Shown here piece after piece: positions 1 through 40,341 of a stretch of 40,341 nucleotides of DNA. Below the pieces are notes generated by a model that searched no databases, had not been told where the DNA came from, and worked only from the letters and a program-made list of their open reading frames with translations. The stretch spans positions 1 through 40,341 of the IMG/VR virus record IMGVR_UViG_3300043429_000356. One strand, given 5' to 3'. Origin of the DNA: a virus. Within the stretch, counting starts at the first letter, position 1, and each line of letters opens with the position of its first letter. Both the position numbers and the translations under genes were made by a program.

Positions 1-13
1 TATTGAGGTAAGT

Positions 14-178
14 ATGGAATATATTTTGATCAATGAGTGGTATAGCATTTGGTATGCCACTATCGTGCTAGGGTTTCTAACGATGATGAATATCCTCGTC
101 TTTACTGGCGTGGTGTTTGTTGTTACAGTTGTCTATGATATTGTCAAGCAGGTCTTGTCAAAGTGGAGAAAGAAATGA
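14..178 (+). CDS. Small membrane protein, 54 aa
   Basis: A short ORF starts at ATG 14 behind a GAGGTAAG-like ribosome binding site and ends at TGA 176-178. It encodes a 54-residue protein with one long hydrophobic segment (about residues 16-42) followed by a basic tail ending WRKK, so an inner-membrane protein with a cytoplasmic C-terminus is likely. Its stop overlaps the ATG of the next gene (ATGA at 175), so the two are probably translationally coupled. No family is recognised. Confidence 0.6.
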   Translation: MEYILINEWYSIWYATIVLGFLTMMNILVFTGVVFVVTVVYDIVKQVLSKWRKK

Positions 179-549
179 AACTACGTCATGTTGCATATTT
201 TCTGGCTGGCTTCATCCCTGCCACTCTTTTCAATCTTTATGCGGATCATGCCAGAAGTGCCGAAGCGCCTAAGAAAGATGAAAATGAAAAAATGATCTGC
301 CTTACTAATGCGGATCTTGATAAGACCATGACTGAAAAAGGTTATGACATTCTATTGAACATGACAAACAGTGAAGGTATTGTTGAGTCAATCTGGACAA
401 GTGGACAGTCTATTGCTATTACCGCTGCTGTTCCGAATGAACAGAAAAGCTGCCTACTGGCAACAATGACCAAGGTGACATATAATCCCAAGGCTATTGA
501 AGAAGTCTGGGAAACATATAAGAAACAGACTAAGCAAAGGGATATCTAA
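175..549 (+). CDS. Secreted or membrane-anchored hypothetical protein, 124 aa
   Basis: I prefer ATG 175 over the in-frame GTG at 163 because it gives an ATGA overlap with the upstream gene, has an AGAAAG ribosome binding site, and starts a classic signal sequence: basic MKLR, a hydrophobic stretch, then an A-x-A-like site near residues 28-31. The mature part is hydrophilic and has two cysteines (CLTN and SCLL) that could form a disulfide in the periplasm. No family is recognised. It ends in TAATG, overlapping the next gene. Confidence 0.65.
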   Translation: MKLRHVAYFLAGFIPATLFNLYADHARSAEAPKKDENEKMICLTNADLDKTMTEKGYDILLNMTNSEGIVESIWTSGQSIAITAAVPNEQKSCLLATMTKVTYNPKAIEEVWETYKKQTKQRDI

Positions 550-896
550 TGGCATGGGGTTATCATCTTGTTCTCGACTGCTACAATGCGGACAAAGAAC
601 TCATTACAAGCAAAAACAATATTGAGGCCTTTGCCAAGGCTCTTGTGAAGAAGATCAACATGAAGGCCTACGGTGAGCCTCAGGTTATTCACTTTGGTGA
701 AGATGACAAGCAGGGCTATACATTAGTCCAGCTTATTGAAACCTCGAACATCGTAGCACATTTTTGTGATGACTCTGGCAACTTCTACCTTGATGTATTC
801 TCATGTAAGCCATATGAGAATGCCCTGGTAGTTGAGACTGTTAAACAGTTCTTTGCACCAGAGCGTATAGTAGAGCGTTACTTAGAAAGAGAATGA
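549..896 (+). CDS. speD: S-adenosylmethionine decarboxylase (SpeD-like), 115 aa
   Basis: The protein resembles the prokaryotic class 1B AdoMet decarboxylase proenzyme, which makes the aminopropyl donor for spermidine. It is a short form of about 115 residues, near the usual 120-130. The signature block at about residues 63-86 keeps the family residues at the right spacing. Ser66 would be the self-cleavage residue that becomes the pyruvoyl group, His71 is five residues on (S63/H68 in the Thermotoga enzyme), and Cys86 is twenty residues on (C83). The usual ESH..HT motif is altered to ETSNIVAHF. The start is fixed by a TAATG overlap with the upstream gene. No spermidine synthase is present in the window, so the product would feed a host enzyme. 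SpeD is a known auxiliary gene in some T4-like cyanophages. Confidence 0.8.
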   Translation: MAWGYHLVLDCYNADKELITSKNNIEAFAKALVKKINMKAYGEPQVIHFGEDDKQGYTLVQLIETSNIVAHFCDDSGNFYLDVFSCKPYENALVVETVKQFFAPERIVERYLERE

Positions 897-1510
897 TGCA
901 TACCACGTATGGAATATTCCCTGTACCTATCTACTGCAATGACCTCGGAAGAGGATTCACTGTAGAGGAAATGGATGCTATACAGTCATATTCTACCGAT
1001 TGCCAAGTTGGTATTAGCGGTAACAATATGTCTAATAGCGCCTCGGTATTGGACAATCCTGTCCTAAAAGATTTGAAGGCATTTGTTGAGCAGAACATTG
1101 CCACATATCTTGCCGAGGTTGAGGAACCTTCGGATGATGTTGGCGCCTATATAACCCACTCCTTCTTGAATTTTATCGATAAGGGACAGGGACATTTCAG
1201 ACATGCTCACTTTAATAGTTTCATATCTGGCGTCCTCTATATAAATGCTAATGGAGATACGGATAGAATACACTTTTATCGTGAGAAGTATTCATACTTT
1301 CCACACTTCAACAGGAAAAGTAACAACGGTTTCAATGCGGACAATTGGCGATTCCCTGTGTGGACAGGTCGATTAGTGTTATTCCCATCGCACATTCAAC
1401 ATAGCGTGGAAGTAACTGATAGCGACTATACCAGAATTAGTCTGGCATTCAACACCTTTCTAAAAGGTGAAATAGGTAACAAAGAAACATACGACAACTT
1501 AAGGTTATAG
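893..1510 (+). CDS. Putative 2OG-Fe(II) oxygenase (TIGR02466/PF13759 type), 205 aa
   Basis: The central region has the family pattern seen in many T4-like marine phages: an H-x-H element (H104, H106) followed by NSFISGVLYI, then FPSHIQHSV with a distal His near 170 and an Arg at 181 in YTRISLAFN that could bind 2-oxoglutarate. Target unknown. The start is ambiguous between ATG 893 and the adjacent ATG 896; both overlap the stop of the speD-like gene, so coupling is likely. The assignment is from motifs only. Confidence 0.72.
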   Translation: MMHTTYGIFPVPIYCNDLGRGFTVEEMDAIQSYSTDCQVGISGNNMSNSASVLDNPVLKDLKAFVEQNIATYLAEVEEPSDDVGAYITHSFLNFIDKGQGHFRHAHFNSFISGVLYINANGDTDRIHFYREKYSYFPHFNRKSNNGFNADNWRFPVWTGRLVLFPSHIQHSVEVTDSDYTRISLAFNTFLKGEIGNKETYDNLRL

Positions 1511-1519
1511 GAGAGAGTT

Positions 1520-1984
1520 ATGGTACGGAGGTTAGATTTAGATGAAGTTAGAGAATACATTGAAAACACCTCCGAATCAACTCGAATCTATATCGGAGCC
1601 GACTCGGAGCGTCATCGTCGTGGCGGAGTTTGGTTCGCTGATTATGCTACAGTGGTGGTGGTACACATTGATGGTAACCGAGGCGCAAAGGTCTTTGGTG
1701 AAATCACTACGGAACGTGACTACGACCAGTCAAAGGACAGACCAAAAATCAGACTGATGACCGAGGTTATGAAGGCAGCCCAGTTGTATCTGGACTTGGC
1801 AGAAGCCATCGGTGACAGAAAGTTTGAGGTACATATTGATATCAATCCAGACCTCAAGCATGGTTCGTCTTGCGTTATAAGTGAAGCTATGGGCTATATT
1901 AAGGGAATGACTGGTGTTACACCAATGGTGAAGCCAGCCGCTTGGGCAGCGTCTATTGCTGCCGACAAGTTCCCAAGCCTGTAG
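1520..1984 (+). CDS. YkuK/DUF458-type RNase H-like protein, 154 aa
   Basis: The N-terminal third has the DUF458 (PF04308) signature: a beta strand with YIGADSERH (about residues 24-32) followed by a second strand ATVVVVHIDGNRGAKVF and an acidic HIDINPD strand near residue 110. This fits an RNase H-like fold with Asp residues that could bind metal. The ATG at 1520 is preceded by GGAGAGAG. Substrate and role in infection are unknown. It closes the first gene cluster; a late-promoter-like motif and structured leader follow. Confidence 0.75.
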   Translation: MVRRLDLDEVREYIENTSESTRIYIGADSERHRRGGVWFADYATVVVVHIDGNRGAKVFGEITTERDYDQSKDRPKIRLMTEVMKAAQLYLDLAEAIGDRKFEVHIDINPDLKHGSSCVISEAMGYIKGMTGVTPMVKPAAWAASIAADKFPSL

Positions 1985-1989
1985 ATTTA

Positions 1990-1996
1990 CTAAATA
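1990..1996 (+). promoter_or_regulatory. Late-promoter-like motif CTAAATA
   Basis: CTAAATAG lies just past the end of the DUF458 gene and resembles the T4/cyanophage late -10 element (NATAAATA/CTAAATA). The same 12-base string TACTAAATAGAT recurs at 18048-18059 before the GIY-YIG endonuclease. Both are followed at once by a strong hairpin. Confidence 0.5.
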
Positions 1997-1998
1997 GA

Positions 1999-2095
1999 TT
2001 ATACGGGCTTGCGACCTTGCGGTCCGTATAACCGCCGCCTGACCACGGATGTAATGGCAGGTGGCACCCTAACCTCCTCCTCGTCGGCTTCGGCC
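1999..2095 (+). promoter_or_regulatory. Structured 5' leader of the secreted M15-like peptidase gene
   Basis: The 187-base gap 1985-2171 holds no convincing gene but is full of secondary structure. Stem 1 pairs TTATACGG (1999-2006) with CCGTATAA (2024-2031). Stem 2 pairs GCCGCCTG (2034-2041) with CAGGTGGC (2058-2065, one G-U) and extends through CCA/TGG. Stem 3 is GGC-TTCG-GCC (2086-2095), a C(UUCG)G tetraloop. There is no T-run, so this is more likely a regulatory or stabilising leader than a terminator. The rest of the gap (2096-2171) shows only the ribosome binding site GAAAGG. Confidence 0.5.
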
Positions 2096-2171
2096 AAATC
2101 AATCCCACATTTCATTCATCTTTCGTTGTCGTGGCATTGTGCGTGGAGGCGCATAACAGAAAGGTACTATT

Positions 2172-2675
2172 ATGAAGAAGGTTTTATTTGCTCTCTTTAC
2201 GGTACTTGCTTTGGCGGGCACCGCAGAGGCAAGAAGCCGCTATTCAGCGCCATCCGTTGCTGAGGAAACCGATCCGATCACCGCCATTATTGGTGGTGGA
2301 AACGAAGATTGGGCAGTCTCACCTCAGCCACGTTTTAAGAACAAGAGACAGGCCATGGCGTATAAACAGGAGCAAGAAGATCACTGGGGTTTCGGTCATG
2401 CTTCAAACTCCTTAGTCGCCCTCGGCTATGACTTGCAGCGTAGGGGCTTCCGTGTATCGGAGCATCCAAGATTTGGAGGAGTCCATCATGTTCATCATGG
2501 TTGGGCACACTACGCAGGCCGTGCCATCGACATTAATGTGGGTCGTGGCGTGGTTGAAGCACGTTCTGGATATGCAAATCGATTTGATCACCTCGCCAGC
2601 GAACTAAGGAGCGAGGGATATACGGTGTTGTGGCGAGTTGCCGGACACTTTAATCATATGCATGTGCAGCGATAA
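2172..2675 (+). CDS. Secreted M15-like (D-Ala-D-Ala type) peptidase, 167 aa
   Basis: An N-terminal signal peptide (MKKVLFALFTVLALAGTAEA, cleavage after about residue 20) precedes a variable linker and a C-terminal domain with the zinc pattern of M15/VanY-type peptidoglycan peptidases: H113-x-x-G-x-A-x-D120 (HYAGRAID) and a terminal NHMHV (H162, H164). It probably acts on stem peptides from the periplasm, as an exported lysis enzyme or a cell-wall modifier. It has its own late-type promoter, a structured leader, and a terminator directly downstream, so it forms a monocistronic unit. The fold is family knowledge; the bond it cleaves is not known. Confidence 0.75.
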   Translation: MKKVLFALFTVLALAGTAEARSRYSAPSVAEETDPITAIIGGGNEDWAVSPQPRFKNKRQAMAYKQEQEDHWGFGHASNSLVALGYDLQRRGFRVSEHPRFGGVHHVHHGWAHYAGRAIDINVGRGVVEARSGYANRFDHLASELRSEGYTVLWRVAGHFNHMHVQR

Positions 2676-2678
2676 TAT

Positions 2679-2706
2679 GAGGGCGGGGAGAGATCCCCGC
2701 TCTTTT
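2679..2706 (+). terminator. Rho-independent terminator after the secreted M15-like gene
   Basis: A perfect 7-bp GC-rich stem GCGGGGA (2683-2689) / TCCCCGC (2694-2700) with a GAGA loop is followed by TCTTTT, and can extend outwards through A/T and G/T pairs. Confidence 0.85.
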
Positions 2707-2719
2707 GCTATATAAGGTT

Positions 2720-2917
2720 ATGCTGAAACTTGAAACGGCTTATACTCGCAGGAGAGAAAAAGCAAAAGACAGATTGGACATATGTAAAGAATGTGACCAA
2801 TACGTGGCATCAACTACACAGTGTAAAGAGTGCTGGTGTTTTATGAGTGCCAAAACTATGTGGCCCAGCGCCGAATGTCCACTCGGTAAATGGCAATCAT
2901 ATAAGGAGCAAAAGTAA
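2720..2917 (+). CDS. Small zinc-ribbon-like cysteine protein, 65 aa
   Basis: ATG 2720 (ribosome binding site TATAAGG) is preferred over the in-frame TTG at 2705, which lies in the terminator T-run. The protein has a basic N-terminus and CKEC (about residue 27), CKECWC and a later AECPLGKW, a pattern consistent with one or two Cys4 zinc sites. Small proteins of this layout are common in phages. Function is unknown. The stop overlaps the next ATG (TAATG). Confidence 0.65.
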   Translation: MLKLETAYTRRREKAKDRLDICKECDQYVASTTQCKECWCFMSAKTMWPSAECPLGKWQSYKEQK

Positions 2918-3549
2918 TGGCATTCTTATTCAGAAACTACTGGCCACAGCCAGCACCAGGTTATCTTTCAGTTCATAACTTTGGCACCGGTGCTGATGGC
3001 AAACCATACTCATTCATGGTGTGGAACTCTGGCGACTCTCGACATTTCTATCAAGAGGATTACCACGACAACAAGTGGACCTCCACTTGGGTGATGGACT
3101 ATCTTGGAGAACGAGGGGTAACCGAGAGTGCCGACATTTACCCAAGACGATCATATCAGTTTTGGACACAGTATAGAACAACGGCCTTCGTCAAAGGAAA
3201 AGAGATTTTCTGGGGTGGACTACAAAACATCGGTGACGAGTTTAACGCACCTATTCAGATTGACCCTATTGCTTCCACTAAGTTTGAAGTTGGCACACCT
3301 GGTAATCAAAGAGTAAAGTTCTGTAATCAGTATAGCTATCTTTTAGGCTACAATGATGTTATTGAGATTGAATATGACCAGTCATTCGGTTCAGGTAAGG
3401 CCGCAGGCTGGCGTGCGTGGCATGCCCGTGATGTTGGCATTATACAGATACAGTGGCGCTATGACGGCAAAGATATTGGTAGAACTATTCCTGGTACCGT
3501 ATCAGTCGTCAAAGGAAAGATTGTCAATAAGTATCCTGTCTTGACATAA
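2917..3549 (+). CDS. Hypothetical protein, 210 aa, beta-rich
   Basis: The sequence is rich in aromatic, Gly and Asn residues and looks beta-structured, with no signal peptide or transmembrane helix. It could be a virion or tail accessory protein, but no motif supports a role. It starts in a TAATG overlap with the zinc-ribbon gene. Its final codons (TTG ACA TAA) double as the -35 box of a consensus sigma70 promoter for the next gene. Confidence 0.6.
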   Translation: MAFLFRNYWPQPAPGYLSVHNFGTGADGKPYSFMVWNSGDSRHFYQEDYHDNKWTSTWVMDYLGERGVTESADIYPRRSYQFWTQYRTTAFVKGKEIFWGGLQNIGDEFNAPIQIDPIASTKFEVGTPGNQRVKFCNQYSYLLGYNDVIEIEYDQSFGSGKAAGWRAWHARDVGIIQIQWRYDGKDIGRTIPGTVSVVKGKIVNKYPVLT

Positions 3550-3569
3550 GACTCATTCTCTTATATAAT
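3541..3569 (+). promoter_or_regulatory. Consensus sigma70 promoter
   Basis: TTGACA at 3541-3546 and TATAAT at 3564-3569 are separated by exactly 17 bp. The box overlaps the stop of the upstream gene and would start transcription close to ATG 3576 of the deaminase gene, giving a very short leader. Confidence 0.85.
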
Positions 3570-3575
3570 GTTATT

Positions 3576-3989
3576 ATGAAAAATGTGAACGAAGGTATTC
3601 TACATACTCTGGCGAAAGTAGCCGCAGCTAATCCTGGTCTCCGGGAAAAGTTTGCGGCTGCTGTCGTTTACCGTAACCGTATCATTTCCATTGGTATGAA
3701 TAGTATGAAGTCCCATCCAATGGCAGCCAAGTATGGTAAGAATGAACATGCCATATTCCTACATGCCGAAGTGGCAGCAATCAAAAACGCATTGAGAGAA
3801 CTTGATGTGGATGACTTTTCCAAGTGTGACATTTATATCACACGAGTTAAGAAGGAAAAGCCGTTCACTAAAAAGTTTGTTTGGGGTTTGGCTAAGCCGT
3901 GTCCTGGTTGCGAAAGAGCAATCGCCGAGTTTGGTCTTAGACGGACGATATACACTTGTGATGATGGTGACTATGAGGTAATAGAATGA
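3576..3989 (+). CDS. Cytidine/deoxycytidylate deaminase-family protein, 137 aa
   Basis: The zinc-dependent deaminase motifs are present: HAE (63-65, with the catalytic Glu) and PCPGC (108-112, Cys109 and Cys112 as zinc ligands). Length fits the family. It may be a dCMP or free-nucleoside deaminase feeding dTMP synthesis, which would match the ThyX and RNR genes in the window, but the T4 dCMP deaminase hallmarks are not clear, so the substrate is open. It sits directly behind a consensus promoter and overlaps the next gene by ATGA. Confidence 0.75.
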   Translation: MKNVNEGILHTLAKVAAANPGLREKFAAAVVYRNRIISIGMNSMKSHPMAAKYGKNEHAIFLHAEVAAIKNALRELDVDDFSKCDIYITRVKKEKPFTKKFVWGLAKPCPGCERAIAEFGLRRTIYTCDDGDYEVIE

Positions 3990-4297
3990 AACAGATTACA
4001 ATAAACATTAGACCAATTGAAGAAGCTGAAAAGAATGATAAGGCCAAACTATCATGGCAAGGTAATCGACCAGTTCTTATTGGTTGGGCAGAGAAAACCC
4101 GAACCGAGTTTTTTACCGAACCGTGGTATAAACTATGGTTTCCAAATCATCGCACCGTTGATGATGGCTCTGAATGGTACTTCGTCAATTTCAATCCCGT
4201 AACAGCCCAGTATGAATATACTGTTCCTTGTGGTCTATTTGTGCCAGAGGTGTTTGCGGAACTACCGATGCTTTGTCATGCCAAGGAAGATAATTGA
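3986..4297 (+). CDS. Hypothetical protein, 103 aa
   Basis: Coupled by an ATGA overlap to the deaminase gene. It has several Trp and aromatic residues and ends in a short acidic tail, with no recognisable motif, signal or membrane segment. The 124 bases that follow (4298-4421) hold only a 22-codon hydrophobic frame without a ribosome binding site, and the next gene's ribosome binding site. Confidence 0.55.
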   Translation: MKQITINIRPIEEAEKNDKAKLSWQGNRPVLIGWAEKTRTEFFTEPWYKLWFPNHRTVDDGSEWYFVNFNPVTAQYEYTVPCGLFVPEVFAELPMLCHAKEDN

Positions 4298-4421
4298 TAT
4301 ATATTCATGAGATAGCAACCTTAGCAAGATCCAATCGTGACTATTGGTGTTGTGAATATGTTATCACTTATCACGTTGCTAATGGCATTAGTGATTGCGA
4401 TTTAAGAATAGGAGAAGTTTA

Positions 4422-5084
4422 ATGGCTACATTTAAAGAAGCATTTGCCGCAGCAAGAAAAGCTGGCAAGGACGTATTCATTTACGACGGCAAAGTTTATA
4501 CTACAAAGGTCGCTGCTAAGGAAGCAGACGAAACAAAGTTCGTTGACGTTACTAATACTGTAAAGGACTCTTCGGTCGTTACTGTTGGTCGTCTAAAGAA
4601 GAACGTATGGCCACTACAGTCAGAGTTGCGTAAGAAGTTCGGCACACCTGATTACGGCGGAACATTTAAGAAGAATATGGTTCAAGTCCAGCTACCATAT
4701 ACAATGTGGATGGATGATATGAAGATCACCAAGTGCTGGATGAATAAGTCTTGTTCCGATTCTCTTGTTCGTGTTCTTACATATGTGTGGGACGAGAACG
4801 GTAGAGACTATGATAAGATCAAGGCTCAACAGCTACACATTTTCTCTGGCTCATGGAACATTCGCAACATGCGTGGCGGACATTCTCTATCTACCCATGC
4901 ATTTGGTGTTGCAATTGATATCGCAGCCCCTTATAATGCTCTTGGCAAGAAGCCAGGATATAACAAGTATTCTTTCACCAAGGATTCACTAATCGTTAAG
5001 GCTTTCCGTGAAGAAGGCTGGACATGGGGTGGTGAATGGACCCGTGGTGACGGTATGCATTTCCAGGCTGCACGAGTCGGCTAA
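4422..5084 (+). CDS. Endolysin-like M15 peptidase with an N-terminal phage motif, 220 aa
   Basis: ATG 4422 is chosen because AGGAG precedes it; an in-frame TTG at 4395 has none. Residues 1-35 carry the FKEAFAAARKAGK...FIYDGKVYTTK motif found at the N-termini of various phage proteins. The C-terminal domain has the M15 zinc pattern: STHAFGVAIDI (H159, D166) and a distal DGMHFQ (H213). It most likely cleaves peptidoglycan stem peptides (L-Ala-D-Glu or D-Ala-D-Ala type). There is no signal peptide, so it would need a holin, or it may be a virion-borne lysin. It is the second M15-type gene within 2.5 kb. Confidence 0.78.
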   Translation: MATFKEAFAAARKAGKDVFIYDGKVYTTKVAAKEADETKFVDVTNTVKDSSVVTVGRLKKNVWPLQSELRKKFGTPDYGGTFKKNMVQVQLPYTMWMDDMKITKCWMNKSCSDSLVRVLTYVWDENGRDYDKIKAQQLHIFSGSWNIRNMRGGHSLSTHAFGVAIDIAAPYNALGKKPGYNKYSFTKDSLIVKAFREEGWTWGGEWTRGDGMHFQAARVG

Positions 5085-5100
5085 CATTGGAGTTTTTGTT

Positions 5101-5391
5101 ATGAAGATGATCTACAAGTATCCGCTGGGTATGGATATCCATCACAATGCGGTATATGAAATTGAAATGCCCAAGGCCGCTAAGATTTTGACAATTCAGG
5201 AGCAGGGTGGTTTTCCTATGCTCTGGGCTGTTGTGAATCCTAAGAAAGAGAAGCGCAAGTATGTCTTTCAGGTGTTTGGCACAGGCTTTGAAATGCAGGA
5301 CTATGATAAGAAGCATTATGAATATGTCGGCACAGTCCAGCAGAAGGGTATGACCACTCTCGTTTGGCATGTTTTCGAGGTGCATGAATAA
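5101..5391 (+). CDS. DUF7352-like phage protein, 96 aa
   Basis: The pattern YPL...EIEMPKAAKILTIQEQGG, then LWAVVNP, FGTG, and a final YVGTVQ...LVWHVFE matches the small phage family I know as DUF7352, whose function is unknown. The start is ATG 5101 behind GGAG; upstream in-frame codons would overlap the lysin gene. It ends in TAATG, coupled to the next gene. Confidence 0.72.
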   Translation: MKMIYKYPLGMDIHHNAVYEIEMPKAAKILTIQEQGGFPMLWAVVNPKKEKRKYVFQVFGTGFEMQDYDKKHYEYVGTVQQKGMTTLVWHVFEVHE

Positions 5392-6215
5392 TGGCTATCA
5401 ATATCAAATCAATGAAAGTTGCGATGGGCGCCGCATCGGCGATTCCACCCGGATGGAACTATTCTGCTATGAGGGATGGATATGATGGCCCTAATGGTGA
5501 GTATATTTCTAAAACGGATATTACGGTTGAAGGATCTTTTGCAAAGGCATTTGCGAAAAAGTATGGTGTAATGGGCGCATCAAATCAAATGGCGTCTGCG
5601 CCTGGTGCTAATGGACCAGCAGGACCATATACGAAACATTCTCATAGTCATATAGCACCTACCAGTCCTAATGTTGGTGATATGTGGACCGAACCCGTTA
5701 CTGGTAAGATTTATGTCTATGCTCCTCCTAACGGCTGGGTAGTTACTGCCGCTAATGCTGCCAATCCGTTTATGAACGCCCCTATGGCTACAAACATTCC
5801 TAACGCATCAATCACGAACGGTACTCTTTCGATAGGTAAGGGTCATCCATACGCATTTCACGAGTCACTAACAAATGTTATTGCTATCGAAACTAAAGTT
5901 GGTAGAGTTGGAATTAATACTGAAACTGGTGATATTACTATTCCACCAGGCATCGGTCGTGACGAAGCAATACGTGAGTTCTGGTTCGGCTTTCAGAAAC
6001 ACTTTCAGCCTACTAATAAGACAAGATATGAGGAAGAGATTAAATATCTAAAGAGAGATTTGGCGGGTGCCAAGGCCTCGGCTGTTCTAATGAAACAGGA
6101 AGGTGAAAAACATGCCAACAAAAGGGTAGCCGAGAAGGTCCGAAAGAAGTATGGCAATGAGAAGTTCATCATGCTCAAGCCAGAGGATCTAATCAAGTTT
6201 ATTGAAGAAGCCTAA
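5391..6215 (+). CDS. Putative virion-associated hypothetical protein, 274 aa
   Basis: The N-terminal 120 residues are Gly/Pro/Asn-rich with a short collagen-like stretch (GANGPAGPY) and a SPNVGDMW...TGKIYVY...GWV segment typical of phage tail or fibre proteins. Residues from about 205 are highly charged and predicted to form a coiled coil, and the C-terminus resembles a small helical domain. A structural role is inferred from composition only. It is convergent with the minus-strand gene downstream; the two stops share 6212-6215. Confidence 0.6.
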   Translation: MAINIKSMKVAMGAASAIPPGWNYSAMRDGYDGPNGEYISKTDITVEGSFAKAFAKKYGVMGASNQMASAPGANGPAGPYTKHSHSHIAPTSPNVGDMWTEPVTGKIYVYAPPNGWVVTAANAANPFMNAPMATNIPNASITNGTLSIGKGHPYAFHESLTNVIAIETKVGRVGINTETGDITIPPGIGRDEAIREFWFGFQKHFQPTNKTRYEEEIKYLKRDLAGAKASAVLMKQEGEKHANKRVAEKVRKKYGNEKFIMLKPEDLIKFIEEA

Positions 6216-6952
6216 CCTTTCAATACGAATGGATTCTTCTTGCCGGTGCCCTTCTTAACAGAATAATCGGAATGCGGCATCTTCTTAATTTTAATCTCTG
6301 CCTGAACCTCATAAAACTCCGAGCGAGTGGCCACACGGACTTTGAAGTCACCTGTGCCTTTAAGAACAGGAATCTTATTAGATAGACCCAGTGGATTTGC
6401 TTTTGAGATAAGATAAAAATCATCACCCGCCTGCATATAGTAGGCGGGTTCTTTTTTGCCCTTGGTATAATGGGCGGTTACAAGATCGCCCAGAGGTGAG
6501 TTTTCTTGATTAGCAATATATCTTGTGATACCAGGTTGTTCAAAATATTGTTTCATAACATCTAATGGTACAGCATTAGGATCAGATAGCATACCCTTGT
6601 TGGTTGGAATGATGACTTTCGCAACTGGGATTCCAGCATACTTAGCAATATCACGAACAAACTTCTTGGCTTGTGTTGAGTTGTTTAGAATCTCGACTGC
6701 TGCGGCCGCTGTTGGAGTCTTATATGTGGTCTGCCACTTACCTTTGGCATAGAATACACGAGGGTTAGATAGGTTGTCGGTGTGGTTCATCTTGACCTCA
6801 ACCCAAACCTTATCAACAGGCTTGTTATTAAATTTGACTATCTTAACATCCGACAAGGCGGTATCGGCAGTCGGTCTAATAGCCGTAACTCCCTTAACAG
6901 AGTTGATGGCTTTGGCGATATTGGCTTCAAATAGATCGGATGCGGCGCTCAT
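6212..6952 (-). CDS. PD-(D/E)XK-like nuclease candidate, 246 aa
   Basis: This is the only minus-strand gene in the window. The start codon complement is at 6950-6952 with GGAAAGGAG just upstream; a longer start at 7018 would run through the promoter. The first 55 residues show a complete nuclease-fold signature: Glu9 in helix A, Asp35 (LSDVKI) and E52-V-K54 (WVEVKMN), the last two about 17 residues apart as in Holliday-junction and restriction enzymes. The remainder is not recognised. A TATAAATA late element lies 18 bases before the start. The gene is divergent from the nucleotidyltransferase gene at 7017, so the two are probably expressed late together. Confidence 0.65.
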   Translation of the reverse strand: MSAASDLFEANIAKAINSVKGVTAIRPTADTALSDVKIVKFNNKPVDKVWVEVKMNHTDNLSNPRVFYAKGKWQTTYKTPTAAAAVEILNNSTQAKKFVRDIAKYAGIPVAKVIIPTNKGMLSDPNAVPLDVMKQYFEQPGITRYIANQENSPLGDLVTAHYTKGKKEPAYYMQAGDDFYLISKANPLGLSNKIPVLKGTGDFKVRVATRSEFYEVQAEIKIKKMPHSDYSVKKGTGKKNPFVLKG

Positions 6953-6969
6953 ATGATACTCCTTTCCTC

Positions 6970-6977
6970 TATTTATA
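6970..6977 (-). promoter_or_regulatory. T4-type late promoter, minus strand
   Basis: Read on the minus strand this is a perfect TATAAATA. With T4 late spacing, transcription would start near 6964 and leave just the AGGAG ribosome binding site before the start codon at 6952. Confidence 0.75.
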
Positions 6978-6982
6978 ACTAT

Positions 6983-6990
6983 CATAAATA
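6983..6990 (+). promoter_or_regulatory. T4-type late promoter, plus strand
   Basis: CATAAATA lies 27 bases before ATG 7017 and 6 bp from the oppositely oriented TATAAATA, forming a divergent late promoter pair. Confidence 0.65.
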
Positions 6991-7016
6991 GTAAGTCAAT
7001 AATATTTTGAGGCACC

Positions 7017-8258
7017 ATGAAAAGATTTTCACAGTATCTAACAGAAGCAGCCGCAGAGAAAGACCGTCACCTCACACATATTGAGGATGCGGTATTGGAG
7101 GGTGGTGTCGCTGGCACCCGTAACGCCATAGAGTTTCTCCGTTCTCTCCGTGATATGTTTGCTGATGACGGCCAGACACTATCAGAGGCCCGTGGTTCTC
7201 TCATTCTAAGAACCAAGTTCGACGGTGCGCCTGCTATCTATGCTGGTATCAATCCTGAAAATGGAAAGTTCTTTGTTGGTTCTAAATCTATCTTTGCCAA
7301 GAATGCCAAGCTAAACTATACCGAAGCTGATGTTCGTGCTAACCATGTCGGTGGCCTGGCTGATAAGCTATCGGCTGCCTTGAAATATCTACCAGAACTT
7401 GGTATCACCGGTATCGTTCATGGTGACTTTATGTTTTCTCATAATGAACTAAAGTCAGAGACCATCGACGGTAAGAAGTATATCACATTCCGTCCAAACA
7501 CCATCACCTATGCCGTACCAGCCAATAGTGCCTTGGCTCGTCAGGTTCTTTCAGCCAAGATCGGTATTGTATTTCATACCACATACCATGGCAAGACCAT
7601 GGACACTCTACAGACACACTTTGATATCAATGTCAATAACTTTAGACCATCTAAGAATGTCTGGTATCGTTCTAACAAGTTCACCGATGTTACTGGTCGT
7701 GCTACTCTCACCAAGTCAGAGAACGATAAACTAACCAAGATACTTTCACAGACTGGTTCGACATTCAGAACCATCCCAGCATCAACTCTAAACTTTATTG
7801 CTACCAACGAAACATACCGTATTCATATCATGTCATTCTATAATCAGAAAGTCCGTGCTGGTGAGCATATGGGCGCTGGCCATACGGCCGCTTTGATTAA
7901 ATGGGTGGGAGATAAATACCAAAAGGGTATTGACGAGGCCAAGATGCCAGCCACTAAAGCCAAGCGAAAGGCTGAGCGTGACACGGTATTGAGATGGTAT
8001 CGTCAAAATGCTGGTGATCTCAAAAAGATATTCCAGCTACAGAACCTATTGATAGATGCCAAGATGATGCTGATTGCTAAGTTCAATCAGGTCAATGATC
8101 TTGGTACATTCTTACATACCGCCGATGGTGGATACAAGGTGACCACTCCAGAAGGATATGTGGCTGCTTGGTCTACTGGTGGTGATGCTGTCAAGTTAGT
8201 AGACCGTCTGGAGTTTAGCCGTGCTAACTTCCTGGCGGTGAAGAATTGGGGCAAGTAA
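7017..8258 (+). CDS. KxDG nucleotidyltransferase-like virion protein (DUF6267-like), 413 aa
   Basis: The N-terminus MKRFSQYLTEA closely follows the T4 capsid-targeting sequence MKTYQEFIAEA, the prohead-protease-cleaved tag that sends proteins into the capsid core. The body resembles the phage family DUF6267. It carries K67-F-D-G70 (TKFDGAPAIYAG), the motif I layout of the ligase/capping covalent nucleotidyltransferases, followed by FFVGSKSIF and a motif III-like GIVHGDFMF (132-140). An RNA- or DNA-ligase-like enzyme delivered with the genome is a reasonable inference but unproven. RBS: TGAGG. Driven by the plus-strand late element at 6983. Confidence 0.7.
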   Translation: MKRFSQYLTEAAAEKDRHLTHIEDAVLEGGVAGTRNAIEFLRSLRDMFADDGQTLSEARGSLILRTKFDGAPAIYAGINPENGKFFVGSKSIFAKNAKLNYTEADVRANHVGGLADKLSAALKYLPELGITGIVHGDFMFSHNELKSETIDGKKYITFRPNTITYAVPANSALARQVLSAKIGIVFHTTYHGKTMDTLQTHFDINVNNFRPSKNVWYRSNKFTDVTGRATLTKSENDKLTKILSQTGSTFRTIPASTLNFIATNETYRIHIMSFYNQKVRAGEHMGAGHTAALIKWVGDKYQKGIDEAKMPATKAKRKAERDTVLRWYRQNAGDLKKIFQLQNLLIDAKMMLIAKFNQVNDLGTFLHTADGGYKVTTPEGYVAAWSTGGDAVKLVDRLEFSRANFLAVKNWGK

Positions 8259-8380
8259 TGTCTAAGATCAAAGAACATTGTGGCTGCGACAAAGGCCACC
8301 CTGAAATAAAGCCAGTTCCCGTGGTGAAAACGATCAGAAAGATCGTCAAGAAGGCTCGGGAGAAGGATAAATATAAATAA
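8258..8380 (+). CDS. Small basic protein, 40 aa
   Basis: Starts in a TAATG overlap with the previous gene. It has an N-terminal HCGCDKGH cluster and a lysine/arginine-rich C-terminus (KTIRKIVKKAREKDKYK). Its last codons overlap the TATAAATA late element for the next gene. Coding status rests on the coupled start and codon choice like that of its neighbours; the ribosome binding site is weak. Confidence 0.5.
   Translation: MSKIKEHCGCDKGHPEIKPVPVVKTIRKIVKKAREKDKYK
8372..8379 (+). promoter_or_regulatory. T4-type late promoter
   Basis: A perfect TATAAATA lies 25 bases before ATG 8404. T4 geometry puts the start of transcription near 8385, leaving a leader of about 19 bases with the AGAGG ribosome binding site. 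Confidence 0.75.
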
Positions 8381-8403
8381 TATTAACATACCGCAGAGGT
8401 AAG

Positions 8404-10446
8404 ATGAAAAAAGTAGTATTCACATTCGGCCGTTATAATCCACCTACCAAGGGCCACGCAGAACTAATCACATATGCGGTAAAGTATGCCCACCAGCACG
8501 GTGCGGAACATCGCATTTACACCTCCCAGTCACACGACCCAGCCAAGAATCCTCTATCGGCTGCCCAGAAAATCAGATTCCTTCGTATGATATTCCCTGG
8601 TGTCAATTTCGTGGCCGACCGTTCAGCTATCACCGCTTTTGCTATTGCCAGAAAGCTGGCCGATGAAGGTTACGAGGATGTGACATTCGTGGTCGGTGAT
8701 GACCGTGTAGCAGATTTTAGAACCCAGCTTGGTAAGTATGTCAAGCCCAAGACTGCCAAAGACTTCGATCCAAAGAAGCATTATCCATTCAAAAAGTTTC
8801 AGGTCATTTCATCTGGTGCCCGTAAGAAGGGTATTTCAGGTACAGACCTACGTGCGGCTGTTCGCAAGGGTGACTTTGCTACATTCGCCAAGGCATCCGC
8901 TGCCACTGATAAGACACTGGCCAGAAAGATATTTGATACCACCAGAGCCCAGCTAAATGAACATATGATTAACGAGGAGATGGGTCGTAAAGAGTTTACC
9001 GATCATCTCAACTCATTCGTTGATTTTTGCTGTGGTAAACTGGGTATTGAAGGTAAGCCAACCCTCAAGTTCAAAGAGCCTGACGATCAAGGTGAGCAAC
9101 CATCATTTGCTGCCTATGCACCAGGTTCCAAAGAAGTCATGGTAATGTCCAAGAACCGTCATCCAATGGATATCTTCCGTTCGGTTGCTCATGAGTTGGT
9201 ACACCATAAACAGAACGAAGAAGGTCGTATTGGTAAAGATGTGGCCAAAGAAGGTGCTACTGGCTCTGATATTGAGAACGAGGCCAACTCCCGTGCCGGT
9301 GAACTAATGCGCTGGTATGGTAAAGCCAACCCACATTGCTTTGGTATGTCATATGTCAAAGAGAGCAAGGCTATCGTCATGGGCGGTGTGCCTGGTTCTG
9401 GTAAAGATAGAATCCTTAAAGAGGCTATTCTACCACACGGATTTAGAGAGATTCCTGACTCCACATTCACCGTCGAAGATTGTACCGGTGAAAATCTGGT
9501 AGTCAATGGCACCATGTCAAATGTAGAAACCACCAGACGCATTAAGAATATTCTTGAAGGTGCTGGCTACGATACTATTATGGTGTTTGTCAATACCTCT
9601 AATGAAGTATCAAAGCAGCGTAACGAGGCTCGTGCTGAAACTGGTGGTCGTGTGATTGAGGAAGCCAGACGTTTCACCAAGTGGAAGTCAGCACAAGATA
9701 ACCTTGATCGTTTTGATGAGATGTTTGGATCAGTCATCGTGGTTCAGAATGACCTCAATCTAAACGAGTCGGTTGATGTTATTCAAAAGACCCATGAGAA
9801 GCTAATCGAGTTTGTCTCCGAAGATATCCGTAAGTTTGTTCTATCACCTACCGATAAACAGTTTGAGCGTATGTTGGAAGGTTATTCTGACTTTGGTCCG
9901 CAACCCAAGAACAATCCGGTTGGTGGTGCTGGTAACTGGGGCACCTCTAAACTTACCGATCGATATAAGAACGATACACCAGGCCAGTTCCCTGGCGGCA
10001 ATATGCCTATGGGTTACTTTCAGCAAAAGAAGCCAAAGGTCAAGGTATTCGGAAATCTACCCAAGTTTGGTGACAGACTTGGTGCTACCTATACCTCTGC
10101 CAAGAATCCATCATTCGTTGGTGATATCACCAGTGATCAGAATGTATTCTTGCCAAGTGAACCAATGTCCAAGTGGTCAGCTATTGACCGTTGGATGATG
10201 AAAGAAGAAACTCGCAAGAGATTCAAAGCAAAGTATGGAAAACTTGCTGAACAAAAGATACAAGAGACCGCAGAGAAACTACGCAATGAAGGTTTGTGGG
10301 ATGCCTCCGCATCATCTGGATTTACAGGTGCTACACCAAATGCTGGTAATGCATCTGACGATGGAAGACCTGATATAAACGCAGAGTTTGAAAAGATGGC
10401 TATTATGAAGCCTAAGAAAAAGCTAAATACCAAGAATCAATCCTAA
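8404..10446 (+). CDS. Trifunctional protein: cytidylyltransferase-like, zincin and P-loop kinase domains, 680 aa
   Basis: Residues 1-185 form a class I nucleotidyltransferase (NMNAT/FAD-synthetase type): FGRYNPPTKGH (8-18, HxGH-like), a GDD strand (98-100) and ISGTDLR (144-150). Residues 195-310 contain a metallopeptidase-like HELVHH (H263, E264, H267) with a candidate third ligand in DIENEAN (E291). Residues 320-470 are a P-loop domain (GGVPGSGKD, 327-335) resembling AAA-33/polynucleotide-kinase folds. The C-terminal 200 residues are Gly/Pro/Lys-rich and probably tether the protein to the virion. Related nucleotidyltransferase proteins occur in cyanophages and rhizobial T4-like phages. It sits among capsid-targeted proteins under a late promoter. 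Substrates are unknown. Confidence 0.75.
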   Translation: MKKVVFTFGRYNPPTKGHAELITYAVKYAHQHGAEHRIYTSQSHDPAKNPLSAAQKIRFLRMIFPGVNFVADRSAITAFAIARKLADEGYEDVTFVVGDDRVADFRTQLGKYVKPKTAKDFDPKKHYPFKKFQVISSGARKKGISGTDLRAAVRKGDFATFAKASAATDKTLARKIFDTTRAQLNEHMINEEMGRKEFTDHLNSFVDFCCGKLGIEGKPTLKFKEPDDQGEQPSFAAYAPGSKEVMVMSKNRHPMDIFRSVAHELVHHKQNEEGRIGKDVAKEGATGSDIENEANSRAGELMRWYGKANPHCFGMSYVKESKAIVMGGVPGSGKDRILKEAILPHGFREIPDSTFTVEDCTGENLVVNGTMSNVETTRRIKNILEGAGYDTIMVFVNTSNEVSKQRNEARAETGGRVIEEARRFTKWKSAQDNLDRFDEMFGSVIVVQNDLNLNESVDVIQKTHEKLIEFVSEDIRKFVLSPTDKQFERMLEGYSDFGPQPKNNPVGGAGNWGTSKLTDRYKNDTPGQFPGGNMPMGYFQQKKPKVKVFGNLPKFGDRLGATYTSAKNPSFVGDITSDQNVFLPSEPMSKWSAIDRWMMKEETRKRFKAKYGKLAEQKIQETAEKLRNEGLWDASASSGFTGATPNAGNASDDGRPDINAEFEKMAIMKPKKKLNTKNQS

Positions 10447-10468
10447 TTTAATCAAAAAGGAACCAAAA

Positions 10469-11701
10469 ATGTTTAATAACCCATTTCTAAAGAAGGACCC
10501 TCTATTAGAGGCTGTCAAGACTGCCCAGGCCGATGGCGCCACCCGCCGTGCTGCCGTTGCTATGGTCAATGAGGAGTTTGGTGTATATTCACGCAATGCA
10601 GTCGTTCGTGAAAACCTTGCTGCCTACGATGCCCGTATTGAAGAAACCTATAAGGCTCTTAAAGAAGGCAATAAAGAGAATAAAGAAAAGAAGAAAGAGC
10701 ATGAAGAAAAGACTGGCATGGAGCACATCAAAAAGATGGGCGGCTTCCCAGGTCAATCACTAAAAAGAACCGCTCGTGAACTAACAAAAGAAGGCTGGGA
10801 AGGCTCTAAGGAAGATAGAGACGAAGATGCCAAACTTGCTAAGAAGCATGGCATGACCATGAAACAGTGGGAAAAGTCTGCTGCTGATAAGAAGCATGAC
10901 GCCAAAGAAAAGAAGATGGACGAAGCCAAGAAGGCCGACAAGGACTATGACCGTGACGGCAAGATTGAGTCGCCAAAAGACGAAGTTTGGGGTTCTCGCT
11001 TCCGTGCTGCTAAGATGGCTGGCAAGATGGAAGAAGAACAGATTGATGAACTATCAAAAGACACTCTACAATCCTATGTCGATAAGTCTTATGATAGATA
11101 TCATGGATATGCCCAACCAAAGGAAAGAAAAGGTAAGAGAATGGCAGGTCGCACCCTGGCCGTAACAAAAATGGGCCACGGTATTAAAGGACTCCACAAA
11201 GAACCTAAGGTTATGGCAAAAGAAGAAACCGATTACTCTGCACAGGATCGTGCGCCAGTAACCAAGTCTGCTCCTAAGGAAGATCCATCAACACCAAAGT
11301 CATATCCAGGTGCTGCATCTTCACTAACTGCTGGCAACCCAACTTCACAGCGCATGTCAAACGCTAAGGCTGCTGTTTCTCCTATTAAGGAAGCACAGAT
11401 TGACGAGATTTCAAAAGAATTAGCTGGTAAGTATATCAAGCACGCCGATTACAAGCGTTCTGAATCTTCTTTCCAGTCTGGTAAAGTATATGGCAAGGAA
11501 CTTGCTACAAAGAAAAGAACAAAGCAGGACGTTGAAACAGCCCGTAAGCATAATCGTGATTCCTTCAAGCGTGAAAAGGGTGTCAACATGGCTGTTAATA
11601 AACTAACAGGTCGTGCTAAGGTTCAAGCTAATGAAGCAATGATGGAGTCCATCAAGGCTAAACTTGCTAAAAAGTATGTAAAGGAAGACCAGTCTTTCTA
11701 A
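10469..11701 (+). CDS. Charged scaffold-like or internal virion protein, 410 aa
   Basis: Extremely Lys/Glu-rich with long helical segments (about 60-170). It contains motifs that recur in late proteins of T4-like phages: DKDYDRDGKIESPKDE (an EF-hand-like acidic loop), twice QIDE-[IL]-SK-x(2)-[LA] (about 192 and 311), and a C-terminal SIKAKLAKKYVKE. A prohead core or packaged internal protein is the likely role. RBS AAGGAACC, ATG 10469. The frame ends at TAA 11699-11701, and a second coding-looking frame continues in the -1 register, so the true product may be longer. Confidence 0.68.
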   Translation: MFNNPFLKKDPLLEAVKTAQADGATRRAAVAMVNEEFGVYSRNAVVRENLAAYDARIEETYKALKEGNKENKEKKKEHEEKTGMEHIKKMGGFPGQSLKRTARELTKEGWEGSKEDRDEDAKLAKKHGMTMKQWEKSAADKKHDAKEKKMDEAKKADKDYDRDGKIESPKDEVWGSRFRAAKMAGKMEEEQIDELSKDTLQSYVDKSYDRYHGYAQPKERKGKRMAGRTLAVTKMGHGIKGLHKEPKVMAKEETDYSAQDRAPVTKSAPKEDPSTPKSYPGAASSLTAGNPTSQRMSNAKAAVSPIKEAQIDEISKELAGKYIKHADYKRSESSFQSGKVYGKELATKKRTKQDVETARKHNRDSFKREKGVNMAVNKLTGRAKVQANEAMMESIKAKLAKKYVKEDQSF

Positions 11702-12669
11702 ACGCACAGGCAACTGGTAAGTCGGTAAACGAAGCTGAGGATACTGGAGTAATAGCAAGAAGAAACATCCGTCAAGGATCTAAAAACACTCTTGCTAATA
11801 TATTACAAGGTAAGATTGGTGCTGCTTTTAAAAGCGCCGGACAGTTTGCTTCCGGTATTGGACAAGGTACATCACATGCAGCCGGTGTCATTAGAGACTA
11901 TGGTAATGCTGCTGGTAAGGCTCTTGAAGAACCTACATCAGCAACAGCGGCACCAGCTGATAAACCTTCTGCATCTGTTTCAGTAGCTAAGCCAGCGGCA
12001 GTATCGACACCTACTGCTGCTCCGGCAACAAGCACCCCGGTACCAGCACCAGTAGCGGCAAAAACATCCGCTCCTGTTGCCAAGCCGATGGCAGCCGCTG
12101 CTACTAAACCAGTTGCGCCGGCCGCTAAGCCTGTGGCACCACCGATGCAGGGAAAGAATTTACAATCCACAATCTCTAACATTGCTAAGTCAAACAAGAT
12201 TGCGAATGTAAATAAAATCTATGCAGGTAAGACTCTCGACCTTGGCACCGGTAGTAAATATACTATTCAGAAAGGTGATACTCTAACCAAGATTGCCAAG
12301 AATTTGGGAACCGGTAGTCAAGCTGCTGCACCAAAATCATCTGTGGCATCTAACAATGCTGATATTGCTACACAGGTTGCAAAAACACCTCTTGCAAAAC
12401 CTGAAAGTGTGGCAACCAGCACCGGTATGAAATCTACAAATATAAATGATATGAACAAAAGTGTAAACATGAGTCCTAAAACATCTGGAGCACCTACTAC
12501 ATTCCAGAATACTGCACCATCTCCGGCAAAAAATCCTGATCTGGGATCAGCAAGCGCTATGGCAGCCGATGTTGAAAAGAAAAAGGCAGAAGGACCTGCA
12601 AAGACTCCTACTGTCCGTCCTATGCAGGAATGCGTCCAAGTTGGTGACAATAAATACAGGATCGTATAA
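11671..12669 (+). CDS. LysM-encoding open frame with no start codon, in -1 register to the preceding gene
   Basis: From just after an in-frame stop at 11668-11670 this frame stays open for about 330 codons, but has no ATG, GTG or TTG until ATG 12088, which lacks a ribosome binding site. The part before 12088 looks coding: an amphipathic segment with NILQGKIGAAFKSAG, then a long Ala/Pro/Thr linker. The part after holds a LysM-like domain (NIAKSNKIANVNKIYAGKT, then YTIQKGDTLTKIAK), the typical peptidoglycan-binding repeat, and ends CVQVGDNKYRIV. Either it is joined to the 410-residue upstream protein by -1 recoding in 11671-11698, or an indel split one gene. Translation from 12088 alone would give 193 residues. 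Confidence 0.55.
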   Translation, partial: KVCKGRPVFLNAQATGKSVNEAEDTGVIARRNIRQGSKNTLANILQGKIGAAFKSAGQFASGIGQGTSHAAGVIRDYGNAAGKALEEPTSATAAPADKPSASVSVAKPAAVSTPTAAPATSTPVPAPVAAKTSAPVAKPMAAAATKPVAPAAKPVAPPMQGKNLQSTISNIAKSNKIANVNKIYAGKTLDLGTGSKYTIQKGDTLTKIAKNLGTGSQAAAPKSSVASNNADIATQVAKTPLAKPESVATSTGMKSTNINDMNKSVNMSPKTSGAPTTFQNTAPSPAKNPDLGSASAMAADVEKKKAEGPAKTPTVRPMQECVQVGDNKYRIV

Positions 12670-12914
12670 TGGTACATAGACCAGATATTAAGAGTGTTTT
12701 TGGACCTAACAAATTGGTCCCGAATGATAGACAAGCCTCTCGTAAAGCGGTAGGCAATCAAAATCTAACACCGGGACGATATAATGTGAATGAAGAAGTA
12801 AAGGATGGCACACAGCGAGCCATTCAAAAAGCACAAGATGTAAAGAAACATAGGGGTGATATCGTAGTGATTGATCCCGTCAAGCCGGATGCAATCGGCC
12901 AAACTTATAACTAA
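12669..12914 (+). CDS. Hypothetical protein, 81 aa
   Basis: TAATG overlap with the LysM frame. The protein is basic and has a VNEEVKDGTQRAIQ segment with the same style as neighbouring virion proteins. No family is recognised. An AATAAATA string at the end of the upstream gene (about 12649-12656) could serve as a weak late element, but lies in coding sequence. Confidence 0.6.
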   Translation: MVHRPDIKSVFGPNKLVPNDRQASRKAVGNQNLTPGRYNVNEEVKDGTQRAIQKAQDVKKHRGDIVVIDPVKPDAIGQTYN

Positions 12915-12928
12915 GAAGGAAAACTAAA

Positions 12929-13585
12929 ATGCCACTATGGGGTAATTACGACAACGCAGCCAATTCAGACATTGGCGTGCTAATGCAGGTTAATCAGTCT
13001 GCGGCTAACACCACAGCAAGAGACCTACTATTCAATAACACAACCGCTAACACAGTTGTAAAGAGCGCCAAGGGTGCCGGTAACGTAGTTGTTGGTCAGT
13101 TCTTTGCTAACACTGCCGAAATGCAAGCGGCCCAGGCTTCACCAGGTGGCGCACATCCACAACATGCTGGCTGGGTTCTTCGTCACGAAGGCCGTGGTCT
13201 AAAGGCTGGTCGTGTATGGTACGAAACACTTGTAGCTATGGGTTCATCAAAGAGCGATGCTTCCGATGATACATACTTTCCAGATTATGCTATCGTCATT
13301 TCATCAAATGCTTCAAGCAACACACTATCAACCAGAGCAAACGTCAACTTTACTGTTTCTGCTACCACTGTTCCAACTGGTGGTACTCTACAGTATTTCT
13401 GGCAGAAGAACGACAATGGTTGGGCAAACGTTGCCAACACCAATGGTACATATACCAACAATACATCACCAACATTCACTGCCAACAATGCTCTTGCAAA
13501 CGGCAATGTGTTCCGTGTAATGATCATGACCGCTGGTGGCAATACAGTCTACTCAAGCAACGCTACAATCAGCTACGTAGTCTAA
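12929..13585 (+). CDS. Virion structural protein with C-terminal Ig-like domain, 218 aa
   Basis: Residues 1-110 follow the MPLWGNYDNAANSDIGVL pattern of T4-like marine phage structural proteins (with GQFFANTAE and HAGWVLRHEGRGLKAGRVWYETLVAM). Residues 125-218 look like an Ig-like beta sandwich (NVNFTVSATTVPTGGTLQYFWQK...FRVMIMTAGGNTVYSSNATISYVV), a common capsid- or tail-surface decoration module. RBS AGAAGGA. It lies between two putative internal virion proteins. Confidence 0.72.
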   Translation: MPLWGNYDNAANSDIGVLMQVNQSAANTTARDLLFNNTTANTVVKSAKGAGNVVVGQFFANTAEMQAAQASPGGAHPQHAGWVLRHEGRGLKAGRVWYETLVAMGSSKSDASDDTYFPDYAIVISSNASSNTLSTRANVNFTVSATTVPTGGTLQYFWQKNDNGWANVANTNGTYTNNTSPTFTANNALANGNVFRVMIMTAGGNTVYSSNATISYVV

Positions 13586-13596
13586 GGAGTCACTAA

Positions 13597-14670
13597 ATGA
13601 AAAACTTTCGTGACTTTCTAAAAGAAGAGGTTCTGCCAACAGTCCAAGTGGCTGATGGCGGCCTCGATATCAGTAAGCCGGCCGTTCGTGCTGCTATTAA
13701 CGCTGCTATCGCTGGTGTGGTTTCACAGCCAGCGGTAACTCCTTATGTTGTGTTCAATAGACTTTCAAAGCTACTTGCACAGTACCACATCGTTCTACCT
13801 AAGAGATTCCTTGAAGGTGATAAGGGTGTTGAGGTATTCGAGGTTAAGCAGTTTGGTCACAAGATGGGTATGACCGACTCTGGTGAGTTTGTCAATGAGG
13901 TTCCATCAACTCATTACCTATTCTTGCAGTATGGTATTCTATCTCCAATGGGCATTACATATGCTAAGCCAGTTGTTGGTGGTATGTTCCGTGTTACTGC
14001 TAGACTAGTTGATAAGGATGAACTTGACAAGCTACTGGACATGGCTGAAATCACCATGTCAGAGGAAGCCGAGGTTCGTCAGATGGCAGCTAAGGCAATG
14101 GCACCAAAAGAGCCAATGCATGATATCACTTCCGATGAAAAGAAGAAGGGTAACAAGGAAGCAGTTGCTACCTCTGAAAAGGATCTAAACGAAGTTTCAC
14201 TTGGCAAACTTGTAAGATATCGTCGTGGTGCTGAACAAGAAGTTGGTGATATCAAGCATTTCAAGAAGAATCCAGGTCAATATCCTGCGGCCACTTCTGA
14301 TGACAAGAAAAGAGCCGAGCGAAGCGAAAAGACCCGTGAAGCAGGCATTAAACTTGCTGATAAGAAGATGAAAGGCAAGGCCAAAGTCAATGCTTCTATG
14401 CCTAAGACTCCTTACATGGAAGAAGAAAAAGGTCCATGTTGGAAGGGTTATGAAATGGTTGGTATGAAGAAGAAGGCAGGCAAGCCTGTTCCTAATTGTG
14501 TGCCAGTCAAAGAAGAACAGATTGATGAAAAGGCTCCTCCAGGTGCTAAGTATGAAAGAATGGTCAAGCACATCAAAGACAAATTTTCTAAGAACGGTCT
14601 AACCGCCAAGGAAAAGTCAATCGCTTACGCTACAGCATGGAAAGCCAAGAACCGTGAAAAGGGTGAGTGA
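13597..14670 (+). CDS. Putative capsid-targeted virion protein, 357 aa
   Basis: The N-terminus MKNFRDFLKEE matches the T4-style capsid-targeting pattern. Residues 25-150 form a globular domain conserved in T4-like cyanophages (PYVVFNRLSKLLAQYHIVLP, VKQFGHKMGMTDSGEFV). The C-terminal half is lysine-rich and carries motifs shared with other late proteins: EKGPCWKGYEMVGMKKK...VPNCVPVKEEQIDE and the terminal KYERMVKHIKDKF...AYATAWKAKN. Likely packaged or structural. RBS AAGGAG. The next gene starts inside its final codons. Confidence 0.7.
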   Translation: MKNFRDFLKEEVLPTVQVADGGLDISKPAVRAAINAAIAGVVSQPAVTPYVVFNRLSKLLAQYHIVLPKRFLEGDKGVEVFEVKQFGHKMGMTDSGEFVNEVPSTHYLFLQYGILSPMGITYAKPVVGGMFRVTARLVDKDELDKLLDMAEITMSEEAEVRQMAAKAMAPKEPMHDITSDEKKKGNKEAVATSEKDLNEVSLGKLVRYRRGAEQEVGDIKHFKKNPGQYPAATSDDKKRAERSEKTREAGIKLADKKMKGKAKVNASMPKTPYMEEEKGPCWKGYEMVGMKKKAGKPVPNCVPVKEEQIDEKAPPGAKYERMVKHIKDKFSKNGLTAKEKSIAYATAWKAKNREKGE

Positions 14671-14908
14671 TCACTTAGAGAAAAGCAGAACAACATACAC
14701 GGCTCACCTCAAATGGGCCGTGTATTCTGGCTTCTATCTGATATATCTCGGTATTGCTTCTATTATACATGGCATTGTTCCTTCATGGTTTGAGGGAACA
14801 ACCGCCAAGGCCATCATCAAGTTATTCTATCAGCACCTATACAATCACCCAAACAAAGACTACCAATACAAGATCATGAAGGAAATGAAAAAAGCAAAGC
14901 GTAAGTAA
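14654..14908 (+). CDS. DUF6356-like membrane protein, 84 aa
   Basis: The pattern YTAHLKWAVYSGFYLIYLGIASIIHGIVPSWF fits the small DUF6356 family, with one strong transmembrane helix (about 23-45) and a C-terminal helix. GTG 14654 has GGAAAG nine bases upstream; GTG 14663 would give MSDHLEK, nearer the usual family length, but its AAAAGG directly abuts the codon. Function is unknown. TAATG overlap with the next gene. Confidence 0.68.
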   Translation: MKRVSDHLEKSRTTYTAHLKWAVYSGFYLIYLGIASIIHGIVPSWFEGTTAKAIIKLFYQHLYNHPNKDYQYKIMKEMKKAKRK

Positions 14909-15294
14909 TGTTTGATCTAAACGATGAATCCTTTTTGATCTATGCTGCCAAGTATTATGATCGTCCTCATATGCTCCAATCGGAGTTTGAGGAAGATATC
15001 AACCGCTTAAAGTATGTCAAAAGGCTTTTGAGAAAGTATAGACAAACCGGTGAGTTCAAAGAACGTCTAATTCTAAATCATGTCATCATCCTTGCCAATG
15101 TCTTTGGTGTAGAAGCTGCTACCAATATGCTGTTCTTCAAGATTGATGAAGAAGATTACCCCATACTCAAAACAATTTTAATATATCTTAACTACTTACC
15201 TGCACATCTAAAAGTCACGTTTCATAAATACTACGTCAGACAGGAAGAGATACCTGTGGACTTAAAGATAGCAAAAATATTGAGGACGATATGA
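14908..15294 (+). CDS. DUF7207-like conserved T4-type phage protein, 128 aa
   Basis: The opening FDLNDESFLIYAAKYYDRPHMLQSEFEEDINRLKYVKRLLRKY is a recognisable conserved block of T4-like phages (I know it as DUF7207). The protein is all-helical and soluble, function unknown. In T4-like genomes it sits near late or virion genes, as here. It ends overlapping the next ATG (ATGA). Confidence 0.75.
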   Translation: MFDLNDESFLIYAAKYYDRPHMLQSEFEEDINRLKYVKRLLRKYRQTGEFKERLILNHVIILANVFGVEAATNMLFFKIDEEDYPILKTILIYLNYLPAHLKVTFHKYYVRQEEIPVDLKIAKILRTI

Positions 15295-15674
15295 TCAAAG
15301 AAGATGCTCCTGTAAACAACGTAGGATCAGGCAATATACCTGGTGCCGGCGTGGCTGCTGCTGGTAAGCCAGCAAACTTTGGCGATGCTATCGTCAGTTC
15401 TGGTGCTGCTAAACAATGGAAGAAACAAAACGCCATGTTTCGCAGAAAGAAGCCTATTATGGAAGAAACATTTGCTGGTGCCACAGTGTTTGAAGTAAAC
15501 TCAAAACTATTTCATTCTCTAACATTGGCAAAGCGCAAGGGTAAGCATTGGCGCACATACTTAGAGGAAGATGATTGTTACGCTGAAATCCGTGAGTGGG
15601 CTATCAAGAACCCTAAGAGTAAGATTGTAGTTCGCAATGAATCCACTGGTGAAATGCGTTATATCAGATATTGA
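15291..15674 (+). CDS. Conserved phage hypothetical protein, 127 aa
   Basis: Begins with the APVNNVGSGNIPGAG motif that opens a family of small phage late proteins, followed by a basic linker (KQWKKQNAMFRRKK) and a C-terminal alpha/beta domain. A possible CATAAATA late element lies in the upstream gene (about 15226-15233). Role unknown. Confidence 0.65.
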   Translation: MIKEDAPVNNVGSGNIPGAGVAAAGKPANFGDAIVSSGAAKQWKKQNAMFRRKKPIMEETFAGATVFEVNSKLFHSLTLAKRKGKHWRTYLEEDDCYAEIREWAIKNPKSKIVVRNESTGEMRYIRY

Positions 15675-15791
15675 GAACAATCATGGCTATCTTGTTTATA
15701 GGGCAGGAAATAAAAAGAACGAGATTGTTCAGACAAATAGCCGTGATCAATAACGGGTTAAACCTCCCTAAGACCCTGCAAACGAGGGAGG
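15675..15791 (+). promoter_or_regulatory. Interleaved inverted repeats in an intergenic leader
   Basis: The 139-base gap contains GAACAATC (15675-15682) complementary to GATTGTTC (15723-15730), and ATGGCTAT (15683-15690) complementary to ATAGCCGT (15737-15744, one G-U). Because the arms interleave they would form a pseudoknot or two alternative stems. A third stem pairs CCTCCC (15763-15768) with GGGAGG (15786-15791). No T-run follows. A 42-codon frame at 15683 is not convincing. Confidence 0.4.
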
Positions 15792-15813
15792 CAAGAAAGG
15801 ATTGGAACTAACA

Positions 15814-16146
15814 ATGTCAGACAAAGACACCAACGAATTTGAAAATGCTGTTGGTGCTGCCGTAACGAAACTGCCACCTGTAATAACCACCATACTTGCT
15901 GTAGGTGGACTGGTAGCGGCTTACTTCATGACAATAGGCGAGTTCAAAGTTAAGGACATGGAAATCCAACAGAAGGTCATTTACCTTGAACAGAAGGTAG
16001 ACCACATAGAAGAAACAATGGATTCCATTAAATCTAAACTTGATGCTCGTGTTCCTGTTGTTGATGCTGATAGACAAGACTTGAGGAAGGAAATTGATAG
16101 CCTCAAGCAAGTTATCCAGGAAATGAAACCTTTACTTAAAAGATAA
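15814..16146 (+). CDS. Single-pass membrane coiled-coil protein, 110 aa
   Basis: ATG 15814 is preferred over TTG 15802. There is one transmembrane helix (about residues 22-42, ending AAYFMTIGEF), then a long heptad-patterned coiled coil (about 48-108). A short cytoplasmic N-terminus with a periplasmic coiled coil would fit an inner-membrane spanin-like or other lysis accessory protein, but no lipoprotein partner is seen, so the role is open. Confidence 0.62.
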   Translation: MSDKDTNEFENAVGAAVTKLPPVITTILAVGGLVAAYFMTIGEFKVKDMEIQQKVIYLEQKVDHIEETMDSIKSKLDARVPVVDADRQDLRKEIDSLKQVIQEMKPLLKR

Positions 16147-16149
16147 CAC

Positions 16150-16178
16150 TTGACATAGTGTCGAGTGAATGATATAGT
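16150..16178 (+). promoter_or_regulatory. Near-consensus sigma70 promoter before primase
   Basis: TTGACA (16150-16155), 17 bp, TATAGT (16173-16178). Located in the short gap before the primase gene at 16205. Confidence 0.8.
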
Positions 16179-16204
16179 CTGTGTTCATTATGTCCAGGTG
16201 AATT

Positions 16205-17245
16205 ATGTCGGTATACATTGATAAGAAATACATATCTCTCCTCGCTCCTAAACTGGCAATGTTCAAGCAGCGGGGAGAGTTTTTATGGAACTTTAGATGC
16301 CCTGTCTGCGGTGACTCGCAGAAGGATAAGATCAAGGCAAGAGGATACATTTACAAGCGCAAAGAAAACTTTGGCTTTATGTGTCACAATTGCGGATCAA
16401 CAATGAAACTGAATAAGTTTATCAAGTATGTTGATCCTGCATTGTATAACGAATACCAGTTAGAAACATTCGTTAAGGCTAATACGGAACCTAAGGTTGA
16501 TGTTAAACAGTTTGTCACCAGACCTGTCTTTAACATTCCTGTTCCGCCGCCGAGAATAGTGTCAACAAATAACAACTTCTATGAACTAGATGGCATTGTT
16601 CCTTGTCATGTGTTGGAGCCAAAGAATCCTGCGAAAAGGTATCTGAAAGAGAGACAGGTTCCTCTTGAAAAACTATTCTACACGGATGACTTTGCACAGT
16701 TTGTTAAGACATACTTTCCAAATGTGGACAAGCAACTATATAAAGAAGCAAGGATTGTAATACCCTTCTTCAATAAGGATGGATTCCTAATCGGCGTTCA
16801 AGGTCGTGCGATTGGCCCATCTAAGATCAAATACATAACGATTAAGATAGATGACAGTGTTCCTAAAATTTTTGGTTGGGATAGATTGGATCCATTGCAA
16901 ACTGTGTATGTGGTTGAGGGACCAATCGATTCTCTTTTCCTTACTAATAGCGTGGCTACTATGGATGCAGCATTATATACTGCTCCTGGCATCATAGGTC
17001 TTGACAAAGATTATGTTTTTGTATATGATAATGAACCTCGTAACAAACAGATAGTGTCCAATATGCGGAAGACTGTTGAAATGGGTCGGAAAGTATGTGT
17101 CTGGCCAGATACTATTCAATACAAAGACATTAATGAAATGGTGATGGGCGGAATGCATCCAAGTGAAATCCAACACATCATAGATAGGAACACATACGAA
17201 GGACTGATGGCGACTATGAAAATGAACCAGTGGGAGAAACTATGA
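16205..17245 (+). CDS. DNA primase, T4 gp61-like, 346 aa
   Basis: An N-terminal zinc ribbon (C32-P-V-C35 and C60-H-N-C63) is followed by a linker and a TOPRIM domain: VYVVEGPIDSLFL with its conserved Glu near residue 238 and a downstream acidic strand VFVYDNEP. The order and length fit the primase that makes lagging-strand primers with the phage helicase. It has its own near-consensus promoter and is coupled to thyX by ATGA. Confidence 0.9.
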   Translation: MSVYIDKKYISLLAPKLAMFKQRGEFLWNFRCPVCGDSQKDKIKARGYIYKRKENFGFMCHNCGSTMKLNKFIKYVDPALYNEYQLETFVKANTEPKVDVKQFVTRPVFNIPVPPPRIVSTNNNFYELDGIVPCHVLEPKNPAKRYLKERQVPLEKLFYTDDFAQFVKTYFPNVDKQLYKEARIVIPFFNKDGFLIGVQGRAIGPSKIKYITIKIDDSVPKIFGWDRLDPLQTVYVVEGPIDSLFLTNSVATMDAALYTAPGIIGLDKDYVFVYDNEPRNKQIVSNMRKTVEMGRKVCVWPDTIQYKDINEMVMGGMHPSEIQHIIDRNTYEGLMATMKMNQWEKL

Positions 17246-18036
17246 ACGACGCTAAGATTATTGCAGTAACACAGCCGCTTATTGAATCGTATAAAGATTT
17301 GGCTAATAATCCTGTCTATATGACACCCAATGAGTTTATCGCATACACCGCACGAGTATCAAATCCATCCAATCAGCATAACACACTAACATCAGAAAAA
17401 CTCCTAAAGTATCTAATCGAACATAAGCATTGGTCACCTTTTGAAATGGTTTCTATCACAATGGAAATCAATACAACTCGTGATATCTCTCACCAGATCA
17501 TTCGCCATCGTTCATTCTCATTCCAAGAGTTTAGCCAGCGTTATGCCGATCCTACTAAGGACATGTCGTTTGTAACGAGAGAGGCAAGACTACAGGACGC
17601 CAAGAACCGTCAGAATAGTATTGAGGTTGATGATTTTCAACTACAGAATAAATGGGAATTACAACAACAATGGGTAATAGATCGTGCGAATTTAGCATAT
17701 CAATGGGCTATCAAATATGGCATAGCAAAGGAACAAGCCAGAGCAATTCTACCAGAAGGTCTAACCACAACCCGTCTATATATGTCAGGGACGCTTAGGA
17801 GTTGGATACATTTTGTCGATGTAAGGGCAGAACAGGGAACTCAAAAAGAGCATAGATTGGTAGCAGAGTCAGCAAGAGAAGAAATACTAAAACACTTTCC
17901 TTCTCTACAAGATTACTGGTTTCCTGAACCAATCAAAATGGAGCGTTTGGGTGAAGAATTTGAGAAAGTTCTTTACGATAACCTAGATGATTTATATGTG
18001 ACGGACGAGAAGAAACCTTGGTGGAAGTTCTGGTAA
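17242..18036 (+). CDS. thyX: Flavin-dependent thymidylate synthase, 264 aa
   Basis: ThyX converts dUMP to dTMP with methylene-tetrahydrofolate, FAD and NADPH. The signature is present at residues 88-100: RHRSFSFQEFSQR, fitting RHRxxSx(N/Q)xxSxR. The substrate-binding C-terminal half (GLTTTRLYMSGTLRSWIHFVDVRAEQGTQKEHR) is also intact. ATG 17242 overlaps the primase stop and is better than GTG 17230. The gene sits with primase and RNR in a DNA-precursor cluster. Confidence 0.95.
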   Translation: MNDAKIIAVTQPLIESYKDLANNPVYMTPNEFIAYTARVSNPSNQHNTLTSEKLLKYLIEHKHWSPFEMVSITMEINTTRDISHQIIRHRSFSFQEFSQRYADPTKDMSFVTREARLQDAKNRQNSIEVDDFQLQNKWELQQQWVIDRANLAYQWAIKYGIAKEQARAILPEGLTTTRLYMSGTLRSWIHFVDVRAEQGTQKEHRLVAESAREEILKHFPSLQDYWFPEPIKMERLGEEFEKVLYDNLDDLYVTDEKKPWWKFW

Positions 18037-18049
18037 AAGTGAAAGATTA

Positions 18050-18056
18050 CTAAATA
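18050..18056 (+). promoter_or_regulatory. Late-promoter-like motif CTAAATA
   Basis: CTAAATA within TACTAAATAGAT, the same 12-mer as at 1988-1999, placed after thyX and before the homing endonuclease leader. Confidence 0.55.
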
Positions 18057-18061
18057 GATGT

Positions 18062-18108
18062 GTAGGCCACGGTTGGGGAACCCGCCTACTCTAACGCTTT
18101 AGGGAGCG
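18062..18108 (+). promoter_or_regulatory. Leader hairpins ahead of the GIY-YIG endonuclease
   Basis: GTAGGC (18062-18067) pairs with GCCTAC (18084-18089), enclosing GGTT-GGGG-AACC (18071-18082). A second small stem CGCT (18095-18098) / AGCG (18105-18108) overlaps the AGGGAG ribosome binding site. T4 homing endonucleases such as I-TevI are known to be silenced on early transcripts by such hairpins and expressed from a nearby late promoter; the layout here is similar. Confidence 0.5.
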
Positions 18109-18113
18109 CCAGC

Positions 18114-18668
18114 ATGTCTATTTATAATCAATCCTATTACATCTACGCCTATATCAGGCAAGACGGAACTCCATACTATATCGGTATGGGTCAAGGTCGC
18201 CGTGCTTGGGAGAAGAAGGCACACAACCGTCATAACATAGCGGTACCACCAGACAAAGAACGCATAGTGATTATGGAGAACAATCTATCACAGGTAGGTG
18301 CCATAGCATTAGAAAGATTCTATATTAGATGGTATGGTAAAAAGTGCGATGGAGGAATACTAAAGAATGTTGCTGACGGTGGAGAAAGTGGTTGTACCGG
18401 ATACAAGTTTAGTGAGGAACAACTACGAGTCCGTGGTGAAGCAATAAGTAAAGGTAAAACGGGCAAGAAAACTGGCCCACAATCAAAAGAGTTGATAGAG
18501 AAAAGAGCAAAGGCCATTTCTTTAGCACAGATGGGTAAAAAGAGACCACGAAAGATTTGTCCTGTATGTGGTGCTAATCTTGACCCAATGAACTATAGTA
18601 AGCATGGCCATGGAAAACAATGTAAGAGGAAGCATAATGGACAGTTTATATCAGGAATTTATCTATAA
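18114..18668 (+). CDS. GIY-YIG homing endonuclease with zinc finger, 184 aa
   Basis: Residues 8-95 are a GIY-YIG nuclease domain (YIYAYI...PYYIGMG, Arg29/Arg30 region, E67 in ALERFYIRWYG). Residues 105-150 carry NUMOD-like DNA-binding repeats (SEEQLRVRGEAISKGKTGKK and SKELIEKRAKAISLAQMGKK). The C-terminus has a CPVCG...H...H...C zinc finger. It is a free-standing Seg-like endonuclease directly upstream of the RNR gene, and its last 32 bases overlap the RNR start, which suggests it spread into this spot. Own late-type promoter and hairpin leader. Confidence 0.85.
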   Translation: MSIYNQSYYIYAYIRQDGTPYYIGMGQGRRAWEKKAHNRHNIAVPPDKERIVIMENNLSQVGAIALERFYIRWYGKKCDGGILKNVADGGESGCTGYKFSEEQLRVRGEAISKGKTGKKTGPQSKELIEKRAKAISLAQMGKKRPRKICPVCGANLDPMNYSKHGHGKQCKRKHNGQFISGIYL

Positions 18669-20529
18669 GAGCAGATACTCACGCTATCTGCCAGAACAAA
18701 ATCGCCGTGAGAATTGGGAAGAGACTATCAATCGTTATCTTGACTTTATGGAATCACACCTAAAGGACAAGTATGGTTATAATATGTTCTCTATGCGTGA
18801 TCGTCTATTCAATGCTATTCATGACATGAAGGTTATGCCTTCCATGAGAGCATTGATGACATCTGGTAAGGCACTTGAACGTGATAACACTTGTGGTTAT
18901 AACTGTTCATTCCTACCTATCGATGATCCAAAGGCTTTTGACGAAGCCATGTTTATTCTTCTATGTGGTACTGGTGTTGGTTTCTCTGTTGAACGTCAGT
19001 TCATCAATCAACTACCAGAGATTCCAGAGAAAATGTTTGATTCTGAAACTATCATATCTGTCCGTGATAGTAAGGAAGGATGGGCCAAGGCTTTGCGTAT
19101 GCTTATCGCATTGCTATACACGGGTGAGATTCCCAAGTGGGATCTGACAAAGGTTCGACCAGCAGGTGCTCCTCTAAAGACATTTGGTGGTCGTTCGTCA
19201 GGTCCTGGCCCGCTTTCAGAATTGTTTAAGTTTGTTGTTAAGATGTTTAAGAACGCACATGGTCGTCGTCTAACATCATTAGAATGTCATGACATTATGT
19301 GTAAGATTGGTGAAGTGGTTGTAGTTGGTGGCGTTCGCCGTTCAGCAATGATTTCACTTTCTAATTTATCAGATGACCGTATGCGTCATGCTAAAGCAGG
19401 TGCTTGGTGGGAAGCAAATCCACAGCGAGCCCTATCAAACAATAGTGCTGTGTATAATGAGAAGCCAGAAGTTGGTACATTCATGCAAGAATGGGTTTCA
19501 CTATACGAAAGCAAATCAGGAGAGAGAGGTTTATTCAGTCGTGAAGCATGTCAGAAAATCGCAAAACGAAACGGAAGAAGAAATGCTGACCAGTTATTCG
19601 GCACCAATCCGTGTAGTGAAATTATCCTTAGACCGTATGGATTTTGTAACCTTACCGAGGTGGTTATCAGAGCCACAGACACTATCGAACAGATTAAGGA
19701 AAAGATTGAGATTGCTACTATTCTCGGTACTTTCCAATCTACTCTCACTGATTTCCCGTATCTAAGAAAGATTTGGGTTAAGAACGCCGAAGAAGAAAGG
19801 CTACTTGGTGTTTCTCTTACAGGCATCTATGACTCCAAGTTGTTTAACAATCCAGAAGATAAGAATATAAAGGAGAGACTAAGTGAACTCCGTGATCATG
19901 CGATCAACACCAATGCTAACCTCGCCGACACACTCGGCATCAACGCAGCAGCAGCCATCACCTGTGTTAAGCCATCAGGAACAGTCTCACAACTCTGTGA
20001 CTCCGCTTCTGGCATTCATCCTCGCCATTCCAATTATTATATCCGTCGTGTGCGTGGTGATAACAAGGATCCTCTCACCCAATTCATGAAGGACAAAGGT
20101 GTACCATGGGAGCCTGACGTTATGAAGCCAGAATCCACAACTGTATTCTCTTTCCCAATGAAAGCACCAAAGGGTGCAGTTGTAAGAGACGATATTGACG
20201 CAATCAAGCATCTTGAACTATGGGCTATCTATCAGGAAGCATGGTGTGAGCATAAGCCATCAGTCACCATTAACGTCAAAGAAAACGAATGGATGAAAGT
20301 TGGTGCGTGGGTGTATGATCACTTTGACGAAATGTCTGGTGTATCATTCTTGCCTCATGATGGTGGTTCATATCGTCAGGCTCCATACGAGGAAATCACA
20401 CAAGACTTGTATGAAGCAATGCTACCAACAATTCCAGAACATCTTGATTGGGACACATTGATTGAAATGGATGACAATGTTGAAGGTGTTCAAACATTAG
20501 CATGTACCGCAGGAGGTTGTGAAATATGA
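18637..20529 (+). CDS. nrdJ: Class II (B12-dependent) ribonucleotide reductase, 630 aa
   Basis: Reduces ribonucleotides using adenosylcobalamin. It resembles the monomeric RTPR type. Active-site pieces are visible: Cys90 in NTCGYNCSF (reducing pair), FGTNPCSEIILRPYGFCNL (Cys326, Glu328, Cys337), and a C-terminal CTAGGC (Cys623/Cys628) shuttle pair. The GGVRRSAMISLSN and AAAITCVKPSGTVSQLCDSASGIHPRHS blocks are typical. ATG 18637 is preceded by AGAGGAA; upstream ATGs lie in the endonuclease and lack a site. At 630 residues it is shorter than the roughly 740-residue Lactobacillus enzyme. It implies a host that makes or imports B12. ATGA overlap with the next gene. Confidence 0.93.
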   Translation: MDSLYQEFIYKSRYSRYLPEQNRRENWEETINRYLDFMESHLKDKYGYNMFSMRDRLFNAIHDMKVMPSMRALMTSGKALERDNTCGYNCSFLPIDDPKAFDEAMFILLCGTGVGFSVERQFINQLPEIPEKMFDSETIISVRDSKEGWAKALRMLIALLYTGEIPKWDLTKVRPAGAPLKTFGGRSSGPGPLSELFKFVVKMFKNAHGRRLTSLECHDIMCKIGEVVVVGGVRRSAMISLSNLSDDRMRHAKAGAWWEANPQRALSNNSAVYNEKPEVGTFMQEWVSLYESKSGERGLFSREACQKIAKRNGRRNADQLFGTNPCSEIILRPYGFCNLTEVVIRATDTIEQIKEKIEIATILGTFQSTLTDFPYLRKIWVKNAEEERLLGVSLTGIYDSKLFNNPEDKNIKERLSELRDHAINTNANLADTLGINAAAAITCVKPSGTVSQLCDSASGIHPRHSNYYIRRVRGDNKDPLTQFMKDKGVPWEPDVMKPESTTVFSFPMKAPKGAVVRDDIDAIKHLELWAIYQEAWCEHKPSVTINVKENEWMKVGAWVYDHFDEMSGVSFLPHDGGSYRQAPYEEITQDLYEAMLPTIPEHLDWDTLIEMDDNVEGVQTLACTAGGCEI

Positions 20530-20927
20530 GAAAGATTATCGTAATGATGGCGATGCTGGCTTCCATGCCAGCGTTCGCCGAAACCAATATCACTATTAGC
20601 AAGTCTCACCAGTTGATGCAGGTTGATAGTGATTATGGCTCGTATCAGTGGCGAGTCTCAACCGCCCGCAAAGGTTATTATACTCCCACTGGTACTTTCC
20701 ATCCTTATTCCCTTCAACTAATGCACTACTCAAAGAAATACGACAATGCCCCTATGCCTCATTCTATCTTTTTTAGCGGTGGTTATGCTATTCACGCTAC
20801 GCCTCATGTGGGTAATCTGGGTCGTCCTGCTTCTCATGGTTGTGTCCGTTTGTCGCCTAGTAATGCGGCTACGCTCTATAGCATTGTAAAGCAGGATTCA
20901 GACACAACGATAAGGATTGTACCATGA
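20526..20927 (+). CDS. Secreted L,D-transpeptidase (YkuD fold), 133 aa
   Basis: A signal peptide (residues 1-18, cleavage at AFA|E) leads into a YkuD catalytic domain with the full motif: H90 followed by S103-H104-G105-C106-V-R108 (HATP...PASHGCVRLS) and TPTGTF at 53-58. Such enzymes form 3-3 peptidoglycan cross-links or attach proteins to the wall in the periplasm. The protein is essentially the catalytic domain alone. It is translationally coupled to RNR by ATGA, so it is made with the replication genes, not the lysis genes. Confidence 0.88.
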   Translation: MRKIIVMMAMLASMPAFAETNITISKSHQLMQVDSDYGSYQWRVSTARKGYYTPTGTFHPYSLQLMHYSKKYDNAPMPHSIFFSGGYAIHATPHVGNLGRPASHGCVRLSPSNAATLYSIVKQDSDTTIRIVP

Positions 20928-21145
20928 TAAAGACTTGGAAAGGAATGGACCTCAACTATGTTAGCAAAGACGTTGCTAACCGTTTCTTCGGTGACATTAT
21001 CAATATGTCAAGAGAAGAACTTGTAAAGCAGATTGTGGAATCACCCATATATAATCTTCTTCCTAAAGAGGATGCTGAAAAACTCAAGTATGAGAATGTG
21101 ATTGAATTTCTTGATGCGAAGAAGAAACTGGAAGAAGCACAATGA
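20924..21145 (+). CDS. Hypothetical protein, 73 aa
   Basis: Coupled by ATGA on both sides. Helical, with an acidic C-terminus and no recognisable motif. Part of a run of tightly overlapping genes from RNR to 22066. Confidence 0.6.
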   Translation: MIKTWKGMDLNYVSKDVANRFFGDIINMSREELVKQIVESPIYNLLPKEDAEKLKYENVIEFLDAKKKLEEAQ

Positions 21146-21507
21146 ACCTATTTCAACTCGGTAAGTTTACCTCACATGCTGGCAATGAACTTGATTGGAA
21201 AATTGAGTGTGACGCACTCACTGACGATGACTGGGAATGTCTTGCTAAGATGATTAGCGAAAAGACAGAGTTTGGTTCTGTCTATGGCATTCCTCGTGGT
21301 GGCACCAAACTTGCTAATGCATTAGAAAAGTATAAGACACCAGGCAGTATCATTCATCTTGTAGTAGATGATGTATGGACAACCGGCAAATCAATGCGTG
21401 AAGTAATGAAGAAAGGTGACCTTGGCTTTGTTGTCTTTGCTCGTCAGAAGATTCCATTTGAACCTGATACTTACACTCGTGCGCTATTCACCATGGAAGT
21501 TTTATGA
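21142..21507 (+). CDS. Small phosphoribosyltransferase-like protein, 121 aa
   Basis: The type I PRTase PRPP loop is clear: LVVDDVWTTGKSM (about 73-85), fitting hhDDhhTTG, and an upstream YGIPRGGTKLA loop matches the pyrophosphate-binding segment. At 121 residues it is shorter than usual enzymes and seems to lack most of the hood that selects the base, so the substrate cannot be assigned. It could act in nucleotide salvage or regulation. Confidence 0.78.
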   Translation: MNLFQLGKFTSHAGNELDWKIECDALTDDDWECLAKMISEKTEFGSVYGIPRGGTKLANALEKYKTPGSIIHLVVDDVWTTGKSMREVMKKGDLGFVVFARQKIPFEPDTYTRALFTMEVL

Positions 21508-21848
21508 ATGAACTGGATGAAATTCTACATGAACAACTACACAATGCCAGGCACATAGCTAAGAAGATGAGGAAAGCAAGGAAGGTGATGGGTCCTGATC
21601 CTTACTTGCTTTCTTGTCAGCAAATGAATGAAAAGAGAATACAATATTTTGAGACTATGATTAGTGAAAAGACCCTGTTACAAAAGAAGTATAAACGAAA
21701 GAAGAAAGAAAAAAATCCAGACATACTGGCTAGGAGTACCTCTTATGAGTGGTATAGAAATTTTATGGTAGTGTCCAATATTGGATATAAAATGATGATT
21801 GAATCGTTCCAAGCCTATATGTCTTACTTTAGAAAGGACAAAGAGTAA
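21504..21848 (+). CDS. Hypothetical basic helical protein, 114 aa
   Basis: Overlaps neighbours at both ends (ATGA and TAATG). Lysine-rich middle (KKYKRKKKEKNP) and mostly helical composition suggest nucleic-acid contact, but no family is recognised. Confidence 0.58.
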   Translation: MNELDEILHEQLHNARHIAKKMRKARKVMGPDPYLLSCQQMNEKRIQYFETMISEKTLLQKKYKRKKKEKNPDILARSTSYEWYRNFMVVSNIGYKMMIESFQAYMSYFRKDKE

Positions 21849-22066
21849 TGGCCGGAGAACGAGCAGCCATATTTGGACAGTTTATAGAACTCTTATCAGA
21901 GAGCGACATTGATGCCGAGAATAGGCAAGCAATGTATGATATACTATTAGAGGTTCTAGAGGAGTTTGAGATTAAAGGTATTGACGGTTATCTTAACATC
22001 GATCCGTCGTTTGATGAAGCCTATAATGAAAAGTATCCGCCTGAATTAGACGAATACGAAGAATAA
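21848..22066 (+). CDS. Hypothetical acidic protein, 72 aa
   Basis: Strongly acidic, ending PPELDEYEE, with a helical N-terminal half. No motif recognised. Starts in a TAATG overlap. Confidence 0.58.
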   Translation: MAGERAAIFGQFIELLSESDIDAENRQAMYDILLEVLEEFEIKGIDGYLNIDPSFDEAYNEKYPPELDEYEE

Positions 22067-22078
22067 CTATATAGGTCT

Positions 22079-22474
22079 ATGACATGGACTTATCAAAACG
22101 AACCACTTACTGAAATTCCAGAGGGCTATCAAGCCTTCGTATATGTTATCACCTGTGTTCCCACGGGTCGAAAGTATATCGGGAAGAAACTATTCAAGTT
22201 TACTCGCTCTACCAAAAAGAAAGGTAAGCGTGTTAAGAAACAGGTCGACTCCGATTGGTTAGATTATTATGGCAGCAATAAAGAACTTTTACACCACGTG
22301 GAAATCTTCGGCAAGGAGAAGTTCACACGAGAGGTCATCCGTTTATGTAAGAGCAAAGGCGAAGCGTCGTATTATGAAGCGAAGGAACAATTTGATCGGG
22401 ATGCGTTGCTTTCGGAAAACTATTACAACTCGTGGATCATGGTCCGAGTGAGGAAGTCACACGTTAAGAAATGA
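22079..22474 (+). CDS. SegE-like GIY-YIG endonuclease, 131 aa
   Basis: The domain arrangement VYVITCVPTGRKYIGKKLF (about 21-39), a basic insertion, DSDWLDYYGSNKELL, and EAKEQFDRDALL with a late Asn (ENYYNSW) fits the SegE-type GIY-YIG nuclease family. No separate DNA-binding domain is present, so it may be a repair or host-DNA nuclease rather than an active mobile element. ATGA overlap with the next gene. Confidence 0.75.
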   Translation: MTWTYQNEPLTEIPEGYQAFVYVITCVPTGRKYIGKKLFKFTRSTKKKGKRVKKQVDSDWLDYYGSNKELLHHVEIFGKEKFTREVIRLCKSKGEASYYEAKEQFDRDALLSENYYNSWIMVRVRKSHVKK

Positions 22475-22662
22475 AACATCTTATCTTGACATTCCTGATA
22501 TTAGGTGTTATGATAACGCCACATAAAGTAGAAAAGAAACATACCTACCGCACCATCTTCGACTATGATCCTAACAAGCAAGAGTTGATTGAACTTTGCT
22601 GCCCACGCAAACCAGATCCTCTATCACCAATGCAACACTTGCCACACCCACAGACTTTCTAA
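22471..22662 (+). CDS. Small signal-anchored protein, 63 aa
   Basis: An N-terminal hydrophobic segment (residues 2-16) precedes a short polar tail with a CC pair and many prolines. It may be secreted or membrane-anchored. A near-consensus promoter lies inside its first codons. Confidence 0.5.
   Translation: MKHLILTFLILGVMITPHKVEKKHTYRTIFDYDPNKQELIELCCPRKPDPLSPMQHLPHPQTF
22486..22514 (+). promoter_or_regulatory. Near-consensus sigma70 promoter inside the 63-aa ORF
   Basis: TTGACA (22486-22491), 17 bp, TATGAT (22509-22514). Would drive glutaredoxin and following genes. Confidence 0.6.
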
Positions 22663-22673
22663 ATGGAGATATC

Positions 22674-22907
22674 ATGATTACAGTGTATTCAAAAGATCAA
22701 TGCGTATTCTGCGACAAAGCAATCACCCTTCTAAAACTAAAAGCCAAGGATCATGTTGTCTATAAGTTAGGCAAGGACTTTGACCGAGACACGATTTTGG
22801 AAATGTTTCCAGACGCTAGAACTTTTCCTATTATCACTATTGACAAAGAGTTCATTGGCGGCTATAATGAGTTGGAGAAAATGATCAATGAAGGAAAACT
22901 CAAATGA
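22674..22907 (+). CDS. Glutaredoxin, 77 aa
   Basis: The thioredoxin-fold start ITVYSKDQCVFCDKAITLL holds the CVFC redox pair (residues 9-12). TFPIITIDKEFIGGYNELEK carries the cis-Pro and the GG glutathione-binding segment. Size fits T4 NrdC-like proteins. It is a likely electron donor to the RNR at 18637. ATG 22674 with GGAGAT upstream is chosen over far-upstream codons that would overlap another gene. Confidence 0.9.
   Translation: MITVYSKDQCVFCDKAITLLKLKAKDHVVYKLGKDFDRDTILEMFPDARTFPIITIDKEFIGGYNELEKMINEGKLK
22840..22868 (+). promoter_or_regulatory. Consensus sigma70 promoter inside glutaredoxin
   Basis: TTGACA (22840-22845), exactly 17 bp, TATAAT (22863-22868), in the last third of the glutaredoxin gene; it would start transcripts for the gene at 22904. 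Confidence 0.7.
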
Positions 22908-23176
22908 TCGATAAGTATGGATTAAAGGAAGACCTTAAGAACGGAGTTGTTACCGTGGTATTTGAGAAGACTGATGGAACGGAACGGACCATGCGGGCTA
23001 CTCTTTCCGATCTATATGTTCCGCAAGTGGAACCTGTCATGCTATCAGAGTATGACGGACAAGTTCCAAAGACTGGTCGCCAGTTGAATGATAATGTCCA
23101 GTCAGTATGGGATATTGATGCCGGTGGTTGGCGTTCATTCCGTATCGATTCAGTAAAACAACTATTGAAGGAGTAG
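22904..23176 (+). CDS. DUF2693/WYL_2-type Sm-SH3-fold protein, 90 aa
   Basis: The pattern VVTVVFEKTDGTERTMRATL and a terminal VWDIDAGGWRSFRIDSVKQL is that of PF10902, a small SH3/Sm-like beta-barrel found in T4-type phages. Probably nucleic-acid or protein binding; exact role unknown. ATGA overlap with glutaredoxin. Confidence 0.78.
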   Translation: MIDKYGLKEDLKNGVVTVVFEKTDGTERTMRATLSDLYVPQVEPVMLSEYDGQVPKTGRQLNDNVQSVWDIDAGGWRSFRIDSVKQLLKE

Positions 23177-23178
23177 TA

Positions 23179-23274
23179 ATGGCCCATCCACACAAGAACC
23201 GACCTCGCAAGGGTCGTCGTAAGATTGGTTCAACTAAGCGTAAAGCCCGTCGTCTCAAAGGAAAGAAGAAGTAA
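23179..23274 (+). CDS. 31-residue polycationic peptide
   Basis: Starts at ATG 23179 behind GAAGGAG at ideal spacing and ends immediately before ATG 23275. It has 16 Lys/Arg plus 2 His in 31 residues (for example RPRKGRRK, KRKARR, GKKK) and no acidic residue, like a ribosomal L34-type or protamine-like tail. Probably binds nucleic acid. Neat packing between two genes supports that it is real. Confidence 0.65.
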   Translation: MAHPHKNRPRKGRRKIGSTKRKARRLKGKKK

Positions 23275-23538
23275 ATGCCTATTAACTTACCCGGTAGAAC
23301 AAAGGATGAGGACAACAAAATGCAGAATGTTCGTGTGATCAATCTCGGTCCTTCACAGGCTCCGATTAACTTTATGGATGGCCTTGCTCTTTTGTTGATC
23401 GGTCTACGATTGACCGGGCATCTTGAAACTTGGACTTGGTTAGAGGTTCTCGCACCTCTTTGGGGTCCTTTCATGGTTCACTGGTTCATTAAGCTGGTCG
23501 TCCATACCTTCTTTGCCGATGATGAGGATGAAGAATAA
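23275..23538 (+). CDS. Small phage membrane protein, 87 aa
   Basis: Two hydrophobic segments (about 35-48 and 55-75) with FMDGLALLLIGLRLTGHL and LEVLAPLWGPFMVHWFIKLV match the small protein often annotated in phages as transmembrane Fragile-X-F protein. It has an acidic C-terminal tail. ATG 23275 follows the previous stop directly; an internal ATG at 23320 is an alternative. TAATG overlap with the next gene. Confidence 0.68.
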   Translation: MPINLPGRTKDEDNKMQNVRVINLGPSQAPINFMDGLALLLIGLRLTGHLETWTWLEVLAPLWGPFMVHWFIKLVVHTFFADDEDEE

Positions 23539-23831
23539 TGTCAGCCGATAATGGTATCTACATTTTCCTAACCGAAACTGAGAAAGGCCCGGAATACCGG
23601 GTCTCTCTTGCCACGGCCATCGATAACATCTATGGTGAGTGGAATGACAAAACTGCTAAATATAATGGAGACATCCAGGCGATTGTTTCCACGTTTGGTG
23701 AGTCAGAGGTCTTTTATACCCTAAACGAGGCTCTTGACTTTGCTGAACATATAGAGAATGATATTGGCTATACGGAGGATGGAATCTGTGTGATCAGTGA
23801 TTTTAAGGATCACGGTCACATCTTTACCTGA
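23538..23831 (+). CDS. Conserved phage hypothetical protein, 97 aa
   Basis: Opens with MSADNGIYI, the hallmark of a widespread family of small phage proteins, and is an acidic alpha/beta protein. Function unknown. Confidence 0.7.
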   Translation: MSADNGIYIFLTETEKGPEYRVSLATAIDNIYGEWNDKTAKYNGDIQAIVSTFGESEVFYTLNEALDFAEHIENDIGYTEDGICVISDFKDHGHIFT

Positions 23832-23839
23832 GAGGGAAA

Positions 23840-24307
23840 ATGGCGCAGATCAAGATTTACGGATCAGCTAAAAAGATGGAAAAGCGTGAAATCAAAGAGG
23901 CGTCGATATTCTTTTGTGATAACCTACTGGGCAAAAGGCTTAGTAAGTATGTCCTTGTGAAGGTAAGATTGCGTAAGAACTTCTACAAAAACACCAAGTG
24001 TTTCGGCATGGCTACATGGACTGATATCGATGCCAAGAACCATAATCATCGGGAGTTTGAGGTAGAGATAGAGTCCGATTTGGGTCCTGTCTATCTACTA
24101 AGAACATTGGCACACGAGTTAGTCCATGTTAAGCAGTATGCCCGTAAAGAGTTGGTTGATATGTGTTCGGGTAACTATCAAATGTGGAACAAGGTAATGT
24201 ATAACGAGAACATTGTAGGCTATAAGAACCTACCATGGGAAAAAGAAGCTATCGAAAGAGAGAAAGAGTTATACGTTCTTTGGAGACAACACCAGCTTAG
24301 ATCATGA
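23840..24307 (+). CDS. SprT-like zinc metalloprotease, 155 aa
   Basis: H92-E93-L-V-H96 (LRTLAHELVHVKQY) forms the zincin site, and a downstream YKNLPWEKEAIEREK segment gives the usual third-ligand region of SprT-like proteins. Common in T4-type phages; the eukaryotic relative SPRTN cleaves DNA-protein cross-links, so a repair role is possible. RBS GAGAGGG. Its stop overlaps the ATG of the P450 gene. Confidence 0.8.
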   Translation: MAQIKIYGSAKKMEKREIKEASIFFCDNLLGKRLSKYVLVKVRLRKNFYKNTKCFGMATWTDIDAKNHNHREFEVEIESDLGPVYLLRTLAHELVHVKQYARKELVDMCSGNYQMWNKVMYNENIVGYKNLPWEKEAIEREKELYVLWRQHQLRS

Positions 24308-25437
24308 CTTATGACCCACACTCAAATGAATGGCTTCTGAATAGATTTGAAATCTATAAGGACCTTCGTGCAAGGGATAGAGCCTACTGGTGTGAAAAGT
24401 ATGGCGTGTATGTCATCACACGTTATGATGATGTTTTCTATGTCCTTAATAATCCCAAAATCTTTTCATCAGCCAAAGGTAACTTGCTTATTGAGAATGG
24501 TGAAAGGTTTGGTAAGACGTTAGGTGCCTCTGACAATCCTGTCCATAAAGAGTATAAAGACATTGTTCTACCAGCCTTTGGTAAAGAACATATGAAAAGG
24601 CTTTCGGACTCCTTTACCGAGAAGGCAACCGAACTACTATCAAACAAAGATATCATTAACATTTCAGAAGTGACGGAAGAATTGAGTGCCTGGTTCTCAA
24701 CTGAAATGTTAAACTCACCATTAGACAAAGAAGAAGCCAACCAACTAACACTACATACACACAGGCACCACCCGCTTGTATCAGTAGAACATCCAGATCC
24801 AAATGCAGATGAAAAGTTTAGACCATTATTTGCTCGTGCTAATATGAGAGCATCATCAGGACCTGGAGTGTTTAACGAATACATCAATAACAATCCAAAA
24901 CGATTACAAGTTCCTGCTTTGATACTGGGACCAATGATGACTGGACCTGGTTCAACTGGCGGCGCCTTGCAGTATCTAACATTGGATCTATTCTATGAGA
25001 ACAAGTTAGATGAGGTTCTAAACGATAGATCCCTTATACCACAGGCTGTTAATGAGTCACTCCGCTTTCGTGCGGCAGTTGGCAGATTTACCAGAACTGT
25101 TACAGAGAACGTTATACTACACGACACATTCTTGAAACCTGGTGATAGAGTTGCTATATGTTTGGAGTCTGCTAATCGTGATCCAGATAGATGGCATAAC
25201 CCTGATGAGTTCCTTATCCAAAGGACGGATAAGACGAAACATTTGGCGTGGGGACACGGAACACATGTCTGTATTGCCCTTGCTCAATCAAAGGAAATGT
25301 TACGCATATACCTGAAAGTCTTGTTAGAACAAGTAGGTAAGTATGAAATCCTTACCAAGCCGGAAGACCTAAAATATGTCTTGATGTTTGGCGGGAATAT
25401 TAGTATAATGTCTAATATCATCCTGAGGAAACTATGA
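24304..25437 (+). CDS. Cytochrome P450, 377 aa
   Basis: The sequence follows a soluble bacterial class I P450: YGVYVITRYDDVFYVLNNPKIFSS (33-56), a C-helix region HKEYKDIVLPAFG (81-93), E251-S-L-R254 (ExxR), RDPDRWHNPDEF (292-303), and a heme loop WGHGTHVC with Cys323 as thiolate ligand. Oddities: the I-helix acid/alcohol motif, normally (A/G)Gx(D/E)T, reads TGPGST (213-218) with no acid; the conserved Phe of the heme loop is Trp; CxG is CIA. It is about 20-40 residues shorter than usual. It is coupled to the SprT gene by ATGA and the next gene overlaps its end, so it belongs to the phage operon. No ferredoxin or reductase is in the window. Confidence 0.9.
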   Translation: MTYDPHSNEWLLNRFEIYKDLRARDRAYWCEKYGVYVITRYDDVFYVLNNPKIFSSAKGNLLIENGERFGKTLGASDNPVHKEYKDIVLPAFGKEHMKRLSDSFTEKATELLSNKDIINISEVTEELSAWFSTEMLNSPLDKEEANQLTLHTHRHHPLVSVEHPDPNADEKFRPLFARANMRASSGPGVFNEYINNNPKRLQVPALILGPMMTGPGSTGGALQYLTLDLFYENKLDEVLNDRSLIPQAVNESLRFRAAVGRFTRTVTENVILHDTFLKPGDRVAICLESANRDPDRWHNPDEFLIQRTDKTKHLAWGHGTHVCIALAQSKEMLRIYLKVLLEQVGKYEILTKPEDLKYVLMFGGNISIMSNIILRKL

Positions 25438-26549
25438 CAAAGGAAAAGAAAGTGAAAAGCGCAACCGTAAGACGCCCACAGTTTGCGGATGAAAAGTATC
25501 TTGGTTCTGAACCCACAGTAACCGAGGACGCCACACAGTCTGAACTGGCCACTACTTATAACTGGTTCAACTATTTTTACACAAGTGAAGATGCTAAGAA
25601 ATTTACTATCTCTTACCTCAAGAGTATCAAATATGATAAAGAGATTATTAGAAAACTGGATAGCGTCAAAGCAATCGACCTACACAACATCGGCTGGAAC
25701 TGCCGGCTACTACACAACGGTGGAACTTTGCCGACTGGCACATGGAATAGCATTGAGACAAAGATTAGAAGCCTCACGAAAGATGTTGTGGAAGAAACGC
25801 AAGATGCGGAAGAACCTGTTACCAAAGTCGTATCAATTCAAGACCGCATTAATGCGAAGGCGTCCGATCTTATTGGCGAACTTGAAGAAACTTTAGACGT
25901 TTTCTTCCAAGAAGGAGTGGTACAGTTTGATGTTAAGAAGTGGTCCCTTGAGAAGGGAATTAAACCGCAAATTGCGACGAGGATTGTCGAACACTTCCGT
26001 CCTCAATACGAAGAAATCTGTGAGGCCCAAGCCGGCAAAGACGCCGACCTTGTGGAAGCGTATAAGAAGTGGCGTAAGCCGGTTCTTAAGATCATGGGGC
26101 TTTTCATCAAGCGAATAATTGACCATATGACAGAACTACATTCTGCTGGTCAGGCTGTTCGCAAGCCACGTAAGAAGAAGGTTAAGCCTGCCCATGTTCT
26201 CGTGGCTAAGATGAACTATTGTGCCTCGGCTGATAATCTAACCAGTATAGATCCGAAAGGAATCATCGGTGCTTCGCAACTTTGGGTGTTCAATCACAAA
26301 ACTCGTAATCTTTCTGTTTATCATGCCGTGGGTCATTCAGGCCTTTCGGTCAGAGGGACTACGATTATCGGATTTGATACAGATGCTTCGATCACAAAGA
26401 AGCTAAGAAAGCCAGAAGAACAAGTCAATCAAGTTCTAAAGGCAGGCAAGGTTGACTTGCGTAACATTATGAAATGCCTAACTACTAAAGAGAGTAAGGC
26501 AACTGGTCGTATCAATGCTGAAACGATCCTTTTGAGAGTGTTAAAATGA
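25434..26549 (+). CDS. Conserved T4-like hypothetical protein, 371 aa
   Basis: Lysine-rich N-terminus, then RPQFADEKYLGSEPTVTEDATQSELATTYNWFNYFY, a block resembling large hypothetical proteins of T4-like cyanophages. The middle is helical and charged, with a basic linker RKPRKKKVK (about 243-251) before a beta-rich C-terminal domain. Possibly binds nucleic acid. ATGA overlap with the P450 gene. Confidence 0.65.
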   Translation: MTKEKKVKSATVRRPQFADEKYLGSEPTVTEDATQSELATTYNWFNYFYTSEDAKKFTISYLKSIKYDKEIIRKLDSVKAIDLHNIGWNCRLLHNGGTLPTGTWNSIETKIRSLTKDVVEETQDAEEPVTKVVSIQDRINAKASDLIGELEETLDVFFQEGVVQFDVKKWSLEKGIKPQIATRIVEHFRPQYEEICEAQAGKDADLVEAYKKWRKPVLKIMGLFIKRIIDHMTELHSAGQAVRKPRKKKVKPAHVLVAKMNYCASADNLTSIDPKGIIGASQLWVFNHKTRNLSVYHAVGHSGLSVRGTTIIGFDTDASITKKLRKPEEQVNQVLKAGKVDLRNIMKCLTTKESKATGRINAETILLRVLK

Positions 26550-26659
26550 ACATTGAAGCGTTTGGATGGACATGTATCTATCTGGGTATGGTTGTGGGTG
26601 TTGCTGCATGGTTTATTGTCATGATCACCATCTTCAAAGATTTTAAGGATAACAAATGA
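26546..26659 (+). CDS. Small membrane protein, 37 aa
   Basis: ATGA overlaps on both sides define this small gene. It encodes a single transmembrane helix (about residues 9-30) with a lysine-rich cytoplasmic tail KDFKDNK. No family recognised. Confidence 0.6.
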   Translation: MNIEAFGWTCIYLGMVVGVAAWFIVMITIFKDFKDNK

Positions 26660-27048
26660 CCGAGAAAGTAATCGAGTTCCCCAAACATAAGGTCGTCAGA
26701 GACGTACCTGCGGAAGTATTGATATCAAGACAAGCCAAAGCGGACCAAAAGTTTGCGGACTCGGTTGTTGATGAACTTTCTGGTTTCTTGCTAACAGAAC
26801 TTGATAACTATAACATTGAAGTGGCCGATAAGGTTTTTGCCAAAGACTTTGTATTGGTCGTGGATGCGTTACGTGCTGCTGTATATCGTTCACTTGCTCT
26901 TGATCATCATCTACATGGCTTCATTGATGAAAATGTTAAGCTACTTGATAACAGTGAAGGTCTAACCAAGGAACAGTTAGCAGAACGTATTGCGGAAATG
27001 ATTGAAGAAGTAGCAAAAGAAAAACTTGACAGCGGTGATAGTGAGTGA
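26656..27048 (+). CDS. Conserved T4-like hypothetical protein, 130 aa
   Basis: Starts VIEFPKHKVV, then a helical, acidic body; similar proteins accompany the exonuclease gene in T4-like marine phages. Its last codons contain the -35 box of the exonuclease promoter. Function unknown. Confidence 0.62.
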   Translation: MTEKVIEFPKHKVVRDVPAEVLISRQAKADQKFADSVVDELSGFLLTELDNYNIEVADKVFAKDFVLVVDALRAAVYRSLALDHHLHGFIDENVKLLDNSEGLTKEQLAERIAEMIEEVAKEKLDSGDSE

Positions 27049-27054
27049 TATAAT
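27026..27054 (+). promoter_or_regulatory. Consensus sigma70 promoter before the exonuclease
   Basis: TTGACA (27026-27031), exactly 17 bp, TATAAT (27049-27054), 28 bases before ATG 27082. Confidence 0.85.
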
Positions 27055-27081
27055 ACAAGTATCACAATAAAGGAATATATA

Positions 27082-27942
27082 ATGTCTTATATGCTTATCG
27101 ACCTTAATCAGGTCCTTATCTCTAACCTTATGCAGCACCTCAAGCATGTTGCTAAGGACAATGTGATAAGTGAGGATCTGGTCCGTCATATGTGCATCAA
27201 TACAATTCGTTCCAATGTAAAGCAGTTCAAAGCAAAGTATCCGAATGTGGTGCTTTGCTGTGATAACAAACATTATTGGCGCCGTGACTTCTTTCCATTT
27301 TATAAGAGCCAGCGCAAGCATGATCGTGAAGCCTCTGGTCTTGATTGGGGCATGATCTTTGACACTCTCAATAAGATTAGAGATGAACTGAAAGAGTTCT
27401 TCCCTTATAAGGTGATTGACTCTTATGGTGCTGAGGCTGATGACGTTATCGCCGTGCTAACTGCCCGTCTGGCACCGCATGGTAATGTCCTTATTCTATC
27501 GTCAGACAAGGACTTTGGCCAGCTTCAAAAGTATCCTAACGTTACACAGTATAGCCCTATTCTAAAACGTTTCATCAAGATCGACAATCCAAAGATGTTT
27601 ATCAAGGAGCATATCATCAAGGGTGATCGTGGTGACGGCGTGCCTAACTTCCTGTCGGCTGATAACACTTTCGCTGCCGGTGAACGCCAGAAGGTTATAA
27701 ATAGCAAGCGTCTACAGGAGTGGCTATCACAGGATGCGGAGACTTTCTGTACCAATGATACTATGCTTCGTGGCTTTAAGCGTAATCAAACTTTGGTTGA
27801 TTTTGACTATATCCCGAATGAGATTCAACAAAAGATTGTAGAGGCTTTTGATAACTCAAAGCCAGCTACAAAACAGAAGATGCTTGATTACTTTATCAAG
27901 AAGAACCTCAAGGCAATGATCGAATCAATCGGTGACTTTTAA
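27082..27942 (+). CDS. rnh: 5'-3' exonuclease / RNase H, T4 Rnh-like, 286 aa
   Basis: FEN-family acidic motifs are in order: LIDLNQV (Asp7), VVLCCDNKHYWRRDFFPFYKSQR, YGAEADDVIAVL (126-137), ILSSDKDFGQL, and KGDRGDGVPN (with the two Asp of the H3TH metal site). T4 Rnh removes RNA primers from lagging strands. It has a consensus promoter and the ribosome binding site AAAGGAA. Neighbouring primase, ligase and PhoH fit a replication module. Confidence 0.9.
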   Translation: MSYMLIDLNQVLISNLMQHLKHVAKDNVISEDLVRHMCINTIRSNVKQFKAKYPNVVLCCDNKHYWRRDFFPFYKSQRKHDREASGLDWGMIFDTLNKIRDELKEFFPYKVIDSYGAEADDVIAVLTARLAPHGNVLILSSDKDFGQLQKYPNVTQYSPILKRFIKIDNPKMFIKEHIIKGDRGDGVPNFLSADNTFAAGERQKVINSKRLQEWLSQDAETFCTNDTMLRGFKRNQTLVDFDYIPNEIQQKIVEAFDNSKPATKQKMLDYFIKKNLKAMIESIGDF

Positions 27943-27951
27943 GGAAACATT

Positions 27952-28386
27952 ATGAGTAGCAATAAAAACATCTATGAAGTCTTTGACGAGTTTAAGAAGG
28001 CAAAGACAAAAGAGGAACGCCTATCAATCCTTCGTAACAATGATTCCTGGGCCTTGAAGAATGTTATCATGGGTGCCTTGCATCCTGATGTTAAGTTCGT
28101 CATCAAGAAAATCCCAAACTTCAAGGCAGAGATTGCACCAGCAGGTCTGGCTTACAATCACATGACTGATGCCTTGAGTAAGGTATATCTGTTTATGGAG
28201 AACAATCCAAAGGTGTCTCCTAATCTAACATTAGAACGTAAAGAGCAACTATTGATCCAGATTTTGGAATCATTAGAGAAACATGAAGCAGAAGTTTTTG
28301 CTAACATGATCAAGAAGGATCTAAAGGTTCCTCATTTGACCGCCAAGCTGGCAAATGAGGCATTTCCTGGACTATTGCCAGAGTAA
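27952..28386 (+). CDS. DUF6433-like phage protein, 144 aa
   Basis: All-helical, with the family-like opening IYEVFDEFKKAKTKEERLSILRNNDSWALKNVIMGALHPDVKF. Conserved next to the exonuclease gene in T4-type phages; function unknown. RBS AAGGAAAC. Confidence 0.75.
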   Translation: MSSNKNIYEVFDEFKKAKTKEERLSILRNNDSWALKNVIMGALHPDVKFVIKKIPNFKAEIAPAGLAYNHMTDALSKVYLFMENNPKVSPNLTLERKEQLLIQILESLEKHEAEVFANMIKKDLKVPHLTAKLANEAFPGLLPE

Positions 28387-28401
28387 TAAGGGTGATATGA
28401 A

Positions 28402-28605
28402 ATGAAAACTCGTAAGATTGTTAATCACAAGATCGATCCAATTTATGCCGAACTTTATGAAGAAGATAAGCGATACGGCGGACCTAATCGCCTTGAACGA
28501 CCTGCCTCTGAAATGCGGGATCGCCGTCCATTAAAGAACCTCAAGAAAGCATGGATGGAACATACTGAGGATTTTGATGAGGTGGACGAGTTTTACGAAC
28601 ACTGA
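28402..28605 (+). CDS. Hypothetical charged protein, 67 aa
   Basis: Charged throughout, basic in the first half and acidic at the end (EDFDEVDEFYEH). RBS AAGGGTGATATGAA is acceptable. No motif recognised. Confidence 0.55.
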   Translation: MKTRKIVNHKIDPIYAELYEEDKRYGGPNRLERPASEMRDRRPLKNLKKAWMEHTEDFDEVDEFYEH

Positions 28606-28614
28606 AAATAGTGC

Positions 28615-28642
28615 TTGACAAATCCTTTCCGGTGTGTATAAT
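28615..28642 (+). promoter_or_regulatory. Consensus sigma70 promoter before the nuclease-like/methyltransferase pair
   Basis: TTGACA (28615-28620), 16 bp, TATAAT (28637-28642). The ATG inside the -10 box is not a start; transcription begins downstream of it. Confidence 0.8.
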
Positions 28643-28672
28643 GGACCTCATAATCTCGCTGGAAAGGAATAC

Positions 28673-29272
28673 ATGATGACTGTCGATATCAAGACCTTCC
28701 TTAAAACTGCATTCCAAAATATTCGGTCATCCAAAAGGACCGATGTTTTGCACGAGGCGGTCCTCAACCAGCTAATCCAAAATTATCCTGATTATGATAA
28801 GTATGAGTGGAGATTTGAGGAACGCATCAAGAAAGATGGTTATGGAGGCACCTTTGATATCGACATCATTGGATTTCTAAAAGGTAAAGCTAAGATTGCC
28901 ATTCTTTGTAAATGCATAAACTCCAACTATGGTAAGAATAGTAAGAATTATGCCAACACCACCATTGGCGAAGCGTATCGACTTGTATATGCGGAAGATG
29001 TTAAAATTGAAAAAGCCATCTTCGTAAACATCTACCCGACAATCTGTCCGTCTTTTGACAAATCGGGTAAGGTTAATCACTATGACAATATCGAAAAGTA
29101 TAAATCAAGAACAAATGTAGGTCAGGCACTATTCAACCTTTATGGTAAAAAGGTAGAAGAGGTGAATGTTTCGTATGATATCGAAAACATATCCAATAAG
29201 AAGTCCAAAAAGGACTTCGACGTTATCAACCCAATCAACATAAGCGAGTTTAAACTTAAATATGCAAAGTAA
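28673..29272 (+). CDS. Restriction-endonuclease-like protein, 199 aa
   Basis: ATG 28673 (or 28676) follows GGAAAGGAA; the GTG at 28634 lies upstream of the transcription start. The N-terminal 85 residues resemble a PD-(D/E)XK fold: Glu28 in the first helix, FDIDIIGFLKGKAKIAILCK with Asp62/Asp64 and Lys80. The acid of (D/E)xK is replaced (L-C-K), so activity may be reduced or the acid relocated. It overlaps the adenine-type methyltransferase gene by 11 bases under a shared promoter. A restriction partner is inferred from fold and linkage only. Confidence 0.55.
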   Translation: MMTVDIKTFLKTAFQNIRSSKRTDVLHEAVLNQLIQNYPDYDKYEWRFEERIKKDGYGGTFDIDIIGFLKGKAKIAILCKCINSNYGKNSKNYANTTIGEAYRLVYAEDVKIEKAIFVNIYPTICPSFDKSGKVNHYDNIEKYKSRTNVGQALFNLYGKKVEEVNVSYDIENISNKKSKKDFDVINPINISEFKLKYAK

Positions 29273-30041
29273 TGTTATATATCATGGCAATTGTCTGGAA
29301 GTGATGGATACATTTCCAGACAATTCAATTGACATGGTCTTTTGTGATCTTCCTTATGGAACAACACAAAACCCATGGGACATTCTAATACCATTTGATG
29401 ATCTGTGGTTAAGATACAATAGAATCGTTAAAGATGATGGTGCCATAGTATTGACTGCACAATCACCTTTCGATAAGTTGCTGGCCTGTTCTAATCTAAA
29501 ACAATTTAAGTATGAGTGGATATGGGAAAAGAACAAAGCAACAGGTCATCTAAACGCCAAAAAAATGCCTATGAAGGCACATGAAAGTGTTTTGATCTTC
29601 TACAAAAAGTTACCCGTTTATAATCCTCAGATGACAGACGGCCATAAACCTATGAACATGGTTTCTCCAAAAGATAATGTGCCTAAACCAGAAGTAACCA
29701 GAAACTATGGTCATGTTGAAAAGGTGTTGGGTAATCCTGGCGGTTCAACTATCCGCTATCCTCGTGATGTTATCAAAATACCTGTCATCAACAATGATGA
29801 TCCTAAAAAGTTTCATCCTACACAAAAGCCTATACCGTTGATTGAGTATTTCATCAGGACATATACAAATGAAGGTGATGTGGTTCTGGACAATTGTATG
29901 GGATCTGGCTCAACATGTATTGCCGCTTCCAATCAAAACAGAAAGTATATCGGCATTGAACAGTCAGAAGAATATTTCAATAAGGCCAAACAATGGATCG
30001 AAGAAGAAACTCGAGGTGGTCTATTGGCACATTTTGACTAA
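29262..30041 (+). CDS. Beta-class DNA methyltransferase (N6-adenine or N4-cytosine), 259 aa
   Basis: Motif IV is DLPYG (29-33, in place of DPPY), motif I is DNCMGSGST (210-218), and HPTQKP (185-190) precedes it. The order IV - target recognition - I defines the beta class. The complete length suggests an active enzyme. It may protect phage DNA or form a restriction-modification pair with the overlapping upstream gene. After it, 30042-30170 contains only a stem-loop/promoter cassette. Confidence 0.9.
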   Translation: MQSNVIYHGNCLEVMDTFPDNSIDMVFCDLPYGTTQNPWDILIPFDDLWLRYNRIVKDDGAIVLTAQSPFDKLLACSNLKQFKYEWIWEKNKATGHLNAKKMPMKAHESVLIFYKKLPVYNPQMTDGHKPMNMVSPKDNVPKPEVTRNYGHVEKVLGNPGGSTIRYPRDVIKIPVINNDDPKKFHPTQKPIPLIEYFIRTYTNEGDVVLDNCMGSGSTCIAASNQNRKYIGIEQSEEYFNKAKQWIEEETRGGLLAHFD

Positions 30042-30072
30042 TGTAAACACTCTACCATTTTAATAGACTTAT

Positions 30073-30164
30073 AGGTATGTAAACGGCTAAGCTACAGGTG
30101 CGACATCCTGTCGCAGGCGTTTACATACCTTTTTTGTTGCCTGTTCCGTTCCTTGTGCTATAAT
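30073..30164 (+). promoter_or_regulatory. Stem-loop plus promoter cassette, copy 1
   Basis: AGGTATGTAAACG (30073-30085) is a perfect 13-bp inverse of 30118-30130, enclosing a second hairpin TGCGACA-TCC-TGTCGCA (30099-30115). Six Ts follow (30130-30135), so it can act as a terminator. A promoter TTGCCT (30137-30142), 16 bp, TATAAT (30159-30164) comes next, with predicted start at or near ATG 30171. Confidence 0.8.
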
Positions 30165-30170
30165 GTGAAC

Positions 30171-30491
30171 ATGATCAAAAAGCGCAAAGCCCGTTCCGAC
30201 CGTAAGCATGTCATATATTCTTTGTCCGTCAATGGCTTAGAATATATCGGCGTTACGTATGTCGACCGTTCAGCCGTGTCCAAGTCTGTTATCCGTCGCT
30301 GGCAAAAGCATATCCGCCGTGCCTTGACCGAAGGCAAGGACTGGGCCTTATGCAAGGCGATACGGAAATACGGTCCGGATGCTTTCGAGGTCTGCTATTA
30401 TGAGGTGGTGCGAGGCAAGACGGAGGCGCACCACCGTGAGCGGGAACTGATCCGTGACCTATGCCCTGCCCTCAATACGGACGTTCGCTGA
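30171..30491 (+). CDS. GIY-YIG nuclease-like protein, 106 aa
   Basis: A minimal GIY-YIG domain: VIYSLSVNGLEYIGVTY (about 14-30), a central Arg/Lys-rich helix (RRWQKHIRRA), KYGPDAFEVCYYEVV, and a catalytic-type Glu in HHRERELI. It is a stand-alone nuclease domain without a DNA-binding module. The TATAAT box ends 7 bases before the ATG, so the message may be leaderless; in-frame GTGs at 30153 and 30165 are less likely. Confidence 0.75.
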   Translation: MIKKRKARSDRKHVIYSLSVNGLEYIGVTYVDRSAVSKSVIRRWQKHIRRALTEGKDWALCKAIRKYGPDAFEVCYYEVVRGKTEAHHRERELIRDLCPALNTDVR

Positions 30492-30503
30492 ATGACAACA
30501 AAA

Positions 30504-30573
30504 GGGTGCGTCATCCTGTCGCACCCCCATCCTGCCAGTTTACATTGACAATGCCGTTCCGTTGTGCTATTCT
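30504..30573 (+). promoter_or_regulatory. Stem-loop plus promoter cassette, copy 2
   Basis: GGGTGCG (30504-30510) pairs with CGCACCC (30520-30526), the same core as copy 1 but with a T-T mismatch in the upper stem and without the long outer arms. Promoter TTGACA (30545-30550), 17 bp, TATTCT (30568-30573), with the shared CCGTTCCGTTGTGC spacer sequence. Confidence 0.7.
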
Positions 30574-30601
30574 TAGGCATAATCTGAAAAGGAAAGTAAA
30601 C

Positions 30602-30820
30602 ATGAACGCTGCTGATCGCTTCACAAAACGCAATCTTAAACTTAACTATAACACCCTTGAAGCCCTGTCTACATACTTTGAAAATGGCGGCACAATCACT
30701 GTATGTAAACAAGGTAGACGGTCTAAGGCCAATACCTCGTTTCCATTGATTAAAGGTACCGTGTCGAATGTAGGTGCTAAATCGGTTGGTCTTAAATCTC
30801 AAGGCTTAAAAGGAAGATAA
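30602..30820 (+). CDS. Hypothetical basic protein, 72 aa
   Basis: ATG 30602 follows AAAAGGAAAG downstream of cassette 2, so the reading frame extending further upstream is not used. Basic, Gly/Ser/Lys-rich C-terminus (GLKSQGLKGR). No family recognised; position suggests an early gene. Confidence 0.62.
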   Translation: MNAADRFTKRNLKLNYNTLEALSTYFENGGTITVCKQGRRSKANTSFPLIKGTVSNVGAKSVGLKSQGLKGR

Positions 30821-30822
30821 TC

Positions 30823-31002
30823 ATGGAAGTTTTCGCTGTAATCTGGTTCATGGAATATGAGGGTGAGCAATTGTTGGGCATATTCTCTGATTATGTCAAG
30901 GCTCGCCAATATTTGGTCGAACGTGGAGACGCTAACGTCCACATACGTAAGGTTGAACTGGACGAGATATATAAATTTGGTGAATGTGGAGAGGAAATAT
31001 AA
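30823..31002 (+). CDS. Hypothetical small protein, 59 aa
   Basis: Starts two bases after the previous stop, with AAGGAAG as ribosome binding site. An alpha/beta pattern (VFAVIWFMEYEGEQLLGIF, then YVKARQYLVERG) recalls the protein at 31470, suggesting a small family of paralogues in this region. Function unknown. Confidence 0.6.
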   Translation: MEVFAVIWFMEYEGEQLLGIFSDYVKARQYLVERGDANVHIRKVELDEIYKFGECGEEI

Positions 31003-31136
31003 TGTCACGTTATGATATTGTTATGGGTGTAGTCTGGGGTCTGATCGTGTATGATGGCATCAGGTTACTGACCGATATTCTTCTGACTATAATCTCTTGG
31101 ATCGTTCGCAAGCTATTTTGGAGGAATAATGACTGA
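31002..31136 (+). CDS. Small membrane protein, 44 aa
   Basis: TAATG overlap with the upstream gene. One or two hydrophobic segments (about 5-20 and 22-35) and a basic end (RKLFWRNND). No family recognised. Confidence 0.55.
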   Translation: MSRYDIVMGVVWGLIVYDGIRLLTDILLTIISWIVRKLFWRNND

Positions 31137-31212
31137 TATCGTTCTCTTTATAGTAATGTTTGCTCCTCCGATTGCGTTTGCGTTAATCGCTCTTACTAAC
31201 ATGGAGAACTGA
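31129..31212 (+). CDS. Very small membrane peptide, 27 aa
   Basis: ATG 31129 lies within the end of the previous gene behind GGAGGAAT. Almost wholly hydrophobic: one transmembrane helix (about 4-23). Coding status rests on the ribosome binding site and tight packing. Confidence 0.45.
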   Translation: MTDIVLFIVMFAPPIAFALIALTNMEN

Positions 31213-31213
31213 T

Positions 31214-31369
31214 ATGACGGTGTTTTATTCTATCTACGATGAACGTGGCACCCGTGATTATTGTTTCACAAAGTACCTTGGCAATCTATTACTCGAAACT
31301 GATATCTCGTATTGGATTGTTCCTGGCACTATAAACGACATGAGCGAACTGGAGGATGTTTTCATATGA
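31214..31369 (+). CDS. Hypothetical small protein, 51 aa
   Basis: Starts two bases after the previous stop, with GGAGAACTG upstream. Soluble, aromatic-rich, no motif. ATG of the next gene overlaps its end. Confidence 0.52.
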   Translation: MTVFYSIYDERGTRDYCFTKYLGNLLLETDISYWIVPGTINDMSELEDVFI

Positions 31370-31470
31370 TGGACGAAACTAAAGTTATGCAATATGCCGC
31401 ACTCGGTATGGTTGCTACGTTTGCCTTTATCGGCACTTTGCTGTGGATCGTTATTGATTGGACGAACTAA
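31366..31470 (+). CDS. Small membrane protein, 34 aa
   Basis: Double ATG (31366/31369) overlapping the previous stop, with GGAGGATG upstream. A single transmembrane helix (about 11-31). TAATG overlap with the following gene. Confidence 0.5.
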   Translation: MMDETKVMQYAALGMVATFAFIGTLLWIVIDWTN

Positions 31471-31667
31471 TGCGGGAAGTATATGCTCTAATATATGAGG
31501 CGAACTCCGACGATGATCGCCTTTTAGGTATCTATTCGTCAGTGGCTTCGGCACAATATGCGTGGGAGAACTTTCATAACCCAGGTCCATTCTACCGTAT
31601 AGAACGGCGTGAGATTGGTGCCGAGGCTTGTGAATATGTTCCAGCTTTTCTGGTTCAGGAGAAGTAA
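31470..31667 (+). CDS. Hypothetical small protein, 65 aa
   Basis: The start is fixed by the TAATG overlap (an in-frame codon at 31458 is less likely). The pattern VYALIYEANSDDDRLLGIYSSVASAQYAWENF resembles the protein at 30823 (ligand-free beta-beta-alpha layout). Function unknown. Confidence 0.6.
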   Translation: MREVYALIYEANSDDDRLLGIYSSVASAQYAWENFHNPGPFYRIERREIGAEACEYVPAFLVQEK

Positions 31668-31814
31668 ATGGCAGATGCACATACCGATGAAACTGTTTAT
31701 TTGCCTACCGTAGAGTTGTTGAATAACACCGAACTGTGGGGTGAAGTCGGTGTGGTAGTGTATAGTAAAGCGTTTGCTGCTAACGGTGTTCAAATCTGGA
31801 TGGTGCCCGAATGA
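31668..31814 (+). CDS. Hypothetical small protein, 48 aa
   Basis: Directly follows the previous stop with AGGAGAAG as ribosome binding site and ends overlapping ATG 31811. No motif recognised. Confidence 0.52.
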   Translation: MADAHTDETVYLPTVELLNNTELWGEVGVVVYSKAFAANGVQIWMVPE

Positions 31815-32017
31815 CAAATGCAATCCACTTTGTCGGTTTCAAAAATGACCGTTATCATACGGCGGTTGCTGTGTTTGGTAAACCAGACTTTATCCATAGG
31901 TTCTGGGATTATCGTGCTGTGTGCGAGGTGCAGGAAAACGACATTGTGGTATTTGCTGATGGTGACGAAACACAAAACGTAAATCCTTTTGCTTTCGATG
32001 ACTCGGCAAACTTCTAA
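31811..32017 (+). CDS. Hypothetical small protein, 68 aa
   Basis: ATGA overlap with the previous gene. The opening NAIHFVGFKNDRYHTAVAVFGKPDFIHRFWDYRAV is a pattern I associate with small rhizobial-phage proteins of unknown function; the C-terminus is acidic. Confidence 0.6.
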   Translation: MTNAIHFVGFKNDRYHTAVAVFGKPDFIHRFWDYRAVCEVQENDIVVFADGDETQNVNPFAFDDSANF

Positions 32018-32028
32018 GGAGATATATA

Positions 32029-32211
32029 ATGGCTAATGTTAAGACTTTCAATCTGTCGGTGTATCTGCCATTTATCCCTGGTATGGGACGTGGTGGTAAA
32101 ACTATCACTTTTCGTGGTATCTCTCGTGTAGCAGTTGAACGGTATAAAAAGTATTATACTGCGGAGTATACCAATGGTACTACACCTACATTTCATGTGG
32201 AGGCAAGATGA
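32029..32211 (+). CDS. Hypothetical small protein, 60 aa
   Basis: Strong ribosome binding site AAGGAGAT. Basic beta-rich protein with a Gly-rich loop (GMGRGGKT). Not a true Walker A motif, as flanking strands do not fit. ATGA overlap with the next gene. Confidence 0.6.
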   Translation: MANVKTFNLSVYLPFIPGMGRGGKTITFRGISRVAVERYKKYYTAEYTNGTTPTFHVEAR

Positions 32212-32438
32212 AACTGTCACCTAAACAAATTGAGTATGTCAATAAGGAAAAAGAAATTCTTATTCGCCTTATTGCAGCAAAAGAAAAGAGTCAAACATAT
32301 GCTGGCATTTGGGGTGATCGTCAAAAACTACAAATGATCCAACTCATTATCGATTTACACAATCTGGAGATAGGAAAGAAAGATGAAACGCAAAACGATA
32401 AATCCAGTGGCGAAGGCACTCCGAAGCCCTGTATGTAA
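32208..32438 (+). CDS. Hypothetical helical protein, 76 aa
   Basis: Charged, helical protein, overlapped at its 3' end by the small basic gene starting at 32383 in another frame. No motif recognised. Confidence 0.58.
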   Translation: MKLSPKQIEYVNKEKEILIRLIAAKEKSQTYAGIWGDRQKLQMIQLIIDLHNLEIGKKDETQNDKSSGEGTPKPCM

Positions 32439-32499
32439 ACCAAAGGTGTTTGTAGACAAGAAATCTGTCTACAATCGCAAAAGACTACCAAAGCTATAG
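32383..32499 (+). CDS. Small basic conserved protein, 38 aa
   Basis: ATG 32383 has AGGAAAG at good spacing and lies inside the end of the preceding gene. The sequence NPVAKALRSP...VCKPKVFVDKKSVYNRKR follows the NPVAKALR-type small basic proteins seen in alphaproteobacteria and their phages. Strongly cationic and probably binds nucleic acid. A 9-bp inverted repeat within it (TTGTAGACA/TGTCTACAA) is probably a by-product of its codons. Confidence 0.65.
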   Translation: MKRKTINPVAKALRSPVCKPKVFVDKKSVYNRKRLPKL

Positions 32500-32505
32500 A
32501 CTATG

Positions 32506-32574
32506 GGTGCGTCATCATGTCGCACCTGTTTACAAACGATTTTTGTTGCCTTTACCTTCCTTAGGTGCTATCCT
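32506..32574 (+). promoter_or_regulatory. Stem-loop plus promoter cassette, copy 3
   Basis: GGTGCG (32506-32511) pairs with CGCACC (32521-32526), followed by TGTTTACAAACGATTTTTG and then TTGCCT (32546-32551), 17 bp, TATCCT (32569-32574). Same order and core as copies 1, 2 and 4. Confidence 0.7.
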
Positions 32575-32607
32575 TTCCACATGATGAAAACAGTGAAAGG
32601 AAATATC

Positions 32608-32856
32608 ATGTCTTCCATCGCTCTCCGTGCTACCTCTATCGGTTCGAACCAGCTTGAAATCCAACATGGCGAGAACCTCTATCTCGTTTCATATCAAACG
32701 CCCGTGGCAGTCTATATCAAAAATGCTGGCTACTTCCGCACCACGACCAAGTTCTCCCGTACCACTTCAAAGCATATCAATAAGTGGCTCAATGGTGCGA
32801 CCGCTGGTGATATTCCGCAAAATGTTCTGGAAGATATGATGGGCTGGACCGTCTAA
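32608..32856 (+). CDS. DUF8033-like small phage protein, 82 aa
   Basis: ATG 32608 behind GTGAAAGGAA. The core YLVSYQTPVAVYI...FRTTTKFSRTTSKHINKWL is a family pattern I associate with DUF8033; function unknown. First gene after cassette 3. Confidence 0.65.
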   Translation: MSSIALRATSIGSNQLEIQHGENLYLVSYQTPVAVYIKNAGYFRTTTKFSRTTSKHINKWLNGATAGDIPQNVLEDMMGWTV

Positions 32857-32869
32857 TAAGGAGAATAAT

Positions 32870-33025
32870 ATGTATGCTCTTGTTTTTGAAGATGGCTGGA
32901 CAGGTAGCTTAGAAATTGTCGCTGAAAGTAAATCTCGCAATAAGCTGATCAAAATGATGAAACAGTATATTGCAGAAGGTCATAATGAGTGTCTTGTTAA
33001 TGTAATAGAACTGGAGGACGAATAA
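32870..33025 (+). CDS. Hypothetical small protein, 51 aa
   Basis: RBS AAGGAGAATA, ATG 32870. Short alpha/beta protein with an acidic C-terminus. Stop overlaps ATG 33025. Confidence 0.58.
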   Translation: MYALVFEDGWTGSLEIVAESKSRNKLIKMMKQYIAEGHNECLVNVIELEDE

Positions 33026-33255
33026 TGTCTTATATGTCCGATGCTTATAATGAAATCGTGGATCTTGTGGGCGATGCTATTGAGGCAGGCGCCTACTATG
33101 TCGGCGATGTGGTAGAGTATGTTAATCAGCGTTCCCGTCTCAAGGTCGACCGTGAAACGGTAGACGGCATTATCAAGTCTTTGGATTTTGATTATGCTGG
33201 CGGTGCGTCACAGGCCATGTATATGAATGAACTGTCTTACAAGGACAACCGCTAA
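33025..33255 (+). CDS. Hypothetical small protein, 76 aa
   Basis: TAATG overlap. Predicted helical with a winged-helix-like middle (VVEYVNQRSRLKVDRETVDGIIKSL), so a small DNA-binding regulator is possible but unproven. Followed by cassette 4. Confidence 0.58.
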   Translation: MSYMSDAYNEIVDLVGDAIEAGAYYVGDVVEYVNQRSRLKVDRETVDGIIKSLDFDYAGGASQAMYMNELSYKDNR

Positions 33256-33262
33256 TGTCAAC

Positions 33263-33357
33263 AAGGTATGTCAACGGTCTACATTCAAGGGTGCGACAAT
33301 ATGTCGCAGGCGTTGACATACCTTTTCGCTTGCCTAATCCGTCCTTTGTGCTATAAT
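33263..33357 (+). promoter_or_regulatory. Stem-loop plus promoter cassette, copy 4
   Basis: AAGGTATGTCAACG (33263-33276) is a perfect 14-bp inverse of 33311-33324, enclosing TGCGACA-ATA-TGTCGCA (33292-33308). TTTT follows (33323-33326). Promoter TTGCCT (33330-33335), 16 bp, TATAAT (33352-33357). The outer arm differs from copy 1 by a compensated A-T to C-G pair. Confidence 0.8.
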
Positions 33358-33388
33358 ATCCGTATTAAATGATGAAAAGGAGTGAACT

Positions 33389-33952
33389 ATGCCCCGTGTT
33401 AATGCTTCCAATGGTATCCGTCCTGAGATCCGTGCCCTCGCTGTCCTCCAGCTTGGTAAAACTGTAACGCCGCAGGATATCAATGATCATGTCGGCACTG
33501 GTGATTATGCCGCTAAGTATGTTAGCTTCCTCAATACTCGTTATGGCTTCACTATCACTGCCAATAAGGATGGCCGTCGTGTCGTCTCTTATACTGTGAT
33601 CGCCGAGCCGGCTAACGCTGCTGATCTTCGTGCCCAGACTCCGAAGGCTGCTAAGGCTAAGGTCGCCGCCGCAGCGGCGAAGGCTAAGGTCGCTGCGAAG
33701 GCTCCGAAGGTCGCTGCACCGAAGGCTGCTAAGGCTCCCGCTAAGTCTGCAAAGTCTGTTGCCGATATCAAGGCAGCTAATCTTGCAAAGCTAAAGGAAG
33801 TTGCTGCTAATCGTACCAAGGCTGCAAAGCGTGTCCGTGAGTTTGACGATGTGACGGAACAGTTTGGTACCAGCGGTGAGGTTGGTACCTCGTTCAACGT
33901 TGATCGTGACTGGGATTCCATCGACGGTCTCGACCTTTCGAAACTGCTCTAA
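33389..33952 (+). CDS. Histone H1-like protein, 187 aa
   Basis: Residues 1-70 look like a small winged-helix domain (IRPEIRALAVLQLGKTVTPQDINDHVG...YVSFLNTRYGFTITAN). Residues 85-145 are a low-complexity Lys/Ala/Pro tail (KAAKAKVAAAAAKAKVAAK..., AAPKAAKAPAKSAKS) of histone H1 or bacterial H1-like type. The C-terminal 35 residues are acidic. Probably binds DNA non-specifically, condensing host or phage DNA or altering transcription. RBS AAAAGGAG behind cassette 4, so likely early and strongly expressed. Confidence 0.72.
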   Translation: MPRVNASNGIRPEIRALAVLQLGKTVTPQDINDHVGTGDYAAKYVSFLNTRYGFTITANKDGRRVVSYTVIAEPANAADLRAQTPKAAKAKVAAAAAKAKVAAKAPKVAAPKAAKAPAKSAKSVADIKAANLAKLKEVAANRTKAAKRVREFDDVTEQFGTSGEVGTSFNVDRDWDSIDGLDLSKLL

Positions 33953-33969
33953 TATTGGGAGTGCGTGAC

Positions 33970-34308
33970 ATGGCCCTTATGAAGTTTCTATACAAGACGG
34001 CATTCAAGCCTAATGGCATTGCATATTGTCCGTCAGAAGTGACATATATGGGCCATGTCGTTCATTATTCATGGCTATCCGAAAACGAGTTTGGACTAAC
34101 AACGGGTGAATATGACGCACCGGTTCGCATACTTGATAAACGCAATATCGTGGCGGCCTGGATCGACCGCTCGAATGTACCTGACAATGTTAGAGTGGTT
34201 GATGATAAGTATGTCGTAACGGCTGGCCCGTTCAAGCGGCATTCATGTACCTGTACCGCATACAAATATCGCAATCGTTGTTCTCATATCGATGGAGTTA
34301 AACAATGA
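33970..34308 (+). CDS. SWIM-type zinc-finger protein, 112 aa
   Basis: ATG 33970 is chosen over the upstream TTG at 33955. The C-terminus has C93-T-C95, eight residues, C104-S-H106, fitting the CxCx(n)CxH SWIM zinc finger. The rest is a small beta-rich domain of unknown role. SWIM fingers bind DNA or protein partners. The stop overlaps the next ATG. Confidence 0.68.
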   Translation: MALMKFLYKTAFKPNGIAYCPSEVTYMGHVVHYSWLSENEFGLTTGEYDAPVRILDKRNIVAAWIDRSNVPDNVRVVDDKYVVTAGPFKRHSCTCTAYKYRNRCSHIDGVKQ

Positions 34309-34454
34309 CAATCGTATATGAAATCCTGTCACGATTACTCCTGGCGTTTCTGGGAGTGTGTTTAGCCATCGGTGTTCTTATATTCGGGTCCAACTGGTTT
34401 ATCAGATGTATCGGCAACGCCTGGGACGCATGGCATTATGGAGAGATTGATTGA
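34305..34454 (+). CDS. Small membrane protein, 49 aa
   Basis: ATGA overlap with the SWIM-finger gene. A strong transmembrane helix (about 9-30) is followed by a polar tail with WDAWHYGEID. Stop overlaps the TTG start of the next gene. Confidence 0.58.
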   Translation: MTIVYEILSRLLLAFLGVCLAIGVLIFGSNWFIRCIGNAWDAWHYGEID

Positions 34455-34999
34455 ACCTGACAACCCGGACACTTTCAACAGGTGAGCAAATACATATCTT
34501 TGATAATGTATTCTCACCTCACGAACATCACCAGAATAGAACCTTTGTAGAAAAGTCTTTCTATAAGATCATATTCGGTGCGTCAGGCTTTATCGATCAT
34601 GGCTTGAACTTGTTGGGGTCTGTCTATTCTGATGACGATCTGCAAAAGATGGGAGTGTTCAATAACGAAAACTTCCGTTATATTGCTGACAACTTTTGTG
34701 GTGGTCATACAAGAACAAGTCAATGGGTAACCCTCACCACTTACTTTTCTAAGTCTCACTTTCATCCTGATAACAAAGGTAAAACCCTGATATATTATCT
34801 TTCTACAGAATGGGATATCAATCATGGTGGTGAGACGTTATTCTGTAACTCTGATGGTGAGGTTGAACTTGCCGTTTCATCTAAGCCGAACCGTGTAGTG
34901 GCTTATGATAACTATCTCTTACATAAAGCGGCACAGATATCGCCTGGCGCACCTGAATACCGCTTTTCTCTTGTCTGTCAATTCAATGGTGGTGTATAA
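34451..34999 (+). CDS. Prolyl-4-hydroxylase-like 2OG-Fe(II) oxygenase, 182 aa
   Basis: The double-stranded beta-helix motifs are complete: H105-P-D107 (SHFHPDNKGKTLIYYL), the GGETLF strand (127-131), H158 (NYLLHKA) and R171 (EYRFSLVCQF), giving two His and one Asp for iron and an Arg for 2-oxoglutarate. Start is TTG 34451 in a TTGA overlap with the upstream stop and GGAGAG upstream. T4-like phages often carry such enzymes; their targets are mostly unknown. It is the second 2OG enzyme here and is of a different subfamily from that at 893. Confidence 0.8.
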   Translation: MNLTTRTLSTGEQIHIFDNVFSPHEHHQNRTFVEKSFYKIIFGASGFIDHGLNLLGSVYSDDDLQKMGVFNNENFRYIADNFCGGHTRTSQWVTLTTYFSKSHFHPDNKGKTLIYYLSTEWDINHGGETLFCNSDGEVELAVSSKPNRVVAYDNYLLHKAAQISPGAPEYRFSLVCQFNGGV

Positions 35000-35181
35000 T
35001 GTTCTTCATAAGAAGTGGAGATAGTATCCATTTCTATATCGGCAGATATGGTTTTGGTATCATATGGAATCCGAAGTATTGGGCCATTCTCAAACGGAGA
35101 AAGAGGACGTTTATCACTAATCGTCCTTATGTGTTCTATAAGTTTGGCCCATTTATGTTTTCAAAGGATATAGACGAATGA
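34999..35181 (+). CDS. Hypothetical basic small protein, 60 aa
   Basis: TAATG overlap. Aromatic and basic (FYIGRYGFGIIWNPKYWAILKRRKR). No transmembrane helix certain. Function unknown. ATGA overlap with the next gene. Confidence 0.58.
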   Translation: MFFIRSGDSIHFYIGRYGFGIIWNPKYWAILKRRKRTFITNRPYVFYKFGPFMFSKDIDE

Positions 35182-35588
35182 AAATCCATAATGAGTGTAC
35201 CTTTCTAAAGCCTGATGGTATTGCTAAGATTGAAGAAATGTATAAGGCTAAATTTGTGTTTGAGTCTTGTGTTAAAAACAAGCATGGCGAATGGTGTAAT
35301 TTTCCTGTTGCTATCTTCTACACCGAAGAAGCCCATCCGCAAGGCTCTAACTATATGGCCTTGTATCATAATGGCCAGAATTTTATGGTCACTGATGGCA
35401 TTACTGCCACTGAGGAGTTTTCTGGCTTGCAGGTTGGTGATGATGTAATCTATTCTCGTTATCGTCACAACTATAATGGCTTGAATGGTGGTTTTATTGA
35501 TGGTGGCCGTGACTATGTTAAGCATGGTGATATCGGCACTCTCGTCAAATTGAAAGTCAATAAAGATAAACTTGAGGTGGTGGAATGA
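35178..35588 (+). CDS. Hypothetical protein, 136 aa
   Basis: A beta-rich soluble protein with a possible KOW/SH3-like C-terminal part (KHGDIGTLVKLKV). No clear family. Coupled at both ends by ATGA. Confidence 0.6.
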   Translation: MKIHNECTFLKPDGIAKIEEMYKAKFVFESCVKNKHGEWCNFPVAIFYTEEAHPQGSNYMALYHNGQNFMVTDGITATEEFSGLQVGDDVIYSRYRHNYNGLNGGFIDGGRDYVKHGDIGTLVKLKVNKDKLEVVE

Positions 35589-35794
35589 GTGATTTTGTTA
35601 CTGCTCTAAATGCTGCCAGTGCTGGTGATGTTCATCTATCGAAACAGATAGAACGCTTGATGTATATTTGGTGGTATGAAAATCGCAAAAACGATCCACA
35701 TGTTCACTGGAAGTTTACTGATAAACAGAACAATCTGTATTTCGAATATACGCAAATGATAAAAGATCGTATTACTACTTGGGGGTTGGAATGA
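35585..35794 (+). CDS. Hypothetical small protein, 69 aa
   Basis: Helical, Trp-rich centre (YIWWYENRKNDPHVHWKF). ATGA overlaps at both ends. Function unknown. Confidence 0.55.
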   Translation: MSDFVTALNAASAGDVHLSKQIERLMYIWWYENRKNDPHVHWKFTDKQNNLYFEYTQMIKDRITTWGLE

Positions 35795-35997
35795 CAGAGT
35801 TTCTAACTAAGAATGCCGATGTGGCAATGATTGAGATTAAAGAAAAGCTATATGAACGTCTGGCTAATCTGCGGAAGATTAAACATGACTTTGCTCATAC
35901 GGCACGAATCGATCCTATCTGGGAAGGTATCGTAGGCCAGTGTACCAACGAGGAACATTTCCTCACCAAGCTGCTTGACTTAATCGAACGGAGTTGA
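35791..35997 (+). CDS. Hypothetical helical protein, 68 aa
   Basis: ATG 35791 overlaps the previous stop, and is chosen over the frame start at 35779. Helical throughout, no motif. Its end holds the -35 box of a promoter. Confidence 0.55.
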   Translation: MTEFLTKNADVAMIEIKEKLYERLANLRKIKHDFAHTARIDPIWEGIVGQCTNEEHFLTKLLDLIERS

Positions 35998-36003
35998 TAT
36001 AAT
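35975..36003 (+). promoter_or_regulatory. Near-consensus sigma70 promoter overlapping a start codon
   Basis: TTGACT (35975-35980), 17 bp, TATAAT (35998-36003). The -10 box overlaps ATG 36002, so transcripts from it could not translate that gene from its own start but would carry the ligase gene at 36371. Confidence 0.55.
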
Positions 36004-36367
36004 GTCTAAACTTGTCCTTGTTGAAACTGTTTCCACATTCCGACATACATATGTTGTTAAGCTGCCTGACAATGAGCCAGTCGAATATGCGCTTGATGAT
36101 GTGGTAGCTGGTATGGATAATGTTGATGATGGTATTACAGATGTGACACAGAACCATATTGCCGAAGATATCTTTTCTCACCGTGTCATTACAGAAAAAG
36201 AATATCTGGAAATGTTTGATCGGGAGAATGCCTATCTAAGTGGCTGGCCGACCGAGAAGAAGCTGGAGTTTATCTATGACAGTCTCAAAAACCGTGAAGC
36301 ACAAATCCACAGGGAAGTGAATTGGGGACCTGATGTCGGTCGTGAAATCTTATCAGAGGATTGCTAA
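36002..36367 (+). CDS. Hypothetical protein, 121 aa
   Basis: RBS CGGAGTTG, ATG 36002. N-terminal beta strands (LVLVETVSTFRHTYVVKL) followed by an acidic middle and helical C-terminus. Small phage proteins with a similar first half are common, but no function is known. Confidence 0.6.
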   Translation: MSKLVLVETVSTFRHTYVVKLPDNEPVEYALDDVVAGMDNVDDGITDVTQNHIAEDIFSHRVITEKEYLEMFDRENAYLSGWPTEKKLEFIYDSLKNREAQIHREVNWGPDVGREILSEDC

Positions 36368-36370
36368 TCA

Positions 36371-37498
36371 ATGAACGCCGACAGACTCTACAAGATTGAT
36401 ACCAACGGTAATGTCCGTGTATGGTGGATGGAGTATGATAACGAAAAGTATCGCACACATTCTGGCATTGAAGGTGGCAAGATTGTAGTGTCTGGTTGGC
36501 AGTATCCCGAGGCTAAGAATGTCGGTCGTGCTAATGCGACGACTGTTGAGGAGCAGGTGAAGGCCGAGGTCGACGCTGAATATACAAAGAAGCAGAACCA
36601 GGGTAAGTATTGGGCCAGTCTGACTATGGCAAAATCTGGAGACACCTTGTTCCATGAGTGCATGTTGGCCGATAAGTATGATGCCAAGAAGCATAACAAG
36701 TTCCCGTATTACTCACAACCCAAGTTAGATGGTGTTCGTTGCCTTATCTCCAAAGATGGTATGCAGTCACGCAATGGCAAGCCTATTGTCTCTGCACCAC
36801 ATATTCGTGAGATATTAGAGCCGTTCTTTCAGGCACACCCTGATGCTATTCTGGATGGTGAACTGTATAATCATGAACTAAAGAGTGACTTTGAAAAGTT
36901 AATCTCACTTGTTCGCAAATCAAAGCCAACTGCCGATGATCTGGCAGAGTCGGCAGAGAAAATCCAGTATCATGTGTATGATCTGGTCGATGGTCTTCCT
37001 AATATGCATCTTCAAACATTCATGGATCGTCTTGGCTTTATCAATCAGTTTGATTATAGAAGCCGTTACTATCCGACTGTGCAAGTTGTAAAGACAACCA
37101 ATATCCAAGATGAACATGACATTGAAATGATGCTCGGTGAATATCTCGAAAGTGGATATGAGGGTCAAATGCTCCGTGTTCCTACCTCAATCTATGAAGG
37201 TAAGCGTTCCAAGAACCTTATCAAGCATAAGGAATTTGAGGATGATGAATTTGAAATCGTCTCTATGGAAGAAGGTAAAGGTAACTGGGCCGATGCTGTT
37301 AAGCGGATTGAAATCCGTTTGAAAGACGGAACCACACAGTTTGCGGGAGTGCGAGGATCATTTGACACGTTGCACGACCTGTTGTATAATGATAATGGTT
37401 ATACAAGCGTAACGGTACGGTATCAGAACAAGACTGATGACGGTAAACTCCGTTTCCCTGTTGTCGTAGCATTTTGGAAAGGCAAGAGAGACCTGTGA
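36371..37498 (+). CDS. ATP-dependent DNA ligase, 375 aa
   Basis: Residues 1-75 form a WGR-like N-terminal domain (VWWMEYDNEKYRTHSG, NVGRANATTVEEQVKAEV). The catalytic core has motif I K118-L-D-G121 (QPKLDGVRCL), the RNG strand (SRNGKPI), motif III AILDGELYNH, motif IV EGQMLRV and motif V LIKHK. A short OB-type C-terminal domain follows. It seals nicks in replication and repair. WGR-ligase fusions occur in other phages. The next gene starts at a GTG overlapping its stop. Confidence 0.9.
   Translation: MNADRLYKIDTNGNVRVWWMEYDNEKYRTHSGIEGGKIVVSGWQYPEAKNVGRANATTVEEQVKAEVDAEYTKKQNQGKYWASLTMAKSGDTLFHECMLADKYDAKKHNKFPYYSQPKLDGVRCLISKDGMQSRNGKPIVSAPHIREILEPFFQAHPDAILDGELYNHELKSDFEKLISLVRKSKPTADDLAESAEKIQYHVYDLVDGLPNMHLQTFMDRLGFINQFDYRSRYYPTVQVVKTTNIQDEHDIEMMLGEYLESGYEGQMLRVPTSIYEGKRSKNLIKHKEFEDDEFEIVSMEEGKGNWADAVKRIEIRLKDGTTQFAGVRGSFDTLHDLLYNDNGYTSVTVRYQNKTDDGKLRFPVVVAFWKGKRDL
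37362..37390 (+). promoter_or_regulatory. Consensus sigma70 promoter inside the ligase gene
   Basis: TTGACA (37362-37367), exactly 17 bp, TATAAT (37385-37390), about 105 bases before GTG 37495. Confidence 0.7.
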
Positions 37499-37878
37499 AA
37501 TACAAACTCTATCTGGATGACCTGCGTTATCCTGACCTGCATCCCGATTGGCGTATTGCTCGTAACTATCATGATGCTGTATGGATGGTAAAGAACTATG
37601 GTCTGCCATATTATATCTCTTTTGATCATGATCTGGCCGATGTTCATTATAATCTTGAGTCAGAATATGGTCCTATGGATGAGTTTATGGACGATACTGC
37701 TCGTGGTAAACCATATGAATTTACTGGCTATGACTTTGCCAAGTGGTTCTGTCAGTGGGTCATGGATAATGATGTATGTCTGAACGACTTTGACTATGGT
37801 GTTCATTCAGCTAATCCTGTTGGTGCTGAAAACATCCGCCGCTATATGGCCAACTTTATGAAAGATCGTTACGTATGA
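37495..37878 (+). CDS. Cyclic-phosphate processing receiver (cREC) protein, 127 aa
   Basis: LYLDDLRYPDLHPDW, an ARNYHDAVWMV helix, ISFDHDLAD and a late GYDFAKWF...VHSANPVGAENIRRYM match PF20274, a receiver-like domain thought to process cyclic phosphate ends or related signals in RNA repair contexts. Start GTG 37495 sits in a GTGA overlap with the ligase stop, so it is coupled to ligase. Confidence 0.78.
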   Translation: MKYKLYLDDLRYPDLHPDWRIARNYHDAVWMVKNYGLPYYISFDHDLADVHYNLESEYGPMDEFMDDTARGKPYEFTGYDFAKWFCQWVMDNDVCLNDFDYGVHSANPVGAENIRRYMANFMKDRYV

Positions 37879-38441
37879 ATATGTTTTATCTATCAGAAGA
37901 TCCTCACCTGTGCGCCGCCTGGTCGGTCGACTCGCATTGCGTCAAGATGATCCTTGAGAGTGCCCAACTCTTGTCTACCGCACACCGTATTCTCGACGGC
38001 ACCCAGTATATTGAGAATAAACCGGTTGCTGGTAGTTTCCCTGTTCGTTATCGCAAGATTAAACGCTGGCGCCTGCCTGACCAGCGTGATGGTATTCTAT
38101 ACTCTGCCACTCATGTTAATCACCCTTGTGCTATCTGGTGCCGTCAGTCAGCCGAAAACTATTCATGGCTCTGGTCGCTTATGACCGAATATTGTATCGA
38201 ATATACTGGCCGCTATGGTAAAGTCCACAAGATTGCTGCCGACGGTCTATTAGACGAACTCGACCAGCTTCCGACCCATATCAACCATGAAATCGGCTTC
38301 ACCAGACCGCCAAGTGCCATGGATCCTAAATATATCATATCAGAAGATCCGATTGCTAACTATCGGAACTATTACAAGTATGGCAAGGCGCACCTACATA
38401 AGTGGAAAAAGCGTCAGCCACCAGAGTGGATTATGGAGTAA
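37875..38441 (+). CDS. Conserved phage protein, possible Pyr_excise family, 188 aa
   Basis: The opening MFYLSEDPHLCAAWSVDSHCVKMILESAQLLSTAHRIL and the ending NYRNYYKYGKAHLHKWKKRQPPEW form a recognisable phage family with invariant DP, D-x-H and K-M-x-x-E positions. I associate it with the pyrimidine-dimer glycosylase-like family PF03013, but this is tentative. ATGA overlap with the cREC gene supports a repair module. Confidence 0.65.
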   Translation: MNMFYLSEDPHLCAAWSVDSHCVKMILESAQLLSTAHRILDGTQYIENKPVAGSFPVRYRKIKRWRLPDQRDGILYSATHVNHPCAIWCRQSAENYSWLWSLMTEYCIEYTGRYGKVHKIAADGLLDELDQLPTHINHEIGFTRPPSAMDPKYIISEDPIANYRNYYKYGKAHLHKWKKRQPPEWIME

Positions 38442-38444
38442 ACT

Positions 38445-38639
38445 ATGCCAACATATTCTTTTCGTGACAAACAGACTGGTGAATGTTTCGACCTGTTTAT
38501 GTCTATTTCAGAACTGGATGAATTTTTAGAGAACCATCCAGAACTTGAAAAGCTATTGTCAGCACCACACTTTCTCGGTGCCAATATGAATGGCGGTCTA
38601 AAGAACAATAAAGCATATGACCCAAAGGATAATGTATAA
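38445..38639 (+). CDS. Conserved small phage protein, tandem copy A, 64 aa
   Basis: MPTYSFRDKQTGECFDLFMSISELDEFLENHPELEKLL is a family pattern known from T4-like phages, reminiscent of FmdB-type beta hairpins but with no zinc cysteines. RBS GGAG. Its stop overlaps the start of a paralogue. Confidence 0.72.
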   Translation: MPTYSFRDKQTGECFDLFMSISELDEFLENHPELEKLLSAPHFLGANMNGGLKNNKAYDPKDNV

Positions 38640-38902
38640 TGCCTAACTACACATGGATGAACAAAGAGACTGGTGAGGAACATACCAACACCATGACCAT
38701 TGCCGAGCGTGACGAATATGAGAAGAACAACCCACAACTATCGCAAGTCCTACGCAACTTCACAATGGTCGATCCTGTGAACATCGGCGTTACTAAGCCC
38801 CCTGCCGACTTTCAGAAATACGTTTTGGGCCGTGTCAAAGCGGCAGTGCCACATGCTGATGCTGTGGCTTCTAAAAGATGGGACATTCCAAAGGAGATTT
38901 GA
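38639..38902 (+). CDS. Conserved small phage protein, tandem copy B, 87 aa
   Basis: Aligns with the preceding gene over its first 38 residues (MPxYxxxxKxTGExxxxxMxIxExDExxxNxPxLxxxL), then has its own tail (VNIGVTKPPADFQKYVLGRVKAAVPHAD...). TAATG overlap. A terminator follows. Confidence 0.72.
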   Translation: MPNYTWMNKETGEEHTNTMTIAERDEYEKNNPQLSQVLRNFTMVDPVNIGVTKPPADFQKYVLGRVKAAVPHADAVASKRWDIPKEI

Positions 38903-38933
38903 CCTGTCAGAGAACCCTCCATCTAAAAAGTTT

Positions 38934-38970
38934 AGAGGTCGTGCCCGTAAAAAGGCATCGACCTCTTTTT
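38934..38970 (+). terminator. Rho-independent terminator
   Basis: AGAGGTCG (38934-38941) pairs with CGACCTCT (38959-38966), continued by TGCC/GGCA with one bulged base, then TTTT (to 38970). Separates the tandem pair from phoH. Confidence 0.88.
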
Positions 38971-39011
38971 GTTATGAGAATGTGACTAACAATAACAATA
39001 AAGGTAAATAT

Positions 39012-39731
39012 ATGTCACGAAAGAATAGACGTAATAACCAACAGCAGAACCAGCGTGGTGAAAACCATGCAGAAAAGAACCACTTTGAACTGCGTCATAT
39101 CCAGCCACTAACCGTAAACCAAGAGAGAGTGTGGGACGCATACGAAGCCGGTTCTAATCTAATGCTACATGGTTATGCAGGAACTGGTAAAACATTCCTG
39201 TCATCTTATCTTGCTCTAAGGGAGGTATTACATTACGAGACATATAAGAAGGTTGTTATCATCCGCTCCGTAGTTCCATCCAGAGACATGGGCTTTCTAC
39301 CAGGAACCGAGAAACAAAAAGCGGAAGTTTATGAACAGCCTTATCAAGAAATCTGTGACGATCTTTTTGGTCGTGGTGATGGTTGGAAGATACTAAAGCT
39401 AAAAGGCTTGGTTGAGTTTACTACAACCTCATTCCTACGTGGTATGACTTTCAATGATTCGATTATCATAGTTGATGAATGTAACAACATGACATTTCAG
39501 GAAATCGATACAGTCATGACACGTATCGGCAATAACTCAAAGATCATATTCTGCGGTGATTACCGTCAGTCTGATCTACACAAGCCACACGAAAAGACAG
39601 GCATCAAAGAACTGATGGGCATTACTCGCCGTATGCCATCGTTCGACCATGTTGAGTTTGGTATTGAAGATATCGTCCGTTCGGGCGTTGTCAAAGAGTA
39701 TATCATCCAGAAAACTGAAATGGGACTATAA
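39012..39731 (+). CDS. phoH: PhoH-like ATPase, 239 aa
   Basis: Walker A GYAGTGKT (about 54-61) and Walker B SIIIVDECNN are intact, and the RSVVPSRDMGFLPG and MTFQEIDTVMTRIG...KIIFCGDYRQSDL segments are typical PhoH. The N-terminal 30 residues are Asn/Gln/Arg-rich. PhoH proteins are RNA-helicase-like ATPases common in marine and rhizobial phages. ATG 39012 is used because frame codons further upstream lie before the terminator. Confidence 0.9.
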   Translation: MSRKNRRNNQQQNQRGENHAEKNHFELRHIQPLTVNQERVWDAYEAGSNLMLHGYAGTGKTFLSSYLALREVLHYETYKKVVIIRSVVPSRDMGFLPGTEKQKAEVYEQPYQEICDDLFGRGDGWKILKLKGLVEFTTTSFLRGMTFNDSIIIVDECNNMTFQEIDTVMTRIGNNSKIIFCGDYRQSDLHKPHEKTGIKELMGITRRMPSFDHVEFGIEDIVRSGVVKEYIIQKTEMGL

Positions 39732-39739
39732 GTGTATCG

Positions 39740-39776
39740 GACCGAGGTTGACAGCCTCGGTCCTTTACTATATAAT
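39740..39776 (+). promoter_or_regulatory. Hairpin with embedded -35 box: stem-loop/promoter composite
   Basis: GACCGAGG (39740-39747) pairs with CCTCGGTC (39755-39762); its loop TTGACAG holds the -35 box (39748-39753). TATAAT follows at 39771-39776 after exactly 17 bp. Only CTTT follows the stem, so it may be a weak terminator. Confidence 0.8.
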
Positions 39777-39798
39777 GTATATGATAGAGGAGTATATC

Positions 39799-40095
39799 AT
39801 GTCAGGTACTATTGAGAATAGCATTAATATTCTTGTTAAAGAACTCAAAGATAACCGTAAAGTGGATAAGGATGAAGCCCTTGACTATATTGGTTATGTC
39901 TTCCGTTTAATCTCTCAAAACAATATTCCGTTAGATCAGCGACATGGTGCATCCATGACCGTTGACGCATGTGTTAAGAATGTGCGTGGTAATGATTTTC
40001 GTCGTGCAGAAGGTTTCTTCGGCAATTGGGCTGCCCAGTTGAACGACAAGAAAGGTGAGGTCGCTGAATATGATGACCACTATTCTGGCTGTTGA
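39799..40095 (+). CDS. Hypothetical protein, 98 aa
   Basis: RBS AGAGGAG, ATG 39799, directly behind a consensus promoter. Helical, with a conserved-looking centre (DYIGYVFRLISQNNIPLDQRHGA). Function unknown. Its stop overlaps the TTG start of the next gene. Confidence 0.62.
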   Translation: MSGTIENSINILVKELKDNRKVDKDEALDYIGYVFRLISQNNIPLDQRHGASMTVDACVKNVRGNDFRRAEGFFGNWAAQLNDKKGEVAEYDDHYSGC

Positions 40096-40341
40096 AAACC
40101 TTTAAGCATCTACACAACGATCCTGTTCTTATAAATCTGAAAAGAGAAGAATATAATGGCAAGCGATTTTACATCTCGCCAAAGGGTACTAAACTCCCCT
40201 CGGTTACGACTTTTCTATCTCACTTCAAAGGCGACTCTATTGCGAAATGGAGAAAAAAAGTCGGCGAAGAAGAAGCGAACAAAATCTCGGCACGAGCAAG
40301 CCGCCGAGGTACAAAATTCCATTCTCTTATGGAATCTTATA
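40092..40341 (+). CDS. PD-(D/E)XK (RecB/Cas4-like) exonuclease, 5' part only
   Basis: The frame begins at TTG 40092 in a TTGA overlap and runs off the window after 83 codons. REEYNGKRFYISPKGTKLPSVTTFLSHFK, KWRKKVGEEEANKISARASRRGTKFHSLMESY is the N-terminal half of the phage RecB-like nuclease family: the helix with RGTxxHxxxE precedes the D...ExK active site, which lies outside the window. Confidence 0.78.
   Translation, partial: MKTFKHLHNDPVLINLKREEYNGKRFYISPKGTKLPSVTTFLSHFKGDSIAKWRKKVGEEEANKISARASRRGTKFHSLMESY

Follow-up and report, generated by a model that had tools for sequence, protein, structure and literature searches.

A cytochrome P450 gene lying within a run of phage genes raises the question of whether it encodes a working enzyme that phages have maintained and, if so, what such an enzyme would do during infection. 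Phage P450s have until now been handled as isolated curiosities, and the sole phage P450 named in PMC9405906 is that of Mycobacterium phage Adler. Here, we address this question for a 40,341-nt stretch of DNA (hereafter, the window) from the IMG/VR virus record IMGVR_UViG_3300043429_000356, in which an earlier note, made from the sequence, had recognized a P450 with unusual motifs (Table 1).

The open reading frame (ORF) begins with ATG, has no internal stops, and encodes a product of 377 aa. It is matched by the Pfam p450 model (PF00067; E = 3e-16, 59.7 bits versus a cut-off of 22.8), and phmmer identified 392 distinct PDB sequences at E <= 1e-3, with P450-T2 (8FBC) as the top match (1.4e-31). 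The number of these matches and the Pfam score exclude a chance match. The fold was modelled, as the earlier note had proposed, and the AlphaFold model derived from an alignment of the family (mean pLDDT 85, pTM 0.88) has a P450 fold; more than 1,600 PDB chains match it at E <= 1e-3, and the nearest solved structure is again 8FBC (TM 0.86, 23% identity in the fold alignment). The heme signature with its Cys and the K-helix ExxR are both in place, and the product, as judged by its sequence and predicted structure, is a genuine, intact member of the P450 superfamily, in agreement with its first identification. No PHROG family profile covers it.

Table 1. Features of the P450 locus; positions are those of the window.
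Feature	Position	Strand	Basis or remark
Upstream gene, 155 aa, HELVH-type metal-binding motif	23840..24307	+	phrog_10499, 3.7e-21
ATGA stop/start overlap with upstream gene	24304..24307	+	Sequence
Phage cytochrome P450 gene	24304..25437	+	Open ORF; Pfam p450; AlphaFold; PDB 8fbc
B-C loop, S55-H81 (SSAKGNLLIENGERFGKTLGASDNPVH)	24466..24546	+	Column counts; alignments; common to CYP203-like P450s
I-helix motif TGPGST (T213-G-P-G-S-T218)	24940..24957	+	Sequence; acid position G216, alcohol position S217
K-helix ExxR, E251/R254	25054..25065	+	Invariant in 26/26 family members
Heme-binding loop WGHGTHVCIA (W316-C323-I-A), thiolate ligand Cys323	25249..25278	+	Cys-Ile-Ala-Leu invariant in 26/26 family members
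ATGA stop/start overlap with downstream gene	25434..25437	+	Sequence
Downstream T4-superfamily conserved gene, phrog_11903, 371 aa	25434..26549	+	PHROG match
T4-type RNase H, marker of conserved block 3' of P450	27082..27942	+	Pfam RNaseH_C, 2.4e-18

The ATGA overlaps reported at both ends of the gene are present, and the genes that they join to it are phage genes. Relatives of the upstream gene occur in the T4-like Caulobacter phage Cr30, P-SSM2, and Methylophilales phage Melnitz, and in Sinorhizobium phage phiN3 and Ochrobactrum phage OC the phrog_11903 gene is located upstream of the RNase H gene. Behind the P450 of the window, the phrog_11903 gene, a small gene, and RNase H follow one another as they do in phiN3, to whose RNase H that of the window is 39.5% identical. 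The position of the P450 is held by a glycosyltransferase in phiN3, by sugar-metabolism genes in Cr30, and by a glycosyltransferase and small genes without known function in OC. Since these contents differ from phage to phage, the P450 occupies a cargo slot of T4-superfamily phages. A host flank, which had already been discounted because of the overlaps, is ruled out by this T4-like synteny, by the conserved gene order in contigs of the same group, and by capsid and terminase genes on the records of relatives.

Also around the P450 are genes for an adenosylcobalamin-type ribonucleotide reductase, ThyX, DNA ligase, a DNA methyltransferase, a primase-like protein, and PhoH. The relatives of the reductase are in alphaproteobacterial phages and those of ThyX in Limnohabitans and Methylophilales phages, and these markers point to a pseudomonadotal host without settling it. 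The DNA adenine methyltransferase (29262-30041) is 76% identical to its counterpart in cyanophage S-CAM7; this similarity exceeds by far that of the other genes compared and suggests a recent exchange. A glutaredoxin-like ORF (22596-22907), judged as such by the CxxC sequence of its relatives (L101:3753-3989), probably serves the ribonucleotide reductase rather than the P450. The window further encodes a 2OG-Fe(II) oxygenase (893-1510; PF13759, phrog_81) of a family that directly flanks the P450 in two related contigs (L056 and L091).

Relatives of the P450 were collected by iterated scans of IMG/VR and were found on more than 40 viral contigs. The earlier description of P450s as rare in phages therefore holds for isolates, given that none of 50,697 phage records had a sequence similar to the window P450 (E <= 1e-3), but not for uncultivated phages. 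Uninterrupted full-length relatives number 39; they share 43-98% identity with the window protein and, when it is included, fall into 26 groups at 97% and 15 groups at 70% identity. The T4-type capsid gene gp23 was identified on 4 of the 16 carrier records tested, including records of 92, 167, and 349 kb, and in L036 and L039 sequence comparison and reading revealed terminase, sheath, tube, and portal genes in the vicinity of the P450. These observations show that the carriers are phages of the T4 superfamily and jumbo phages, and they answer in the affirmative the question, raised with the first description, of whether close relatives are phage-borne. Values of dN/dS ranged from 0.04 to 0.14 across nine family pairs, which indicates that the gene is maintained and not decaying. 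Between the window P450 and its relative in L032, synonymous divergence is ~1 over residues 126-245 and ~0.03 over residues 306-365; this intragenic mosaic indicates recombination between phage strains.

In a phylogenetic reconstruction of 27 phage and 17 bacterial P450s, all 27 phage proteins were separated from the bacterial ones by a single branch (support 100/100) that was present in every one of 200 bootstrap trees, and the stem of this clade measured 1.66 changes per site (alignment column). The sister group (93/76) comprised four CYP203-like alphaproteobacterial proteins with ~26-29% identity, whose genes adjoin those for a 2Fe-2S ferredoxin and an FAD reductase; that of Azospirillum is also near protocatechuate dioxygenase genes. 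The search for the nearest P450 family thus led to CYP203-like proteins by sequence, structure, and tree alike. Collectively, these observations show that the phage P450s form one ancient clade, which probably derived from CYP203-like class I P450s or shares an ancestor with them.

A scan of 84,980 genomes with two peptide patterns recovered no cellular member of the phage clade; the best cellular identity was <=28% over long alignments, and a best segment of 35% (L066) was part of a weak, broken match. Plasmids likewise yielded no close cellular donor, with relatives only 25-29% identical. Profile searches at E <= 1e-34 identified no family member in 385 alphaproteobacterial genomes, where a single protein scoring 199 bits was an ordinary CYP203-like P450, and none in 369 genomes of the gammaproteobacterial class, a search run without a positive control. 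With the same type of profile, phage members scored 505-662 bits versus 225 for the best bacterial proteins. In the reverse direction, no bacterial-type CYP203 was found in viral contigs, and a bacterial CYP query had no match among isolated phages. Within the cellular sequences sampled, the endemicity of the family to phages is well supported. The P450s of L061 and L063, genome records labelled Klebsiella pneumoniae and Bifidobacterium breve, group with those of two MAGs, an aquatic one of the Gammaproteobacteria (L062) and one of the Acidimicrobiaceae (L065); the labels are probably those of misassigned bins.

Residue conservation was evaluated by column counts over 26 family members, leaving out one aberrant member (L054). 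Gly216 of the window P450 occupies the position of P450cam D251, the acid of the I-helix acid-alcohol pair. Fourteen members have Gly at this position and 12 have Ser, such that the missing acid first noticed in the window is real and family-wide; Ser217, which follows it, is invariant. The bacterial sister group has E-S at the same positions. The absence of the acid from every member places its loss before the spread of the phage family, whereas the heme machinery was retained. The Trp of the heme loop and the CIA sequence, which had been listed as further oddities, proved not to be anomalous. The PROSITE-type P450 heme signature admits Trp at the Phe position and Ala in CxA; it fits the window loop and is matched by every phage member except L054, and Phe (14 members) and Trp (12 members) alternate at position 316.

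The propionate-binding residues R264 and H321 are, like Cys323 and ExxR, unchanged in all 26 members. A non-catalytic scaffold could freely lose these residues, and their invariance weakens the suggestion that the protein binds rather than oxidizes its ligand. This pattern of conservation favors heme chemistry in which proton delivery is altered over a mere binding scaffold. In the B-C loop, N60, L61, R68, G74, D77, and H81 are invariant, and T72 is present in 25 of the 26 members, with Ser in the other. Two members depart in architecture: L054 (7998-9071) has two in-frame losses, one a C-helix segment after SN and the other the FGxG stretch of the heme loop, but preserves the remainder of the protein and the reading frame, and L034 (2572-3870) encodes 432 aa with a C-terminal extension of ~50 residues, possibly a fusion.

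The family occupies three unrelated phage neighborhoods. The first reading placed the gene in an early/middle operon, which holds for the window but not for the family, as elsewhere the P450 is part of a late structural operon or of a metabolic cassette. In the late type, as read from the sequence, it is located between tail-fibre-like genes and, mostly, terminase genes (L036, L039-L046, and others). In the cassette, which is found in jumbo phages, it is accompanied by fatty-acid desaturases and a fatty-acid hydroxylase (Pfam), PP-loop proteins that are QueC/asparagine-synthase-like, cupin-like c5 proteins, small c3 proteins (~105 aa), and TctC-like (c28) proteins; that of L098 additionally holds an acyltransferase and a PhyH protein. 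A metabolic island with c7 and c26 PP-loop proteins, c13 desaturases, and c27 is repeated in L057, L093, L096, L098, L048-L050, and L054. The c3, c5, and c7 families had no Pfam match and no PDB sequence match, and a c5 model gave weak cupin matches (TM <0.4 on the query). In two short viral contigs (L051:2759-3469 and L052:407-1470), porin-like, AhpC-like, and AhpD-like genes, read from the sequence, adjoin a P450/c5 pair and represent either unusual phage cargo or bacterial flank. The window yielded no cassette family, and only the 2OG-Fe(II) oxygenase, of the family seen next to the P450 in L056 and L091, is present there. P450s of the cassette type are basal within the phage clade, with the window and late types nested among them, so the gene probably moved out of the jumbo cassette.

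We consider it probable that the window P450 is a working heme-thiolate enzyme of a family endemic to phages, that it is carried as cargo, and that redox partners of the host serve it. Catalytic oxygenation, use of host partners, and a cargo role are inferred here. As an auxiliary metabolic or host-manipulation gene of T4-superfamily and jumbo phages, the P450 would receive heme and electrons (via ferredoxin and ferredoxin reductase) from the host during infection and would oxidize a small host metabolite; the protons for O-O cleavage, usually relayed through the I-helix acid, might be delivered via Ser217, ordered water, or the substrate. Consistent with the earlier remark that no redox partner is encoded nearby, Fer2, Flavodoxin_1, and Fer4_13 domains were absent from the window and 13 related viral records; a phage-encoded partner was rejected on this basis, with the qualification that these 14 records may be fragments and a partner could be encoded elsewhere. 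Supply of electrons by the host is the simplest view, and it agrees with the remark that the viral P450s then known had no encoded redox partners (PMC9405906). P450-T2 takes electrons from several heterologous redox systems (PMC7780096). BmCPR-Fdx2 is one partner system that has served this enzyme.

The substrate may be a small aromatic or carboxylate compound, although this is a guess from analogy. It derives from pocket residues of the B-C loop that are shared with CYP203-like P450s and from the known ligands of the latter. Specifically, N60, L61, R68, and T72 of the window correspond to N65, L66, R73, and T77 of P450-T2, which are among the pocket sites screened when that enzyme was engineered (PMC11334723); the sites are common to P450s that are <30% identical, and their role in binding is presumed. 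P450-T2 binds L-mimosine and emodin, and CYP203A1 is a reported binder of aromatic acids such as 4-hydroxybenzoate (PMC7780096). The genes that neighbor the P450 in jumbo phages point to lipid chemistry instead of aromatics. Alteration of a host lipid, hormone, or signal, as the earlier note proposed, is likewise a guess.

Without the acid, oxygenase activity might be low or nil. Combined with retention of the heme ligand in the family and the lack of an encoded electron donor in the records examined, its loss would fit an unconventional heme protein, such as a peroxygenase, an NO- or peroxide-handling enzyme, an isomerase, a dehydratase, or a ligand-binding heme sensor, which we regard as rather unlikely. 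Several bacterial P450s, among them P450eryF and P450cin, are without the I-helix acid and yet are ordinary oxygenases. In CYP152 peroxygenases, Arg-Pro typically replaces the acid-alcohol pair, whereas the phage members have G/S-S (G216-S217 in the window), and the NCBIfam CYP152 model scored the window protein at 14.7 bits versus a cut-off of 600, which places it outside that family. A scaffold role, in which the P450-derived protein would bind a partner or ligand without heme chemistry as P450-derived glycosyltransferase activators do, is very unlikely. Its TIGR04515 score of 55 bits is weak and falls below the cut-off of 343, and although L054 has lost part of its C helix and its heme loop and yet stays in frame, the other 26 members all keep the thiolate Cys, ExxR, and the Arg and His that bind the propionates.

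Recent capture of a host gene now in decay, which the earlier note would have recognized by frameshifts in other isolates, has a negligible probability. The G+C content of the gene is slightly below that of the window (0.405 versus 0.427), but the ancient monophyletic clade with its long stem, the lack of a close cellular relative, the strong purifying selection, and the uninterrupted full-length relatives lead us to reject it. A different question is whether the P450 is one step of a multi-enzyme phage pathway for a small molecule or lipid that is whole in jumbo phages and has shrunk to just the P450 in T4-like phages. The enzymes that surround the jumbo-type P450, including the acyltransferase and PhyH of L098, and the basal position of the jumbo records relative to the nested stand-alone types would be expected in this case. 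However, the neighbors are common without a P450, which is present in only 9 of at least 79 IMG/VR loci of the cupin-like c5 gene, the window holds no cassette gene, and the cassette may be a mere cargo island; we consider such a pathway quite unlikely. A composite history, in which an ancient phage family that activates oxygen without the acid was born in such a jumbo-phage pathway and T4-like phages took the P450 alone, is likewise unlikely. Our preferred reading remains a working P450 carried as cargo and supplied by the host.

A search of open-access papers yielded no description of this family. On the sequence evidence, the group is genuine and maintained, with an altered oxygen-activation motif, and it appears to be new as a family and known as a kind. 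A coherent P450 family so far confined to phages of the T4 superfamily and jumbo phages, deeply divergent and under strong selection, suggests that oxygen-dependent heme chemistry is a stable component of some phage gene repertoires. The family provides a natural set of acid-less P450s for studies of proton delivery, and it raises the testable question of which host metabolite's oxidation benefits the phage.

Among viral P450s, those of giant viruses (mimivirus, pandoravirus, and Yasminevirus) are likewise virus-encoded but are mostly 11-17% identical to the window protein (TM about 0.5-0.7), eukaryotic-type by annotation, and of unrelated origin. The closest viral predicted structure is a CypX-type P450 of an uncultured Caudovirales phage (A0A6J5NCR8, BFVD; TM 0.86), which shares a phage origin but only 22% identity in the fold alignment and is probably a separate phage P450 lineage. 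According to the account of Lamb et al. (2019) given in PMC9405906, Mycobacterium phage Adler carries a P450 on its genome without encoded redox partners, as does the window; the two do not appear to be close relatives, as the isolate records held no match.

Among bacterial P450s, the 4-methoxybenzoate O-demethylases CYP199A4 and PbdA share the fold (TM about 0.78-0.82) at 20-24% identity and are not nearest by sequence; unlike the window P450, CYP199A4 has the D251/T252 acid-alcohol pair. The CYP203A subfamily, which includes CYP203A1 of Rhodopseudomonas palustris and P450-T2, is the best structural and PDB sequence match as well as the sister in the tree. By convention, a CYP family comprises proteins with ~40% or more identity to a named member, and the phage P450 falls outside CYP203, as it is 23% identical to 8FBC when the folds are aligned and 26-29% identical to CYP203-like relatives. 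The phage proteins also differ in the loss of the acid (E-S in P450-T2, G/S-S in the phage members), in CIA in place of CxG, in a shorter stretch before the I helix, and in being phage-borne without a linked ferredoxin or reductase. What the two have in common is the B-C loop 'SSAxGNLxxExxxRxGxTLGxSDxPxH' and an 'RF' motif.
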